Shown piece after piece: positions 1 to 64,000 of a DNA stretch of 64,000 nucleotides. The position numbers and the translations under genes are program-made. The notes beneath the pieces are model-generated. The model did not search any database, was not told the origin of the DNA, and saw only the letters and a list, made by a program, of their open reading frames with translations. The DNA comes from Pseudovibrio exalbescens (GTDB taxonomy: Bacteria > Pseudomonadota > Alphaproteobacteria > Rhizobiales > Stappiaceae): positions 930,001-994,000 of the forward strand of contig NZ_JAQZAJ010000001.1 in NCBI RefSeq assembly GCF_028737195.1, written 5' to 3'. Numbering within the stretch: position 1 is the stretch's first letter; each line of letters starts with the position of its first letter.

Positions 1-120
1 CAGTCCCAGGCAATCACAGCCCACTCCTTTAAGTGAGCCGCGATGAATGTAGGGTGTGCCCAGCCACTCCCGTGCCTCGTTGGCAACCAGAACCGGCGGT
101 ACGATACGTTCAGTGATCAC
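1..120 (-). CDS. GTA g14-like NlpC/P60 peptidase, N-terminal part only (cut by window edge)
   Basis: The first 40 codons of a cell-wall peptidase are visible; the rest lies beyond the left edge. Translation from the GTG at 120 contains GTPY and then GVGCDCLGL, the catalytic-cysteine region of NlpC/P60 peptidases that end GTA and phage tails. Its start overlaps the stop of the DUF2163 gene by four bases (GTGA), so translation is coupled. In RcGTA this protein cuts recipient peptidoglycan during DNA delivery. The family call rests on this short motif plus exact synteny. Confidence 0.85.
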   Translation of the reverse strand, partial: MITERIVPPVLVANEAREWLGTPYIHRGSLKGVGCDCLGL

Positions 121-1004
121 AGCGCCCCTCCGGTGTTTTCACCCGTGTCGCGCTTTGGTCCCCACAGCACGAAGTCATTGCCGGGCATGTGAGGAAAGCC
201 GCGAAAGTTCAGCGTGTTCTGAAACTTCTTCTGGCAGGTCTCGAAGGTCTTGTCGCAGCCTGCCTTAAGGGTCAGGCTTTCGCCCTGTTTCAAGTAGGTT
301 TCCACGGGCCGGGTCAGCACCAACAGGTCTTTAGAGCCCTGCTTTTCATGGCGCAGAACCGTAAAACTCACCCCACCACCGACCGTTTCCTTGGTCAGCG
401 CGCCGCCAGCGGCCCAACCTTCCTCAAAATCTTCGGCCCCGGAGACAAGCACCTCCATGCCGTCTGTCACCTCAAGCACCGAAACGGACCGTTTGTAGCG
501 CGCCTCATCAAGGTTCACCGTGCAGGCATCATCCCCAACCTGTGCCGCGCAGCGCTCGGAATAGACCCGCCCTTTGTCCTCGGCAAAAAGATCCAGCAGG
601 GTGCGCAGTTCGGCGCGAAACAGCAGCCCATCGCGGGTCACTTCCCCAATCCGGGCTTTCATCAGGACCGCGTGCTGGTCCTCTGGCGCTTGCCAGTTCA
701 CCAGATACACCGTCACGGCGGCCCCGTCCCAAAGCCCTGCGGCAAGCTCTGCTTCATCCAGCGTGTCCGCTGAAAGCGCGCCTGTCACCTCCTGCGACCC
801 CACGGCAAAGCCATCGGAAAGCTCCGTTGCACTTTCCAACAGACCAAGCCCGGGGTCATAAGTTTGCCCCCCAAACTGCAGCGGGCGGTCGTGACTGGTA
901 AACCCCAGCCGCACACCATCCTTGCGCTCAAACAGCCAACTGGTGGCCAGTGTCCACTCATCCCCGGCAAGGTGCGCTTTCAGGGCCTCAGGTAGAACTC
1001 TCAT
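117..1004 (-). CDS. GTA hub protein, DUF2163/phage BR0599 family (g13-like)
   Basis: This 295-residue protein matches the hub subunit of gene transfer agents, at the usual length. It sits between the distal-tail gene and the NlpC/P60 peptidase, as in RcGTA. Four cysteines in two pairs stand out: RCAAQVGDDAC near residue 152 and GCDKTFETC near 250. Paired cysteines of this kind bind an iron-sulfur cluster in the related lambda tail-tip protein L, so a cluster is likely here too (inference). It should form the tail tip that connects the tube to the peptidase and fibre proteins. Confidence 0.9.
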   Translation of the reverse strand: MRVLPEALKAHLAGDEWTLATSWLFERKDGVRLGFTSHDRPLQFGGQTYDPGLGLLESATELSDGFAVGSQEVTGALSADTLDEAELAAGLWDGAAVTVYLVNWQAPEDQHAVLMKARIGEVTRDGLLFRAELRTLLDLFAEDKGRVYSERCAAQVGDDACTVNLDEARYKRSVSVLEVTDGMEVLVSGAEDFEEGWAAGGALTKETVGGGVSFTVLRHEKQGSKDLLVLTRPVETYLKQGESLTLKAGCDKTFETCQKKFQNTLNFRGFPHMPGNDFVLWGPKRDTGENTGGAL

Positions 1005-1028
1005 GGTCGTTTCCTTGGAAGGGTCGGT

Positions 1029-1685
1029 TCATAGAAGCAGCTCAACAAGTGGAATGCTCGGTACCTGCCCGGCTTGAAAATGGGTCAAGCTCGCTTCCAG
1101 CTGGTCACTGTCAAAACGCACCGGCGTATCAAAAACAAAGCCTGCGGTGATTGTGCTGCCCCCTTGCGGGATGGCCTCCGCCGAAAAGGTGATCAGCCCC
1201 GTAGTGGCATCAAGGCTCACGGCGCTGCCCGGCGCGTCCCCGACCACAAGAGGCACCCCATCCACGGCCACGGCCAGTGTCTGCGCCACAGGCTTGGTGA
1301 TCTTTCGGGAATAGGCCGCCGCCCCGCTGCCATAAGTCTTGGCCAATTGAAACGTCGCTGTCGCGCCATCTCCCTGTCCCAGCACAACATCAAGAGCCGA
1401 GGGCGACCCAGTGCTCATGGCCGTTGAATGGTCAAACGGGTCCTTGAACCTGAAACCATGAAGCCGCCCCCGAGCCTCTTCAAACAGCTCCAGCACGAGG
1501 AAAAGGTCACCAAGCGAGCGAATGCCGGTTCCTGCATCGTACCTGCGGCGAGAACCGGCCCAGTTCGAAGCCCGCACTTCGCCGCCATTCCCGAATGTCA
1601 GCACCCGTGTGCGTCGTTCTGGCCCGCCACTCGCCCCAAAGGAAATCCCAGGCGGAAAGGACTTTTCCAAAAATGTCATGGGCAT
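1029..1685 (-). CDS. GTA distal tail protein, DUF2460/TIGR02217 family (g12-like)
   Basis: A 218-residue protein of the DUF2460 family, the distal tail component that closes the tube and carries the hub. The N-terminal part has the family pattern, with FPPGISFGASGGPERRT near residue 11 and then RRYDAGTGIRSLGDL, and the C-terminus has the DTPVRFDSDQLEASL block. It ends 24 bases before the hub gene. About 210 bases with no supportable gene separate it from the tape-measure gene upstream. The call rests on family pattern and synteny. Confidence 0.9.
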   Translation of the reverse strand: MPMTFLEKSFPPGISFGASGGPERRTRVLTFGNGGEVRASNWAGSRRRYDAGTGIRSLGDLFLVLELFEEARGRLHGFRFKDPFDHSTAMSTGSPSALDVVLGQGDGATATFQLAKTYGSGAAAYSRKITKPVAQTLAVAVDGVPLVVGDAPGSAVSLDATTGLITFSAEAIPQGGSTITAGFVFDTPVRFDSDQLEASLTHFQAGQVPSIPLVELLL

Positions 1686-1895
1686 TCAGCCTTTCTTTTG
1701 ACCTGTCTCAAGGCAACCGCAGCGCAAATTGGGGAATGTCATCTCACCTGTTGGGATGGGATCGGAAGGCCGTGCGCTCTTGATATCAAAGAGAGTTGCG
1801 GCCGTTTTCATCCCCTCGGCAGAGCAGATTTTTCGGGCCCGTTGCCCCGAACCCAGATGCGTCGGTCCTTGAGTCCCTCCTCTTCAATGCCGACG

Positions 1896-2468
1896 TCATA
1901 GCCCGCGCTGTCCCCGTCCGACGGCGCGGGCAACAGCTGCTGCCACCTGGCCTTGCGAGCGCGTAAACCGTTCCACGTCCGGCGTTGAAATGTTGATGGT
2001 TACAGCGGAGCCTTGCGCACCGCCCGCTTCCACACCCAGTCGCCCGCCGGGGCCTCGCTTCAGCGGCAAGATCGCCTCTGGCCCTGCTTCGCCCATCACG
2101 CCAAGGCTTGCGCCGGTGCCGCTGCCGCCAATGGGAAAATAGGTGGGCGCTGACACCACACCGCCTTGCGCAAACGGCAGGACGGCACCCGAAGAACCGC
2201 CGGAAATGGCTCCGGAAACTGCGCCCGTTATCCCGGAAGCGATGGCCCCTTGAAGCGGTTGCAGCGCTGCTTGCAACGCGGAGCGAGAAAGCGAGAGCGC
2301 CGCCTCCGAGAGGATCGACCGTAAATCCTTGCCGGATACCACCGCAGCGGCGAGCCCGCCTGTCAACTCGCGCGAAAAGTCGGAGGCCAGACCTTTAAGC
2401 TCTGTGAAGGTGGTGCGCAGCTCTTCTGCATTTGCCACGCCCATATCATCGTCTTCAAACGCATCCAT
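1896..2468 (-). CDS. GTA tail tape measure protein (g11-like)
   Basis: A 190-residue tape-measure-type protein. Tape measures set tail length, and one this short fits the short tails of GTA particles (RcGTA g11 is of similar size). The first half is helical (LRTTFTELKGLASDFSREL). The middle is a glycine/serine-rich hydrophobic stretch, followed by the GEAGPEAILPLKR motif typical of phage tape-measure C-termini. The ATG lies one base after the stop of the small chaperone frame, so translation is probably coupled to it. Confidence 0.88.
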   Translation of the reverse strand: MDAFEDDDMGVANAEELRTTFTELKGLASDFSRELTGGLAAAVVSGKDLRSILSEAALSLSRSALQAALQPLQGAIASGITGAVSGAISGGSSGAVLPFAQGGVVSAPTYFPIGGSGTGASLGVMGEAGPEAILPLKRGPGGRLGVEAGGAQGSAVTINISTPDVERFTRSQGQVAAAVARAVGRGQRGL

Positions 2469-2469
2469 G

Positions 2470-2631
2470 TTAGCCCTCCCGATCTGGATACAGGTTCATC
2501 AAATGACGCAGCTCGTTCCCGCCAAGCGGCGCGTCCCGCCGCATAGCCCCCAGCGCAATCGCCAGTTCCCTTGGGGTTGCCTGCCAGAAATCGCGCGGAC
2601 ACCAGCCAAGGCGCGAGAAAGCCAAATGCAT
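2470..2631 (-). CDS. GTA tail assembly chaperone, TIGR02216/DUF2376-like (g10.1), probably made by frameshift from g10
   Basis: The frame encodes SFPWEEAMHLAFSRLGWC followed by DFWQATPRELAIALG, which matches the short GTA chaperone family (W..LM..GLG, then FW..TP.EL). The only ATG in frame is at 2631, inside the conserved region and after the family tryptophan. Reading upstream to the preceding in-frame TGA (about 2775) I find no ATG, GTG, TTG, CTG or ATT codon. The upstream part is therefore best explained by -1 frameshifting at the heptamer at 2679-2685, giving a g10-g10.1 fusion of about 183 residues. Coordinates here cover only the ATG-initiated 53-codon portion. It lies one base ahead of the tape-measure ATG. 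Confidence 0.75.
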   Translation of the reverse strand: MHLAFSRLGWCPRDFWQATPRELAIALGAMRRDAPLGGNELRHLMNLYPDREG

Positions 2632-2675
2632 GGCCTCTTCCCACGGAAATGACCGAGCCTGTGGTGCCGCGCCTC

Positions 2676-3020
2676 CTACGGGGGGCTTTGGGAGCCCTCG
2701 CTTGTGGTGCCTTGATCTTTGAAGGTTACCGCCAGCAGGGCCTTCACGGCCCGCGCCATCCCCACCACTCCTTCAGGGCAGGTCATGGCTTGCAGCTGCG
2801 CGTTGCTCACTTCGTTGCCGCCCCCACGCAGGCCCGCTCCGATAATGCGTGTCAGGTCTTGGGTGCCCAGTTTGTGCTCGGCAAACCGTGTCACCAGCGC
2901 TTCCAGGCTTTCAGCGGCATAGGCATCTTCCAGTTCTGCCAGTGCGCCAAGGGTAAGCGCCATGGACCAACGCCTGCCATCAAGCTCAATGTCCACTTCA
3001 CCGCGATGTCTGTTCGCCAT
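2676..3020 (-). CDS. GTA tail assembly chaperone, gp10 family (TAC_11)
   Basis: A 114-residue protein that starts MANRHRGEVDIELDGRRW and continues TLGALAELEDAY, the characteristic N-terminal pattern of GTA gp10 proteins. The ATG at 3020 was chosen because the family pattern starts right there; the frame stays open further upstream but crosses the tail-tube gene. It should hold the tape measure while tube subunits polymerise. Its last codons form the slippery sequence described separately, so it is probably the short product of a two-product frameshift gene, like lambda G. Confidence 0.88.
   Translation of the reverse strand: MANRHRGEVDIELDGRRWSMALTLGALAELEDAYAAESLEALVTRFAEHKLGTQDLTRIIGAGLRGGGNEVSNAQLQAMTCPEGVVGMARAVKALLAVTFKDQGTTSEGSQSPP
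2679..2685 (-). other. Candidate -1 programmed frameshift site (C CCC CCG) at the end of g10
   Basis: On the minus strand g10 ends AGC CCC CCG TAG. The seven bases before the stop have the X XXY YYZ form. A -1 slip reads CCC CCC GTA GGA and enters the frame of the downstream chaperone exactly. A GAGGG sequence (2695-2699), resembling a Shine-Dalgarno stimulator, lies 9 bases upstream of the heptamer. Lambda G/GT and many other long-tailed phages make their tail chaperone fusion this way, so the position and gene pair fit. Slippage itself is not shown. Confidence 0.65.
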
Positions 3021-3030
3021 GTCCCGACCC

Positions 3031-3447
3031 CTATGCGCTTGGAGAGAAGGTGAGTTGCCCAGCGGATTCCAGTGAAATCTCATAGGTAATCTCGCCGTTA
3101 AATTGCCCAGAATATTCAAGGCCTGAGATTTGAAAGGGGCCTTCCAGCACGCCGAAATCGGGCAGCACCACCTGCCATGTGGCAAAGGTGCCGGAGAAGA
3201 ACACCTCGCGCACTGTGCTGTCGGCCGCCGCATCGCGAAAGACGCCTGCCCCCGAAAGGCTTGCACTTCGGGTGCCGCTTTGCGCCAGCAGCTCCCGCCA
3301 CCTGCCAGCGCTGTCTGCATTGGTAATGTCCGCCGCAACCGCGTTGAGCGCGAACCGCCGCGAGCGCAGGCCAGCCACGGTTTCAAACGTGCCGGAGCCG
3401 GTCTGGTCCAGTTTCAACAGCATGTCCTTGCCAGCTTGTGCTGCCAT
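3031..3447 (-). CDS. GTA major tail tube protein, TP901-1 family (g9-like)
   Basis: A 138-residue tail tube subunit. It has the family opening MAAQAGKDMLLKLD, the central ITNADSAGRWRELL block, and the closing FNGEITYEISLESAG beta-rich segment. The ATG at 3447 is preferred to one four codons upstream because GGAGGT sits at normal spacing before it. Subunits stack into the tail tube through which DNA passes. It is placed between the tail terminator and the chaperone genes, as in RcGTA. Confidence 0.9.
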   Translation of the reverse strand: MAAQAGKDMLLKLDQTGSGTFETVAGLRSRRFALNAVAADITNADSAGRWRELLAQSGTRSASLSGAGVFRDAAADSTVREVFFSGTFATWQVVLPDFGVLEGPFQISGLEYSGQFNGEITYEISLESAGQLTFSPSA

Positions 3448-3472
3448 GCTCACCTCCATTCCTGTTGCAAGT

Positions 3473-3892
3473 TCAGTTTTGCGGATCTTCAGGTTCCACT
3501 ATGGCTCTGCCGGTCAACTCGGCGCGCCACGTTCGCCGATCGCGCAGAACCGAAATTGCCTCGCTGATCCCGAAGATCAAACAGCGCGCGCCGCTGTCCG
3601 TTGTCAGCGGGCCGGTGGTCAAAAGTGCTTTGATCCGGTCTGCAATCGAAGCCGCCTCAGTGCGGGTCAGCTCGCGCGAGTAGATGTTGATGGTAAACCG
3701 CAGCCGCTCTCCCTCTTGCGCGTGCCCTGTCAGGCTTTCGGTTTCGATGCGGGAGAGCGCCGCGTATGGCATGCGAATATGGGCTGGGGCCCCGTCCACG
3801 ATCCGCCCGGCGCTGCCGCCCAGCAGGCTCACAAGTTGCGCATCGCTTCTCAGCGCGGTCACCACCGCCTCACGGAAACTGAGTTGGCTCAT
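3473..3892 (-). CDS. GTA tail terminator protein, DUF3168 family (g8-like)
   Basis: A 139-residue DUF3168 protein, the family of the lambda U-like tail terminator that caps the tail tube and joins it to the head. The sequence opens MSQLSFREAVVTALRSD and carries the family block around GRIVDGAP and RFTINIYSRE. A GGAGG eight bases ahead of the ATG at 3892 sets the start. That ATG overlaps the stop of the preceding adaptor gene as ATGA, indicating coupled translation. Confidence 0.9.
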   Translation of the reverse strand: MSQLSFREAVVTALRSDAQLVSLLGGSAGRIVDGAPAHIRMPYAALSRIETESLTGHAQEGERLRFTINIYSRELTRTEAASIADRIKALLTTGPLTTDSGARCLIFGISEAISVLRDRRTWRAELTGRAIVEPEDPQN

Positions 3893-4212
3893 GGCGTTTC
3901 CTCCCGGCACATCAGCATGAGAAAACGCCCGCGCTGGTCCACGTTCACCACGGACAGAATGGTGAGGTCGAGCCCCACCCCCGAGAGCTTCCAGCCCGCT
4001 TCCACGCTCACGCCAGCGCGGATGGTGACACGAAATCGGTTCTGTTCCTCAAGCCTTCCCGCGCTTTCCCCCGCACTCTGCTGGGCCGCCTCCACCTTGG
4101 CCCAGACCTGTGCCTGAGCCAGATAGACCGCCTCATCATCACCATCACCTTTCAAGGTTGTGGTCGGCGCTGAGAGGGTCAGCGGCGTGTTGAGGGCACC
4201 AACCGCGCTCAT
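3889..4212 (-). CDS. GTA head-tail stopper/adaptor (g7-like head closure protein)
   Basis: A 107-residue protein starting MSAVGALNTPLTL, with a beta-rich second half (NRFRVTIRAG, then VGLDLTILSVVNVDQRGRF). This matches head-closure proteins (SPP1 gp16-like) in size, fold pattern and position. The ATG at 4212 overlaps the stop of the connector gene as ATGA, and its own stop overlaps the next start the same way. It probably closes the portal channel after DNA packaging. The frame extends further upstream but only as a shadow of the connector gene. Confidence 0.85.
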   Translation of the reverse strand: MSAVGALNTPLTLSAPTTTLKGDGDDEAVYLAQAQVWAKVEAAQQSAGESAGRLEEQNRFRVTIRAGVSVEAGWKLSGVGLDLTILSVVNVDQRGRFLMLMCREETP

Positions 4213-4781
4213 ATCTTCAACACCTTGTAGGGGGAAAGCGCGGCGGCAAACCCATGAGGGATCAGCCCCGTGAGCAAGCCATCTTCCACCATGTTGCGGC
4301 GTTCGTACCAGAACCCCATCAGCATCAGGATTGCCGTGCGCAGGCCCGCGGGCACATCCTCCGGCGCATCGCCATAGCCCGCTGTCACCTCCACTTCGAT
4401 GCCGTTGAGTTCTCGAAGCGATGTGCCACATCCGGCACAGAGGCGAATCCGCGCCGGATTGCTGATGAGATCGGCCACATACTGCTCCGCAGTCAGCACG
4501 ATTTGGGTGCCATCGGCATCATAAAGGTTCACCGCATCGACGCGGCTCACCGGAGCCATTGGCAGACGGATGATCCGATCCTTCGGTGGCTCATCCAGGT
4601 ATAGACGCCACCCTTGGGTGATGAGAGCCCGCCCGCTGATGCGTTCCACCTCCTGCCTTGCGGCGGTAATCAGCCGGGTCAGCAGGCCATCTTCCAATGT
4701 GTGAGACAGGCGCAAATGGGCATGGGCGTCCTGCAGCCCCACCGGTTCTGATACCGGCGGCGCAACCAAAACCGCAGTCAT
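4209..4781 (-). CDS. GTA head-tail connector, gp6/HK97 family, TIGR02215 (g6-like)
   Basis: A 190-residue connector that docks under the portal. It has the helical segment seen in the family (DAHAHLRLSHTLEDGLLTRL), then ISGRALITQGWRLYLD and the AGYGDAPEDVPAGLRTAILM block with WYERR. It lies directly downstream of the capsid gene, as in RcGTA. The stop overlaps the following ATG. The call is strong from the family pattern and order; the start codon at 4781 is the only reasonable one. Confidence 0.9.
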   Translation of the reverse strand: MTAVLVAPPVSEPVGLQDAHAHLRLSHTLEDGLLTRLITAARQEVERISGRALITQGWRLYLDEPPKDRIIRLPMAPVSRVDAVNLYDADGTQIVLTAEQYVADLISNPARIRLCAGCGTSLRELNGIEVEVTAGYGDAPEDVPAGLRTAILMLMGFWYERRNMVEDGLLTGLIPHGFAAALSPYKVLKI

Positions 4782-4835
4782 GGCGGGCTCTCCTTTTGTG
4801 GGGTGCTCTGTGGCGAGAAACGGAAGGTCCGCCGG

Positions 4836-6161
4836 TTACGCGGCGAACTTCAGCAGCTTGATGGCGTCAAAGTCCTGCACGCCGCCGCCCACGCGCTTGG
4901 TGGTGTAAAACAGCACGTAGGGCTTGTTGGAGTAAGGATCGCGCAGGATGCGCACCCCAAGGCGATCGACCACCAGATAGCCGCGCGCGAAATCGCCAAA
5001 GGCAATGGGCGTGGTGCCGCTGCCGATGTCCGGCATGTCTTCCGCCTCTGTCACCGGAAAGCTCATGAGGCTTGCGGGCGCACCCGGTGTCACAGGTGGC
5101 TGCCACAGGTAGTTGCCCTGCCCGTCCTTCAGTTTGCGCAGGGCAGCCTGGGAGGAGCGGTTGAACACGAAGCGCCCGTTCTGGCGAAAGCCTGCTTTCA
5201 GCGCATAAACCAGGTCAATCAGTGCATCCCCGGGGCTGGAGGCGGCAAATGCGCCATTTGCGCCCGTGTTCAGCGTGCCGATGTTGCCCCAGGCCCAACT
5301 GTCTTCATCGACCTGCGTGTAGCTCAAGAACCCTTTTGGCTCATTCACCCCATCCCCGGAGATGAAGGCCGCGCCCTCTTTTTCCGCAAAAGCTGCTTCC
5401 ACTTCCTGCGCAATCCACTCATCCACGTTGATGGCCGCATCATCAAGCAGCGTCTGCGTGGCCGCAGGCATGGCGTACAGCTCCATGGTGGGAAACGCCA
5501 GCTCAGCCAGATCCGGGCTCGCGGTCTGCGTGCGCGTTGCCGTTTCGCCGACCCAGCCACTGGCAAGGCCAGACCTGGAGAACGGCTTCTTGAAGGTGTT
5601 TGCGGTGATCTGCCGGTTGCCTGCAATGGCACGGATGGGCGAGACATTGGCCAGCCGCATGAGAATGGCAGCTTCCGTTTCTTCCGGCACCAGGTAGCCG
5701 CCATCTGCATCCGAGCCCACGGAGAGCGCTTTGACTTCCAATTGGCGCAGGTCATGTTCCTGCCCCTGACGGACGTAGCGCTCAAACGCCGCCTTGTGCT
5801 CGGTGGACGCAAAACCACCATCGGCGCTCTGGCGCTTGAGGCCCTCAGCTGCGGCCCCTGCCTTTTCCGGACGCCGGGCTTTGAGCGCAAGCTCGTTGAC
5901 CCGCGCCATTTGCTTGTCCAGCGCCTCGTCCATTCGGCGCAGCTTGTCTTCTACAACCGTATCTGCCTGGGACTTTTTCTCCAGCTCCGCAAGGCGCTCA
6001 TCATTGGCATGACGGTAATCTTCAAAAGCCCCCAGCAACTGGTCAAGGGCTTCGCTTGCCGTTGCTCCTGTTTGCCTCGGCGCGGCATCCGCCTTCACCA
6101 CCGCTCCCTTGGGGTGAGCCAGATCCTTGGTTTCAAGTTGGGTTAATCGCTTGGTATTCAT
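4836..6161 (-). CDS. GTA major capsid protein, HK97 family (g5-like)
   Basis: A 441-residue HK97-fold capsid protein. Residues about 30-90 are charged and helical with coiled-coil character (ELEKKSQADTVVEDKLRRMDE) and should be the scaffolding delta domain removed by the prohead protease. The mature domain begins around residue 110 and shows the family blocks GGYLVPEE, ISGDGVNEPKGFL, RNGRFVFNRSS-like NGRFVFNRSS, and DPYSNKPYVLFY at the C-terminus. It is the shell of the GTA particle, and lies directly downstream of the protease gene. Confidence 0.95.
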   Translation of the reverse strand: MNTKRLTQLETKDLAHPKGAVVKADAAPRQTGATASEALDQLLGAFEDYRHANDERLAELEKKSQADTVVEDKLRRMDEALDKQMARVNELALKARRPEKAGAAAEGLKRQSADGGFASTEHKAAFERYVRQGQEHDLRQLEVKALSVGSDADGGYLVPEETEAAILMRLANVSPIRAIAGNRQITANTFKKPFSRSGLASGWVGETATRTQTASPDLAELAFPTMELYAMPAATQTLLDDAAINVDEWIAQEVEAAFAEKEGAAFISGDGVNEPKGFLSYTQVDEDSWAWGNIGTLNTGANGAFAASSPGDALIDLVYALKAGFRQNGRFVFNRSSQAALRKLKDGQGNYLWQPPVTPGAPASLMSFPVTEAEDMPDIGSGTTPIAFGDFARGYLVVDRLGVRILRDPYSNKPYVLFYTTKRVGGGVQDFDAIKLLKFAA

Positions 6162-6266
6162 AGGATTATATTCCTCTATTTAAGCACTGGGAAATTGCAG
6201 AGCGGCACAACCTGTGGCCGATCCACGTCGCAATCATCTTGTGTGTCAGGAGTTGGGTTTAGCGCT

Positions 6267-6674
6267 TCACAGCACCGGTTGAAGCCGCGCTGATCGCAAC
6301 AGCGGGAACGTCACCAGAGACACTTCCCAGAGATCCACCGCCAGCACCTCGCGGCAACCGGTGCGCGGATCACGACGGGCCTTTCGGGCCTTGAAACCGA
6401 TGGAGAGACCGTTCAGCACACCGGCGCGGATCAACTCATTGGCTTCGCGCCCTTGCGCCACTCCATCGAGTACCTCACCAACCACGAACAAGCCCTCACC
6501 ATCTTCGCGCATGTAGGTCCACTTTCCGATCGGCCGAGACGGGTCGTGCTGCCACAGCATTTTCACGTCCCCCGACGGGCGCATCACCAGTGAGCGCAAA
6601 AACGCACCTCGCTGAATGATGTCGCCGCCATCATCTGCTTCGGCAAACCGGCTGGCATACCCCTCAATCTGCAT
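6267..6674 (-). CDS. GTA prohead protease, HK97 family (g4-like)
   Basis: A compact 135-residue HK97-type serine protease. The catalytic triad can be read in order: His in MLWQHDPSRPIG (about residue 43), Ser in LNGLSIGFKAR (about 91), and an acidic residue in LWEVSLVTFP (about 117). It processes the capsid scaffold domain during head maturation. An AAGGAGGAGAG ribosome binding site precedes the ATG at 6674. It is short for the family but the core is complete. Confidence 0.92.
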   Translation of the reverse strand: MQIEGYASRFAEADDGGDIIQRGAFLRSLVMRPSGDVKMLWQHDPSRPIGKWTYMREDGEGLFVVGEVLDGVAQGREANELIRAGVLNGLSIGFKARKARRDPRTGCREVLAVDLWEVSLVTFPLLRSARLQPVL

Positions 6675-6701
6675 CAGCTCTCCTCCTTCTGATTGACAGG
6701 C

Positions 6702-7004
6702 TCACGCAGTCTGAGGGCCATTCGCTCTGGCACCCTTATCTCGCCTGCAGCAGATCTCGCGTCTCGTATCGCCGTCCTTTGCTCCGCATGCCGTGCGCAG
6801 CGCCGCCCCGTTGGGCAACACACCTTTTGCGCCCGGCATATCCGATGCCTGACCGGCCCCGCGCTTTAAAGACTTCCTGTAGCGCCGCCACGCAAGCTGC
6901 GCCTTCAGGCGCGGGGCCGCACACCCAAGTTGCTTGAGCGCCACCCCAACATCCTGCCACTTGCTGGAGGGCAACTCTCCGTAAAAAACCGCTAGTGTTC
7001 GCAT
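6702..7004 (-). CDS. Hypothetical protein between portal and prohead protease
   Basis: A 100-residue frame opening MRTLAVFYGELPSSKWQDVG, with CGGGAG just before the ATG. I do not recognise a family. The second half is rich in arginine, lysine and cysteine (CCRRDKGARANG), which is unusual for the cluster. Codon choice looks coding, but an overlapping frame on the same strand (6736-7020) is also open. It lies in the GTA operon where RcGTA carries only a small head gene. Could be a basic DNA- or head-associated protein; no function is assigned. Confidence 0.4.
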   Translation of the reverse strand: MRTLAVFYGELPSSKWQDVGVALKQLGCAAPRLKAQLAWRRYRKSLKRGAGQASDMPGAKGVLPNGAALRTACGAKDGDTRREICCRRDKGARANGPQTA

Positions 7005-7087
7005 TCAAACTCCCGAGCAAAACTCAAACATGAAGAAGTTATCTTCTGCACTCATTCTCAATCTTTGCAGATGACATGATTGGCCAC

Positions 7088-7279
7088 TCACGACCACTCG
7101 TCGTCCCGCAACACCTTGTTCAGATGGGCCACTTCCTCCAGAAACGCGTCGAGCTTTCTTGCGCCGGAAACCAGTTCCTTCAACGCCCAAAGCAACAAGC
7201 TGGTGGAACTGCTTGCCCAAAGAAACAAGGTCAGGTGGGCCAGGTCGCCACGCTCACTCAACAGCTGCAAAATCTCCAT
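7088..7279 (-). CDS. Small membrane-associated GTA protein (g3.5 position)
   Basis: A 63-residue protein starting MEILQLLSERGDLAHL, with a hydrophobic segment LTLFLWASSSTSLLLWAL at about residues 16-33 and a helical charged tail. The ATG at 7279 shares its A with the portal stop codon (TGATG), so it is translationally coupled to the portal. It occupies the place of the small gene between portal and protease in GTA clusters. I recognise no named family; a single-pass membrane or coiled-coil helper role is possible. Confidence 0.65.
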   Translation of the reverse strand: MEILQLLSERGDLAHLTLFLWASSSTSLLLWALKELVSGARKLDAFLEEVAHLNKVLRDDEWS

Positions 7280-8457
7280 CAGCGCTCCTCTTTCACCCCA
7301 TACCCAACCGCCAGCCGCTTCTCGTCCTCCGTCAGAAAGTCCGCGCTGCTGACCCTGTCCCAAAGTGCGGACCGCTCCGCACTCAACGCATCCACCCCGT
7401 CCAGATCTGCCTCCAGTATAAAGGGCTGCTCATAGGCCGGGGATAACCACGCCGACAGCGCACCGTGCACCTTCTTTGCAAGGGGAATAACTGTCTGACG
7501 CCAAAACGCCCGGTTCGCTTCCTGATAGTTGGCATAGGTGTTGTCGCCCGGCAGTCCAAGCAGCAGAGGCGGCACCCCAAGGGCCAGAGCGATCTCACGC
7601 GCGGCCTGATTTTTGGCAGCAATGAAATCCATGTCCTTTGGCGAATGAGCCATGGGCTTCCAGTCGAGCCCGCCTTCCAGAAGCAGTGGCCGACCCGCAT
7701 TCCTTGCCCCCTGATAATTGTCGGAGAGCTCGTCCTTGAGCCGGGTAAACTGTTCGTCTGTCAGATGCATGGCTTCGCCGCTGCTGCCATAGACCAACGC
7801 GCCAGACGGGCAGGCCGCATTGTCCAGCAGCCCCTTGCTCCAACTCGCCGCCGCGTTGTGAATGTCGAGCGGACCTTGCGCCGCTTCAAGCGCTGCAAAA
7901 CCGTAGTAGTCATTGAGCGGATGAAATTGTTTCAGGTGTAATAATATTGCAACCTGCACACCCGAACCCTGAGTGATGCGGATGGTCTTGCCGCCCACAG
8001 TGTAGTCATAGGCCTCAACCCAGCCCTTAGGGCCGGGCACCACTTTCACCCGGTCAGGCCGGAGTGTATGCAGCTCGCGCAGGGAGCCTTCCAGCTCCAC
8101 CGCCTCGATGTAGGCATTGCCAGACACCAGCAGGTGACCGAAGACCGTCTCCAAAAAACCGGAGGCATCTTCTCCCGGCGCGGGCTTGGCAAGAAGGTCC
8201 AGCACCGGGTGGGCATGGACTTCATGCGCGCCTTCCTTGACCACCAGCGGCAGGCTGGCCGCCGCCTCACTGATCATCCGTATGGCGCGATAGGCGATCG
8301 GGTTCTTCAGGTAACCTTCGCGCACCAGCGCGCCATAATCCCGCGGTGTCCATACAGGACGGCCCTGGGTCTGCATGGCGACGAACCGAGCTGCCCGCGA
8401 TGCCTTCACCTCTTCAACTGGCGTGAAAATTCTATCAAGAACCTCTCGTAAGCCCAT
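7279..8457 (-). CDS. GTA portal protein, HK97 family (g3-like)
   Basis: A 392-residue HK97-type portal, close to the RcGTA length. Family blocks are clear: YLKNPIAYRAIRMISEAAAS near residue 50, GNAYIEAVE near 110, the central HPLNDYYGFAALEAA, LLEGGLDWKPMAHSPKDMDF, and LGVPPLLLGLPGDNTYANYQ. It forms the ring through which the terminase packages DNA. About 160 bases without a supportable gene separate it from the terminase gene upstream. Confidence 0.95.
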   Translation of the reverse strand: MGLREVLDRIFTPVEEVKASRAARFVAMQTQGRPVWTPRDYGALVREGYLKNPIAYRAIRMISEAAASLPLVVKEGAHEVHAHPVLDLLAKPAPGEDASGFLETVFGHLLVSGNAYIEAVELEGSLRELHTLRPDRVKVVPGPKGWVEAYDYTVGGKTIRITQGSGVQVAILLHLKQFHPLNDYYGFAALEAAQGPLDIHNAAASWSKGLLDNAACPSGALVYGSSGEAMHLTDEQFTRLKDELSDNYQGARNAGRPLLLEGGLDWKPMAHSPKDMDFIAAKNQAAREIALALGVPPLLLGLPGDNTYANYQEANRAFWRQTVIPLAKKVHGALSAWLSPAYEQPFILEADLDGVDALSAERSALWDRVSSADFLTEDEKRLAVGYGVKEER

Positions 8458-8618
8458 GTTTAAACTCCATTTTCAAACGCCACTTAAAGTGATGGTTAAA
8501 GTGGTTAAAGCGTTGATTCAAAACTTTAAGTTTCCGATTCAAGCACGGCGGATTCATGAGTCCGCTGAATCGGTTAGCCGGAATATTCCAGAAGCATTTG
8601 AGCGTGCTCCGGGCAACC

Positions 8619-9965
8619 TCATAGCGCGCGCATGCGCGGCTCCTTGCGGGCCGTCAACATCAGCTCGCTCAAAGCCCAGACCAGTGCATCCATTCGGTCA
8701 GGTGACTTGCCTGAGGAAAGCCCACTTGGCGCAAAGTCGGCCATCTCATCTTCCAGCTCTGGAAACAGTCCCACGTGGTAGACGCGGCCCTGCTCGTATA
8801 ACAGCGCCACTGGTTCAGCCCGCCTGCGCTTTGATCTGGTCGCATGCACCAACTTAACCGGAATGGTTGGATCCACCCCCGCAAGCACCTCTCGGACCAT
8901 CTCACCGCCCTGATTGGCTTCTGCAACGATGCAATCTGCACGCAACTCATGATAGAGATCGGTGGCCTGTTTTGCCCATCCGTTGGGACGCTGGCCGCGA
9001 CTGGTCCGATCCCTCAGGATGTATGCTGTGCCCGCTGGATCTGTTCCCGCCGCCACGATCCCGCAGGCGTCTGATCGCTTGGTCGCGCTGGCCGGCGGAT
9101 CAATGGCGACCACGATCCGCTCCATCTCAGGCCCCTCTTGCACACGCCCCAACTCAAACCATTTCCTGAGAAACAATCCGTCCTCACGGTCGGAAATCAG
9201 TTCTCCGTCAAGCTCTTGACGGCCAAGCCGGGTGCCGCCGTACTTGGCAATCATGGCCTCCAGAAAGCTGGGCGCCAGAAAGCCCGCATTGGCCATGGTA
9301 CTCGCGCGCGTCACGACACTCTCTTTGTCACAGAGCAGTTTCCTCAGCAGCGGCACGACACGGGGTGTTGTGGTTATGAGCTGGCGCGGATGCTCACCAA
9401 GACGCAACCCAAACTGCAACATGTCATAGGTCTCTTGGGCGTAGCGCCACTTCGCCAGCTCATCACACCATGCTGCCGCAAACTGCGGACCGCGCAAGGC
9501 CTCGGGATCTTCGGAGGAGAAACACCGCGCCACCACCCCATTTGGCCATTCGAGGCGTCGCCGCGAGGCGCTCCAACTGGGGCGCTCGTGCCGTGGGTGC
9601 ACCTGCATCACCCCCGAAATTCCTTCCACCATCACCTCGCGCACATCATGGTAGGTCTGCCCGACCAGTGCGATCTGCCCGCTCCCTCTTGTCAGGCCAG
9701 ACTGCCCGGCCCACGGCTTTCCGGTAGCCAGCGCCCGTACCCACTCAGCCCCCGCCCGCGTCTTGCCCGCACCACGTCCGCCCATGATGAGCCAGGTCCG
9801 CCAATGCCCCTCGGGAGGCAGCTGATGGGGGTGCGCGAACGCATCCCATGCATGTTGCAGATACCTCAACTGTTGGCTGGACAAGCTGTCCAAGAAAATC
9901 TCAGCTTTGCCCTGCTTCACACAAGTGCGCAAGGCGCTTTGCAAGCTGGTCTCGCAAGTGGTCAT
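8619..9965 (-). CDS. GTA terminase large subunit (g2-like)
   Basis: A 448-residue packaging ATPase/nuclease. Walker A is visible as MGGRGAGKTRAGAEW near residue 60, followed by the SSEDPEALRGPQF and WCDELAKW (Walker B) region. The C-terminal nuclease domain includes IVVAIDPPASA and the closing PDRMDALVWALSEL. The ATG at 9965 is preferred to one 13 codons upstream because GGAGG precedes it. It overlaps the end of the small terminase by 65 bases. GTA terminases of this kind package host DNA by headful. Confidence 0.95.
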   Translation of the reverse strand: MTTCETSLQSALRTCVKQGKAEIFLDSLSSQQLRYLQHAWDAFAHPHQLPPEGHWRTWLIMGGRGAGKTRAGAEWVRALATGKPWAGQSGLTRGSGQIALVGQTYHDVREVMVEGISGVMQVHPRHERPSWSASRRRLEWPNGVVARCFSSEDPEALRGPQFAAAWCDELAKWRYAQETYDMLQFGLRLGEHPRQLITTTPRVVPLLRKLLCDKESVVTRASTMANAGFLAPSFLEAMIAKYGGTRLGRQELDGELISDREDGLFLRKWFELGRVQEGPEMERIVVAIDPPASATKRSDACGIVAAGTDPAGTAYILRDRTSRGQRPNGWAKQATDLYHELRADCIVAEANQGGEMVREVLAGVDPTIPVKLVHATRSKRRRAEPVALLYEQGRVYHVGLFPELEDEMADFAPSGLSSGKSPDRMDALVWALSELMLTARKEPRMRAL

Positions 9966-10425
9966 CTGGCTCCTCCGCCTCCTGTGCATCAGGGCTGTGC
10001 GCATCCTGAAGACTGATCAATGTGTCCAGTGTTTTGGCAAGGCTCGTGAGCGTTCTGGAAAGGTGATCCGTCTCTGCCAGCGACACGCTTTCTTCTGCTG
10101 AAAGCTCCTTCAGCCGCGCTTCGATACGCCCCACCTGTTTTTCAAAGGCATTATAAAGACGGGCGATCAAACGCCCCCGCTCCTCCGGTTCAGCCTGCGC
10201 CAACTCTGCTGAAAGCTGTGCCTTGCGCAGCCACCCCTCCCGCCTGATGCGAGAGGTAATCGAGGATGCAGGCACCCCGGTCTCCCGTGAGATTTGAGCA
10301 ATGGGCACCCCACTGGTTTCGACCCGGCGACGCACCCAGTCCCAGGTCTCTTTCGGGATCCGGCGTCCATGCACGCGGTCAATAGGGGGAGCCTTGCCAG
10401 ATTGGTCAGACGTTTTTGTTGTCAC
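9901..10425 (-). CDS. GTA terminase small subunit-like protein (g1 position)
   Basis: A 174-residue protein with an N-terminal helix-turn-helix (VPIAQISRETGVPASSITSR near residues 39-58), then a long helical, coiled-coil-prone section (EKQVGRIEARLKEL). This layout is typical of small terminases, which recognise DNA and activate the large subunit. GTG at 10425 is chosen because AGGAGG stands five bases ahead of it; a GTG at 10458 would run into the terminator hairpin. First gene of the cluster. Confidence 0.82.
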   Translation of the reverse strand: MTTKTSDQSGKAPPIDRVHGRRIPKETWDWVRRRVETSGVPIAQISRETGVPASSITSRIRREGWLRKAQLSAELAQAEPEERGRLIARLYNAFEKQVGRIEARLKELSAEESVSLAETDHLSRTLTSLAKTLDTLISLQDAHSPDAQEAEEPDDHLRDQLAKRLAHLCEAGQS

Positions 10426-10458
10426 CCGCACCTCCTGAACCCAGCTGCACACAGGCAC

Positions 10459-10495
10459 AAAAAAACCGCTGTCCTGATTTCTCAGGTGCAGCGGT
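10459..10495 (-). terminator. Strong intrinsic terminator just upstream of the first GTA gene
   Basis: On the minus strand ACCGCTG (10495-10489) pairs with CAGCGGT (10471-10465), and inside it CCTGA pairs with TCAGG around a four-base loop. Seven T residues follow at once (10465-10459). It points the same way as the GTA genes and ends about 25 bases before the terS-like ribosome binding site, so it would stop transcripts entering the cluster unless read through. Confidence 0.85.
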
Positions 10496-10571
10496 CATGC
10501 ACATATCCGATCATTTTTTCGGAGCGCTACACGTCAGTGCCCGCTCACCTCTCTTGATGCCTTCCCTTTGC

Positions 10572-10694
10572 TCAGGCCAACTCAAAAGCACTAAGGGGGC
10601 GCTCAACCCCCTCGCCTGGCAGCATAGAAACACACCACCTGACAGCATCAAACCACGCCAACAGATCACCCCGAAGACGCGTCATTGCCTTCAT
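10572..10694 (-). CDS. Possible 40-codon leader ORF upstream of the GTA cluster
   Basis: An ATG frame of 40 codons (starts MKAMTRLRGDLL, ends SAFELA) with GGGG five bases ahead of it. It lies between the consensus promoter at 10787-10815 and the terminator at 10459-10495. A GC hairpin (AGGGGG/CCCCCT, 10594-10612) falls inside it. I recognise no family. It may be a leader peptide or a chance frame inside a non-coding leader RNA. Confidence 0.35.
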   Translation of the reverse strand: MKAMTRLRGDLLAWFDAVRWCVSMLPGEGVERPLSAFELA

Positions 10695-10786
10695 GACAAC
10701 CCCATCAGCATAGCCTTCTCAACTTGCCAACAAAGCCCTCAAACCACAACTCAAGGTGCAACTCACAGTTTTTCTAGTATGCCATA

Positions 10787-10815
10787 ACACTATCAAACCA
10801 GCGTCATGCTGTCAA
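10787..10815 (-). promoter_or_regulatory. Consensus sigma-70-type promoter facing the GTA cluster
   Basis: On the minus strand TTGACA (10815-10810) is followed after exactly 17 bases by TAGTGT (10792-10787). The surrounding stretch is A/T rich. It is the only good promoter seen ahead of the GTA genes, and would give a leader of about 350 bases containing the 40-codon frame and the terminator. Confidence 0.55.
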
Positions 10816-11114
10816 GAATTTATTCCTCATTTTTATAGATTATTTACGCTGGATAAGATATCCCCGTTTGCATAAATGGCAGGACGCCAAAGCCAGCGCC
10901 AAACTTCGCCATTGGCGGCGCAAGCCACCAGTTCGCGAAAATGACTTATCCCCCTCATCGGGCAGAACGGTCCATCCAAGCCTCAGGTAAATGAGTGGTG
11001 CTGAGGTACGATCCCGGTTCACGTGAGAAGAGGAAAGATCCGGGCACGGCGGCGCCTGCGCCTCGGGTTGCGCATCTGCGATATGTTGAGGGCCTCAGGA
11101 GGCCTCATCCAACG
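10816..11114. other. Intergenic stretch without a recognised gene
   Basis: I see no convincing gene, tRNA or known RNA here. A 60-codon minus frame (10840-11022) has unnatural composition. GAGGGCCT and AGGCCTC near 11088-11105 can form a small hairpin on the plus strand ahead of the terminator at 11115-11150, so a short plus-strand RNA ending there is possible. Confidence 0.4.
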
Positions 11115-11150
11115 AAAAAGGGGAACAGCGGTCCCGCTGCTCCCCTTTTT
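11115..11150. terminator. Bidirectional intrinsic terminator
   Basis: AAAAAGGGGAACAGCGG pairs with CCGCTGCTCCCCTTTTT with one mismatch and a two-base loop, flanked by A and T runs on both sides. On the minus strand it ends the two-TM protein gene, whose stop is 30 bases away. On the plus strand it would end any RNA from 10.8-11.1 kb. Confidence 0.85.
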
Positions 11151-11180
11151 GGTCGAAGTATCAGTTCGATGTCTTGGCTG

Positions 11181-11435
11181 TCAGCTGGCAGCAGCGCGGC
11201 GCTCAAGCACCTTGTAGATGATCAGGGCGATCACAATACCCGTCACGGAAAAGATGGCAGCAGCTGGGACCGCGCCAAACCGTTCAACAAGGAAGTTCAC
11301 TGCATCAGCCACAGCCTTGCGACGGCTTCCGGTAGAAGCCACCATTTCACCCTGCAGAGCCAGATAGGCCAACACCTGGAACACGACCAAAACCACGCCG
11401 CCAGAAACAAACTTATTCATAAAAAGGCTCTTCAT
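11181..11435 (-). CDS. Small membrane protein with two transmembrane segments, unknown function
   Basis: An 84-residue protein starting MKSLFMNKFVSGG. Hydrophobic segments lie at about residues 11-27 (GGVVLVVFQVLAYLALQ) and 55-75 (AAIFSVTGIVIALIIYKVL), with a charged cytoplasmic-like tail. The start at 11435 follows an AGGAGAGG ribosome binding site; the longer frame to 11564 crosses unnatural sequence. A terminator follows the stop. I do not recognise the family. Confidence 0.65.
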   Translation of the reverse strand: MKSLFMNKFVSGGVVLVVFQVLAYLALQGEMVASTGSRRKAVADAVNFLVERFGAVPAAAIFSVTGIVIALIIYKVLERRAAAS

Positions 11436-11608
11436 GACCTCTCCTTGGATCTCATGTTTTCTTGTTAAGCGAGAGATGCACCAACACATGCAACCTCCAG
11501 CTCGAAGTATGGCCGTGTAAATTATGCAAATGTCATGAGTCAAGAAGCCCCGCCGTTCCGGCACCCGTTTGTTTACGGATAAGCGGGAGAGCGCTTAGTG
11601 AGAATGGG

Positions 11609-12049
11609 TCAGGCGCGCGCAACCGAGCGGCGCACAATCAGAATATGGAACGGCATGATGGCGCGCAGGTAAAAGCGACCAAACAGGTTTTTGGTGCGCA
11701 CCCAAGTGGCGGCGTAAGCCATACCATCCCGCACCATGATGGAGATGCGGAAGTCCAGATGCTTGTCATCGGTGCCGAGAATGATCTCGTTCTCACTGCG
11801 GCTTATTACTGGAAAAATGCCAATGGTTTCCGAAGCGGCAAAATGGGTGGAGATGCCAAAAGGCTTCACCAAGGCGTTCCGCAGACGCATCAGCTGGCTG
11901 ACCCAAGCCGGAAATGTCATCATCCGCTGCGCCACCTCTTCTAGGGAACATGCGGTAGGCTTGGCGTAGCAGTCCATAAAATCCCCGGGCTTCTTGTGGC
12001 CATAGAGCAGACTGTCGCCGGGAAGCATCGCTGATTTTACTGCTGTCAT
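11609..12049 (-). CDS. DUF2867-family protein
   Basis: A 146-residue protein resembling the DUF2867 family, with ATHFAASE-like block THFAASETIGIFPV, then RSENEIILGTDDKHLDFRIS and the conserved ending LFGRFYLRAIMPFHILIVRRS. The terminal FY...PFH.L motif is typical. Its biochemical role is unknown; related domains occur fused to NAD-dependent epimerases. It stands alone between convergent or parallel neighbours with its own promoter region likely at 12050-12107. Confidence 0.75.
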   Translation of the reverse strand: MTAVKSAMLPGDSLLYGHKKPGDFMDCYAKPTACSLEEVAQRMMTFPAWVSQLMRLRNALVKPFGISTHFAASETIGIFPVISRSENEIILGTDDKHLDFRISIMVRDGMAYAATWVRTKNLFGRFYLRAIMPFHILIVRRSVARA

Positions 12050-12107
12050 TGTGTTTTACCCACCTTCAGGACCAACCGAAGCCTGCTACCGCACTGCGCC
12101 ATCAGGC

Positions 12108-12602
12108 TTATTCCTCTTCAGATCCTTCTACCTGAGGATCTTCATTGGGCCAATACACCAAATGATCCTCATAGTCCTCCGGTTCCATGCCGTCTTCGGA
12201 GACGGTCTTTCCGCGAACCGAGATACCTGCGGCGTGGACTGTTTCCGGGTCCTTCGAGACCAGCGGATGCCACCAGTATAAATCATGGCCATCGCGCACC
12301 AGACGATAGGCGCAGGTAGGCGGCAACCACTTCAAATTGCGAACAGTTTCCGGATCGAGCTGCACACAATCCGGAACTGTTTCAAACCGGCGTTCATACT
12401 TTATGCACCGGCATGTGTGACCATCCAGAAGAGTACAGGCAACATTGGTCCAGTAGATGTCACCGGTGTCCCAGTCTTCCAGCTTGTTGAGGCAGCAGCG
12501 GCCGCACCCATCGCACAGGCTCTCCCATTCTTCAGGGGTCATCTGTTCAAGGGTTTTTGATCGCCAAAATGGCTCATCACTGCTAGAGTTGGGGGGTACC
12601 AT
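12108..12602 (-). CDS. YcgN-family (UPF0260) cysteine cluster protein
   Basis: A 164-residue protein with [15 protein letters not shown] near residue 29 and further cysteines in [17 protein letters not shown], the zinc/iron-sulfur-type cluster of the YkgJ/YcgN family. [12 protein letters not shown] at the end is also typical of UPF0260. The cytoplasmic function is unproven; metal binding is inferred from the cysteine spacing. It diverges from the penicillin-binding protein gene with about 120 bases in between, where both promoters must lie. Confidence 0.88.
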
Positions 12603-12724
12603 CGTGATTTATCTCTATGCCTATATTCTAGTGTGCGTAGGAGCGGGATAAAGATACAGTGTAATGGGATCAACCCCGCTCGTCGTTTTAGTTTTGCGTA
12701 TTTAGGCCAGAACGGATCAGGCTG

Positions 12725-14974
12725 TTGAAAGACGATCGTGATACCAGCGTAGAGCACAGCGCCACCCCGGACGCTGCTCATGGTGAAAATTCACAGCGGA
12801 ACCCCCAGTCTCCGCGGAATGACGCTTCCTTTTTGCGAGGTCTGTCGCGACGTATGCTTGCGACCGACGCATGGCTTGACACGGCCCTCTGGCGCACCGG
12901 TGAGTTTTTAAGCTCAACCTGGCGCAGCTATTCCTCATTCATGAGGCGCTTCAGAGCGCGGGGTGCATACCGCGTACTGGCCGAAGTAGGTTCAGAAGGC
13001 ACCACCTATCTTCTGGTAGGCCTTGTGGTCATGGTCGCTTTCGCCCAGCCGGCGTTCAAAGAGACTGAGGCCTCGGACTGGCGTACCACCGCAGACTTCT
13101 CTGTCACGTTTCTCGATCGGTATGGAAACGAGATTGGCAAGCGCGGCATCTTGCTCAACGACAAGATCCCACTGGAAGAGATTCCTGATCACCTCATCAA
13201 GGCGACCCTCGCCACCGAGGATAGACGCTTTTTCTCTCACTTCGGCATTGACGTGGTTGGCACCGCTCGTGCCATGGCCGAGAACGTTCGCGCCCGCCGC
13301 GTGGTGCAAGGTGGCTCCTCCATCACCCAGCAGCTCGCAAAAAACCTGTTTCTTTCAAACGAACGCACGCTTCAACGCAAAATCAAGGAAGCCTACCTGG
13401 CGTTATGGCTTGAGGCACGGCTGACCAAGCAGGAAATCTTGAAGCTGTACCTCGACCGCGCTTACATGGGCGGTGGCACATTCGGTGTCGCGGCGGCCTC
13501 TGAGTTCTATTTCGGTAAGGATGTCAGGGAGATATCCCTTGCTGAGTCTGCCATTCTGGCCGGCCTTTACAAGGCACCTTCCGCTTATGCCCCTCACAAG
13601 AACCTGCCAGCTGCCCGCGCCCGCGCCAATGAAGTTCTGACCAACATCGTTCAGGCAGGTTTCATGACCGAGGGGCAAGTTATTGCCGCACGTCGCAACC
13701 CAGCCGTTGCTGTTGACCGGAGCAAGGAAGATGCGCCAGACCATTATCTTGATTGGGCTTTTCAGGATGTAAAGAACCTTGCCGCGCAGTATCCGAAGCT
13801 GGGCGAAGACAGAATTGTTACCGTTCGCACCACCCTTGATCCCGGCTTTCAGAAGCAGGCAAAGACCTCGGTTGAAAGTACGTTGCGCCAGTATGGTGAC
13901 CGCTATGGAGTTGAAGAAGCTGCCATGGCTGTTGTCACAACGACCGGTGCTGTCCGCGCAATGGTGGGGGGAAGAGATTACGACGCAAGCCAGTTTAATC
14001 GTGCGGCAGACGCCCTGCGCCAGCCCGGTTCAGCGTTCAAACCGTTCGTCTACATGACCGCTTTCATGAACGGTTATTCCCCTGAGAGCGTTGTGGCGGA
14101 TGCCCCCATCAGCATTGGTGGCTGGAGCCCACGCAACTACAGCCGCGGCTATTCCGGACCTGTAACACTGAAAACGGCTTTGACCAGATCTATCAATACC
14201 ATACCGGTACGTCTGGCGCAGGCTATCGGGCGCGACAAGATTGCCAATACCGCCTACATGATGGGCCTCCAGCATGAGCTGAAAATCACCCGCACCATGC
14301 CACTGGGCGTATCAGAAGTTACCGTCATGGACATGGCCAGCTCTTATGCCACCTTGGCGACCGGTGGCATCAAGGTGCAGCCTTATGCGGTAGAAGAGAT
14401 TCGCAACTCAAGCGGGGAAATCATTTACAACCACGACAAGGATGCCCCTCGCCCACTGCGCGTTCTGCCGTTTGATAAGGTTGCCGAACTTAACGATGTG
14501 CTGGTCAATGTCGTGGAACGTGGCACGGGCCGCCGGGCGCGGATCGAGGGTGTGACAGCGGCAGGCAAGACGGGAACAACTCAGGCCTACCGGGATGCCT
14601 GGTTCGTTGGCTACACTGGCAATATGTCCGCCGCTGTGTGGTTCGGGAATGATGACTTTTCCTCTACCCGCCGTATGACAGGTGGCAGTTTGCCAGCCAT
14701 GACCTGGGGCAACTTCATGCGATACGCCCATCAGGAAGTTACCCTCAAGCCCATGCCCGGCGTCGATGCGCCTGACTATCAGGCGACCAACCAGCTGCTT
14801 GCAGCCGAGGACGAGGAGATCGGCAAGGCACCAGAGGTTCTCAACGCTCAATCGCAACGGGTTTTGAAGGCAATTGGCGAACGGCTCGCGACACTGCATG
14901 AACCCTCCCGCCTGTCCGAACTCCAAGTCCAAGCTGCCCGCACCGTCGGTCAACAGAGCGTTCTGACCAGATGA
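12725..14974 (+). CDS. Class A penicillin-binding protein (PBP1A-type transglycosylase/transpeptidase)
   Basis: A 749-residue bifunctional peptidoglycan synthase. A cytoplasmic tail of about 90 residues precedes one membrane segment (about 93-111). The GT51 transglycosylase domain carries the catalytic Glu in ATEDRRFFSHFG (about 165) and GGSSITQQLAKN. The transpeptidase domain has Ser in RQPGSAFKPF (about 436), SIN of TRSINTIP, and KTGTT (about 615). The TTG at 12725 follows AGG closely and is the likely but not certain start. The stop overlaps the DUF1214 start (ATGA), so all three genes are one operon. Confidence 0.93.
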   Translation: MKDDRDTSVEHSATPDAAHGENSQRNPQSPRNDASFLRGLSRRMLATDAWLDTALWRTGEFLSSTWRSYSSFMRRFRARGAYRVLAEVGSEGTTYLLVGLVVMVAFAQPAFKETEASDWRTTADFSVTFLDRYGNEIGKRGILLNDKIPLEEIPDHLIKATLATEDRRFFSHFGIDVVGTARAMAENVRARRVVQGGSSITQQLAKNLFLSNERTLQRKIKEAYLALWLEARLTKQEILKLYLDRAYMGGGTFGVAAASEFYFGKDVREISLAESAILAGLYKAPSAYAPHKNLPAARARANEVLTNIVQAGFMTEGQVIAARRNPAVAVDRSKEDAPDHYLDWAFQDVKNLAAQYPKLGEDRIVTVRTTLDPGFQKQAKTSVESTLRQYGDRYGVEEAAMAVVTTTGAVRAMVGGRDYDASQFNRAADALRQPGSAFKPFVYMTAFMNGYSPESVVADAPISIGGWSPRNYSRGYSGPVTLKTALTRSINTIPVRLAQAIGRDKIANTAYMMGLQHELKITRTMPLGVSEVTVMDMASSYATLATGGIKVQPYAVEEIRNSSGEIIYNHDKDAPRPLRVLPFDKVAELNDVLVNVVERGTGRRARIEGVTAAGKTGTTQAYRDAWFVGYTGNMSAAVWFGNDDFSSTRRMTGGSLPAMTWGNFMRYAHQEVTLKPMPGVDAPDYQATNQLLAAEDEEIGKAPEVLNAQSQRVLKAIGERLATLHEPSRLSELQVQAARTVGQQSVLTR

Positions 14975-15672
14975 CGAAGATGCCAAAGATGCCCTCACTT
15001 GCGTTGCTCAAGCAGCCGCAAGAGCCTTTCTTTGATCCAGAGACCAGTTGGCAGAAGCCTTGGCCTCGCGTATCCCGCTTGCTGTACCGGACCTCCCTGT
15101 TCTCCTTTGGGCCGTTTGTCTTTTTTCTCCTTGTCACCATCGTGTTCGGGGTCGGCTCTGCATATATGGCATTGACCAAATCCTCGCCGTTTGAGGCCCT
15201 TCAAAGCGGCGTCTGGGTGGCTCACCCCAAGGCGGGCACGGATGCTGCGGACCCTTATAGTGCCGCCATTTTTGCACGCACCCTGCGCATCCCTCTTGGC
15301 AGCGGAGAGGGCCTTGCGTTCTATGCTGTGGTGGATGATCGCGGCAGGCTTCTCAACCCTTCCTGCACCTATACGATTGCAGGCAAAACTCCGCCTGCCC
15401 GTGTTTGGACGCTTACTGCGGTTAATCAGCAGCTGGAGTTGCTCGCAACCGATGCAGGCCGCAGCTACCTCAACAGCGAGAACCTGCTGCGCGACAAGGA
15501 CGGCAGTTTTGAGATCACGGCCTCTCAAGACGCCCGGCCGGGCAACTGGCTGCCAACGGGAAGCGCGGGCGGCCTTGTGTTTGCGCTTCGGCTATACGAT
15601 ACGCCCCTCACCACAGGTGCGGGCATTGCAGGGCCGCAAATGCCTTCTATCCGACGGGGGGATTGCCAATGA
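14971..15672 (+). CDS. DUF1214-family membrane-anchored protein
   Basis: A 233-residue protein with one membrane segment near residues 46-66 (FGPFVFFLLVTIVFGVGSAYM). It is followed by a periplasmic DUF1214 domain with DPYSAAIFARTLRIPLGSGE, CTYTIAGKTPPARVWTLTAV and the diagnostic PGNWLPTGSAGGLVFALRLYD. It overlaps the PBP stop by four bases and its own stop overlaps the DUF1254 start, so it is co-translated with both. The role is unknown; pairing with a PBP suggests an envelope function (inference). Confidence 0.85.
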   Translation: MTKMPKMPSLALLKQPQEPFFDPETSWQKPWPRVSRLLYRTSLFSFGPFVFFLLVTIVFGVGSAYMALTKSSPFEALQSGVWVAHPKAGTDAADPYSAAIFARTLRIPLGSGEGLAFYAVVDDRGRLLNPSCTYTIAGKTPPARVWTLTAVNQQLELLATDAGRSYLNSENLLRDKDGSFEITASQDARPGNWLPTGSAGGLVFALRLYDTPLTTGAGIAGPQMPSIRRGDCQ

Positions 15673-16259
15673 GATTTCCCCATAGGCTCCGCCGTGAACT
15701 CATGAGCCCCAGATGGTATCTTTGGGGCCTTGCCGGGCTCCTTGTCGGGGGGATAATTCATATCCTCATCGTGCTGTCCGTCCCCACTCAAGTGCCGTTC
15801 AACATCTTCGACAAGGTGGCACGGTTCGGTCCTGACCGTCAGTTCCACATGCTTCCTCCCGTACTGCCGCGTACGGAACCTCTGGTGGATCTGGATCCAG
15901 CTATGCGTCATGCAATTTGCCGCTACCAGCTGGATGAAGGACCGATCCTGGTGCGGGCCGAAGTTTCCTCTCCGTTTTGGTCCGTCGCGTTGTTCAACCG
16001 CGAAGGCCAGACCATCTACAGCCTGAATGATCGTACCGCCGACAAAGGGGAAATCTCCATGCTGGTGATCACACAGCAGCAGCTTGCGATCTTGCGTGAG
16101 AACCCACCCGCAGATCTGGAAGAGATGATCATCATCGAGACGGAAGAGGTGGACGGGTTCGCTCTTCTGCGCGCATTTGTGCCAAGCGCAGCCTATGAGC
16201 CTCAGGTGCTTGATGGGTTGGAGCGGGCCGAGTGCACCTCCCGGATCAATCAGATTTGA
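15669..16259 (+). CDS. DUF1254-family membrane-anchored protein
   Basis: A 196-residue partner of the DUF1214 protein. A membrane segment lies at about residues 18-40 (YLWGLAGLLVGGIIHILIVLSV). The periplasmic part has the family blocks DPAMRHAICRYQLDEGPI, FWSVALFNREGQTIYSLNDR and LRAFVPS. ATG 15669 was chosen because it forms ATGA with the upstream stop; a TTG two codons earlier is the alternative. DUF1254 and DUF1214 are usually separate or fused halves of one unit; here they follow each other as split genes behind a PBP. Confidence 0.82.
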   Translation: MRFPHRLRRELMSPRWYLWGLAGLLVGGIIHILIVLSVPTQVPFNIFDKVARFGPDRQFHMLPPVLPRTEPLVDLDPAMRHAICRYQLDEGPILVRAEVSSPFWSVALFNREGQTIYSLNDRTADKGEISMLVITQQQLAILRENPPADLEEMIIIETEEVDGFALLRAFVPSAAYEPQVLDGLERAECTSRINQI

Positions 16260-16321
16260 GGATGCCGCTCAGGTCCAACCTTCTCAAAAGGATGGCCTTC
16301 GTTTCCGATAAAAGGGAATAA

Positions 16322-17188
16322 TTATTTTTGCGGCGGTGGCGATTCCTGCCCCCAGCCCTGAAGCACGCGAGATCGCAGCGGCTCTTTGGACCGGCGGTCT
16401 TGAACCTCTTGCAAGCCGCAGCTGTTGAAGAGCAGCAGATATTCTTCGGTCAGGCGGTCATAGGCTTGATTGGCGTCCCACACCTTGTCTTGAGATGGGG
16501 TTTCCAGTTCCAAGGTGTTTTTCGCAATCCGATAGGCCTTCAGGCGAACGGTTGCCATGCCCAGCACCCAGCGCGTTACATCGTCATTCTCTTCAATTCG
16601 GGCGTAAACGCCTGCAATTTCGGCGGAAGTCGGCCCTGTACGGCGCTCCAGTGCTTGACGACGCTCGCGATCTGCCAGCGCTACACGGCGTGCCACTTCG
16701 CAGTAAGGGGCAATCAACGAACGGTCGCTGTTCATATCACTTATGATACGGGAATACCTTGTTTCGCTGGAGCGATACGTCTCCGAGCGCAGAACATCAT
16801 AATATTTCTGCGGATCAATCCAGAGATACTTTTCAGGAAGGATACCGGTTCGGCGCAACTCAGTTGCTGTAATGCCGATCCAGTCCTGACTGCTGGGAGG
16901 CGCGATGAGCGCCCACGCGCGGTTGCGCATTTCTTCTTCGTCATCAGTCAGGTTGAAGATGGAGACATTCTGCTTGGTGGTGTAGCGAAGGGCTTGCCCA
17001 GCCTCGGGCAGGAGCGTGTCGTTCACGACCGATGGCGTGGCTCGGCCAAAGTCCCCGGTTGGACGTGTGCATGAGGCAACCATAACTCCGCAAAGCAGAA
17101 CAGTGCTTACACACAAAACACTTCTTGGCATGAAATGCCGAAAGTTCATTCCAGTAGTTTGAGCCGTCAATGCTCGCTTTGAAACCAT
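16322..17188 (-). CDS. Hypothetical lipoprotein
   Basis: A protein of 288 residues, or 275 if it starts at the ATG at 17149. It has a lipoprotein signal ending LLCGVMVASC, then a linker and a mostly helical domain (EEEMRNRAWALIAPPSSQDW; CEVARRVALADRERRQALERR; AYRIAKNTLELETPS). I do not recognise a named family, but the layout fits an outer-membrane lipoprotein. It is convergent with the PBP operon and parallel to the small gene at 17222. A proline-rich tail ends PPPQK. Confidence 0.7.
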   Translation of the reverse strand: MVSKRALTAQTTGMNFRHFMPRSVLCVSTVLLCGVMVASCTRPTGDFGRATPSVVNDTLLPEAGQALRYTTKQNVSIFNLTDDEEEMRNRAWALIAPPSSQDWIGITATELRRTGILPEKYLWIDPQKYYDVLRSETYRSSETRYSRIISDMNSDRSLIAPYCEVARRVALADRERRQALERRTGPTSAEIAGVYARIEENDDVTRWVLGMATVRLKAYRIAKNTLELETPSQDKVWDANQAYDRLTEEYLLLFNSCGLQEVQDRRSKEPLRSRVLQGWGQESPPPQK

Positions 17189-17221
17189 AGGTTCAGGCCT
17201 GCCCGCTCGGGGTACAGGCCC

Positions 17222-17437
17222 TCAAAGATCTTCATGATCCTGCTTATGAACCGCTGCACCCTCTGTAATTTGAGGGATGGTCCCGATTCTTGATCTCAAA
17301 TCAAGCCCCCACCGTTCCTGACGCACACCAGTGAACAGGTGAATCTGTGCCGGCCCACTTGGTTTGGCTTTCGCCTGCCGTTCACAGTACCGACGGTTTT
17401 TCGCCCTTGCGGCGTAAAAGTCATACACAGTGCCCAT
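17222..17437 (-). CDS. Small hypothetical protein
   Basis: A 71-residue basic protein starting MGTVYDFYAARAKNRRYCER. The internal ATG at 17437 is preferred to one eight codons upstream because the protein pattern begins there and GGAA stands before it. There is no signal peptide or membrane segment. Unrecognised family; similar MG.V..F.A small proteins occur near lipoprotein genes in related bacteria, but I cannot assign a role. It shares the 17438-17628 gap as promoter region with the divergent DUF2336 gene. Confidence 0.5.
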   Translation of the reverse strand: MGTVYDFYAARAKNRRYCERQAKAKPSGPAQIHLFTGVRQERWGLDLRSRIGTIPQITEGAAVHKQDHEDL

Positions 17438-17628
17438 GTGAGTTCCCTTCCCTACTCGCAAAACACGTGACGCTTCTCCAACGACATTTCTGTTTCAGGT
17501 CGATTAAAAGCTCATCAGAGTTAATCGCCTATAAATTATTTACCCCTACTTTTATCAGGGTGTTTTGTGCCGAGGCTATACGCGTTGCCTCTGATATTTT
17601 TGATACTGAGTACTGCGTAGATCAGATC

Positions 17629-18702
17629 ATGAAAGCGAAAAGCTCTCGTCGCTCGACGGAAACTCTAAAGCCGCGAAACCTCTCTGGGGTCCTGCTTGAT
17701 GCTACTGAGGCTTTTGTCTCCAGCCAGCGCAGTGATCCCTCCGAAAAGAGAATGTTCCGCGAGCTCGCCCGCGAATACCTGCCGTACGCGGATATTTCAT
17801 CCCGGTATCAGGTCGCTCAACTACTGGCCAACTCTACCAAGGCGCCAGCAGAGCTTCTTGAATCTCTTGGCCGAGATGCAGACCCGGATGTCAGCGGACT
17901 GACGCTCCAACATGCCGATGGGCTATCAGAAGCGTATCTTCTTGCCGCTGTCGAGAACGGGCCACAGCACCGGCGCGATGCCATATCCAAACGGGTTGAT
18001 CTACCAAAATCCGTTCTTGCTGCATTGCTATCACGAGAGGCTGACGCGACGCTGACCAGCTTCAAAGAACAGTCACCAAGCCTTTCAGCAAATACGCGCT
18101 GCACACATACTGCACAGCAGATACACACTTCCGGAATTAAGTCGTTTCTCTCTCTGCCCCCTGTACATCGCCTGTCCATCTTACAGAAATATGAAGCTCA
18201 GGCGCGAGAAGCAGAGATTTTCAACCCACACGGTGCCATTACCACTGGCAGATTGGCCAATTGCAATCAGCATGAGCTGGCCATGACTGTAATCACCGGC
18301 AAAGAGGGTGGTATTGAAGCGCTCCTGCGAGAGTACACCTCTCTGCCCTCTTCCGACATAACCGAGATGCTGGAGGACAAATCCGGCCATTGTCTCCTGA
18401 TTGTTCTCAAGTCACTTGGGTTTGAGAAAAAGTACTGTGGCTGGATATTGCTGCACCATCTGGGCACAGAGCTGAAGCTGGAAACGCTTCGGGAGCTGCT
18501 TGCGCACTACAATGGGTTTTGCGAGCACGCTGCCCACCTGATCTTGGAAAGCTGGGCAAATGGTGCCGAACAAAAGTCCATTCGGCACTTTGCCATGTAC
18601 ATGGACACCCCAGGGGTACGCGAGCGGGCTCTCAATCGCTTGCGCAAAGCACGTCAACAGTCGGGTACGACCTCAGCACCGAAGATGAGTGCGCTAAACT
18701 AA
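17629..18702 (+). CDS. DUF2336-family protein
   Basis: A 357-residue DUF2336 protein, a family largely confined to Alphaproteobacteria. Helical repeats resembling HEAT/armadillo units are visible: MFRELAREYLPYADISSRYQ, VAQLLANSTKAPAELLESLG, then DPDVSGLTLQHADGLSEAYL and DAISKRVDLPKSVLAALLSR. ATG 17629 (MKAKSSRRS) is chosen; the open frame reaches back to 17347 but that part has no coding character. Function unknown; probably a protein-interaction scaffold. A GC-rich hairpin follows the stop. Confidence 0.82.
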   Translation: MKAKSSRRSTETLKPRNLSGVLLDATEAFVSSQRSDPSEKRMFRELAREYLPYADISSRYQVAQLLANSTKAPAELLESLGRDADPDVSGLTLQHADGLSEAYLLAAVENGPQHRRDAISKRVDLPKSVLAALLSREADATLTSFKEQSPSLSANTRCTHTAQQIHTSGIKSFLSLPPVHRLSILQKYEAQAREAEIFNPHGAITTGRLANCNQHELAMTVITGKEGGIEALLREYTSLPSSDITEMLEDKSGHCLLIVLKSLGFEKKYCGWILLHHLGTELKLETLRELLAHYNGFCEHAAHLILESWANGAEQKSIRHFAMYMDTPGVRERALNRLRKARQQSGTTSAPKMSALN

Positions 18703-18733
18703 GTTACTGACATTCCTGAGATAACAGGGAGGC

Positions 18734-18778
18734 CACGCGGCGGAAGAGTTCACCTTGCAAGGTGTCTCCCGCCGCGTG
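18734..18778. terminator. Long GC-rich hairpin between convergent genes
   Basis: CACGCGGCGG (18734-18743) pairs with CCGCCGCGTG (18769-18778), with a second palindrome CACCTTGCAAGGTG (18751-18764) inside. It lies between two stop codons facing each other (18702 and 18785), where a shared terminator is expected, but there is no T run on either side, so termination would depend on the hairpin or on Rho. Confidence 0.5.
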
Positions 18779-18784
18779 AGCTGA

Positions 18785-19135
18785 TCAGATGCCCCCATCC
18801 TTGGCGATCTCAAGAAAATGGCGACCTTCTTTGTCTTCCACTTCAACCTGCCAGAAGTCATCATCCATGCGTGCTTCCTTTTCGAGGCGCGTGATGATCT
18901 CGAAACGGTCCACGCCGCTCAGGAGCTGTTCAAACTCTCGATCGAGCGGCTTTTCTTCGGCGAAAAAGCTCTGTGGTGCAGGGCCAAACAGATCGTAGGT
19001 GCCATCAAGGCGGTCAATGGAGACGAAGATCGCGCCAGCCTCCGTTGCACCGCGCTTCAAGATGCCAGCGAAGGCACCAGCAGCAAAGCACTTCCGGATG
19101 TAAGCAGTGACCCAGAACTCAGAGGTTACGCGCAT
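18785..19135 (-). CDS. DUF1491-family protein
   Basis: A 116-residue DUF1491 protein. The family opening is MRVTSEFWVTAYIRKCFAAG, followed by ILKRGATEAGAIFVSIDRLD and TYDLFGPAPQSFF; the C-terminus has the LEKEARMDDDFWQVEVED block. It is a cytoplasmic alphaproteobacterial protein of unknown role and of the usual length. It follows the peptidoglycan-binding gene by 33 bases on the same strand and is probably co-transcribed with it. Confidence 0.88.
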   Translation of the reverse strand: MRVTSEFWVTAYIRKCFAAGAFAGILKRGATEAGAIFVSIDRLDGTYDLFGPAPQSFFAEEKPLDREFEQLLSGVDRFEIITRLEKEARMDDDFWQVEVEDKEGRHFLEIAKDGGI

Positions 19136-19168
19136 GAGGATACCCAGGTCTGCTGACCGCCATCCAGA

Positions 19169-19924
19169 CTAAAGGATCTGGATGCCACTGATCTTTTCCA
19201 ACTCTCGGACAAGTGACTCGCGGAGCTGGCCCGTCACCTCAAGCCCACGGTCCTTTTCAAACTGCTTTACAGCTGCAGTGGTTTGGCCGCCCACAACACC
19301 ATCAACCGTCAGCGGACCATAGCCCAGATCGGCAAGAACCTGCTGTACGGCCTGCACCTTGTTCGTGCTTGCGGAAATCTGATCGGCAGTCAATCTGCCA
19401 GATTGGGAAATGCCTGGCGCAGTGCGTGGCTTGGGAATGCTTGCGGTCTGCACACCCAACGGTCCGCTGTCCATCGTCAAGCGTGCAAGCAGCCGAGAAT
19501 TAACAGTGCCGGTCTCTGGGAGGCCTCTTGCTCTTTCATAGGCAAGCACCGCGCGCTTGGTCGCAGGTCCCTCAAGGCCGTCTACAGTGCCGGGATAGAC
19601 CTTCAAACGGCGCAGTTCCCGCTGTACATCCTTCACCAGAGCCAGTTGCTCCAGCACCTGCGGATCTACCGCGGTCGCAACCGAACTTTCAGAGAGAACA
19701 GCCCGGGTAGCAAAAAGGGGCGCAGGATGCTGCCCTTCCTGAAAGATGAGCGCATTTCCTACGATCAAACAACCGGTTATACCCATCAAGATCGCCGTGG
19801 TCGTGACAAACGACCGGCTCGCCGGTTGGCGCCCTACGTCCTGTTCCGTTCCCAAGGAGTATTCGTAGTGTGCGTCCAACTCCTCGTGATCATCATGGGT
19901 GCGTGCTGGCCTTCTACGCGCCAT
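19169..19924 (-). CDS. Membrane-anchored protein with two peptidoglycan-binding domains
   Basis: A 251-residue protein with a charged cytoplasmic N-terminus, one membrane segment (about 41-61, TTAILMGITGCLIVGNALIF) and a periplasmic part with two PG_binding_1 domains. The first is QRELRRLKVYPGTVDGLEGP with TKRAVLAYERARGL. The second is VQQVLADLGYGPLTVDGVVG with TTAAVKQFEKDRGL. It should anchor to the wall from the inner membrane. It lies 16 bases downstream of the histidine kinase gene, suggesting one transcript with it and DUF1491. Confidence 0.85.
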   Translation of the reverse strand: MARRRPARTHDDHEELDAHYEYSLGTEQDVGRQPASRSFVTTTAILMGITGCLIVGNALIFQEGQHPAPLFATRAVLSESSVATAVDPQVLEQLALVKDVQRELRRLKVYPGTVDGLEGPATKRAVLAYERARGLPETGTVNSRLLARLTMDSGPLGVQTASIPKPRTAPGISQSGRLTADQISASTNKVQAVQQVLADLGYGPLTVDGVVGGQTTAAVKQFEKDRGLEVTGQLRESLVRELEKISGIQIL

Positions 19925-19940
19925 TTACTCAATACTCCAC

Positions 19941-21716
19941 TCACGCGACACATTTCTCCGGCAATTCTACTGTCTCGTGGGAGGGATCACACTCCATAGC
20001 CTCATGGGTGACAGGAAGACGGACCACTACACAGGTACCCTGCCCCTTGCGACTATTGATTTGGAACTGCCCCCCTTGGCGCTCCGTCAACTGTTTGGCC
20101 AGCGCCAAGCCGAGTCCATTGCCTTTATTTGGAACGAGCCTAGCGGACTTAGCCTGAACAAATGGTTCACAGACGTGTGGAAGGTCTTCTTCGTCGATGC
20201 CAATACCCGTATCCGACACCTGAATACTAACCAGATCGGGCGAGCGTGTGGCAGAAACCGTTACGGCACCACCCTTTCTGGTAAATTTGACGGCATTTGA
20301 AAGCAAGTTTGTGAGAATCTGTTGAACAGCTGTGGGATCAGCCAACACAGCCCCAAGGTCAGCTGCGAGATCGAGGTTCAGATCGATTCCCCCCTCCTGC
20401 GCAGTCGGACGCAGCAGCGAGACACACTGATCGAGGCAAGCTTCCAGCTCGAACTCCGAGAGTTCAATGGCAAGCTCCCCTGCTTCCAAATGGGCCAGAT
20501 CAAGTATGTGATCGGTGACAGTGGCCATGTGGCGACCTGTCGACCCGATCAGTTCCAGATACTCACGCTGAGTGTTCTCCGGAATGCGGTAGTTGTTGGC
20601 GTTCAATAGAAGCTCGGAGAAGCCCACAATGGCGTTGAGCGGCGTCTTGATTTCATGACAGGCGAGCGCCACTCCATTGTTGCGCAAGGCAAGCTGATCT
20701 TTGAGGGTGTCAATCTGCCTGTCGAGCTCCACCCGGTGGCGGTGCTCAAAGGTGACATCAACGAAATACGCTTTCTGGCTGGCATGGTAGGCTGCGGGCC
20801 AAACGCCTTCAGCGCGGCTGAACTCCACCAGATAGTAGCGCGTTTCGCCGTGATCACTTTCGGTTCTTACGCGCACTTGTTGAGGGGTGCCGGTTGCGCA
20901 GTTTTCTGTTTGCGCCTTCAAAAAGAGATGCCGGTCATCGGAATGCAGGCGCTGAAACAGACCACGTGCGGTGACCATTCCCCCGCCCCAATGAAGCACC
21001 CTTGAAAAGGCATTGGACGTGTACCGAATTTCACCCTCTGCAGAGAAAAGGCAGAATGCCTCTCTGGTTTTTTGCAGGTGAAGGTTCTCTGTCGCAGCCT
21101 GTGTTTCCAGCTCTGTGCGGAAATGGCGATGTGCCCACGCCATGCGCAGACCGATGAGAAGCCCTTGCGCAAAAACCAAGAGCTGCCACCCGCCCTGATC
21201 CAGGCTGGTCGCAGGTGCGCCGAGGAGTTTGGAGGCAACGACGCCGGAAAAGGCAATTGCAGACACACAACCAACAGCAACAGACCCGGTGCGATCGCGG
21301 CGCAGGACCGGCTCCATGAAGCCCGCAGCAGCGATCAGCGCAGCACTGAGAAGAGAGATACCCGCAACCCAAGCTCCTATAAGAATCGCTAGGGCCGATA
21401 TCACGGCAACAGAAATCTGCGCTAGTCTCTCAGCTCCGCTCCGAGAGACGACAACCAATATACCCAGATGGCATAATAACCAGCCGACACAAATCCAAAG
21501 CGCAGGCGTTATCTGCGTTGCCATCAACACAAGTAATGGGAAAGAAGCAAGGGCCACGAAGCCAGCAGCAAGACATGACCCCACCCAAGCACGATGACGA
21601 ACGAGGCGCCACTGACTGGTTAAGGCGCTTGGGTGCAAAAGACCATCTAAGCAACTGATAATCAACGAAGAACCCTGCGGTTTACTCAATACACTAACCT
21701 GCCGCAGATACACCAC
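19941..21716 (-). CDS. Membrane-bound PAS sensor histidine kinase
   Basis: A 591-residue sensor kinase. The N-terminal third holds about five or six membrane segments (residues 45-195). A PAS-like domain follows (EAFCLFSAEGEIRYTSNAFS). Then comes the HisKA domain with the phosphorylated His in CHEIKTPLNAIVGFS, and the ATPase domain with N-box LTNLLSNAVKFT, DTGIGID and GNGLGLALAKQL. No receiver domain is attached and no response regulator is adjacent, so the partner must be elsewhere. The ligand is unknown. Likely first gene of a transcript continuing into the peptidoglycan-binding gene. Confidence 0.92.
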   Translation of the reverse strand: MVYLRQVSVLSKPQGSSLIISCLDGLLHPSALTSQWRLVRHRAWVGSCLAAGFVALASFPLLVLMATQITPALWICVGWLLCHLGILVVVSRSGAERLAQISVAVISALAILIGAWVAGISLLSAALIAAAGFMEPVLRRDRTGSVAVGCVSAIAFSGVVASKLLGAPATSLDQGGWQLLVFAQGLLIGLRMAWAHRHFRTELETQAATENLHLQKTREAFCLFSAEGEIRYTSNAFSRVLHWGGGMVTARGLFQRLHSDDRHLFLKAQTENCATGTPQQVRVRTESDHGETRYYLVEFSRAEGVWPAAYHASQKAYFVDVTFEHRHRVELDRQIDTLKDQLALRNNGVALACHEIKTPLNAIVGFSELLLNANNYRIPENTQREYLELIGSTGRHMATVTDHILDLAHLEAGELAIELSEFELEACLDQCVSLLRPTAQEGGIDLNLDLAADLGAVLADPTAVQQILTNLLSNAVKFTRKGGAVTVSATRSPDLVSIQVSDTGIGIDEEDLPHVCEPFVQAKSARLVPNKGNGLGLALAKQLTERQGGQFQINSRKGQGTCVVVRLPVTHEAMECDPSHETVELPEKCVA

Positions 21717-22013
21717 GACTCCCCCGGCCCTTAAGCCTTCATCAGTTAAACCGTTGCCCTTTAAGGAAGGCTAAAACCCCATTCGCAAAGCAAGACGTTC
21801 ACATTAACGCTTGTTTATCCAACAGGCATAACTGGAGCTTGGCAGGCTTAAGTAAAAGTTTAGTCAATTTTGTTTAGGTTTTATCGTGGATTTAATTCAA
21901 ATCCATCAGGCCTCCTAAACGCGATTTTGGGAGCCTATCGATAACAATTTGATCCAAAAGGCGTTGCGCGTATTAAGCGCATGTTTAAGCCTGTCACGTG
22001 CTCGGGTTTGGTT

Positions 22014-22610
22014 ATGTTCTCATTGCTGCGAAAGGTGTTCTGGCTGTCGCTGCTGCTTCTGTTGCTTCCCATTGGCTTGGGCAGCAACGAAGATGCGCCG
22101 TCTATTGGCTTCGTACAGGCCATTAACGCTGCGCAAACCACGTTCAGTGACCTTTCCGGTTTTTGCGACCGCAACCCCGACACCTGCGAAACAGGCAGCT
22201 CCGTGGTCACCCTCGTAGGGCTCAAAGCAAAACAAGCCGCCCGCCTTGCCTATCAGTACCTGAATGAGGATGATGTTGAAGCGCTTGATGGCGCGCTTTC
22301 TGGTGACGAGAACACCATACTCTCCGAGAACGCACCGAGTTTGGACAGCGAGCTTGTGGTCAACACTCCTGATAGCGGTCAACCTGACACAGCACAGAGC
22401 GGCACACTAACCTCTGAAGACCTTGAGATACCTTGGAGGCTTGCCAAGGCAGCCGTTGAAGCAGGCGCACTTGACGAACTCAAGCAAAACGCTCAAGAGC
22501 GCGCTGGCGCGCTTTTGGCTGACCCCATCGACATCGAGGGCTCAGGCGTAACCACGACAGGTTCGGTTGAAACCGCCATCCCGCTTCCTCGATCAAAGCC
22601 AACCAATTAA
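22014..22610 (+). CDS. DUF5330-family secreted protein
   Basis: A 198-residue protein with an N-terminal hydrophobic signal (FWLSLLLLLLPIGL), then the DUF5330 pattern around FVQAINAAQTTFSDLSGFCD and CETGSSVVTLVGLKAKQAAR. The second half is acidic and low in complexity. ATG 22014 was preferred because it places the signal segment at the very start; ATG 21981 is an alternative. Function unknown; often found near sufE in Rhizobiales, as here. Confidence 0.8.
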   Translation: MFSLLRKVFWLSLLLLLLPIGLGSNEDAPSIGFVQAINAAQTTFSDLSGFCDRNPDTCETGSSVVTLVGLKAKQAARLAYQYLNEDDVEALDGALSGDENTILSENAPSLDSELVVNTPDSGQPDTAQSGTLTSEDLEIPWRLAKAAVEAGALDELKQNAQERAGALLADPIDIEGSGVTTTGSVETAIPLPRSKPTN

Positions 22611-22652
22611 ACTTGCGAGGCCATTCATGAGCCTCCAACGGCGCCCGTGCGG

Positions 22653-22680
22653 TTGACACGACATTATTCATTGCTATCTG
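22653..22680 (+). promoter_or_regulatory. Putative promoter of sufE
   Basis: TTGACA at 22653-22658 is followed after 16 bases by TATCTG (22675-22680), in an A/T-rich stretch between the DUF5330 stop and sufE. It would start transcription about 75 bases ahead of the sufE ATG. Confidence 0.45.
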
Positions 22681-22763
22681 CGTGGATGAGGGCCTGTGTG
22701 GTTGCCCCGCATCAGGGAAGCTACTAGAAAGGCCACACAGTTTTGCAAATTGAGTGGATGGTC

Positions 22764-23195
22764 ATGGCAAGTTCAATCGAAGAAATTCTGGATGGGTTCG
22801 AGTTCCTGGACGATTGGGAAGACCGCTACAGATACGTGATCGAGCTTGGCCGTGAACTTGAACCCCTCTCTGATGAAGAGCGCAACGAAGCCAATAAGGT
22901 GCAAGGGTGCGTGTCGCAGGTTTGGCTGGCAAAGAGCCTTGATACGGGAGCCGATGGCAAACCGCTTTTGAAGTACAAAGGCGATAGCGACGCGCACATC
23001 GTCCGAGGTCTCGTCGCCATCGTTCTTGCTCAATATTCAGGCCGCCCCGCTGAGTTCATCGCCAAAGATGACATTGATCAGGTGTTCGACAGGATTGGCC
23101 TTCAGGAGCATCTCACACCACAGCGCTCCAATGGGCTGCGGTCCATGGTTCAACGCATCAAGGAAGATGCAAGACTTGCGCTTTCTGCTGCTTGA
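22764..23195 (+). CDS. sufE: SufE-family cysteine desulfuration protein
   Basis: A 143-residue SufE protein, which accepts sulfur from the SufS/cysteine desulfurase and passes it to Fe-S cluster assembly. Family features are LDDWEDRYRYVIELG, the sulfur-accepting cysteine in NKVQGCVSQVWL (about residue 52), and LTPQRSNGLRSMVQRIKEDA at the C-terminus. ATG 22764 (MASSIEEIL) starts the family domain. Its stop codon abuts the stop of the convergent DUF6456 gene with no spacing. Confidence 0.93.
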   Translation: MASSIEEILDGFEFLDDWEDRYRYVIELGRELEPLSDEERNEANKVQGCVSQVWLAKSLDTGADGKPLLKYKGDSDAHIVRGLVAIVLAQYSGRPAEFIAKDDIDQVFDRIGLQEHLTPQRSNGLRSMVQRIKEDARLALSAA

Positions 23196-23921
23196 TCACA
23201 AGCATACCTCTGCCTTGTCCCCGTCCTGCCAGCTTCGTGAGGTTCGTTGAGCCTTGCTCGCGGTTGCAAGCTGGTAGTGGCGCGCCAAACTGGACAGCCC
23301 CAAACCAAGCACAATACGCGCAGTTCTCGCGGGCCATTGGCGTTCAAATTCAACCTGCCGAAGCCCCTTCATAAAGCAGCAGACATCAACTACGACACTT
23401 GAAAGCTCCGGCCCCATGGCCTCAATGGCAGCATGGGTACGGCGGCGCGCATTCAACGCTCCCTCTGTCATTTCCTTCTGCCCTCCCTTGGCTCCATCGA
23501 TGTGCACAGTACGCCAGTTGCTTTTCAGCGATGAGGTCACCTGCCCAAATGCGTAATCTGCGCTGAACTTTTCTGCGGCAACCAACTGCACTTTGGAGAT
23601 GAACGCCTTGCCATCCTTTGCCTTTCGGCTTGCGAGCCAAGCCAATGGGCTTTCATCAAGCGCGCTGTCCTTGCTGATGGCCATGCCGCTTTTGGCGGCT
23701 GTAACAGATGCTTCTAGCCCTCCCTCACAGAGCCCCCGCTTCAGAAAGCGCCGACCGTCCGGTGTGGTGAAAAGGCGTTGTTCCAATTGAACAACGAACT
23801 TCTCTGCCAGAGCTTTCTCAAGTGCCTTCGCGAAGCATTTCTGCGCCTCTCCATGGCACAACCCGTTTTTCCCTGAGGCCACTCGAAGAAGCCGAAGCAG
23901 ATCATTGCGTAGGTTTGACAT
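23196..23921 (-). CDS. DUF6456-domain protein
   Basis: A 241-residue protein with the DUF6456 C-terminal domain: LARRTHAAIEAMG-like RRTHAAIEAMGPELSSVVVD, VCCFMKGLRQVEFERQWPAR and ARIVLGLGLSSLARHYQL. The N-terminal half resembles a winged-helix reader (GLCHGEAQKCF to DGRRFLKRGL). ATG 23921 lies five bases after the stop of the DnaA-domain gene. The role is unknown; a DNA-related or regulatory function is suggested by the partner (inference). It meets sufE tail to tail without a terminator between. Confidence 0.82.
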   Translation of the reverse strand: MSNLRNDLLRLLRVASGKNGLCHGEAQKCFAKALEKALAEKFVVQLEQRLFTTPDGRRFLKRGLCEGGLEASVTAAKSGMAISKDSALDESPLAWLASRKAKDGKAFISKVQLVAAEKFSADYAFGQVTSSLKSNWRTVHIDGAKGGQKEMTEGALNARRRTHAAIEAMGPELSSVVVDVCCFMKGLRQVEFERQWPARTARIVLGLGLSSLARHYQLATASKAQRTSRSWQDGDKAEVCL

Positions 23922-23926
23922 GGCCT

Positions 23927-24373
23927 TTACCCTAGCGCTCTCAAATTCTCGGGCTCTGCATACAAAACATCTCGAAGCGCGCACTGCCCTGCGACCGCCC
24001 GCTGAATGAAGCGTTCCAACTCGCAGATTTGGCGATCAAAGTTCACGTTGTCCCGCAGATCTTCCACCACACGGCAGGCATGAGCTGCGGTGGTACGGTC
24101 CCTTCCAAACACACCTCCCGCTTTCGCCAGAGTAAAACCGAGAGCAACATGAAGTAGATACATGGAGACTTGGCGCGCCAAGGCGACCCGTGCTACGCCC
24201 CGCGTCGCGCTTTGTATCGTGTCGGGCGGAAGCCCGAAAGCCAGCGCAACCCGCGCCGTGACAAGTCGCTCCATGGCCTCAATGGCATGATGTTCCTCTA
24301 CCGCAATTGAAGAGATTGGAACCTGAGAATCTTTGGTGTTGTAGTTATGCTCCCGCGACTGCGTTTTGAACAT
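23927..24373 (-). CDS. Small DnaA domain IV-like DNA-binding protein
   Basis: A 148-residue protein whose centre is a DnaA C-terminal DNA-binding domain: RGVARVALARQVSMYLLHVA, then FTLAKAGGVFGRDRTTAAHACRVVED, which parallels the DnaA signature around GRDHTTV. It lacks the AAA+ ATPase, so it could recognise DnaA-box-like DNA without initiating replication. It precedes DUF6456 by five bases, forming a two-gene unit that recurs in Rhizobiales. Confidence 0.82.
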   Translation of the reverse strand: MFKTQSREHNYNTKDSQVPISSIAVEEHHAIEAMERLVTARVALAFGLPPDTIQSATRGVARVALARQVSMYLLHVALGFTLAKAGGVFGRDRTTAAHACRVVEDLRDNVNFDRQICELERFIQRAVAGQCALRDVLYAEPENLRALG

Positions 24374-24629
24374 GGTTACACCTCGCCTGCAAAAGGATGA
24401 AATACTTCATGTATTTTTCGATGATTTGCTGGTTCGGCAGGCAGGGGGATAAGTATCTGCGCCCGATATCTCTATAAGGAAGCGCCACTCATTACATGAG
24501 TAATTATTCCCCAGAACTCAAATGGACCTAGCATTAAGCAAGAACCACTCATCTAAACAGCCAGATCTTCTAGAATCAAAGTGGCATTCTTCAACCCTAA
24601 ACAATCGGCAGAGAGGATAAGTATTTTTG

Positions 24630-24800
24630 ATGGAAAATCTGCGCCTGAAGGTTCACCAGTTAATGCAGGACCTTGAGGGGGAGCGCCTTCGGGGCAACAA
24701 CGGGCATTGGACATTCGATGCCAATCGGCTTGTTGCCGTTCAACTGGAACTGCGACGCAAATTGTTCCAGCATCTAATAAAAAACCGCCGCCCTCGCTGA
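24630..24800 (+). CDS. Small hypothetical protein, 56 residues
   Basis: A short frame starting MENLRLKVHQLMQDLEGERL and ending KNRRPR, with natural codon use and an amphipathic helical look. GAGAGG lies about 13 bases ahead of the ATG. Its last codons and stop form the left arm of the terminator shared with mucR. The motif GNNGHWTFDANRL is distinctive. I do not recognise the family, and it could be a chance frame. Confidence 0.45.
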   Translation: MENLRLKVHQLMQDLEGERLRGNNGHWTFDANRLVAVQLELRRKLFQHLIKNRRPR

Positions 24801-24814
24801 GAGGACGGCGGTTT
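24776..24814 (-). terminator. Intrinsic terminator of mucR
   Basis: AAACCGCCG/CCTC (24782-24795) pairs with GAGG/CGGCGGTTT (24801-24814) with one mismatch and a five-base loop. On the minus strand it is followed by a run of six T residues (24784-24779). It lies 24 bases after the mucR stop and inside the end of the convergent 56-codon frame. Confidence 0.8.
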
Positions 24815-24837
24815 CGCGTTCCCAGATTGGAAACAGA

Positions 24838-25254
24838 TTATTTGCCGCGCTTACGCTGCTGACCCAGGCCCATCTTCTTGGCCAGTTCAGAACGAGCTGC
24901 TGCATAGTGTGGTGCCACCATTGGGTAGTCAGATGGCAAGCCCCACTTTTCGCGGTATTCTTCCGGTGTCATGTCGTAGTGCGTACGCAGGTGACGCTTC
25001 AAAGACTTGAACTTCTTACCGTCTTCAAGGCAGATGATGTAGTCGTTCGTCACAGACTTTTTGATTGGCACTGCTGGCTTGAGCGGCTCTGGCTCTGGCT
25101 CAGTGACCGCACCGCTTGTCTTCTGCAGTGCAACGTACACATCGGTGATCAACACAGGCAGATCCGCGGATGCAACAGTGTTATTGCTGACATAGGCTGA
25201 CACGATGTCTGCTGTCAGTTCAATCAAGTTATTGTCTGCTGGGATCTCGCTCAT
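24838..25254 (-). CDS. mucR: Ros/MucR-family transcriptional regulator
   Basis: A 138-residue MucR/Ros protein. The N-terminal oligomerisation region ([18 protein letters not shown]) leads to the zinc-finger domain [20 protein letters not shown] and the basic C-terminal tail [20 protein letters not shown]. The finger has Cys then Asp (C-x2-D) with the histidines retained, a known variant of prokaryotic Ros fingers. MucR proteins bind AT-rich DNA, silence many genes and usually repress themselves; the A/T-rich 25255-25450 stretch upstream fits autoregulation. Confidence 0.93.
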
Positions 25255-25691
25255 TTCTCACCCGTTATCTTCAGAAAATCGATTTTAATCTCTTTACACC
25301 GTCCGACTGTATTTAAGCAAATACGCATGCAAGGCATGCATACTTTCATGTACCTAGAAAATACAGATGATTCATATGGGCGTAAAACCTGTTGGCCATT
25401 TATAGAGATGGCGATACTCTTTCACAAGAAAAAAAAACGCCTCTTTTCTTTAAACCTAAGCTTTTTTTCTGGAAAGCCGTTCGGGCAACTTGTTGAACCG
25501 CACTAAACGTTGTGTTGTTGGGAAGTAATTATGGCAGCCTGCCATATTCCGCCCTCCGCTAAGGTCAGGTAGGCGTGCAGTATGGTGAGCCCTATAGGGG
25601 AAAACCGCAGATACATTACACGCCGCAACCTGAATCAACAGATGACGGCGTGTAATTCATAGCAGAACTCGCCTTGCGGCAAGCTTGATCC
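25255..25691. promoter_or_regulatory. A/T-rich upstream region of mucR
   Basis: No supportable gene is present. The part from 25255 to about 25460 is markedly A/T rich (runs of A and T, TACATG..CATGTA-like repeats near 25325-25352), as expected for a MucR-bound, self-repressed promoter. A 60-codon minus frame at 25456-25638 is not convincing. The region also receives the end of the Mrp operon. Confidence 0.4.
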
Positions 25692-26045
25692 TTATCGGTG
25701 CAGATCAGTCTGTGGCTGGGCTGGTACCTTCGGATCAATCACTGTGTCCGTGGTTGGACGATAGCCCACCGAATAAGCCGCACGCGCAATAAGATGCGCT
25801 GCAACAGGTGCTGTCAAAATGAAGAAACAGAACCCTGCAAATGCACGGGCAAAGACGCCCAGATCCAGTGCATAGATACCAAGACCAATCAGCATCAAGC
25901 CAGAGCCCAATGTGCCCGCTTTGGAGGCGGCATGCATACGCTGGTAGACGTCTTTCAGGCGCAACAGGCCCATGCTCGCGGCAAACGCGAAAATGGCGCC
26001 CACCATCAGCAGCAGCCCCACAAGGATGTCGTGCAGTGCCATCAT
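25692..26045 (-). CDS. mrpG: Mrp antiporter subunit G
   Basis: A 117-residue MnhG/MrpG/PhaG protein with three membrane segments: [37 protein letters not shown] and [20 protein letters not shown]. The family block [21 protein letters not shown] is present. It is the last gene of the operon and its start overlaps the mrpF stop by four bases. A short hydrophilic tail follows the last helix. Confidence 0.93.
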
Positions 26046-26395
26046 GATTTCTGGTCCTCCTTCACGCAGTAGACGCCGACTTCATCTTCAATGGCCCTGT
26101 CATGCACACGCCCTCTGTTGAGAACGAAGCGGGCAAAGGCCACAGTCGCCAGAAAGCCAACCAGACCAAGTGCCAAGGCAATATCGACGTAGAGCACATA
26201 CTGAGAGCGCACGCCGATTGCTGCCATCAATCCAATGGCAACCGCCACGAGCAGGTCGAGACCCACAATACGGTCTGGCAAGCCTGGCCCCTTGATGATG
26301 CGGTACACGATTATGAGGAATGTGACCGACAACAATGCCAACGAGAAGTCTACGGAGAACGCCAGAAAACCGGCAGCGATTTGCTCGAAAGTCAT
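26042..26395 (-). CDS. mrpF: Mrp antiporter subunit F
   Basis: A 117-residue MrpF/PhaF protein with three membrane segments. The signature [20 protein letters not shown] is clear, followed by [20 protein letters not shown]. The ATG at 26395 is chosen because it overlaps the mrpE stop as ATGA; one three codons earlier is possible. In other Mrp systems the F subunit has been linked to cholate resistance as well as Na+ export. Confidence 0.93.
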
Positions 26396-26871
26396 CTGAA
26401 GCACTCCATGATCTGACGCTCAAAGCCCTCCTTGATGCCGCGGATCGTTTCTTCCGGATGCGGCACATCAAGACAGTGAATGAACAAGGTTTTGCGATCA
26501 TCTGACACATCCATGGACAGTGTGCCGGGGGTCAACGTGATCATGTTGGCAAGCAACGTGATCTCGTGGTCCTTGGTCACTGTCAAAGGCAGCGCGATGA
26601 TTCCAGGGCGCAACTTCATGTTCGGTGAAAGCACGATCACCAACACACGCCATGAAGAAGCTACAACTTCGTAAAGGAAGCTGAAGGCCAGCCCCACCAC
26701 GCGCCCGGTCCGACCTGCGTACTGCTGGAATGGCACCTGCTCGCGGATCATGTAGAGCGCAACCGAGGAGAGGATGAAACCGAACACCAGGTTCAACGCA
26801 TCGAAAGAGCCGGAAACCGCGCCCCAAGCGATGGTCATGATCAGGTTGATGAGGAACAGTTTGCTATTCAT
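26392..26871 (-). CDS. mrpE: Mrp antiporter subunit E
   Basis: A 159-residue MrpE/PhaE protein. Two to three membrane segments at the N-terminus ([50 protein letters not shown]) precede a soluble domain with [19 protein letters not shown], the family signature. ATG 26871 overlaps the mrpD stop as ATGA. Within the complex E sits between the D- and FG-modules. Confidence 0.93.
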
Positions 26872-28460
26872 GGCCACACTCCGAATACAGACTGAACGTA
26901 GGCGGTGGGGTCAACCAGTGACGCTGCGCCTTGCGTAGAGATCGCCATGACACCTTCTGGAAACAGTCCCAGATAGATGACAAGACCTGTCAGGATGGCC
27001 ATTGGCACGGTTACGGTCATCGGCAAGGAGACAGAAGCAACCGTCGCCGTACCATCAGACTGCGGCACCAAGGTCCCATCAACGGTACCTTCCGGGCCAC
27101 CACGCCAGAACGCGTAGATCCAGTAACGCCCAATGGCGATGGTCAGCAGAATGCCTGAAATCAGGATTGATGCTGCCAGCAGGCTGCGTCCAGATTCAAG
27201 AGCACCTTCCACCAGCATGACCTTTGGCCACAAACCTGAGAAAGGCGGCAGACCAGCGACAGCCAACAGCAAGATCAAGGAGACCGCGGCCACCAGAGGA
27301 CTCTTGTTGTAAAGCCCTCCCAACTCCCGCAGGGAGAATGAGCCCCCGATGCGGTTGATGACACCTGCCAGCAGATAAAGGGCTGTGATGCAAAAGAACG
27401 AATGCACCGCATAGAAGATCGCCCCGGCAACCGCCACTTGATTGGCAATCGCCAAACCTGCAATCATGCTGCCTACACCGGAAATCACAATGTAGCCGGT
27501 CATGCGGCGAATATCCGTCTGCGCCAGCGCCCCCAGTGCCCCTGCAATCATGGTTGCAATCGCAACAAGACTGATGATGTCACCCAACCACTCGCGCGGT
27601 TCAGGCATCAACATGAGCACCACGCGCAGGAGGGCGTAAACACCGACCTTTGTGAGCAAGCCGCCAAAGACCGCCGACACCACCATACGCGGGGTATGGT
27701 AGGACGCGGGCAGCCAGAAGTTTACCGGGAATGCAGCCGCCTTCATGGCAAATGCCAGGAAGTAGATGGCTGCGATGCCATAGATTGGCCCCTGCCCTTC
27801 AAGCTGACTGACCTTCACGATGATGTCGGCCATGTTCAGCGTCCCAACCAGACCGTAAAGCAGGCCCGTCGCCATCAGGAACAAGGTGGTGGCGACAAAG
27901 TTCAGGATCGCATATTTCACACCGCCGTCGATCTGAGCCTTGTCGTTGCCCAGAACAATCATGCCAACGGCAGAGATCAACAGCACCTCAAACCACACAT
28001 AGAGGTTGAAGATGTCGCCGGTCAAAAATGCGCCGGTACAACCGCACAGCAAGAGGATCAGGAACGGATAGAAGCCATATCGGCGCTCTGATGCTTCAAT
28101 GGAACCGGCCGCATAGATCGCAGCACACAAGGCCACGATGGAAGCAGACAATGCGAAGAACGCGCCCATGGCGTCAGCGGTAAACGCGATACCGAAGGGT
28201 GGCAACCAGCCCCCCATTACCATGGTGACCACGCCGTGATCCAGCACATGGGCCAACAGCCCAATGTTCGAAAGCACCACAAGCGAAATCACGCCGATTG
28301 CAATCCACGGCTGGATCGCTGTCTTTTTGCGCAGCATGATCGCCACAGCACCGCCTGCCATGGTCAGAAGCAGTGGCGTGACAAGCAGCCAGTCTGCACC
28401 CTGAACAGGCTGGGTTACCATGGCTGCTGCGATATCAACTGTATTAGATGAAACTGCCAT
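26868..28460 (-). CDS. mrpD: Mrp antiporter subunit D
   Basis: A 530-residue MrpD/PhaD, related to the antiporter-like ND2/4/5 subunits of complex I, with about 14 membrane segments. Key features are the conserved Glu in helix 5 (NLYVWFEVLLISAVGMIVLG), Lys in FAMKAAAFPVNFWLPASYHT, and LTKVGVYALLRV. The protein forms a proton channel. It starts two bases after mrpC stops. Length is normal; nothing is missing. Confidence 0.95.
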   Translation of the reverse strand: MAVSSNTVDIAAAMVTQPVQGADWLLVTPLLLTMAGGAVAIMLRKKTAIQPWIAIGVISLVVLSNIGLLAHVLDHGVVTMVMGGWLPPFGIAFTADAMGAFFALSASIVALCAAIYAAGSIEASERRYGFYPFLILLLCGCTGAFLTGDIFNLYVWFEVLLISAVGMIVLGNDKAQIDGGVKYAILNFVATTLFLMATGLLYGLVGTLNMADIIVKVSQLEGQGPIYGIAAIYFLAFAMKAAAFPVNFWLPASYHTPRMVVSAVFGGLLTKVGVYALLRVVLMLMPEPREWLGDIISLVAIATMIAGALGALAQTDIRRMTGYIVISGVGSMIAGLAIANQVAVAGAIFYAVHSFFCITALYLLAGVINRIGGSFSLRELGGLYNKSPLVAAVSLILLLAVAGLPPFSGLWPKVMLVEGALESGRSLLAASILISGILLTIAIGRYWIYAFWRGGPEGTVDGTLVPQSDGTATVASVSLPMTVTVPMAILTGLVIYLGLFPEGVMAISTQGAASLVDPTAYVQSVFGVWP

Positions 28461-28462
28461 GA

Positions 28463-28840
28463 TTAGTACCCCAGCGGTGGCTTTTCGTCGCCTTTCGGCT
28501 CGGCCACACGCATTTCAAGAACATCATCGGTCCCCAATTCCTGATAGGCGCGATAGCCCAGTACCAGAAAGTAGGCGAGGAACGAGAATGAGATCACGAT
28601 CGCTGTCAGAACGAGCGCCTGTGGCAGCGGGTTCGCCGTCTGCTCCAGAGGAAGATAGCTTCCTTCCGGAATGAACGGAGGCACGCTGCGGGTTATGCGC
28701 CCGCCCGTAAAGATCAACAGGTTCACGGAGTTACCCAGAATGGCGATGCCCATGAGGACACGCACCAGTTTCTTGGAGAGCATCAGGTAAATCGACGCAC
28801 TCATCAGAAGGCCAACGAGACTGGCAATGACGAATTCCAT
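28463..28840 (-). CDS. mrpC: Mrp antiporter subunit C
   Basis: A 125-residue NuoK-like subunit with three membrane segments. [20 protein letters not shown] starts the family domain. GIAILGNSVNLLIFTGG and QALVLTAIVISFSFLAYFLV carry the two conserved regions of MrpC. ATG 28840 overlaps the mrpB stop by one base; the frame continues upstream only as a shadow of mrpB. Confidence 0.94.
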   Translation of the reverse strand: MEFVIASLVGLLMSASIYLMLSKKLVRVLMGIAILGNSVNLLIFTGGRITRSVPPFIPEGSYLPLEQTANPLPQALVLTAIVISFSFLAYFLVLGYRAYQELGTDDVLEMRVAEPKGDEKPPLGY

Positions 28841-29259
28841 CAGTCCACATCCCTTTCTTCCAATGAGAGCGCAATTGACGTGATCGCGCCAACAACAACC
28901 AGGTAAACACCGATGTCGAACACCAGCGGAGTACTCAGTTTCAGCTCGGAGCCAAGAAAGTCGAAGATCAACCACTGGCTTGTCATTGGGGGCTGACCAA
29001 AGAGATAGCTGGGCAGCACGGACAAGACAGCAATGAACAGACCAATCCCGGCCAGAGACATTGGGTGAACCACCATGGAGCGGCGGACAGCCGCCACCCC
29101 GCAGGCGATGCCGTAGATGGCGAACGCGGAAACCGCAATCAGACCACCGATGAAACCGCCGCCTGGCTCATTGTGCCCACGCAGCAGAACAAAGATGGAG
29201 AACACCATCATCAGTGCTGACAGATAAGGGGCAATAGTACGGAAGATTACCGTGTTCAT
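28840..29259 (-). CDS. mrpB: Mrp antiporter subunit B
   Basis: A 139-residue MrpB/PhaB protein with four membrane segments. The signature [20 protein letters not shown] is present, followed by [20 protein letters not shown]. It is a separate gene here, so the operon is of the seven-gene group 1 type, rather than the six-gene type in which A and B are fused. It overlaps mrpA (ATGA) and mrpC. Confidence 0.94.
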
Positions 29260-31622
29260 TCTGCCACCTCCTTCATCACTTCCACCTCAGGTTTTGGCTG
29301 TGCCTTCTTGGCGCGCACGCGAATGAGCGCCAGCACGGCCAGACCTGCGACCATCACCACGGCGATTTCGCCGATGGTATCAAAGCCACGGAAGTCAACG
29401 AGGATAACATTCACAAGGTTTCGGCCATGGGCGATGCTGTAGCTGAACTGAGTAAAGAACTCAGGCAGTGTTGCATCGAATGGCAGGCTCACAACGCTCA
29501 TCAGCAGCATCGCAAACCCAAGCCCCACGCTGCCGGCAATAACACCGTCGATGACGCGGTCTTCCTTTGAGCGTACGTCCTTTGGCTTCAGGTCCAGACG
29601 GGTCATCACAAGCGCGAGGATCACGACGGACAGGGTCTCAACCATGAACTGGGTCAAGGACAAGTCCGGCGCCCCAAACAGGGTGTAGATGACCGCCACA
29701 GAGAAGCCGGTGATACCGAGTGACACGATACCGGTCACGCGGTTCTTTGCTGTGATTACGGCGTAAAGACCAATCACGGCGAGGATCACAAACGCCCATT
29801 CATAGAACGTCAGGTTTTGAAAGCCTTCAAAGGTCGGCCAATTGCCGGTTGTCATCATGGGTACGAACAGCATCAGTGCAACGGCAATGAAGCAAGCCCG
29901 CATATAGGTAACCATGGAGCCGGTCTGAACAGTGCGAATGAACTTGTCAGAAGTGATGACAAGCCCGTCCATAAGCTGATCGAAGCCCCTGTCGGGTCCC
30001 CAACCGATGGCAGTCAGCGCTCTTCCTACCAGTTCGCGCAGGGTATCGATGCGCAAATAGGCGAAGATACCAAGAGCGATGGTCAGGACAGACATCAACA
30101 GAGCCATATTCAGGTGTTTCGGGATAAGATAGAGCTCTTTCCCATAGGTCCCCCCATCAACCGCCGATACCATCGGGTTGATGAAGAAGTAACCGGCGTG
30201 AGCTGCAAAAAGACCGAGCAACAAACCTGATACGGCAAGGGTAATTGGCCCGGCCCACAACAGAATTGGCCCTTCATGCGCATGCTTGGGTGTCTCCACT
30301 TTTTCACCCATGAATGGCTTGAGGGCAACCGCTGCGGCGAGCGCAAACATCAAGATGTTTCCGCAAAGGGCGGCCAATGAAATCAGGTAGCCTGAGCCAA
30401 CAGTGCCATAGGCACCATCGTAAAGGATTTCCTTTGCGATAAAGCCGAGGAACGGCGGTAGACCTGCCATCGACAGCGCTGCCAGAACCGCGGCAGCAAA
30501 CGTGATTGGCATGGCATTGCGCAACCCGCCCAGCTTTGTGATGTCGCGCGTCCCGGCCTCATGGTCAATTGTGCCAGCCATCATGAACAGCGAGCCCTTG
30601 AACAGGGAGTGCGCCACCAGATAGAGCACGGCCCCCTTGATGGCGACGGTATTGGAAGCACCGGTCAACATCACCAAAAGGCCCAGAGAAGCCACGGTGG
30701 TGTAAGCCAACATGAGTTTGAGGTCGGTCTGACGAATGCCGATGATGACGCCTGCCAGAAGGGTCAGGCCGCCGAAAATCGGCAGAACGGTTGTCCAAAG
30801 CGCGGTATCACCCAAGACCGGGTTCAAACGCATCAACAGATAAACGCCAGCCTTCACCATGGTTGCTGAGTGAAGGTAAGCGGATACTGGGGTTGGGGCT
30901 TCCATGGCGTTCGGCAGCCAGAAATGGAAGGGAAACTGCGCCGACTTGGTGAAAGCGCCCAAACAAACCAGAATAAAGATGGCCCCGTACAGGCCGCTGT
31001 CTCGCAGCACGTCGCCGGAGGCCAGGATTTCGCTCATCTCCATTGAGCCGCCGGCCATCCCGATCAACAGGAAACCGGCCAACAAGGCCATGCCGCCGCT
31101 GCCGGTGACAACAAGCGCCTGAACCGCAGAACGACGGGATGCAGTGCGCAGGTTATCGAACCCGATCAGCAGGAACGAGGTGATGGAAGTCAGCTCCCAG
31201 AAGATGAACAGGGTGATCAGGTTGTCTGCCAGTACAACACCGAGCATCGAGCCCATAAACAGGAAGAGGAAGGAAAAGAAACGCCCTTGCTGCGGATGTC
31301 CTTTCAGGTATCCGCCTGCATAGAGCACAACAAAGGCTCCGATGCCGGAAATCAAAAGCGCGAAAAGAGTTGATAGCCCATCAAGATAGATGGAGAAGGT
31401 GACGCCGTAGGTGGGCACCCACTCAAGTCCAAGCGTATGCGTCTGCCCAGCCGCAACACTAGAAACAAGCGAGAGAAAGTGCACGAAGATCAGCGCTGGA
31501 ACCGCGGCCAATACCCAAGCAGCGTTGTGTTTCAACTTCTGCGTCAGCATTGGTGCGAGCACTGCAGCAACAAAGGGCGCGAGCATCGCCCAAAATGTCG
31601 CCTCAACACCAGAAAATGGCAT
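29256..31622 (-). CDS. mrpA: Mrp antiporter subunit A, first gene of mrpABCDEFG
   Basis: A 788-residue ND5-like protein with about 20 membrane segments. The antiporter core shows [15 protein letters not shown] (the conserved Glu), [26 protein letters not shown] in two parts, and the DITKLGG and GIPPFLGF-type [11 protein letters not shown] motifs. The C-terminal MbhD/E-like domain is present ([39 protein letters not shown]). All seven Mrp subunits form one Na+/H+ (or K+/H+) antiporter complex for pH and salt tolerance. The promoter should lie in the 31623-32032 gap. Confidence 0.95.
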
Positions 31623-32032
31623 TTAGCACTCCGTTAAAAGGCTAGTCATATGGTTCATTTTGGTCAGCCGAATCGATACCAAAGCATACAATTCAACATC
31701 CGAAGACATGACATAATGTGCCCATCGCAAAACGGCAAGTCGATTACGTTGGGTATATTCGATATGTCGCTATGCAAATACACTTATTTGGCTTAGTTCT
31801 CCGCCGATAGACATACATCTCTATTTTGTCGCACCCCATTTCTACATAGAGTATTGTGCCTGCGACAATTCTGAGCACCTTACATCCGCTGCGAATACAA
31901 AAATGCACTTCATTTTTTCAAGAGCAGAGCCCGAAAAGTCTCGATAAGCGATTTTGCTATACTGCTTACCAGAATGATCTCGTGGTCAATCTTGCTGATT
32001 TTTGTCGTTTTATGACAACTTCTCGCCTTTGA
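31623..32032. other. A/T-rich intergenic region upstream of mrpA
   Basis: No gene is supportable in these 410 bases. The stretch is A/T rich compared with neighbouring coding DNA and is the only place for the Mrp operon promoter on the minus strand. I could not identify a confident -35/-10 pair or a known riboswitch. Confidence 0.45.
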
Positions 32033-32404
32033 TTACTCAAAGGGACCAAGCCCCAGTTCCACAAATTCTGCCTCGGCACGCAAGAAAAGGAAATATCGAC
32101 AGGTTTCGAGCACTTTCTGCCAATTTTCTACGGAGTGAAGCGCATTTTCGTCCAATGTTGATCGACGCTTCACCTTCAGCCGGATGCAGCGCCCCTTGAA
32201 TCGCGGAAAATCTACATGAAACGCGAGCCCCTGTTGCGCCGTCGCTATGCCTTCGGCATCACTTGCTCTGAAACGGACCGACGCCAGCACATGGACGGAC
32301 CCGACAGATTGCCACACCAATTTATCGCCAAAACCTAGAATTGGGCCACCAATAAACCACAACTCCTGTGACTTGTCGCGGATGAGAAACGGGCATGGCG
32401 ACAT
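32033..32404 (-). CDS. Hypothetical protein
   Basis: A 123-residue frame starting MSPCPFLIRDKSQELWFIGG and ending ELGLGPFE. Codon use and composition look coding, with alternating beta-type segments (VHVLASVRFRASD; FHVDFPRFKGRCIRLKV) suggesting a small globular cytoplasmic protein. No signal or membrane segment and no recognised family. The ribosome binding site is weak. It diverges from the oligopeptidase B gene with about 110 bases between. Confidence 0.5.
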   Translation of the reverse strand: MSPCPFLIRDKSQELWFIGGPILGFGDKLVWQSVGSVHVLASVRFRASDAEGIATAQQGLAFHVDFPRFKGRCIRLKVKRRSTLDENALHSVENWQKVLETCRYFLFLRAEAEFVELGLGPFE

Positions 32405-32512
32405 GTCCAGTTTTAGGCGCTAGTGTGCTGGCAAATCGACTCGGGCCACCTATCTCAAGGCCTTGAAGCTCCGATACAGAACCAATTTTGTGCTTAAGGA
32501 CACCCCTTCCAA

Positions 32513-34606
32513 ATGAACACACCGCGTCCTGAGAAAAAAGAATTTGTCTCTACCCACCACGGCATTACCAAAACCGAGTCCTATCATTGGCTTCGTGCTG
32601 AGAACTGGCAGGAGGTCATGCACGATCCTTCTGTTCTGGATGCTGAGATCCGCAGCTACCTTGAAGCGGAAAACGCCTACACACAGCATATGATGGCGGA
32701 TACGGAGGCTCTTCAGGAAACGCTCTTTGAGGAAATGAAGGGGCGCATCAAGCAGGATGACAGCTCTGTCCCCTCGCCTGACGGTCCTTTTGCCTATGCA
32801 CTGAAGTATGTGCAGGGCGGCCAGCATCCAATCTTCTACCGCGTTGCTCGAGAAGGCCAGCAAGCCCAGGAGGAGATCCTTCTTGATGGCGACAAGGAAG
32901 CGGAAGGCCAAGCCTACTTCAAGATTGCAGGCGCGTCTCACTGTGATGATCACAGCAAGCTGGCATGGGCCTATGATGACAAAGGCTCTGAGTACTTCAC
33001 GCTGAAGATCCGCGACTTGGCCTCTGGCACTGATCTGGATGAGATTATCTCCAACACGGCAGGTGGCGGCGTGTGGTCCGCCGACAGCAAGTTCGTCTTC
33101 TATGTGGAGATGGATGCCAACCACCGCCCCTCCAAGCTGTTCCGCCACCAAGTGGGAACGCCCCAGTCTGAGGACACCCTTGTCTATGAGGAGAAGGATG
33201 CCGGTTTCTTCATGAGCGTGGGCCGCACACAGTCTGGGCGGTTTATCACCATCGACATTCATGATCACGAAACCGCCGAGGTCTGGCTTATTCCCGCAGA
33301 TGATCCGAGCGCGGCGCCAAAACTGGTTGCGCCCCGTGAAACGGGCATCGAGTACAGCGTTGAAGACCACGGCGACAAGCTGATCATTCTTACCAATGCA
33401 GGGGATGCAGAAGACTTCAAGATCGTCACAACAGATCTGGAGACGCAGCTGGCCAATCCGGGCCAATCCACATGGACTGACCTTGTTGCCCATGAGGCCG
33501 GTCGCCTCATCCTCTCCTTCAACGTTCTGAAGGAGCACATGATCCGTCTGGAACGTTTTGAAGGCCTGCCGCGTATCATGGTCCACCGGCTCGAAGATGG
33601 CGAGGAACACAGCATTTCCTTTGACGAGGAAGCCTACAGCCTTGGCTTTTCCGCAGGCTATGAGTTCGACACCACACTGATCCGCTTCACCTACTCGTCC
33701 ATGACCACCCCATCCCGCGTGTTTGACTATGACGTTGCCTCTCGGGAGCGGGTCATGCGCAAGGAGCAGGAAGTACCGTCCGGCCACACCCCTTCTGACT
33801 ATGTGACCCGTCGTCTGCAAGCCGTTGCCCCGGATGGCGTCAAAGTGCCAGTAACCGTGCTTTACCGCGCCGATACGCCTCTCGATGGGAGTGCCCCGTG
33901 CCTGCTTTATGGCTACGGCTCCTATGGCATTTCCATTCCTGCGAGCTTCAACACCAATGCGCTGTCCCTGGTGGATCGCGGATTTGTTTATGCCATCGCT
34001 CACATTCGTGGGGGCAAGGACAAGGGTTTTGGCTGGTACAAGGCTGGACGCCGTGAGTTCAAGAAGAACACCTTCACGGACTTCATCGCTGCAAGCAGCC
34101 ATCTGGTTCAGGAGAACTTTACCGCGCACGATCGGATCGTGGCTCAGGGCGGTTCTGCTGGCGGGATGCTCATGGGGGCGGTTGCCAACATGGCACCACA
34201 GAACTTCAAGGGCATCATTGCCGAGGTACCCTTTGTTGATGTTCTGGCCACCATGCTGGACGACACCCTGCCCCTGACCCCGCCAGAATGGCCGGAGTGG
34301 GGCAACCCGATCACCGATGAGACGGCGTACAACTACATCGCTTCTTACTCGCCAATCGACAACGTGGAAGCCAAGGCCTATCCGGCGATCTTTGCTCTTG
34401 GCGGGCTCACCGACCCCCGAGTCACCTATTGGGAACCTGCCAAATGGGTTGCCACGCTGCGTGAGAAGAAGACGGATGACAACCTGCTCATGCTGCGCAC
34501 CAACATGGATGCGGGCCATGGTGGAGCATCCGGGCGTTTTGATCGCTTGAAGGAAGTGGCGCTGGTCTATTCCTTTGCGCTCAAGACAACGGGCAAAATC
34601 GCCTAA
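32513..34606 (+). CDS. ptrB: Oligopeptidase B (S9 family serine peptidase)
   Basis: A 697-residue prolyl-oligopeptidase-type enzyme that cuts peptides after basic residues in the cytoplasm. The N-terminal beta-propeller (to about residue 410) is followed by the alpha/beta hydrolase domain. The nucleophile lies in VAQGGSAGGMLMGA (about 545), the acid around ALGGLTDPRVTYWEPAKW (about 632), and the His in NMDAGHGGASGR (about 667). The family signature YGSYGISIPASFN is also present. Length is typical. A terminator follows 27 bases after the stop. Confidence 0.94.
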   Translation: MNTPRPEKKEFVSTHHGITKTESYHWLRAENWQEVMHDPSVLDAEIRSYLEAENAYTQHMMADTEALQETLFEEMKGRIKQDDSSVPSPDGPFAYALKYVQGGQHPIFYRVAREGQQAQEEILLDGDKEAEGQAYFKIAGASHCDDHSKLAWAYDDKGSEYFTLKIRDLASGTDLDEIISNTAGGGVWSADSKFVFYVEMDANHRPSKLFRHQVGTPQSEDTLVYEEKDAGFFMSVGRTQSGRFITIDIHDHETAEVWLIPADDPSAAPKLVAPRETGIEYSVEDHGDKLIILTNAGDAEDFKIVTTDLETQLANPGQSTWTDLVAHEAGRLILSFNVLKEHMIRLERFEGLPRIMVHRLEDGEEHSISFDEEAYSLGFSAGYEFDTTLIRFTYSSMTTPSRVFDYDVASRERVMRKEQEVPSGHTPSDYVTRRLQAVAPDGVKVPVTVLYRADTPLDGSAPCLLYGYGSYGISIPASFNTNALSLVDRGFVYAIAHIRGGKDKGFGWYKAGRREFKKNTFTDFIAASSHLVQENFTAHDRIVAQGGSAGGMLMGAVANMAPQNFKGIIAEVPFVDVLATMLDDTLPLTPPEWPEWGNPITDETAYNYIASYSPIDNVEAKAYPAIFALGGLTDPRVTYWEPAKWVATLREKKTDDNLLMLRTNMDAGHGGASGRFDRLKEVALVYSFALKTTGKIA

Positions 34607-34632
34607 GCCTCGTCCAAAGCAGAGATGCCAAC

Positions 34633-34661
34633 AAAAAGGGTCGCGCAAGCGGCCCTTTTTT
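34633..34661 (+). terminator. Intrinsic terminator of the oligopeptidase B gene
   Basis: AAAAAGGGTCGC pairs with GCGGCCCTTTTTT across a GCAA loop, with one G-U pair. The T run is on the plus strand side. Confidence 0.85.
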
Positions 34662-35019
34662 CATGACAGCTGGCCAAACTTGCCTTTTCCCACCTCACCA
34701 CCCTCAGATGCGTGACGTAGCGTTATGTAAAACTGCGAGGCGTCTGACTAGCATCATGAAAAACACGTGATATCGGCAGCATTCGCCCGCTAAGGCACCG
34801 GCTGCGCTCAAGTTACACTCCGGCTGATTACGGTGAACTTTTAACAGCGAATCTAAGTATTCAGGCAAGGAAATTTCACGAAAACACAATTATACCAAAA
34901 CGCCATACATACGTTTCAAACAATACAACAGATAATCTGTAAACCTATACAGGTAAGAGAATTATAATTATTTTGTAAGATGTTAAACCACAAAGAAGAG
35001 CCCGCTAAGGGAGATAAAA

Positions 35020-35430
35020 ATGACAAAGTCCCCCATCCTACTTGCTGCGCTTGCAGCATTTTGTTTTGCACCAAGCGTTCAGGCTTCTGACCTTTATCGC
35101 AACCCGGCAAGCCCCCATGTGGCTTATTTCTTCAAACCAGCCGAGTATCCCTTCAACTTCCTATTGCCGAATGACATGCAATCTCGCCCGCGCGTTTATG
35201 GCACCGAGTTCGACTGCCGCATTCGTGTACAGCAAGATGGCCCGGAAAACGTCTACCAAGCGTTTGTAACGGGGCGGTTCACCGACCATCCAAGCCGCTT
35301 CATTTCCAGTGTGGCCTGTTTTCAGACAGCGCAGAAATGTGATGCCTATCTGAACTTCATGCGAGGTTACCTGCAACTGGTCAACAGCGCGGCCTGCCAG
35401 CGCGGCTACTACCAAGGCCTGTTTAACTAA
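35020..35430 (+). CDS. Small secreted four-cysteine protein (paralogue of the next gene)
   Basis: A 136-residue protein with a signal peptide (MTKSPILLAALAAFCFAPSV, cleavage near QA-SD). The mature part has four cysteines in FDCRIRV, SVACFQTAQKCDAYL and SAACQRG, probably two disulfides. AGGGAG precedes the ATG. I recognise no family. It aligns along its second half with the following lipoprotein gene, including all four cysteines and the YDC...Y L..M.G...LF pattern, so the two arose by duplication. Upstream DNA (34662-35019) is A/T rich and should hold its promoter. Confidence 0.7.
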   Translation: MTKSPILLAALAAFCFAPSVQASDLYRNPASPHVAYFFKPAEYPFNFLLPNDMQSRPRVYGTEFDCRIRVQQDGPENVYQAFVTGRFTDHPSRFISSVACFQTAQKCDAYLNFMRGYLQLVNSAACQRGYYQGLFN

Positions 35431-35485
35431 CCACTCCCAACAGACGACAGCAGCGTGGCCCCCTACCCTAGCTGCGAGGACAAAA

Positions 35486-35851
35486 ATGATAAAGAAAATC
35501 AGTATCGCAGCTTCCGCTGTCGTTCTGGTGCTTGGCGGGTGCGCCAGCCCGCCAAGCACCAACTATCTTGAAGCGCGTCTTGTCCCCACGACCGGGCGCA
35601 CCATTCCCGTTGTGGAAAGCACGCAGTACGATTGCAGCATCGCCAGCAGGAGCACGCCGCCTTCCCAGCTGTTCCAGGCCAACGTGGGGGGCCGGGTCTT
35701 GAGCGACAACCGTCCTTACAACGTGACCACAACAGCCTGTTTCACAACGCAGTCTGAATGTGAGGCCTACCTCTACATGATGAACGGCCTGTTGGAACAA
35801 GTGATCACGTCCAGATGCACGCTCGGCGTTCAGAAACAATTGTTCAGCTGA
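35486..35851 (+). CDS. Small four-cysteine lipoprotein (paralogue of the preceding gene)
   Basis: A 121-residue protein with a clear lipobox, VLVLGGCASPPS, so it is lipid-anchored. The mature domain carries cysteines in YDCSIAS, TTACFTTQSECEAYL and TSRCTLG. These match the preceding secreted protein at all four positions, with a shared Q.N/FV.GR segment before them and LF at the end. It follows that gene by 55 bases on the same strand. Function unknown. Confidence 0.72.
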   Translation: MIKKISIAASAVVLVLGGCASPPSTNYLEARLVPTTGRTIPVVESTQYDCSIASRSTPPSQLFQANVGGRVLSDNRPYNVTTTACFTTQSECEAYLYMMNGLLEQVITSRCTLGVQKQLFS

Positions 35852-35864
35852 GCCCAAACGCAAA

Positions 35865-35889
35865 AAGAGCGGCCCAACGGACCGCTCTT
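35865..35889. terminator. Hairpin terminator between convergent lipoprotein and sodB genes
   Basis: AAGAGCGG (35865-35872) pairs with CCGCTCTT (35882-35889) across a nine-base loop. It is flanked by A residues on one side and pyrimidines on the other, so it can work in both directions between the stops at 35851 and 35919. Confidence 0.7.
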
Positions 35890-35918
35890 CTTCAAACCTT
35901 CATGGCTCTGATCAGGGC

Positions 35919-36515
35919 TTAAACAGCCTTGTTGAAGAGCTCTTCGACGTATTCCCAGTTTACCAGGTTGTCTACGAAAGCTTCGAGGTACTTCGGACGC
36001 GCATTGCGGTAGTCGATGTAGTAGGAGTGCTCCCAAACATCACAACCGAGAATTGGCGTTGCACCGTGAACCAGTGGGTTTTCGCCGTTTGGTGTTTTCA
36101 TGACAACCAGCTTGCCGTCTTTCACTGCGAGCCATGCCCAACCGGAACCGAACTGGGTTACACCAGCGTTGATGAAGTCGGCGCGGAACTTGTCGAAGCC
36201 ACCGAGGTCTTCGTCGATCTTCTTTGCCAGCGCGCCTGGCAGAGCGCCGCCGCCGTTTGGCTTCATCCACTTCCAGAAGTGAAGGTGGTTGTAGTGCTGA
36301 CCAGCATTGTTGAAGAGGCCTGCATTGGTGCCGTAGCTTTCCTTGACGATCTCTTCCAGAGACTTGCCTTCCAGGCCAGAACCTTCGAGCAGCTTGTTGC
36401 CGTTGGTTACATAAGCCAGGTGGTGCTTGTCGTGGTGATACTCGAGAGTTTCAGCAGACATGTATGGGCCAAGAGCGTCGTATGCATATGGCAGATCTTC
36501 AAGTGCGAAAGACAT
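35919..36515 (-). CDS. sodB: Fe/Mn superoxide dismutase
   Basis: A 198-residue cytoplasmic superoxide dismutase. Metal ligands are visible: His in LEYHHDKHHLAYV (about 27), His in NAGQHYNHLHFWKWM (about 78), Asp and His in CDVWEHSYYIDYRNARPKY (about 161 and 165). The Gln of NAGQ favours an iron-type or cambialistic enzyme, but sequence alone does not settle the metal. Normal length; gene is monocistronic with a terminator after it. Confidence 0.95.
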   Translation of the reverse strand: MSFALEDLPYAYDALGPYMSAETLEYHHDKHHLAYVTNGNKLLEGSGLEGKSLEEIVKESYGTNAGLFNNAGQHYNHLHFWKWMKPNGGGALPGALAKKIDEDLGGFDKFRADFINAGVTQFGSGWAWLAVKDGKLVVMKTPNGENPLVHGATPILGCDVWEHSYYIDYRNARPKYLEAFVDNLVNWEYVEELFNKAV

Positions 36516-36805
36516 GCGTTTGCCTCCAATTGAGCGTTGGTTGAAAATTCCTGCTGCTCATTCCGGGGGAGCCGAACTGGCAACTCGGAGGGAAACATAG
36601 TGTCCTTTCAGGGCAACAGCAACGGTTTCTACGTATAATTTGCAAATATTTTTGTTATTTTTTTCTACGGGTTCCACCTAACGTAGCGGGGACAAGCGGT
36701 TTCAAACTGGATATCAATCAAACTGATTAGAGTTAAGGCATTCGATTTGGGGCTTTTGGGAGACGCCGACCCCAGAACCACGCGCTAAGTACCTTTGAGG
36801 ATTAT

Positions 36806-38005
36806 ATGTTTCACAACCGCACGCCCTTTCAGCTCGCCCTAGGGGGATGCCTTGCCCTTGCAACTGTCATGGGAATCGGCCGGTTTGTTTACACCCCTAT
36901 TCTGCCATGGATGCTGCTGGAAGGCCGTATCACCGAGGTCAGCGCAGGGCTTATCGCTTCCTCCAACTTCATCGGCTACCTCTTGGGCGCCATTCTTGCC
37001 TCACGCTCTCCCTTGCCGGGCGGCGCTTACCGTGTCTTTACCGTTGGCTTGTTTTTGACGGCGTTTACCACGCTCATCATGGCGGTTGATGGCTCGACTT
37101 CCTATTACAGCCTCGTTCGCTTTCTTTCAGGCCTGATCAGCGCCTACGTGTTCGTTCTGGCGTCTACTCTCATCATCCCTCGCCTGCATCAATTGGGCCG
37201 CGTGAACCTAACACCCGTTATTTTTGCAGGTGTTGGCTTGGGGATCTCTCTTTCCTCGCTGTTCATTGAACTGGCAGATGGCTGGGTACAAAGCTCGCTC
37301 ACCTTGTGGCTCATCAGCGGCATCATCAGCTTCGTCCTGATTGGCGGTGTGCTCTGGCTGTTTCCTGCCCGAGAAGCCCCGGTGGTGCGGACAAATGGCG
37401 CAGCTGCCAGCCGTGAGCCCGCTTTGCCCCGCGTCGCCTATCGTCTTATCATCGCCTACGGCTTTTTCGGCTTTGGTTACGTGATCACAGCGACATTCCT
37501 TGGCGCACTGGCTGCCACCACACCGGGCCTTGAGAACTTCGCAACACGTGGCTGGTTGCTGGTGGGACTTGCCATCATGCCCTCCGTATTTCTCTGGAAC
37601 AGTGTCGCCCTTCGGATTGGCTATGGCCGTGCCATCGCCGTGGCGTGCCTTCTTGAGGCGGTTGGGGTCGCGCTCAGTGTCCTGATGCCAAACCTGATTG
37701 GCTTGTCTTTAGCGGCGATTCTGCTTGGCGGAACCTTTGTCGGCATCACTGCAATCGGACTGGTGGAGGCGCGCAGACTGGCCCCGGACAGCCCGCGCTC
37801 CATCATTGGCTTGATGACTGCTGCGTTTGGCCTTGGCCAGGTGATTGGCCCCACCTTTTCAGGCTACCTTTTCGAATGGACCGGAAGCTTTACTGAAGCC
37901 TCGTTGGTCGCAGCGGCCACCTTGATCATTGCGGCTCTTCTGACGATCAAGCCATTTAATACAGAGGCACTGCCAGCGCCATCTGAGCGCCGTGAGCACG
38001 CATAG
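36806..38005 (+). CDS. YbfB/YjiJ-family MFS transporter
   Basis: A 399-residue protein with 12 predicted membrane segments. The family opening is ALGGCLALATVMGIGRFVYT followed by LLEGRITEVSAGLIASSNFI and GYLLGAILASRSPL. A charged loop (residues about 193-210) separates the two halves. YbfB/YjiJ proteins are major-facilitator exporters of unproven substrate. Convergent with the aminotransferase gene; a hairpin terminator separates them. Confidence 0.9.
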   Translation: MFHNRTPFQLALGGCLALATVMGIGRFVYTPILPWMLLEGRITEVSAGLIASSNFIGYLLGAILASRSPLPGGAYRVFTVGLFLTAFTTLIMAVDGSTSYYSLVRFLSGLISAYVFVLASTLIIPRLHQLGRVNLTPVIFAGVGLGISLSSLFIELADGWVQSSLTLWLISGIISFVLIGGVLWLFPAREAPVVRTNGAAASREPALPRVAYRLIIAYGFFGFGYVITATFLGALAATTPGLENFATRGWLLVGLAIMPSVFLWNSVALRIGYGRAIAVACLLEAVGVALSVLMPNLIGLSLAAILLGGTFVGITAIGLVEARRLAPDSPRSIIGLMTAAFGLGQVIGPTFSGYLFEWTGSFTEASLVAAATLIIAALLTIKPFNTEALPAPSERREHA

Positions 38006-38006
38006 A

Positions 38007-38028
38007 AAAGGCCAGAAAACCGGCCTTT
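38007..38028. terminator. Hairpin terminator between MFS and aminotransferase genes
   Basis: AAAGGCC (38007-38013) pairs with GGCCTTT (38022-38028) across an eight-base loop. It begins two bases after the MFS stop codon and also lies downstream of the convergent aminotransferase gene. Confidence 0.65.
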
Positions 38029-38059
38029 GTCGTCGTGTCTCAAAAGGGCTCACTCGCGC

Positions 38060-38932
38060 CTAGTAAGTGTGCGGTGATTTTGCAGCATACTCGAAGTACA
38101 GTTCCCGAGCGCGCTCAGCAATTGGCGTCGCCTTGAACTCCTTGTCATCAAGGCGATTTACTGGAACAACCTTGGAATAGTTGCCAGTCGAGAAGATCTC
38201 ATCAGCCTCCTGGAAATCCTTGAAGCTCAACGTACGCTCGTGAACCTCGTAGCCAGCTTCTCTCAGAAGCTGGATGGTGCGCTGGCGTGTGATGCCATTA
38301 AGGAACGTGCCGTTCCAGAATGGGGTATGGACATCGCCGTCCTTGACGAGGAACACGTTTGCCGACGTCAGCTCCGCCACATTGCCAAGAGTGTCCAGCA
38401 TGATGGCATTGTCAAAGCCCCGGTTCTTGGCTTCAACAGAGGCGCGAGCGTTGTTTGGGTAAAGACAACCGGCCTTGGCATTCACCGGCATGGTCTCCAT
38501 GGTAGGACGACGGAACGGCGACAGGGTCAGGCTGATTGACTTGTCTTTCGGCGGCATGGGCGCTTCGAACAAGCACAGGCAGAAGCGCGTTGAGTCCGCC
38601 GCTCCATCAATAACGGTTGGGCCATCGGCTTCGGCCCAGTACATTGGCTTTACGTAGACCGCCTCGTGGCGCTCGAACTTCTTCATGCCTTCGATTGAGA
38701 GTTCAACGATCTCTTCCCACCGCTTGGTCGCAGACAAACCAAGGGCACCGGCAGAGTTGTTGACACGCTGCGCGTGCAGGTCGAGATCCGGCATCACACC
38801 ATCAAACCCGCGGGCGCCGTCAAACACGCTGGATGCAAGCCATGCTGCGTGGGTACGCGGCCCCATCAGCGGCGGATTACCCTCCAACCATTCGCCATCA
38901 ACCCAAGTCCATGTCTTCGACCATTCGGCCAT
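38060..38932 (-). CDS. ilvE: Branched-chain amino acid aminotransferase
   Basis: A 290-residue fold-type IV PLP enzyme that exchanges amino groups between valine, leucine or isoleucine and 2-oxoglutarate. The PLP lysine lies in VNAKAGCLYPNNARA (about residue 151). The family blocks GFDNAIMLDTLGNVAELTSA and GTFLNGITRQRTI are both intact. D-amino-acid aminotransferase or lyase relatives are less likely given the TTSANVF-type motif and length. An inverted repeat lies about 80 bases upstream of the start. Confidence 0.88.
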   Translation of the reverse strand: MAEWSKTWTWVDGEWLEGNPPLMGPRTHAAWLASSVFDGARGFDGVMPDLDLHAQRVNNSAGALGLSATKRWEEIVELSIEGMKKFERHEAVYVKPMYWAEADGPTVIDGAADSTRFCLCLFEAPMPPKDKSISLTLSPFRRPTMETMPVNAKAGCLYPNNARASVEAKNRGFDNAIMLDTLGNVAELTSANVFLVKDGDVHTPFWNGTFLNGITRQRTIQLLREAGYEVHERTLSFKDFQEADEIFSTGNYSKVVPVNRLDDKEFKATPIAERARELYFEYAAKSPHTY

Positions 38933-39007
38933 TTTTATCTCTCCATTTTTTCAGCGCACGTTGCCAGAGCGCTCGTCCCACCTGTTTTTGTTTAGGAGGG
39001 ATCGAAA

Positions 39008-39039
39008 CTAGAAAATTGATTGAGGTCAACTGTTTCTAG
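39008..39039. repeat. Inverted repeat in the ilvE upstream region, possible operator
   Basis: CTAGAAA (39008-39014) and TTTCTAG (39033-39039) form a perfect inverted repeat. Between them lies TTGATTGAGGTCAA, itself TTGA..TCAA. Its place about 75-105 bases upstream of the aminotransferase start suits a dimeric repressor or activator site. Confidence 0.4.
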
Positions 39040-39189
39040 CCTAAACAACAAAACACGCATAAGATATCCGCCCGCCCAGATAGTTTCATGATATGTTCTC
39101 ACGATAGCTGGCGAAAAAGGAAATATTTAAGCGTGCTATCTCGCAAATGCAGCATCACATGTTGCAACCGGGACGATTCTCGACAGGTC

Positions 39190-39315
39190 GTTTCCTTTCT
39201 CCTTTGTTTTAAAGGAAACATGCTGTGTTTCCGGTTCATGCGTCCTCCACGCGGAAAAGCAACAGAAATTTCAACAATCCCGATACACCGGTGCGAACAG
39301 CCGGTGCGCATCGGG
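39190..39315. other. Region with mutually exclusive hairpins (possible structured RNA)
   Basis: GTTTCCTTT (39190-39198) can pair with AAAGGAAAC (39211-39219), and GGAAACA (39214-39220) can instead pair with TGTTTCC (39226-39232). A separate stem follows: CCCGAT/CACCGG (39279-39291) with CCGGTG/ATCGGG (39301-39315). It lies in the 657-base gap between the divergent ilvE and HAD genes, where no gene is convincing. Read on either strand it could be a leader RNA. Confidence 0.35.
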
Positions 39316-39589
39316 CTCGGTTTCCTGTTTGGCATGGTTTTGCTGGCAGCACGTTCGTAAGGGCTTGTTTCTGATATGGTTTTGACCGAGCGCACCGTTT
39401 GCGCATGTTCACCTTCAAAGCTCAAACTAGCTTCAGGATGTGTGGCGCACACATTTTTATGCTTATCCCTTGCGGAAGATACATCACACTAACAAAAGAC
39501 CTAGTAAATTGAATAGCTTGACCGACTTGACGAATAAGCGAGATCGCGGTTTCCTAGAGAGAAAATGCAGCGAACCCCGAGAGTTTATC

Positions 39590-40252
39590 ATGAGCCATTC
39601 AGCCTATATCTTTGATGCATACGGCACGCTTTTCGATGTGCATGCGGCGGTTCGCAAATATGCTGCGGCCGTTGGACCTGACAGCTCTCGCCTGTCCGCC
39701 GTGTGGCGTGAAAAGCAGCTGGAATACTCATGGACCCGCTCCTTGATGGGCCAGTACGCGGATTTCTGGGAGCTCACCAAGGAAGCGCTGGATACGGCTT
39801 ATCAAATCGTTCCGGGATGCGATCCGAGCGTAAAGAAAGATCTGCTGGATGCGTACTGGCACATGGACACCTACCCGGAAGTGCCGGAGGTTTTGAAATC
39901 CCTGAAGGAACAAGGGGCGCGCCTTGCGATCCTTTCCAACGGCTCCCCTGCGATGCTCGAGGCGGCTGTGAATGCAGCTGGCATGACCTACGTTTTCGAC
40001 GAGGTGTTCTCTGTCGATACGCTGCGCAAGTTCAAGCCAGACCCTGATGTCTACGACATGGTGACCACGCATTTCCGGCTTTACCCGCAGGCTTGCTCCT
40101 TCCAGTCGTCAAACCGCTGGGATATTGCAGGTGCCTCAAAGTTTGGCATGCGAACCGTCTGGATCAACCGATTTAACGTTCCTGATGAGTATCAGGATCT
40201 GTCCCCGGCAGCTGTACTCACCTCACTAGATGGCTTGATCGCGCTGGGTTAA
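39590..40252 (+). CDS. HAD type II (S)-2-haloacid dehalogenase-like protein
   Basis: A 220-residue haloacid dehalogenase-type enzyme. The nucleophile Asp lies in IFDAYGTLFDVHA (about residue 8), followed by the type II arm YSWTRSLMGQYADFW, the LAILSNGSPAML motif, LRKFKPDPDVYDMV, and SSNRWDIAGASKFGM near the end. These are the residues of (S)-2-haloacid dehalogenases, which hydrolyse 2-chloro- or bromo-propionate to hydroxy acids. ATG 39590 starts the domain; the frame upstream to 39440 lacks coding character. A marine host meets organohalogens, which fits. Confidence 0.9.
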   Translation: MSHSAYIFDAYGTLFDVHAAVRKYAAAVGPDSSRLSAVWREKQLEYSWTRSLMGQYADFWELTKEALDTAYQIVPGCDPSVKKDLLDAYWHMDTYPEVPEVLKSLKEQGARLAILSNGSPAMLEAAVNAAGMTYVFDEVFSVDTLRKFKPDPDVYDMVTTHFRLYPQACSFQSSNRWDIAGASKFGMRTVWINRFNVPDEYQDLSPAAVLTSLDGLIALG

Positions 40253-40399
40253 CTTCGCCTTTGAACGCTTGCGAACCGGCCACACCTGATGTGCACGCCA
40301 CACACCTGTGACGGTTTTAGGGCATGCTTCAGGTGTATCCACCGGAAAGATCAGGGCTTCGGTTGAACGGCATTTGTTGCTTCTGGTAGCACTGTCGTC

Positions 40400-41302
40400 A
40401 TGATACCGGAGCCCTCGCTTCCCCATGCTCAAAGATCGGAAACTGGCGTGCTTGCAGTGCTTGCGAGCGCGGTGGGTTATGGCAGCATTCCCTATTTTGC
40501 GCTTGCCGGATACGCAGGAAACCTGACGCCGGAAATCGCCGTTGTGGCACGCTACGGGTTTCCCGCGTTGCTTCTTGGATGGCTGCTGCCTCGTGCACTG
40601 AAAACGGGAACAGGCGGCAAGCAATTCCTGCTGACCGGGGCACTTATGGGGCTTGGCGCGTGGTCCTTCTTCAAAGCCCTGTCGCTATTGCCCGTTACGC
40701 TGGCGGTACTGCTGTTCTTCTCCTATCCGCTGTTCTCGCTGGTTGCCCGCAAGCTCTTCGACAAGAAGCACATCGGAAAGTCCGGCGCCATGAGTGCTGC
40801 CCTTGTGCTCTTGGGAATTGGCCTCGTTTGGTCTGGAACTTCCGCAACGCAGCCGCTCAGTTTGCAAGGACTTGCCTACGGTTTTCTTGGACCCGCGTCC
40901 TACGCCCTCGTGCTCCACAAGATGAACCAAGGCGCGGACTACCTAGCGCCACTTCAGGTCGCAGCCTGCCTGTTCACGGGCACTATGCTGGTGGTGCTGC
41001 CTCTGTTGCTTTTGTCATCTGCTACTCAAGTGATGCCGGAGGGGCTCAACGGTTGGGGCGCGCTTTTGGGCCTTATGCTGCTTACAGGCATTATTCCGCA
41101 GATGCTTATGGCCTATGGTGCGCCGATCGCTGGACGAGTGATGAGTGCGAGTGCTGGCGGCCTTGAATGCGTTACCGCATTGATCTTGGGCAGCCTTGCG
41201 GCTGCGCGCTGGCCCTCTCTGCTCGAATGGGGCGCAATGGCAGCCATTGTGGCTGCGCTTCTATTGGTCAGTCGCCTCGACAAGAGTTACCTCGACCACT
41301 GA
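40400..41302 (+). CDS. EamA/DMT-family transporter
   Basis: A 300-residue protein with ten membrane segments arranged as two EamA repeats (first from AVLASAVGYGSIPYFALAGY, second from LSLQGLAYGFLGPASYALVL). The drug/metabolite superfamily exports amino acids, metabolites or toxic compounds; the substrate here is not predictable. The end of the first repeat, LALVLLGIGLVWSG-like VLLGIGLVWSGT, is typical. It follows the dehalogenase by 147 bases and probably has its own promoter. Confidence 0.9.
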   Translation: MIPEPSLPHAQRSETGVLAVLASAVGYGSIPYFALAGYAGNLTPEIAVVARYGFPALLLGWLLPRALKTGTGGKQFLLTGALMGLGAWSFFKALSLLPVTLAVLLFFSYPLFSLVARKLFDKKHIGKSGAMSAALVLLGIGLVWSGTSATQPLSLQGLAYGFLGPASYALVLHKMNQGADYLAPLQVAACLFTGTMLVVLPLLLLSSATQVMPEGLNGWGALLGLMLLTGIIPQMLMAYGAPIAGRVMSASAGGLECVTALILGSLAAARWPSLLEWGAMAAIVAALLLVSRLDKSYLDH

Positions 41303-41339
41303 CCAAAATCACTTTTTTAACTGCTAAACCAGACTGGCA

Positions 41340-41921
41340 TCAGGTTTCTGCGCGAGTAATCCACTTGGGCACGCGAGGTGGCTGATAGGCATCAAAGGCG
41401 TCCAGCATCGCCGCTGCCGTGTCCTTTACGAGCACCATTTCGCGCATGTCGGGCTTCAAGAACTCTTCCTCGACCATCAAATCAAGAAAGGCGAGCAAGC
41501 GCCCATAAAAGCCATTCACATTCAGAAGGCCGCATGGCTTTTTATGGTAGCCAAGTTGAGCCCAAGTCCAGACCTCAAACATCTCTTCCATTGTGCCAGC
41601 ACCGCCAGGCAGGCACACAAAGCCATCGGACAGGTCTGACATCATGGCCTTGCGGTCATGCATGGACCCTACAATGTGCAATTCACTCAGGCCCGGATGC
41701 GCCAGTTCTTTCGCTGATAGCGCTTCTGGCAAAACGCCCACAACCTTGCCGCCTGCTTCCAAGGCTCCATCGGCAACCATGCCCATGAGGCCTACCTTGG
41801 CACCGCCGTAAACCAGCGTCTGTCCGCGCTCGGCGATTCTACGCCCAAGCTGGGTCGCTGCCACCTTGTATTCCTCACGCTTTCCCGGGCTTGAGCCGCA
41901 GAACACACAAATCGATTTCAT
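41340..41921 (-). CDS. LOG-family protein (TIGR00730), probable cytokinin-type phosphoribohydrolase
   Basis: A 193-residue Rossmann-fold protein. It starts MKSICVFCGSSPGKREEY and contains the nucleotide-binding VYGGAKVGLMGMVADGAL and the catalytic PGGAGTMEEMFEVWTWAQLG. LOG enzymes release free base from nucleoside 5'-monophosphates; in bacteria the substrate is often AMP or a modified base. ATG 41921 begins the family domain; an ATG four codons earlier is less likely. Convergent with the EamA gene. Confidence 0.92.
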   Translation of the reverse strand: MKSICVFCGSSPGKREEYKVAATQLGRRIAERGQTLVYGGAKVGLMGMVADGALEAGGKVVGVLPEALSAKELAHPGLSELHIVGSMHDRKAMMSDLSDGFVCLPGGAGTMEEMFEVWTWAQLGYHKKPCGLLNVNGFYGRLLAFLDLMVEEEFLKPDMREMVLVKDTAAAMLDAFDAYQPPRVPKWITRAET

Positions 41922-41991
41922 AGTCGCTCCCATTTCACTTGATTGGAGCCGGGTATTCGCACCCGGTCTCCAACCTGCAAATCATCTTTGC

Positions 41992-43383
41992 TCAGTCCTT
42001 GGAAAGCGCATCCAGAACGCGCGCCCAGCTGCGAATACCCTTGTGGAAGCTGTTGAACTCATACTTCTCGTTGGGTGAATGGATCTGATCGTCGTCAAGA
42101 CCGAAGCCGATCAGAAGAGAATCCATTTCAAGAACGTTCTTGAACAGCCCCACAATTGGAATGGAGCCGCCCGAGCAAATCAGCGCTGCTGGCTTGTCCC
42201 ACTCCTCTGTCAGCGCCTGACGGCCCTTGTCCAGTGCAGGTGCATCAAACGCCATGCGCAAGGCAGGGTCGCCGCCGTGCGGGTGCAGCTCCAGTTCAAA
42301 GTCTTCCGGGGTCTTGGACTTGAGGTAGGAACGGAACGCCTCCCGGATCTTCAGGGGGTCTTGATCGCCCACGAGACGGAAGGAAATCTTGGCGTAGGCC
42401 TCGGATGGGATGACTGTCTTGAAGCCTTGGCCATTGTAGCCACCCCACAAGCCGTTGACTTCGCAGGTCGGTCGGGTCCAGATCTGCTCTAGAACGGTGC
42501 GATCTTGCTCTCCGCCCGGATTTTTCAGCCCGACGCCGCCCAGAAACTCCTGTTCGGAGAAACCAAGGTTGCCCCACGTTGTCATGACGTCTTCCGGCAT
42601 TTCGATTACGCCGTCATAGAAGTTTGGCAGCGTGATGCGTCCGGTTTCATCGCGAAGACCGGCAACCATGTCGGACAGGACGTGAAGCGGGTTACGCGCC
42701 GCACCACCATACATTCCGGAGTGCAGATCCTTGTCTGGACCACGCAGCGTGATTTCTTCTCCTACGAGGCCGCGCAGCATCACCGTGATCGCAGGGGTCT
42801 CGCGGTCCCACATGTTGGTGTCGCAGACCAGCGCCAGATCAACAGAGAGCTCGTCCTTGTTGGCATCTAGAAACGGTTTCAAAGAGGGAGAGCCACTTTC
42901 CTCTTCCCCTTCCAGCATCACGGTGACCGAAATCGGCAGATCACCAGTCTCAGCAATCCAGGCGCGCGCTGCTTCCACGAAGGTCATCAACTGGCCCTTG
43001 TCGTCGTTTGCACCGCGGGCAACAATGATCTTGGAGCCATCATCACGCGTCACTATCCGTGGCTCGAACGGATCGTTGTCCCAAAGCTCAATTGGATCAA
43101 CGGGTTGCACGTCGTAATGGCCGTAGAACAAAACGTGCGGACCGGGTTTATCATCGGCCACGCGGTGACCCACCACCATTGGGTGACCCGTTGTGTCGCG
43201 CACTTGAGAAGGAATACCAATGGCGGTCAGTTCATCCGCCAGCCACTGTGCTGCAGAACGACAGTCCTGCTTGTACTCAGGGTCAGTGGAAATGCTCTTG
43301 ATCCGCAGCAGATCAAAAAGCCGCTCCACGCTGGCGTCGATATCCTGATCAATGCGGTTCAGGACCTGATTCACAGCGCTCAT
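41992..43383 (-). CDS. M20-family metallo-dipeptidase
   Basis: A 463-residue M20/M25/M40 metallopeptidase. Metal ligands appear in order: FYGHYDVQPVDP (about residue 89), GANDDKGQLMTF (about 123), LEGEEESGSPSL (about 158) and CDTNMWDRETPAI (about 185), with the final His near the C-terminus. The dimerisation domain is present between them (about 205-370). It resembles the dipeptidase group lacking a signal peptide, so cytoplasmic. ATG 43383 is preferred for its AAGGA at normal spacing; ATG 43392 is the alternative. Confidence 0.92.
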   Translation of the reverse strand: MSAVNQVLNRIDQDIDASVERLFDLLRIKSISTDPEYKQDCRSAAQWLADELTAIGIPSQVRDTTGHPMVVGHRVADDKPGPHVLFYGHYDVQPVDPIELWDNDPFEPRIVTRDDGSKIIVARGANDDKGQLMTFVEAARAWIAETGDLPISVTVMLEGEEESGSPSLKPFLDANKDELSVDLALVCDTNMWDRETPAITVMLRGLVGEEITLRGPDKDLHSGMYGGAARNPLHVLSDMVAGLRDETGRITLPNFYDGVIEMPEDVMTTWGNLGFSEQEFLGGVGLKNPGGEQDRTVLEQIWTRPTCEVNGLWGGYNGQGFKTVIPSEAYAKISFRLVGDQDPLKIREAFRSYLKSKTPEDFELELHPHGGDPALRMAFDAPALDKGRQALTEEWDKPAALICSGGSIPIVGLFKNVLEMDSLLIGFGLDDDQIHSPNEKYEFNSFHKGIRSWARVLDALSKD

Positions 43384-43742
43384 TTTGGCCATCCTTTTTG
43401 AATTTCATCGCACTTGAAGACATCTGATCCGACACCGATGCGGGGACCATCGGCGAAAAACGGTCAGATAAGCGTTTCTGGCCTAACACAACTCACCGTC
43501 AAATTCTCTGATTTTGTGAATGAAACAACGCTTATGCAGAGCTTGAACCGCAATTTGAAACATTAGCTTTTGAAAATCAGGCGCTTACTACCTTTGGGCG
43601 GATTGACTACCAATTATGATGCCTTGCTAATTAGCGCAGAGAAACTTAATCTTAAGGTAGTCATCCTGAACGGGAAATCCCGCACTCGCTTCTTTCCGAT
43701 CCACACGATCGGTTTGGTCAGGGGGCGGATAGGGAGAGAGAT
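43384..43742. other. Intergenic region upstream of the divergent dipeptidase and small helical protein genes
   Basis: No supportable gene in 359 bases. TTGACT (43603-43608) followed after 17 bases by GCTAAT (43626-43631) is a possible but weak promoter for the gene at 43743. AGGGAGAG directly before 43743 is a strong ribosome binding site. Confidence 0.35.
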
Positions 43743-44132
43743 ATGCACGTACTTATTGATCGGATTGTCCAGAAGACGGAACTGGACGAAGAACAAGCCA
43801 AAACCGCTGTGGGTGTCATCCTGAACTTCGTGTCCAAAAATGCGGGTCAGGAAGATATGAATGCGCTTTTGGAAGCATTTCCGGCCGCACAGTCCTTCCT
43901 GAATGCAGAAGAGACCAAAGAGAACTCCGGCCTGTTGGGCGGGCTGGCCAATCGCATGTCTTCTTCCGTGGGGATGTTGGCTGCGCTGAATGAGCTTACA
44001 GGCGCAGGCCTGAGCATGTCGCAGATCCACACAGTGGCTCGGGAGACCGTAAAGCTTGCAAAAGAGCGCATTGGCGACGAGCGCGTTGATCAGATCATTG
44101 CGAAGGTACCAGGACTGAAGCAGATCGCTTAA
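43743..44132 (+). CDS. Small helical protein, DUF2267/DUF2780-like
   Basis: A 129-residue, all-helical soluble protein. It starts MHVLIDRIVQKTELDEEQAK and has KTAVGVILNFVSKNAG, a glycine-rich middle (LLGGLANRMSSSVGMLAALN) and REVTVKLAKERIGDE-like ARETVKLAKERIGDERVDQI ending IAKVPGLKQIA. This layout, ending in a helix that closes on V.GL, resembles DUF2267/DUF2780 proteins of unknown function. Strong ribosome binding site; monocistronic, with a strong terminator after it. Confidence 0.75.
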   Translation: MHVLIDRIVQKTELDEEQAKTAVGVILNFVSKNAGQEDMNALLEAFPAAQSFLNAEETKENSGLLGGLANRMSSSVGMLAALNELTGAGLSMSQIHTVARETVKLAKERIGDERVDQIIAKVPGLKQIA

Positions 44133-44177
44133 GGGCACCTGCCCCGCCTCGCGGACCTTTCCCGCCCCATGAATGAA

Positions 44178-44213
44178 AGCCCGGTCGCAGCTTGAGAGCG
44201 ACGGGCTTTTTTT
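44178..44213 (+). terminator. Intrinsic terminator of the small helical protein gene
   Basis: AGCCCG(G)TCGC pairs with GCGACGGGCT with a one-base bulge, followed by seven T residues. It lies about 45 bases after the stop codon. Confidence 0.88.
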
Positions 44214-44242
44214 CTGCCTATTTTCTGCCTATTTTCTGCCTG
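44210..44242. repeat. Tandem repeat, three copies of an 11-base unit
   Basis: TTTTCTGCCTA occurs at 44210-44220 and 44221-44231, and again at 44232-44242 with the last base changed to G. It starts within the T run of the terminator. The remaining sequence to 44640 holds no gene I can support. Confidence 0.85.
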
Positions 44243-44640
44243 TAGAGTATCCGCCCAAGAGCGATTTTTTCCTGCAGCCTCAACGCGCGGTTGTCTTTTG
44301 CAAAAAGGCGGAATTTTCGACGCCTCACACTACGGGTGCCTCTGCACTTTCAATCCAGCACCACTGCTGCTTGACTGCCAGCCAGCCTGCTGGCCCGCCA
44401 GTGCCAAAAAGGCTACCGCCCTCCCGGACGCGTGCGTGTGTTTTCGGCAAGAACGCCCACTACAATGCCGGGATCATGTCCGCAGCCAATGCCGCAAACA
44501 AGGCATGCTTTGGCGACAGAGGAACGGTTTAGCGCAGCCAAACACATGCACTCCCGATCGACTTATTCACTCCAGAAAGGAGGATAAGTCAGCGCTCAAT
44601 AAATCACCTGACCTATGAGACAAAAAACTGTCCCCGAGCC

Positions 44641-45342
44641 TCAAATCTGAATTTGGCCGTAGCGCAGCGCTTCAACCACGGTGTGAGTCTTGTTGGAGGC
44701 ATTGAGTTTGGCACTGGCGTTTTGAAGATGGGCGTGCACGGTGCGCTGAGAAATCTGCAAAAGATCGGCAATCTCGTGGGCGGTCTTGCCGAGCGCAGTC
44801 AACTCCAGAACCCGACGCTCCCGCGTGGACAAATCACCCGGCCGCTGGTCTGAAATGACCCCCAACTCAAACAGCCGTCGGAAGGCTGCAGAAGATACGA
44901 TCTCGAGAGACGCAAGGTCATAGGCCTCCGTGGACAAGTTGCGCCCTGCCCCCATGACCATGGCCTGGAAGGGACGTAAGGCATCGACCGGAACCACCAT
45001 AACACGCGCCCCTTCGCCAATGGCGCCAAAGAGTTCCGAGTTAGCCATCTCAGAACTGGCGACCGAGCGAATGGCGGGACGACTCCCGGACAGACCGAGC
45101 ATAAGTGCCGGATCGTTGGCAGCCAGCGCCGTGCGCTCAATGCCTCCGTTGCGCTCGTCCGGCCAACGGAAGCGGTGGACCAAACTGTCGATGGTCCGGT
45201 TGGGCATGGGAAGACCGGTGATGAGAATGTGGGAGGCACCCAAACGACGCAGATAGGACTCCACAATATCGAGAACTGGTTTGGCGGCTCGCGCCTCTGC
45301 GATCGCCCGTACCTTTGCCTCGATGTCCAAAGTATCGTTCAT
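44641..45342 (-). CDS. LuxR-family transcriptional regulator
   Basis: A 233-residue regulator with a C-terminal LuxR/GerE helix-turn-helix: LSTRERRVLELTALGKTAHE, IADLLQISQRTVHAHLQNAS and AKLNASNKTHTVVEAL. The N-terminal 160 residues resemble a degraded autoinducer-binding domain (LGASHILITGLPMPNRT; FRWPDERNGG), without the full set of conserved signal-binding residues that I can recognise. No acyl-homoserine lactone synthase lies in the window, so this may be a LuxR solo. ATG 45342 is preferred; one three codons upstream is possible. Confidence 0.88.
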   Translation of the reverse strand: MNDTLDIEAKVRAIAEARAAKPVLDIVESYLRRLGASHILITGLPMPNRTIDSLVHRFRWPDERNGGIERTALAANDPALMLGLSGSRPAIRSVASSEMANSELFGAIGEGARVMVVPVDALRPFQAMVMGAGRNLSTEAYDLASLEIVSSAAFRRLFELGVISDQRPGDLSTRERRVLELTALGKTAHEIADLLQISQRTVHAHLQNASAKLNASNKTHTVVEALRYGQIQI

Positions 45343-45973
45343 GTTGTCCACCTTCCCAAAGCCTGCACGTAATTCATCAATTCAAAACTGTTGTTCTGGT
45401 TCGCAGGTTGCAGCGCAGGCACTCTTGAGCCCTTGTTATCCCCCTGTCCCGAACCTGTTCATGCGCTTCAGCCCGCATCCCTTTTAAGTCTCTGAGGAGC
45501 AAGCCTCCGCTCTGTTTGACGTCCCACTTCCAAGAAAGTGAACAAGAACCGCTCTCGGACCTCCCAACGCCATACCGACATTTCAGTGGCGTATTCAAGG
45601 AGTTAGACTGACAAGCCCCTCGACGCTTCCTTTTAATCACTTGGGTTCAGGTCCCTCGATGGCCTAAAGGTGTTATCTGCACACCGGCGTATCCACCCAA
45701 AGACTTAGAACGGCTTCCACAGCCTTCAACCCACCTGAACCGCTTGGTTGTTAACCTCTTGATAAGCATAATTAACAGCGCAACTTGAAGCAGGGTCAAC
45801 TAGGATAAGTTTAGGACAATTAAGCCTAGTGTTATTATTGCCCATAAACGCTTGGGGACTGCGAAACCTAGGGAGAGCTTCCAGTAGAAAGGGCTGTGAT
45901 ATACGGATCAATCAAAGGCATAGCTTGCGCCCGATAGCCGTTCATTCGTATAAAACCGGGGGAAGGACGAATA
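45343..45973. other. Intergenic region between luxR-type gene and mutA
   Basis: No supportable gene in about 630 bases. The part from 45740 to 45850 is A/T rich and should carry the mutA promoter. I looked for a cobalamin riboswitch box because both MutA and MutB belong to a B12 enzyme, and did not see one. Confidence 0.4.
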
Positions 45974-47973
45974 ATGACAGCGCAACATATTGATATTCCA
46001 GAAGAGTTTCTGAAGAGCACGCGTGCCGACTGGGAGGATGCGGCAACCAGGGCCCTGAAGGGTGCGGCTCTTGAAAAATTGCGGAGTGTTGGTGGGGATG
46101 GACTTATCACCCTTCCGATATACGGGGGATCTCAAACAGCTGCTCCACTTCATCTGAGGGAGGACGCGCTGCCATGGACGCTCGTGCAGCGCGTGGATAT
46201 CCCGGATATTTCGCAGGCAAATGCCCAGCTCCTTGAGGACCTTGAGGGCGGTGCAAGTGGGATAGACCTGGTTTTTCCGGCCAGCTGCCGCGCCAGATCC
46301 GGGGGGATAGACCTTCGCACGCTTGATGATGCCAAGCGCCTTCTTGACGGTGTGCTTAGCAATCTTATCACCCTGAGATTGAGTTGTGGTCATGAGGCGA
46401 CCGCGCGCTCACTGGCTGTCATTGAAGCTTGTCTCGATCAAGGCGTAGATCCCAACCAGCTTAAAGTGGAGGGTGTTGCCGACATAATCGGGTTTTATGC
46501 CCGTCGTGGCTGGCTAGGCAATCCGCCTGAAGTGCCTGAAGGCCGCCTTGTCGACATGGTGAGTTATGCCACAGAGCGGGGGGTACAAAGTGCCCTGGTG
46601 CGGGCGGATGGGCGCACCTTTCATGATGCTGGTGCCAATGCCACACAAGAGCTCGCGATTGCCCTTTCATGCACTCTCTACTATTTCCGCGTGCTGGAAC
46701 GGGGCGGCGTGCCAACGGACCGCCTTCCTGCCCTGATCAATGTGACCTTGAGCGCCGACTCCGACCAATTTCTAACGATCATCAAAGCCCGCGCCATGCG
46801 AAAGCTGTGGGCGGCCCTGCTGGCGGCCTCCGGCTATGACCAGCTGCCGCTCAAGCTGCACATGGAAAGCTCATGGCGGATGATGACGAAATCCGACCCT
46901 TGGGTGAACATGCTGCGTGGCACGGTCGCTGCCTTTGCGGCTGGTGTGGGCGGCGCGGATAGTGTTTGTGTTCTCCCCTTCACTTCGGCCCTCGGTCTTC
47001 CCAACTCGTTTGCCCGCCGCATTGCACGCAACACACAACTTATCCTCGCTGAGGAGAGCAACCTTTATCGCGTAGTGGATCCGGGTGCTGGCAGCGGCAT
47101 GATTGAAGAACGCACCGATGCGCTGGTGGCCGCAAGCTGGGATTACTTCCAGAAGCTGGAGGGACTTGGCGGCATCTACAACGCGCTCACAAGTGGGCAA
47201 CTGGCTGAAGACATTCAGAAAAGCCGCAGTGAGCAGGAGCTGCGACTTGCAACAGGCAAGGCCCCTCTGACGGGGACAAGTTCTTTCCCCAACCTGCATG
47301 AAGCAGCCATTGAAACGCTGAATGTTGCGAGCCAGGACCTTTCGGAAAGCACAAACCACATTGAGTTGCCTGGACCGACTGTAGATGGCGCGCTGAGCAA
47401 GGCCGTTGTGGCCGCACTACGGGGACAAGCCTCACTAGCGGATGTGATTGCGGCGCGTACGCGCGTTGGCGGCGACACCTGCCCGCCCCTTGAGCCAAAA
47501 CGACTTGCTGAGCCTTTTGAAGAACTTAGAGCCGCTGCAGAAGCGTTCAAAGCCAAGAACGGACACCTTCCAAAGGTGTTTCTTGCCACTTTAGGAACTG
47601 TTGCACAACATACGGCGCGGGCGACGTTTGCGGCCAACCTTTATGCCGCTGGCGGCTTTGAGTGCACGCCTATGAAAGATTTTGAACAAATCGAGGATAT
47701 TGCGAAAGATTTTGCGTCGAGCGACGCAACAATTGCCTGCCTCTGTTCCTCTGACGAGATTTATGCCGAGCAGGCGGCTGATGCCTGCTCATTGCTGAAA
47801 AAATTTGGGGCTCGCCGGATCACGCTCGCTGGCCGACTGCCAGACCTTGAAGACAAGTTGCGGGCGGCCGGGCTTGACGCCTTCATTTACACGGGCAGCA
47901 ACATACTGGAGGAACTGCGGGCCTGCGTTGATGCCATGAACATGCCCGCTGCCAGTTCAAAGGAGGCGATGTG

Positions 47974-47974
<1 letters not shown>
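45974..47974 (+). CDS. mutA: Methylmalonyl-CoA mutase, small (beta) subunit
   Basis: A 666-residue non-catalytic subunit of heterodimeric methylmalonyl-CoA mutase. The TIM-barrel-like domain (to about 480) shows [40 protein letters not shown] and [20 protein letters not shown]. The C-terminal cobalamin-like domain (from about 530) lacks the DxHxxG cobalt-ligand motif, as expected for the small subunit. The stop codon shares a base with the mutB ATG, so synthesis is coupled. The pathway turns propionyl-CoA into succinyl-CoA. Confidence 0.92.
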
Positions 47975-50139
<2,165 letters not shown>

Positions 50140-50149
50140 CGGCTGAGGC

Positions 50150-51600
50150 TGTGCCCGCAGAGCTGGAGTTGGTGGCGTCCTTCCGGCTGGATCCCGCATC
50201 AAGTGCGGGATGACGGCGGGGGTGTGGGAGATGCCGGGGTGACGGTGGCGGGGTTGCGGTAAGGGGTGACGGCGGGGGCGTGGGCGCTACTCGGAAAAAA
50301 CAGAAGCATGGCGCCAGTGCAGCACCTATTCCCGCGAAGGTTGGGAGGCCCGTCGGCGTTTCCTCCCCCTCCTGCGTCATGCCGGACAAGGCGAGCGGGA
50401 GCGAGCCGCTGATCCGGTATCCAGAGCCAAGTGCACCGGAGTTGGTGGCGTCCTTCCGGCTGGATCCCGCATCAAGTGCGGGATGACGGCGGGTGTGTGG
50501 GCGATGCCGGGGTGACGGTGGCGGGGTTGCGGTAAGCGATGACGGCGGGGGTGTGAGCGCGACGGGTGATAGTGCTATGAGGCAATGCGGCCAGCCATCA
50601 AGAGAACTGGTTCCATACAGACAGCAAACATCTGGGAGGTTGGCGTGTAGCCTTGTCGCGGGCAGCGTGATGCTGTCGCCCCCCCCTCCTGCGTCATGCC
50701 GGACAAGGGGAGCGAGAGCGAGCCGCTGATCCGGTATCCAGAGCCGAGTGCACCGGAGTTGGTGGCGTCCTTCCGCTGGATCCCGCATCAAGTGCGGGAT
50801 GACGGCCGGGGTGTGGGAGATGCCGGGGTGACGGTAGTGGTGTCGCGGTAAGTGGTGACGGTGTGGGTGTGAGCGCGACGGGACAGCCGTGACGGTTTGG
50901 GCGACTTGGGAGAACGAGCGACGCTCGGAAGACACTTCGGCAAGGCCCAATCGTAGGCGGAGCCCCGAATGACAAGCTTCTTCCCGCGAAGGTTGGGAGG
51001 CCCGTTGGCGTTTCCTCCCCCCACCTGCGTCATGCCGGACAAGGGGAGCGGGAGCGAGCCGCTGATCCGGTATCCAGAGCCAAGTGCACCGGAGTTGGTG
51101 GCAACCTGCCGGCTGGATCCCGCATCAAGTGCGGGATGACGGCGGGGGTGTGGGAGATGCCGGGGTGACGGTGGCGGGGTTGCGGTAAGCGGTGACGGTG
51201 TGGGTGTGAGCGCGACGGGTGATAGTGGTATGAGGCAATGCGGCCAGCCATGAAGTGATCTGGTTCCATACAGACAAAAACATCTGGGAGGTTGTCGTGT
51301 AGCCTTGTCGCGGGCAGCGTGATGCTGACGGGCCTCCCCCCCTCCTGCGTCATGCCGGACAAGGCGAGCGGGAGCGAGCCGCTGATCCGGTATCCAGAAC
51401 AAAGTGCACCGGAGTTGGTGGCGTCCTTCCGACTGGATCCCGCATCAAGTGCGGGATGACGGCGGGGGTGTGGGAGATGCCGGGATGACACTATCAGTGC
51501 GTCGGGGTTGCGGTAAGCGGTGACGGCGGGGGTGTAAGCGCGACGAGACACCCGCGACAGTTTGACCGACGGCGGGGTGGCGCCATCAGTGTGAGGCGGG
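50150..51600. repeat. Cluster of palindromic repeats with a nested 570-base direct duplication
   Basis: No gene is supportable here. Short elements (CTGGATCCCGCA..TGCGGGATGAC) lie at 50187-50214, 50460-50487, 50776-50803, 51113-51140 and 51433-51460. Long elements (GTCATGCCGGA..TCCGGTATCCAG) lie at 50376-50424, 50693-50741, 51029-51077 and 51349-51397. The block at about 50330-50895 is repeated with changes at about 50978-51560. Proline/arginine-rich open frames in this stretch are artefacts of the repeats. Confidence 0.9.
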
Positions 51601-51625
51601 CGATGTGCTGGTGATGCCAGAAATG

Positions 51626-52354
51626 TCAATCCAGCCGGACGACTTTGGTTTCCGGTTCAATGCCTGCGATTTCGAGAATGAGCTTGCGGCGGACAGCATC
51701 TGAGAAGGTTTCCATGGTGTCAGCCGTCACGACAAAAGAGCCCGGCCCGCCGATGATCCGCTCGGCAAAGGCTTTTTCCAGATCATAATTGGAGGGGCGG
51801 CCCGAGCAGTGGCGACACAAGATGGCAAGGCCATTGATCGTGATGCCTGCGTTGACGACCGTTTCGCGCGCACTGCTGATCGGCGGGCCGCTGAAGTTTG
51901 TTGCGCTGTCCGCAGAAAGATCAATGACCCGGCGCAGCCCCGTGTAGCTGTTGCTTTCAATACGGGCCATGCCAAAAAGCAGAGCTTCGCCAATAGCATT
52001 GCGGCCATAGGCCCGGCGAGGAGGTTCGAGGAGGCTAGCAGCAAACGCTGCTGCAGTGTCAGCGCCATCGATCACCATCCAGTCCACCACGATGTCTTGG
52101 GAGCCGGTGGCGCCCCACTCGATGTAGGTCACGGCAATCTTGCCGTAGATGTTGTCGGTGATGGCCGAAACCACGGCTGGGTCGGTGATGGCTTCCGCAT
52201 AGCCCTGCCGCTGAAAACGGATTTCCGCGTTGTCGATGGAGCCGGTCGCATCCGCCAGAAGCACCAGCTCCAAATCCAGCTCCTCTGAGGAGGCGCTGGC
52301 CACAAACACGGGAAAGCACAGAAGGAGCACACACAATCGCAAGTGTTTGAACAT
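51626..52354 (-). CDS. DUF1194 protein with von Willebrand A-like fold
   Basis: A 242-residue secreted protein: signal peptide (LCVLLLCFPVFVASASS), then a VWA-like domain with LELVLLADATGSIDNAEIRF (a DxTxS metal site in place of DxSxS), VTYIEWGATG, VIDLSADSATNFSGPP and INGLAILC. The family is DUF1194, common in Alphaproteobacteria, of unknown role. ATG 52354 lies nine bases after AGGAGAGG; a TTG three codons upstream is the alternative. The Cys pair CRHC near residue 180 is a family feature. Confidence 0.9.
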   Translation of the reverse strand: MFKHLRLCVLLLCFPVFVASASSEELDLELVLLADATGSIDNAEIRFQRQGYAEAITDPAVVSAITDNIYGKIAVTYIEWGATGSQDIVVDWMVIDGADTAAAFAASLLEPPRRAYGRNAIGEALLFGMARIESNSYTGLRRVIDLSADSATNFSGPPISSARETVVNAGITINGLAILCRHCSGRPSNYDLEKAFAERIIGGPGSFVVTADTMETFSDAVRRKLILEIAGIEPETKVVRLD

Positions 52355-52461
52355 CGCCGACAACCTCTCCTAACGTCACCTGCACTAAAACGTAGGGTGT
52401 TGCGAAAAGGCTGGCTACGTGGAACCTGTGCGATCACAGGAACGTGAACGCGAGGCGAAAG

Positions 52462-52490
52462 GTCTCCCCCGGACGCGTTTCGGGGGAGAC
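52462..52490 (-). terminator. Hairpin downstream of the beta-lactamase gene
   Basis: GTCTCCCCCG (52462-52471) pairs perfectly with CGGGGGAGAC (52481-52490). It lies about 30 bases after the beta-lactamase stop on the minus strand. Only a short CTTT follows, so this is a likely but not strong intrinsic terminator. Confidence 0.6.
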
Positions 52491-52521
52491 TGTGCCAATT
52501 GAGCCTGAGCTCTCATGGGCC

Positions 52522-53433
52522 TCAGTTGGCCTGTTGCTGGACCCTTTTGAAAATCGCCGTGCCCATTTTGGCAATGGCATCATTGCGCTGTTCCATGGAA
52601 AGGTCCGTGCCGGTGATGTAGAGCGCGACAACGATTGGATCGCGTTTTTCAGGCCAGATCATTGCGATAACGGACCGAGACCCGTAACCGCCTGCCCCTG
52701 AGCGATCAGCGATTTGCCAGCGTTCCGGCAGGTTGTCTCGAAGCAAGGCGCTGCTGACCTGATTGGCGAGCATCCAGTCAAGCAGCTGCGCCCGTGAAGC
52801 GGGCTCAAGCACGTCGCCCATCAATAGCTTTTGCAAGGATGTCGCGGCCGCCCGTGGGGACGTGGTGTCGCGCGGGTCGCCGGGCGTTGCCTCATTCATT
52901 CGGGTTTCATAGCGATCAAGGCGGGTGACCTCATCGCCAATGGAACGCAGGAAGGCCGTGAGCGCTCTTGGGCCCCCTGTAGCCTCCAGCACCATGTTGG
53001 CGGCCGTGTTGTCGCTGACCGTGAGCATGGCGTGGCAGAGCTGGCCAAGGGACATGGGCTCCTTGTCGGCAAAGGTTTCGGTGATGGGGGAATAGGTGAC
53101 CAGATCTGCCTTTTCGATCTTGATGGTGCGCAGGAGATTTTCCTCACCGGCATCCACCTTCGCAAGCAACCCGGCGCAGGCGAAGCTCTTGAATGTGCTG
53201 TTCAAGGGAAAGCGTTCATCGGCGCGGTAAGACCACACGTCTCCTGAGCCCGTGTCCAGAACAAAGGCCCCGACGCGGTTGCCCAGCTCCGCTTCAACTG
53301 CTGCAAAATTCCTGACCAGCGGGTCGTCCGCCGACGGCTCCATCTTGGCACCTGTGGCACTGGCGGAAAAGCCAGAGAGCACGAGCAGGCACACACCTGC
53401 CAGCAAGCCTAGGGGCTTCTTTCGAGCGATCAC
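52522..53433 (-). CDS. bla: Class A beta-lactamase, CARB-like with RSG motif
   Basis: A 303-residue periplasmic serine beta-lactamase. After the signal segment (LGLLAGVCLLVLSGFSASA) the active-site motifs are complete: STFK (about 79-82), SDN (140-142), the Glu of RYETRMN (176), and RSG in IADRSGAGGY (244-246) where most class A enzymes have KTG or KSG. Arg at this position and the surrounding block match CARB/PSE carbenicillinases. Both cysteines of the class A disulfide are kept. GTG 53433 follows AGGG at seven bases; the frame open to 53553 lacks a signal start. The enzyme should hydrolyse penicillins, including carboxypenicillins (inference). Confidence 0.92.
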   Translation of the reverse strand: MIARKKPLGLLAGVCLLVLSGFSASATGAKMEPSADDPLVRNFAAVEAELGNRVGAFVLDTGSGDVWSYRADERFPLNSTFKSFACAGLLAKVDAGEENLLRTIKIEKADLVTYSPITETFADKEPMSLGQLCHAMLTVSDNTAANMVLEATGGPRALTAFLRSIGDEVTRLDRYETRMNEATPGDPRDTTSPRAAATSLQKLLMGDVLEPASRAQLLDWMLANQVSSALLRDNLPERWQIADRSGAGGYGSRSVIAMIWPEKRDPIVVALYITGTDLSMEQRNDAIAKMGTAIFKRVQQQAN

Positions 53434-53960
53434 GTTATGGCCCTCACATACTTGGTTGGAAAAGCCTTGCTGCTTTTCCTGGATCGTTGATTTGGCTCCC
53501 ACCGAGAAGCAAACACGTTTGAAACGACAGGCGAGACCACCAATGGGACGCACCGGCGCCCATCACAGACCAGAGCGTGACTGCGGGGCGCACAACCATT
53601 CAACGCAAATGAAACTCAACCGGGAGGGATGAACTGCCCGCAACGTGGGCAGGAGCAATGGGTGACCTGATTTGCAGGCGAAAACCGGGCAGCAATCGGC
53701 ATTTTTCAGGGTTATTTGACGACGCTTGGTGACTTCACCCTACCACAACCAAAAGATGCAAAAGCTTGAGGAAAGTGATGCGGCAGGGTTTTACAACCTC
53801 TCGGTGAAGTATCATTATGCTGCAACATTGTTCTGGGATGCTTTGCGCGTCTTTCAAAAGAACGATGGGGCTTCATCCTGCCCGTCTGCCATGAGGACTG
53901 GCGGGCGCAGACTGGGGCCTTGCTCTCCTTTCCCGAACCTATCATTTGGGGGTACCAAAC
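53434..53960. other. Intergenic region between bla and cpdB
   Basis: No supportable gene in about 530 bases between these divergent genes. I see no AmpR-like regulator and no clear LysR-type operator next to the beta-lactamase, so inducible AmpR-style control is not evident. Confidence 0.45.
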
Positions 53961-55934
53961 GTGACCGGATTTCGTCTTTCCCGCCGCAGCTTCATGGGAG
54001 GCCTTGCGGCCACCGGCGCGGCCAGCATGCTTCATCCTTATTCTGTACTGGCCAAGGAAAACACGGCGCATTTGCGCCTGATGGAGACGACCGACCTCCA
54101 CGTTCATGTGATGCCCTACGACTATTACTCGGACAGGCCGATTGATACGGCAGGCTTGGCCCGGACGGCATCCATCATCAACCGCATCCGCTCTGAGGCC
54201 ACCAACACCATGCTGGTGGACAATGGTGATTTCTTGCAGGGCAACCCCATGGGCGACTTCATTGCCTATGAGCGCGGCATGCGTGAAGGTGACCTGCATC
54301 CGGTCATCAAGGGCATGAACGTTCTTGGTTTTGATGCCGGTACGCTTGGCAACCACGAGTTCAACTATGGCCTTGAGTTCATGAGCAAAGTGCTGGCGGG
54401 GTCCAACTTCCCGTTTGTTTGCGCCAACGTTGCCAAGGGCACTCTGGCCAGCAACGGACGCGGCGATGACCTGTTCCTGAAGCCTTACGTGATCGTTGAG
54501 AAGATGATCAAGGATGGCAGCGGCGCTGAACACCCAATCAAGGTTGGGTTTATTGGTTTTGTACCGCCCCAGATCATGAACTGGGACGCCCGCCATCTGG
54601 TGGGCAATGTGAGCGCCCGTGACATTGTGGATGCCGCCAAAGCATGGGTGCCACAGATGAAGGAAGAAGGCTGCGACATCATCGTTGCGCTGTCTCACTC
54701 CGGCATCAGCGGCGAAAGCCAGAGCGAAGGCATGGAAAATGCGTCGCTCTATCTGGCAGGTGTGGATGGCATTGATGCCATGTTCACCGGGCACCAGCAT
54801 CTGGTGTTCCCTGGCCCTGCATTTGAAGGCATTCCGGGCGTAGACGCGGAAAAAGGCACCGTCATGGGCAAGCCAACCGCCATGGGCGGCTTTTGGGGCT
54901 CAAACCTTGGCGTGATCGACCTGATGGTGGAGCGGGATGGCAACAACGGTTGGCGCATTGCCAACTACACCGTTGAAACGCCAGCGATCTACAAGAAGGA
55001 GGGGCGCAAGAACATTCCACTGGAAGAGAGCGACCCACGGCTGATTGAAGCAGTTGCCGAAGACCATGAGGCGACACTTGCCTACATCCGCCGCCCGGTG
55101 GGCAAGACCTCGGCACCGCTTCATTCCTACTTCGCGCTGGTCGCAGATGACCCATCCGTGCAGATCGTGTCTCAGGCGCAGACCTGGTACATCAAGGAGA
55201 TGCTGAAGAGTTCCGAGTTTGCTGGTCTGCCTGTGCTATCGGCGGCGGCACCGTTCAAGGCCGGTGGCCGCGGCGGCGCTGAGTACTACACGGATGTGCC
55301 TGCAGGCGACATCGCCATCAAGAACGTGGCGGACCTCTACCTTTATCCAAACACCGTGCGTGCGGTGAAGATCAAGGGCAAGGACGTGAAGGAATGGCTG
55401 GAGCGCTCAGCCGGCATCTTCCAGCAGATTGAACCGGGCAAGGCAGATCAGCCGCTGATTGATCCGACCTTCCCGAGCTACAACTTCGATGTGATTGATG
55501 GGGTGACCTATCAGATCGACCTGACCCAGCCTTCCAAGTATGGCCCGAAGGGAGAGCTGATAAACCCGGACGCCAGCCGCATCGTTGACCTGCAATTTGA
55601 CGGTAAGCCACTGGACATGGAGCAGGACTTCATTGTGGCCACCAACAACTACCGCGCCGGTGGCGGCGGCAACTTCCCGGGTATTACCGATGAGGTTGTG
55701 GTGTTTGTTGGCCCGGACACCAACCGCGATGTCATCGTGCGCTATATCGTGGAACAGGGCACCATCAACCCGTCTGCCGATGCCAACTGGACCTTCAAGC
55801 CAGCCCCGAACACAACCGTGCTGTTTGAAACTGGTCCGGCAGGCCAGAAATTCATGGCGGATGTGAAAGGTGTGGCCATTGAGGCCGCAGGAGATGGGGC
55901 GGACGGCTTCGCGAAATACCGCATCACGCTCTGA
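53961..55934 (+). CDS. cpdB: 2',3'-cyclic-nucleotide 2'-phosphodiesterase/3'-nucleotidase, Tat-exported
   Basis: A 657-residue periplasmic CpdB. It starts with a Tat signal, [17 protein letters not shown], so it is exported folded. The metallophosphoesterase domain has [44 protein letters not shown] and ALSHSG; the 5'-nucleotidase C-terminal domain has [13 protein letters not shown] [16 protein letters not shown] and [16 protein letters not shown] 53961 is chosen because GGGGG stands at normal spacing and it opens the Tat motif; a TTG five codons earlier is less likely. It scavenges phosphate and nucleosides from nucleotides. Confidence 0.94.
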
Positions 55935-55955
55935 TGCCGACCTGACAGACTGAGG

Positions 55956-55986
55956 AAAGGCTGGAGGCTCCTCCAGCCTTTTTTTT
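55956..55986 (+). terminator. Intrinsic terminator of cpdB
   Basis: AAAGGCTGGAG (55956-55966) pairs perfectly with CTCCAGCCTTT (55971-55981) around a four-base loop, followed by a T run to 55986. Confidence 0.93.
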
Positions 55987-56016
55987 GCAGGGCGCCCGGT
56001 TCTGCCCTGCCTGCAC

Positions 56017-56232
56017 CTAACGTGTCGACCAAAGCCGGATTACAAGCAACGCTTTTCTAATGAGCAACATCTGGCGCACAGAGAAAGCCAGCGCAGCGAG
56101 CGCCCTCGGCAAGCGCCGGACGGACGGCGGCACCTCAAGAAACTCGGCATTCTGGTAGAACTCTTCATCCCGTTTTTCTGGAGTTTTCTGACCTATTTCA
56201 CGGTTTACTGGGGGCAGAGGCACAATTAACAT
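56017..56232 (-). CDS. Small hypothetical protein divergent from a LysR regulator
   Basis: A 71-residue frame starting MLIVPLPPVNREIGQKTPEK, with a hydrophobic/basic second half (LPRALAALAFSVRQMLLIRK). GAGGAAG five bases ahead of the ATG is a good ribosome binding site, and codon use is natural. I do not recognise the family. Being divergent from the LysR gene at 56320, it could be that regulator's target, the usual LysR arrangement (inference). Confidence 0.5.
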   Translation of the reverse strand: MLIVPLPPVNREIGQKTPEKRDEEFYQNAEFLEVPPSVRRLPRALAALAFSVRQMLLIRKALLVIRLWSTR

Positions 56233-56319
56233 GGAACTTCCTCAGGTTTTCTAACGCCCTCAAGTTATTGATCTTACTCATGTCCTCACAGTAGCTACCT
56301 TTGAAAGGCGCTTTCAGAA

Positions 56320-57177
56320 ATGAAACCCGGCATTTATTCGGAGATACGCGCGTTTCTGGCGCTCAGCGAATTCGGCACGCAGGCCGAAGCCGCCCGACAG
56401 CTAGGTGTCAGCTCTGCAACGTTTGGGCGGAGCCTTTTGAAACTTGAAAAGGATCTGAACCAACGCCTGTTCCACCGAGGCAAGTCAGGCTTGAGCCTTT
56501 CTCTTGAAGGGCAAGAGCTGCTCGCTCGCTTGAGACCTCTGGCCACTGAAATGGCCGAGTTGGAGAGCTGGTTGCGCCAAGGAACACGGAAACCTCAAGT
56601 GAAACTTTCCGCAGGCACATGGACCTCGCTGTTCTTGGCCAACGGGTTCAGAACACTATGCAGGAGCGATGACCCGTTTGATCTGGTGTTCGTGCCAACG
56701 GAGGCTCGGCTTGGCATCGAACACCGCCAGGTGGATATCGGCATTCGCGGTGCCCGGCCTGAGGAGGGCAACCTTGCTGCCAAGCGCCTTGGACAGATTG
56801 GCTTTGCCCCTTACGCTGCCAAAAATGTGACAGACGCTGATAGCATGGGGTGGTTGTGTTTGCATCCTGACTATGCATCGACCCGCTCCTCCCGCCATGT
56901 GATGGCCAATCATAGCGAAGCTATCGCGGCCTATGTGACAGCACCCCGTCTGATGCTGGACTTCGCGTTGCAAGGAGTTGGCAAAGCCGTGCTGCCTTGC
57001 TTCATTGGGGACGCGCAAGAGCAGCTGCAGCGAACCGGCGATGAGATTGAAGAGCTGCGAGAACACCAATGGCTCGTAATGCATGGGGATGGACGTTTTG
57101 AAACGCACGTGAGACAGGTGGCGGATCGGGTTGCTGATTTTTACGCTGCAAGGCAGGGTGTGCTTTTGGGGGCATAA
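56320..57177 (+). CDS. LysR-family transcriptional regulator
   Basis: A 285-residue LysR-type regulator. The N-terminal winged helix is FLALSEFGTQAEAARQLGVS through RSLLKLEKDLNQRLFHRGKS. The effector domain follows from about residue 90 with LDFALQGVGKAVLPCFIGDA, a typical C-terminal segment. The ligand is unknown. GAAAGG precedes the ATG. LysR genes are usually autoregulated from the divergent promoter region (56233-56319) shared with the small gene upstream. Confidence 0.92.
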   Translation: MKPGIYSEIRAFLALSEFGTQAEAARQLGVSSATFGRSLLKLEKDLNQRLFHRGKSGLSLSLEGQELLARLRPLATEMAELESWLRQGTRKPQVKLSAGTWTSLFLANGFRTLCRSDDPFDLVFVPTEARLGIEHRQVDIGIRGARPEEGNLAAKRLGQIGFAPYAAKNVTDADSMGWLCLHPDYASTRSSRHVMANHSEAIAAYVTAPRLMLDFALQGVGKAVLPCFIGDAQEQLQRTGDEIEELREHQWLVMHGDGRFETHVRQVADRVADFYAARQGVLLGA

Positions 57178-57301
57178 CTCTTACCCCCACCTGCAACCGT
57201 GTATCAGGGCAAGGTCCGCAAGATTTGTTCGTCTGACCTGTGCTTTAAACAAAGGTGCAAGGGCGAAACCTAGAGAGTGAAAAACGTTGCACGCCGAAAA
57301 G

Positions 57302-58168
57302 ATGAGCCAAAGCCGAGATGAAACACGGGCTGGATATGAAGCGCGGATGCTGCGTGTGGTGCAGTACATTCATGCCAATCTGAACGGAGACCTGTCTCTG
57401 GACCGGCTGGCTGATGTGGCCTGCATGTCGCGGTTTCATTGGCACCGTGTTTACCACTCCATGACTGGCGAAACCCTTGCCAACGCAATCCGGCGGATCA
57501 GGCTGCACCGGGCGGCGGGGTATTTACTGCGGTCTGACAAGACCATTGAGGACATCGCTGGCCACTGCGGCTACCCCAGTGTGCAAAGCTTCAACCGGAC
57601 ATTCAAAGCAGGAATGAGCGTAACACCTGGCGCATTCCGAAAGGATGGCGCGGAGCTGCCAACGCTTGGCCTCACCAAGAACGGAGTATTCGCCATGTAT
57701 GAAATCACGATCAAAGACGAACCAGCCCGCCATATCGCTGCCGTGCCGCACAAGGGAAGCTATCAAAAGGTGGGCGAGGCTTTCGAAAAGCTTTCTGCCA
57801 TCTTCACCAGCCGCAACCTGTGGCCAAAATCCGGGGAAGCGGTGGGTGTTTACTACGATGACCCAAGTTCGGTTGCAGAAGCTGAGCTGCGTTCCCACGC
57901 CGGGATGGTCGTTTCTGCTGATGTGGATGTATCGGAAGGTCTGGAGCCTGTAGACCTGCCAGCCGGACCCCATGCGGTGCTGCGCTACGTGGGCCCTTAT
58001 GCTGGCCTCGACACCCCTTACACCTATCTTTTCGGTGAATGGTTGCCAAAGTCTGGCCGGGAAGTGCGTAACAGCCCAAGCTTTGAGGTCTATCTCAACT
58101 CACCGCAGGACACACCGGCCAATGAACTGATTACCGACATCTACCTTCCACTGGAACCTGCGAAGTAA
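57302..58168 (+). CDS. AraC-family regulator with GyrI-like effector domain
   Basis: A 288-residue protein in two parts. The first 105 residues are an AraC DNA-binding domain with both helix-turn-helix units (LSLDRLADVACMSRFHWHRV; IEDIAGHCGYPSVQSFNRTF). The rest is a GyrI-like small-molecule-binding domain (VRHIAAVPHKGSY-like PARHIAAVPHKGSYQKVGEA; GVYYDDPSS; ITDIYLPL). This architecture matches Rob/SoxS-like multidrug-response regulators. ATG 57302 and TTG 57287 are both possible starts. Confidence 0.92.
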   Translation: MSQSRDETRAGYEARMLRVVQYIHANLNGDLSLDRLADVACMSRFHWHRVYHSMTGETLANAIRRIRLHRAAGYLLRSDKTIEDIAGHCGYPSVQSFNRTFKAGMSVTPGAFRKDGAELPTLGLTKNGVFAMYEITIKDEPARHIAAVPHKGSYQKVGEAFEKLSAIFTSRNLWPKSGEAVGVYYDDPSSVAEAELRSHAGMVVSADVDVSEGLEPVDLPAGPHAVLRYVGPYAGLDTPYTYLFGEWLPKSGREVRNSPSFEVYLNSPQDTPANELITDIYLPLEPAK

Positions 58169-58300
58169 TCAGCGAATTCCCTAAAGAACCTGGGGAGCGC
58201 CCTCGCCTTGAGAAACGGGCTGGGCGCTCCTTGCTCTTTTCTGTTGGCTGCAACCGCGCCATATTGGGGGCAAGTTGATGCCAGCCGGAGCAGTCTCCCC

Positions 58301-58657
58301 ATGTTCGTGCGTCCCCCTCAAGCCTTTCGAAACAAAGCCGAGAGCGACCCCATCTCCGAGGCGCTGCACCAAGAGGTGATGGAAGAGAAGGTTGGCACCC
58401 TGTCGCGGCTCAACAAAAAGCTGGAAGCGGCAGTGGACAGGCTCACCCGGCTGGAGATTGAGGAACTTCCGGAAGAAGACCGGCAGCGCCTTGTTCACGA
58501 AGCCGGTGAAGCGCTATGGCATGTTGTGATCCAGCGCGAACTGGTTGGGCTCACAGGCTTGAAGGCCTTTCTCGACCACATGGGTGTGCCAAAGGAAGTG
58601 CGCTTGAAAACAGGTCCAATGCCTGCGCACCTGAAACGGCCAAACAACAAGCCCTAA
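58301..58657 (+). CDS. DUF6665-family protein
   Basis: A 118-residue cytoplasmic, mostly helical protein. It has the pattern PISEALHQEVMEEKVGTLSR, LNKKLEAAVDRL, RQRLVHEAGEALWHVVIQRE and HMGVPKEVRLKTGP. This is the DUF6665 family of unknown function. ATG 58301 (MFVRPPQAF) begins the conserved part; the frame upstream to 58208 has poor coding character. Confidence 0.82.
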   Translation: MFVRPPQAFRNKAESDPISEALHQEVMEEKVGTLSRLNKKLEAAVDRLTRLEIEELPEEDRQRLVHEAGEALWHVVIQRELVGLTGLKAFLDHMGVPKEVRLKTGPMPAHLKRPNNKP

Positions 58658-58735
58658 AAGGCAAGACAAGCGCGGCAGCACCCCACCGCGCTGGCCCAGC
58701 CTGTTCGAGCGGCGTTTCAACGGCCAGGTCTTCAA

Positions 58736-59512
58736 TCAGCCAACATCAAGGAGCCACTTTTGCGCGGGGGTAAGGCGGCTTAGCGTATGCGCCGTGATCC
58801 ATTTCTGCTGCTCTTGCTGTGCGGTGTCCTGGCGGTCGATATAGAGCCCATGAAGAACGCGGCGGCGGGCGCCGGTCTTGTTCGTGGTGCCGCCATGCCA
58901 GGTGTGGGCGTTGAAAATCATCACACTGCCAGCCGGACATTCGAAAACCACCTCATCTGGATGAGGGGCCTCCACATCTGCCAGCACATCCTCGGGCAAT
59001 TCGGGACGCAGATGCGTGCCCGGCAGAATGCGCGGTGCGCCGTTCTCACTGGACAAATCATCGATTGCCCAGATTGAGTTCACCAGATGCACCTTTGGGA
59101 AGTCCGGGCGCGGTTTCTTCCAGTCAGCATGGAGCGGCTGGTGGCCACCGCCGAGCAGAGCCTCACGGGCGTTGAGGCTGGAGATCTTGAACTCGCCGGC
59201 AAAGATGTGATGGCACGCAGCAAGAACAAGCGGGTGGGCCCAAACCTTCTCCCAGACCGTGCCCTTGTTGACCAGATTGGCGATGCGCGTGGCCCCATCT
59301 TCCTGATGATGCTCTATGGCAAGGTTTTCCCCTTCTCGGGCCACCAGGCTGTCGAAGGTGCGGCGCATGTCTTCCAGCCAATCAGCATCCACCACGTTTT
59401 CGATGATGGTGAAGCCTTTCTGGTCCAGATCCTCCCGCATTTTGCCCGAAACTGGCAGGGTTGCTCCCAAAGCATCCAGATGGCGCGCAGCGCTGTTGCT
59501 CAGCTCTTCCAT
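58736..59512 (-). CDS. Phytanoyl-CoA dioxygenase (PhyH)-family protein
   Basis: A 258-residue Fe(II)/2-oxoglutarate-dependent oxygenase. The iron ligands are visible: His and Asp in HQPLHADWKKP (about residue 127) and the distal His in NAHTWHGGTTNKTGARR (about 203), with the 2-oxoglutarate-binding Arg just after. The N-terminal region has FTIIENVVDADWLEDMRRTF. The substrate is not predictable; the family hydroxylates lipids, osmolytes and secondary metabolites. It is convergent with DUF6665. Confidence 0.9.
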   Translation of the reverse strand: MEELSNSAARHLDALGATLPVSGKMREDLDQKGFTIIENVVDADWLEDMRRTFDSLVAREGENLAIEHHQEDGATRIANLVNKGTVWEKVWAHPLVLAACHHIFAGEFKISSLNAREALLGGGHQPLHADWKKPRPDFPKVHLVNSIWAIDDLSSENGAPRILPGTHLRPELPEDVLADVEAPHPDEVVFECPAGSVMIFNAHTWHGGTTNKTGARRRVLHGLYIDRQDTAQQEQQKWITAHTLSRLTPAQKWLLDVG

Positions 59513-59639
59513 TCATTTCCTCCAAAATGAGTGCAGCAAATCTCATCGACGAGATGGCTCTAGCCTATGGGCTGTTTTCGGTCTGCGAAGGAGGAAAGAT
59601 GTTCGATTTGCTGGATTTTTGTTAGAATATCTAAGGGCG

Positions 59640-60250
59640 TGCCAACGCCCTCCGACCCGGCCATGGCACCTGGCTCTGGATACCGGATCAGCGGCTCGCT
59701 CCCGCTCCCCTTGTCCGGTATGACGCAGGAGTGGGACAGAGGTGCTGCAGGCCCATTGCGGACGCTGAGGATGACGCGCAGTGCTGGTGCTACGCTTCTG
59801 TTTGGCGTTGGCCGATGTGTCTTTCAGCATTACCTTATACCACTACCGTCATCCCGCACCACTCCGCCGCCGTCACCCCGGCATCGCCTTCCCCCTCGCC
59901 GTCATCCCGCACTTGATGCGGGATCCAGCCGGGTTCTTCGGTCAGTGCTCAGAACTTTAGGTTCTGTGTTCGCAATTGCTCACGCTCGTTGTGCTGGATA
60001 CCGGATCAGCGGCTCGCTCCCGCTCCCCTTGTCCGGTATGACGCAGGAGTGGGACAGTGGACAAAAGAGAGACGCCGCATCACCTTCCCCCTCGCCGTCA
60101 TCCCGCACTTGATGCGGGATCCAGTCGGGCTCTTCGGTCAGTGCTCGGAACTTTATGTTCTGCGTTCGCAATTGCTCACGCTCATTGTGCTGGATACCGG
60201 ATCAGCGGCTCGCTCCCGCTCCCCTTGTCCGGTATGACACTAGTGGGGCA
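59640..60250. repeat. Cluster of palindromic repeats with a 150-base direct duplication
   Basis: About 800 bases (59513-60311) hold no supportable gene. The long element lies inverted relative to the 50-kb cluster at 59676-59725, 59994-60043 and 60190-60239, and the short element at 59901-59928 and 60097-60124. The block 59895-60050 is repeated almost unchanged at 60091-60245. Confidence 0.9.
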
Positions 60251-60264
60251 ATGCATAAAAGAGA

Positions 60265-60286
60265 GAAGCCGCCCGAGGGCGGCTTC
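60265..60286 (-). terminator. Intrinsic terminator of the ornithine decarboxylase-type gene
   Basis: GAAGCCGCCC (60265-60274) pairs with GGGCGGCTTC (60277-60286). On the minus strand TCTCTTTT follows. It lies 25 bases after the stop codon at 60312. Confidence 0.8.
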
Positions 60287-60311
60287 CGCATTCCAAGTGG
60301 CAAAGCCTTGA

Positions 60312-61490
60312 TCAGATAACCACGACATCCAGCGGCGGGAAGCCGTTGAAACCCACAGAGGCGTAGGTGGAGGTGTAAGCCCCGCAGGAGCGGATCATCA
60401 CCCTATCGCCCGCACACAGGCTCTCCGGCAGAGCCACATGCTGCTTTTCGTAAAGCACGTCTGCGCTGTCGCAAGACGGCCCGGCAACAACGCAGGGCCC
60501 ATGATCGGCCTCGTCCTTATCGGTGACAAACCGATAGCGAATGCTCTCGTCCATGGTTTCAGCAAGCCCGGAGAACTTGCCAATGTCGAGATAGACCCAG
60601 CGGTGCGGATCCTTCTCAGACTTTTTGGAGACCAAGAGCACCTCACAGGCGATCATGCCCGCTTCGGCAACAAGCCCCCGGCCCGGCTCCGCAATGATAT
60701 GAGGCACACCAGGAAAGCGAGCGTGCACCAGCTCCATGACCATGGCCGAATAAACCGAGGGGTGCGGCACATCCTTGTCATAGGACGCGGGAAATCCGCC
60801 GCCGATGTTTAGGAGTGACAACTGAAAGCCTGCTTGGTGCACGGCTTGCCACACTTGTTGCACCTGATCGAGGGTATCCACCCACATGGCGGGTTCGCGG
60901 GTCTGCGAACCGACGTGGAAAGAAAGACCGACGGGGTTGAGCCCAAGCTGCCTGGCCAGTTCGAACAGGCTGATCGCCTTGTCTGGCGCACAACCAAACT
61001 TGCGCGAAAGCGGCCAGTCTGCGCCGGTTGCGTCGACCACGATGCGGATGAAGACATTGGCACCGGGCGCGTTTTTACCAAGCTTGTGCAGCTCTTCTTC
61101 TGCATCAGCAGCGAACAGGCGAATGCCGTGCTCATAGGCCCAGGCAATGTCCGAAGCGCGTTTGATTGTGTTGCCGAAGGAAATTCGGTCTGGCGTTGCC
61201 CCTAATGACAGGCAGAGCGCGATTTCGCTTCTGGAAGCGGCATCAAAGTTTGCCCCTTCCTGCAGAAGAACCCGCAGAACGGCAGGTTCCGGGTTGGCCT
61301 TGACCGCATAGTGGATTGCAACGTCGCCCAAGCCCCGCTTCAACGCGCGAAACTGATGTGCAATTGCAACCGAATCCACCACCAGGGTTGGTCGGTCAAA
61401 GCTGTTGGAACGAATGTAGGATTCAAGGCGTGCGGGCGCAGCAATAGCGTCACGCCCGATATGTTCGGAAACGTATGCGTTCAAGTGCAT
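60312..61490 (-). CDS. Type III PLP-dependent decarboxylase, probable ornithine (or lysine/ornithine) decarboxylase
   Basis: A 392-residue alanine-racemase-fold decarboxylase. The PLP lysine lies in DVAIHYAVKANPEPAVL (about residue 64). Other family motifs are FDAASRSEIALCLSLG, LSFHVGSQTREPAMWVD, LLNIGGGFPASY and the active-site Cys in GPSCDSADVLYE near the end. It should make putrescine from ornithine, or cadaverine from lysine; the motif set does not separate these. ATG 61490 starts the protein after a leader of about 300 bases with hairpins, which may regulate it. Confidence 0.9.
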   Translation of the reverse strand: MHLNAYVSEHIGRDAIAAPARLESYIRSNSFDRPTLVVDSVAIAHQFRALKRGLGDVAIHYAVKANPEPAVLRVLLQEGANFDAASRSEIALCLSLGATPDRISFGNTIKRASDIAWAYEHGIRLFAADAEEELHKLGKNAPGANVFIRIVVDATGADWPLSRKFGCAPDKAISLFELARQLGLNPVGLSFHVGSQTREPAMWVDTLDQVQQVWQAVHQAGFQLSLLNIGGGFPASYDKDVPHPSVYSAMVMELVHARFPGVPHIIAEPGRGLVAEAGMIACEVLLVSKKSEKDPHRWVYLDIGKFSGLAETMDESIRYRFVTDKDEADHGPCVVAGPSCDSADVLYEKQHVALPESLCAGDRVMIRSCGAYTSTYASVGFNGFPPLDVVVI

Positions 61491-61796
61491 CTCCAATAGA
61501 CCCGGCCATATATGACCGCTCACTTCCAAGGGAGACGTTACCGTCGCTACGTAAACACGTTGGGTGGAAAGAACCACCCCAAGGCCAGAGGCGCGTGCGT
61601 TGGCGTCTATTTCGCCGGTTGTTTTACGCGTAAGTGTGTATGACGCAAGTGAAATATTCCACCAACAAAACCTAGCGGTACTTTTTCCAGAAGAAATCCA
61701 GGTTGCAGAAGAAATCCGTGCGCAACTGCGATCGCCGTTAAAAAGCGGTCGCACCTCTCCTATACTTGGCGAAGCATTAGAACAGGGAGAAACCGC
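61491..61796 (-). promoter_or_regulatory. Long leader of the decarboxylase gene with stem-loops
   Basis: The 306 bases upstream of the decarboxylase hold no gene. On the minus strand GGGTGG/CCACCC (61562-61579, six-base loop) is a perfect stem, with further short GC stems around 61600-61620. Alphaproteobacterial ornithine decarboxylase genes are known to carry the conserved speF leader RNA; I cannot confirm its consensus by eye. Confidence 0.4.
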
Positions 61797-62117
61797 ATGC
61801 TGACCACAACCACCAATACGCTGCAGAATCACGAAATTGATCAGTACTATGGAATGGTTCATGGAGAAGCCATCTTGGGTGCCAACGTGTTCAAGGATTT
61901 GTTCGCAGGCATTCGCGATATCGTGGGTGGCCGTTCCGGTGCCTACGAGGAAGAGCTTTTGAAAGCCCGCAAGATCGCCATCAACGAGATGTGCGAGGAA
62001 GCGCGCCAGATGGGTGCCAATGCGGTGATCGGCATCGACATTGACTACGAAACCGTGGGCAGCAACGGCTCCATGCTGATGGTGACGGCCACAGGGACCG
62101 CGGTGCGCTACCGCTAA
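61797..62117 (+). CDS. YbjQ-family (UPF0145) protein
   Basis: A 106-residue YbjQ protein of the heavy-metal-binding-domain superfamily. The pattern is [20 protein letters not shown], then [20 protein letters not shown] and [20 protein letters not shown]. Such proteins form pentamers; the cellular role is unknown. GGGAGAAACCGC precedes the ATG. It diverges from the decarboxylase gene and is upstream of meaB, with 104 bases between. Confidence 0.92.
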
Positions 62118-62221
62118 AACGCGGGCCTAGACTTTTGTGCATCCAGGGACGGGTTGCGTTTTTCCTCCCGTTCCTGAAGGTTAGGGATCTGCGATTCCAG
62201 AGGAAAAAGCGCCCTGACACC

Positions 62222-63226
62222 ATGACTGACACCGGAAAGACACCGCGCGATAATGTGGAGCAGCTGGCCGAAAAGCTGATTGGCGGACAGCGAGCGGCTC
62301 TTGCGCGGGCCATTACTCTGGTGGAATCAAAGAACCCCGCTCATCGCCGGCAGGCCGAAACGCTGCTATCCAAGGTGATGGACCGCACCGGCGGGGCTTT
62401 TCGCCTTGGCATTACTGGGGTTCCGGGCGTTGGAAAGTCCACCACGATCGACAGCTTTGCCTCCAATCTGACGGCGGCGGGCCACAAGGTGGCGGTGCTG
62501 GCGGTAGACCCGACCTCCACCCGGACAGGTGGCTCGATCCTTGGCGACAAGACCCGCATGGCCCGGCTTGCGGTGGACCAAAACGCCTATATCCGGCCCT
62601 CTCCTTCTGCTGGCACGCTGGGCGGCGTTGCGGCCAAGACGCGTGAGTCCATGCTTCTGTGCGAAGCTGCCGGGTTTGATGTGATCCTTGTGGAGACCGT
62701 AGGCATCGGCCAGTCGGAAACCACCGTGGCACAGATGGTGGACTTCTTTCTTGTGTTGATGCTGCCCGGTGCGGGGGACGAGCTGCAGGGCATCAAGAAA
62801 GGTGTTCTGGAAATTGCCGATATGATCGCCGTGAACAAGGCCGATGGCGACGGCGCGGTGCGGGCTCGCGCGGCGGCCTCGGAATACCGGGCGGCGCTGA
62901 ACATTCTGGCTCCGCGCTCCAAGACTTGGTCACCGCCCGTGATGACCATTTCCGGCCTTGCCAACGAACGCCTTGATGAGATGTGGGCGCAGATCCTGAC
63001 TTACCGCGACCGGATGACGGCAACTGGAGAGTTTCAGCAAAAACGCGCCACCCAGCAAGTGGCGTGGATGTGGAGCCTTTTGCAGGAGCGGCTGATGGAA
63101 GCCCTGCGCACCAATGGGGATGTGAAGGCCTTGCTGCCGGACGTGGAAACGGCGGTGCGCGATGGCCGGATGCCTGCGACCCTTGCAGCCCGGCAACTGG
63201 CCGAGGCGTTCGGGATCAAGCTCTGA
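62222..63226 (+). CDS. meaB: Methylmalonyl-CoA mutase-associated GTPase MeaB
   Basis: A 334-residue G3E GTPase that loads and protects adenosylcobalamin in methylmalonyl-CoA mutase. It has the P-loop GVPGVGKSTTIDSF (about residue 66), AVDPTSTRTGGSILGDKTRM, VETVGIGQSETTVAQMVDFF and NKADGDGAV (GTP specificity). ATG 62222 begins the family domain; the frame upstream to 62135 is not conserved. It serves MutAB, whose genes lie 12 kb upstream rather than next to it. Confidence 0.95.
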   Translation: MTDTGKTPRDNVEQLAEKLIGGQRAALARAITLVESKNPAHRRQAETLLSKVMDRTGGAFRLGITGVPGVGKSTTIDSFASNLTAAGHKVAVLAVDPTSTRTGGSILGDKTRMARLAVDQNAYIRPSPSAGTLGGVAAKTRESMLLCEAAGFDVILVETVGIGQSETTVAQMVDFFLVLMLPGAGDELQGIKKGVLEIADMIAVNKADGDGAVRARAAASEYRAALNILAPRSKTWSPPVMTISGLANERLDEMWAQILTYRDRMTATGEFQQKRATQQVAWMWSLLQERLMEALRTNGDVKALLPDVETAVRDGRMPATLAARQLAEAFGIKL

Positions 63227-63249
63227 CGCAAGACAAGCGCCGGTAACAC

Positions 63250-63970
63250 CCTCTGCCGTGCCGAAGACATCCCGACCCCGTTGAATCAAGATGCTGTAGC
63301 CAGTGCCAACGGCACCCGAGATCTTGGCTGACATTCAGCTGGATCCCGGCTCGGAGGCCGGGATGACGGCGGGGTGTGAGGCGTAGGCTGAGGGATGACC
63401 GCAGAGGGTGGGATGCAGGCTGTGCGTTGACCGATGCCCTCACCTCGCGCTTACAGCGTCATCCCGGACCAGTTGAGCGAAGATGCTGTAGCCAGTGCCA
63501 ACAGCACCCGAGCTCGTGGCTGACATTCAGCTGGATCCCGGCTCGGAGGCCGGGATGACGGTGGGGTGTGAGGCGTAGGCTGTGGGGTGGCGCTGTGGGA
63601 TGACGGCAGAGTGTGGGGTGTAGGCAGTGGGATGACGGCAGCGTGTGGGGGGTGACCGATGCACTCACCTCGCGCTTACGACGTCATCCCGGACCAGTTG
63701 AGCGAAAAGCGAAACGCCGATCCGGGATCCAGCGAAAGGAGAGCGAGCCCGCACGCTAGAAACCATCCTGCAGTGCTGCGAGTTTAGTTGGCCAGAACGC
63801 TGGGCGTGTGGCTGACATTCAGCTGGATCCCGGCTCGGAGGCCGGGATGACGGCGGGGTGTAGAGTGGAGGCTGAGCGCTGCGGAAAGACAGTGTTGTAC
63901 CCGTTGGCCTAGCTGGGCCTCGGCTGGATCCCGGCTCGGAGGCCGGGATGACGGCAGAGTGTGGGGTGGA
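63250..63970. repeat. Cluster of palindromic repeats at the right end
   Basis: No gene after meaB. A third short element, CTGGATCCCGGCTC..GCCGGGATGAC, lies at 63339-63367, 63531-63559, 63824-63852 and 63924-63952. A long element, GTCATCCCGGACC..TCCGGGATCCAG, is complete at 63683-63732 and partial near 63458 and 63265. A block of about 105 bases (63285-63390) recurs at 63480-63582. The cluster continues past the window edge. Confidence 0.88.
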
Positions 63971-64000
63971 GGATGTGGGATGGCAGAGGTGGTGCAGGCA

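Follow-up and report, generated by a model that had tools for sequence, protein, structure and literature searches.

A g10/g10.1 tail chaperone pair of an RcGTA-like cluster, probably expressed by programmed -1 ribosomal frameshifting

How can the second tail assembly chaperone of a GTA be translated when its reading frame offers no start codon ahead of its domain? The question arises in a 64 kb window (the whole stretch of Pseudovibrio exalbescens DNA analysed here), in which profile matches to Pfam and NCBIfam families outline an RcGTA-like head-tail cluster on the minus strand, from 10004 down to 120. The genes run in the order terminase, HK97-type portal, protease, capsid, connector, tail completion, g9, g10, g10.1 and g11, followed by a distal tail protein (Rcc01695 family) and then a phage/GTA baseplate hub, the cluster as a whole running to the window edge; this is the gene order of RcGTA-like clusters, with the tape measure protein falling below the cut-off of its own profile. 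A 100-residue open frame at 6702-7004 (minus strand), with the portal region on one side and the prohead protease on the other, matched nothing in Pfam or NCBIfam at E 0.01; it is possibly an insertion into the cluster, or else not a gene.

The four genes around the junction all lie on the minus strand. The major tail protein g9 (3031-3447) belongs to the TP901-1 family (PF06199, E 5.8e-43; TIGR02126 over cut-off). Tail assembly chaperone 1, the 114-residue zero-frame product g10 (2676-3020), matches PF11836 (GTA gp10 / Phage_TAC_11) with E 4.5e-28 and 97.6 bits, above the curated cut-off of 27.8, and a genome search found a single copy. Tail assembly chaperone 2, g10.1 (2470-2679; 69 codons and a stop), is the putative -1 frame part of a fusion and matches PF09550 (Phage_TAC_6) with 61.2 bits against a curated cut-off of 23.4, at E 1.2e-16 over 2679-2473, so that the -1 frame is indeed that of g10.1; TIGR02216 (rcc01693 family, NCBIfam) scored 45.1 bits, under its curated cut-off of 56.1. 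The tape measure protein g11 (1896-2468) matches the NCBIfam family RcGTA_tape at E 1.1e-44, its 152.7 bits falling short of the cut-off of 220; it has only 190 residues, possibly reflecting a shorter tail. The AlphaFold model of g10 has a pLDDT of 87, and its structure matches in BFVD are predicted viral proteins named phage tail assembly chaperones (best E 2.4e-4). Sequence and fold searches of PDB gave no significant match for g10, and g10.1 had no BFVD match below E 0.1 (best E 0.17). Two BFVD proteins stood on the match lists of both g10 and g10.1, A0A0K1LMC7 (247 aa; E 3.2e-3 and a weak 0.17) and A0A345ARN5 (195 aa; E 2.2e-2 and a weak 2.1), and may be G-T fusions of phages. A collection of named phages yielded two matching records for g10 and two for g10.1.

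The junction itself has the anatomy of a -1 frameshift site. From its ATG at 3020, g10 runs to the codons CAA AGC CCC CCG TAG, and the candidate slippery heptamer C_CCC_CCG (2679-2685) abuts the stop (2676-2678), exactly as the sequence-only reading had it. The -1 frame is open from 2772, below a TGA at 2773-2775, so the heptamer, read as X_XXY_YYZ in the zero frame, falls within the overlap. After a slip the reading would be CCC CCC GTA GGA GGC, then the whole PF09550 domain and a TAA at 2472-2470; 114 and 69 codons add up to the proposed fusion of 183 residues, with the junction SPP-VGG, besides the 114-residue protein. A GAGGG at 2695-2699, 9 bases 5' of the heptamer, is Shine-Dalgarno (SD)-like and a candidate stimulator. 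A codon listing agrees that the -1 frame holds no ATG, GTG, TTG, CTG or ATT between the TGA at 2775-2773 and the ATG at 2631-2629, and it holds no ATC, ATA or ACG there either; the downstream frame thus has no start codon before its domain. Two open frames able to give products with a shared N-terminus therefore lie between the tail tube and tape measure genes, as in lambda-type G/GT pairs, and both products are probably made.

That first ATG of the -1 frame (2629-2631) encodes residue 17, inside the first predicted helix of g10.1 (residues 13-23), which a start there would cut. The codon of Trp 13 (2641-2643) lies upstream of it, and this is the conserved tryptophan noted earlier: it is kept in at least 90% of 58 aligned g10.1 sequences (the alignments, of 60 g10 and 58 g10.1 sequences, contain the window and were put together by hand out of 128 cluster representatives). 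Both Trp 13 and the start of the helix thus precede the ATG, and the -1 frame between the g10 stop and Met 17 encodes PVGGAAPQARSFPWEEA. In MW091529.1 and MW462191.1 the public annotation of g10.1 (L384 3405-3563; L385 3384-3563) starts at the Met after the conserved FPW, and the start of the domain is dropped. Both are phage-labelled records, 18 kb and 103 kb long, in which the genes follow an RcGTA-like order and the junction reads AAACCCT-TGA.

Taken alone, the site in the window is weak evidence, because CCCCCCGTRR is expected 0.5 times by chance in 64 kb. Over the 4.39 Mb genome the pattern CCCCCCGTAG has a single occurrence, at the g10/g10.1 junction, and the reversed control pattern has six. 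CCCCCCG as such is rarer in the window than in shuffles (5 observed, 12.8 expected). The weight of the case comes from sequence comparison with relatives, and the signal at the level of the family is stronger than that of the single site.

The comparison covered the g10 neighbourhoods of 374 loci, taken from viral contigs and named genome contigs as well as from related genomes, and gave 369 g10/g10.1 pairs and, after 35 duplicates were dropped, 334 unique junctions; five loci lacked a usable pair, two copies of the window (L001, L164) were removed before counting, and L376-L385 stand outside the counts. The search for start codons opened 20 codons ahead of the g10.1 profile match and closed one codon after its first position; any start lying farther upstream went uncounted. 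A heptamer had to be a strict XXXYYYZ located in g10 beyond the conserved domain, where the -1 frame is open, so L077 (Phyllobacterium sp. 628), whose -1 frame has a stop, counts as heptamer-free; it keeps AAACCCT-TGA at the junction, and the conserved Trp codon of its -1 frame is TGA. The control gene was an open frame of at least 100 codons ending near the g10 start and taken as g9, present in 258 loci. The two domains lie in separate open frames in 333 of the 334 pairs, with g10.1 in the -1 frame relative to g10 in 312, in +1 in 17 and in the zero frame in 5; the 22 junctions outside the -1 frame comprise 17 with ATG/GTG, 3 with TTG and 2 with no start. The sole exception to separate frames, L141 (G030), has g10 and the first part of g10.1 in one open frame that then stops, with a TGA and a TAA inside the g10.1 match, and looks like a decaying GTA.

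The heptamers of g10 tails are concentrated in the frameshift-competent phase, with 248 there against 17 and 18 in the other two; in the body of g10 the phases stand at 42 : 19 : 38 over 31,334 codons. In the 258 loci with a control gene, the last 20 codons of g10 hold 192, 14 and 14 heptamers by phase, and the last 20 codons of the upstream gene 2, 1 and 2. One representative from each of 39 clusters at 60% identity still gives 24 : 0 : 1. An in-phase heptamer occurs in 121 of the 139 junctions with no ATG, GTG or TTG, far above 500 synonymous shuffles (mean 46.1, maximum 58), the remaining 18 lacking a strict heptamer; in 25/39 TTG-only junctions (shuffle mean 5.3, maximum 12); and in 24/134 ATG/GTG junctions, also above shuffles (mean 9.7, maximum 17). 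This makes 170 of 312 junctions in the -1 frame. Common forms in relatives are CCCTTTC, TTTCCCT, AAACCCT, GGGAAAG and CCCTTTG. The window's CCCCCCG is rare, being shared only with L152 (2/312), which also carries a second heptamer. CCCTTTC could stem from coding PFPW, because the g10 frame enters the g10.1 domain in part of the set; leaving out the 84 negative-gap, possibly dual-coded junctions gives phases of 104 : 7 : 6, and a heptamer in 44/58 no-start against 23/133 ATG/GTG junctions. Conservation of the site is thus beyond chance at the level of the family, mixed within the genus and not universal.

Heptamer and start codon are strongly anti-correlated in raw counts, and among the cluster representatives the heptamer is found in 12/18 no-start against 2/16 ATG/GTG junctions. 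Corrected for the tree, the association of heptamer with missing start was not significant in an underpowered comparison of 11 supported independent pairs, of which on average 3.7 went in the expected direction, 1.9 in the opposite one and 5.4 showed no difference; counting TTG as a start gave 4.5 against 3.4 in 16 pairs, and omitting negative-gap loci 2.6 against 1.9 in 10. The tree (FastTree) is built on about 160 residues and weakly supported, and its minimum of 45 start-state changes is not to be read as 45 events. Differences in the junction peptide by codon position were 21, 21 and 27 over eight no-start pairs, few pairs being usable.

The start-bearing junctions have an architecture of their own. 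In 111 of the 134 ATG/GTG junctions the start overlaps the g10 stop (position -1), and in 79/134 the g10 tail is short, at most 5 codons past the domain; in 123 of the 139 no-start junctions it spans 10-40 codons. Both modes are seen in the window's family, in its order and elsewhere in the class, where 24 junctions outside the order divide into 12 without a start and with a heptamer, 9 with ATG/GTG, 2 with neither start nor heptamer and 1 in another frame. Because both modes require the -1 frame, its conservation alone is no proof of frameshifting; and because many relatives have a start without a heptamer, frameshifting is one of two modes and not a fixed feature. The proposal that GTAs keep the frameshift of phage tail chaperones is therefore strongly favoured at the level of the family, as the junction comparison called for by the sequence-only reading shows over the 334 unique junctions, but in its general form it gives way to two modes.

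The same mixture runs through the window's own genus. Among its 15 other members, 11 have an ATG/GTG start, 9 of them in the -1 frame and 2 in another; one of the 9 (L154) also has a heptamer, CCCAAAG. L151 has no start and carries AAACCCG before TAG, and L021, L138 and L147 lack both start and heptamer. Many relatives, most members of the genus among them, thus combine an independent start with a missing heptamer, which had been named in advance as an observation that would speak against frameshifting, but the window itself is start-free before the ATG inside its domain and by its sequence appears to belong to the frameshift mode. L021, L151 and the window share the -1 reading PVG right after the shift point, at equal spacing to the domain, a suggestive likeness, among three sequences only.

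We consider it likely that the g10/g10.1 pair of the window is expressed by programmed -1 ribosomal frameshifting, giving a g10-g10.1 fusion, and comparison makes this much the best reading. Most ribosomes would terminate at the TAG and yield the 114-residue g10; in a minority, tRNA-Pro on CCC and CCG would slip one base back to CCC and CCC, and these ribosomes would proceed in the -1 frame to the end of the 183-residue fusion. If the pair works like lambda gpG/gpGT, g10 would cover the tape measure protein, and recruitment of the tail tube protein would fall to the g10.1 part.

Other readings of the junction have to account for the same comparison. The most direct is that g10.1 is translated alone from the ATG at 2631, by reinitiation or independent initiation, as a 53-residue protein with no fusion: the codon is present, starts overlapping the stop are the rule in ATG/GTG junctions, and the corresponding Met is the annotated start in the two records mentioned above. 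Such a protein, however, would lose Trp 13 and the front part of helix 1, its ATG lies 44 bases past the g10 stop, and the excess of in-phase heptamers would be left unexplained; we regard this as improbable. Nor does an event on the transcript or in the data fare well. RNA polymerase slipping on the six-C run could add one C in some transcripts and so join the frames, and the site is a homopolymer, but six C are few for such slippage, and since the common heptamers of relatives, from CCCTTTC and TTTCCCT to AAACCCT, GGGAAAG and CCCTTTG, are non-homopolymers, it is not the shared mechanism; for the window we rate it very improbable. A frame break that merely reflects a misread C run, or the decay of the gene, would fit the proneness of homopolymers to error, the one-frame pair of L141 that then stops and the stop in place of the conserved Trp in L077. 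Relatives with other sequences nevertheless keep the same -1 arrangement, separate frames are almost without exception in the set, and the window has an intact g10.1 domain, which leaves this explanation scarcely credible.

A subtler rival retains the shift and changes its mechanics, with a single tRNA slipping at C_CCG before the TAG and no tandem slip on the heptamer. It draws on L021, which has neither heptamer nor start and keeps CCG TAG and the -1 reading PVGG, and on the report that C_CCG is among four motifs shifting 1.8-3.6-fold over background with a pseudoknot (PMC4066793). Against it, the window has a full heptamer, full heptamers are enriched in the family and often stand away from the stop, and the same source in its excerpted text rates such tetramers barely or not at all shift-prone (PMC4066793); we think it unlikely, if anything a little more so than the start at the internal ATG.

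For programmed frameshifting on the heptamer, the tendencies reported from E. coli are favourable in part. According to the available text of PMC4066793, C_CC.C_CC.G belongs to a group of 18 patterns whose shifting exceeds 0.10% when no stimulator is present and which are under-represented in the genes of E. coli; once stimulators are added, the highest efficiencies are those of C_CC.A_AA.G, G_GG.A_AA.G and A_AA.A_AA.G, and C_CC.U_UU.C is rated high-level. A_AA.C_CC.A, G_GG.C_CC.A and C_CC.G_GG.C stay below threshold there even with a pseudoknot (PMC4066793); A_AA.C_CC.U is common among the junction heptamers here. The GAGGG may act as a stimulator. Of the 121 no-start loci, 69 have an SD-like 4-mer between 18 and 4 nt ahead of the heptamer, more than in shuffles (38.8 on average, maximum 49), but the stretch at 32-18 nt, taken as a control, is high as well (48 against 34.7, shuffle maximum 48). 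Before overlapping starts, 38/110 loci have such 4-mers at 15-4 nt (20.2 in shuffles, maximum 30), and the control stretch has 7 against 7.4. A downstream stem-loop gave no clear signal as stimulator, in the window or in sampled loci, under single-letter shuffles and pseudoknot-free folding: z in the window was +1.4, +0.8, -0.9 and -1.3 for 40, 60, 80 and 100 nt, and its mean was -0.54 in 60 of the 121 no-start loci (9 under -2) and -0.15 in 60 of the 110 ATG/GTG loci (4 under -2).

The closest known counterparts are phage tail chaperones. In lambda, G/GT lies between the major tail protein and the tape measure protein, the position of g10/g10.1 in the window. Lambda gpG/gpGT and the -1 frameshift conserved in the tail assembly genes of long-tailed phages, as described in the consulted parts of PMC5009743, resemble the window in the direction of the shift and in having a short product and a longer fusion; -1 shifting in lambda yields the two products at 30:1, with G attaching to the tape measure and T to the tail tube protein (PMC5009743). 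The likeness is one of position, shift and product layout; unlike lambda, the system of the window sits in a GTA cluster, many of whose relatives have an overlapping start. Among alphaproteobacterial hosts, RcCronus (host Rhodobacter capsulatus) has GGGAAAC directly before a TGA at gp11/gp12, upstream of the tape measure gene as in the window, and the chaperone gene is annotated in its record as a two-piece join; it differs in a weak PF11836 match (E 0.015, below cut-off). The phages phiCbK (AAAAAAC) and Colossus (GGGAAAC) likewise have a -1 frameshift heptamer in a chaperone gene before the tape measure gene (PMC3556154, in part); they are likened to g10 by gene position and heptamer. Two genes of an HK97-like chaperone cluster show 6% and 7% frameshifting according to the excerpted text of PMC3711429, and RcZahn, unlike most of the R. 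capsulatus phages covered there, is described in PMC8601537, as excerpted, as being without clear signs of chaperone frameshift.

Excerpts of PMC11409702 treat RcGTA g10 and the small gene downstream (g10.5) as tail chaperones 1 and 2, separate genes, and do not mention a frameshift at g10; the likeness to the window rests on PF11836 for g10 and on shared role names. The words chaperone, frameshift and g10 do not occur in the searched text of the RcGTA structure paper (PMC7296036), and a g10 frameshift is not reported in the parts seen of PMC9765227, PMC10299305, PMC9022992, PMC10783043 and PMC10885494, nor among the matches listed in the open-licence literature searched. The kind of system is thus known from phage tail chaperones and, within those open-licence papers as far as they were covered, unreported for GTAs.

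If frameshifting operates here, the product list of many GTAs misses one protein, the g10-g10.1 fusion, and annotation can truncate g10.1, as in MW091529.1 and MW462191.1. Frameshifting would fit an origin of GTAs in phages whose tails were assembled on a lambda-like programme, and relatives appear to differ in their ability to make the fusion, which offers a direct test. We lean slightly towards a wider reading, in which the chaperone pair of RcGTA-like clusters throughout Alphaproteobacteria alternates between a frameshift state and a coupling state, lineages having switched many times. The frameshift state would perhaps combine a long g10 tail, a heptamer, no start and a covalent fusion, and the coupling state a short tail, ATGA or GTGA and separate proteins, a division that we favour by about as little. 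If it holds, a GTA needs no strict covalent G-T fusion of the kind made by lambda, and the switch would amount to an experiment by nature on what the fusion does in tail assembly.

Some loci depart from the usual junction. In L040, L225, L278, L318, L345 and L356, about 200-280 nt separate the g10 stop from the g10.1 domain, with the -1 relation still kept; the spacer of L040 is repeat-like in appearance. In L133 (G009), about 100 nt around the g10 stop, GTGA start included, are present as a tandem duplicate.
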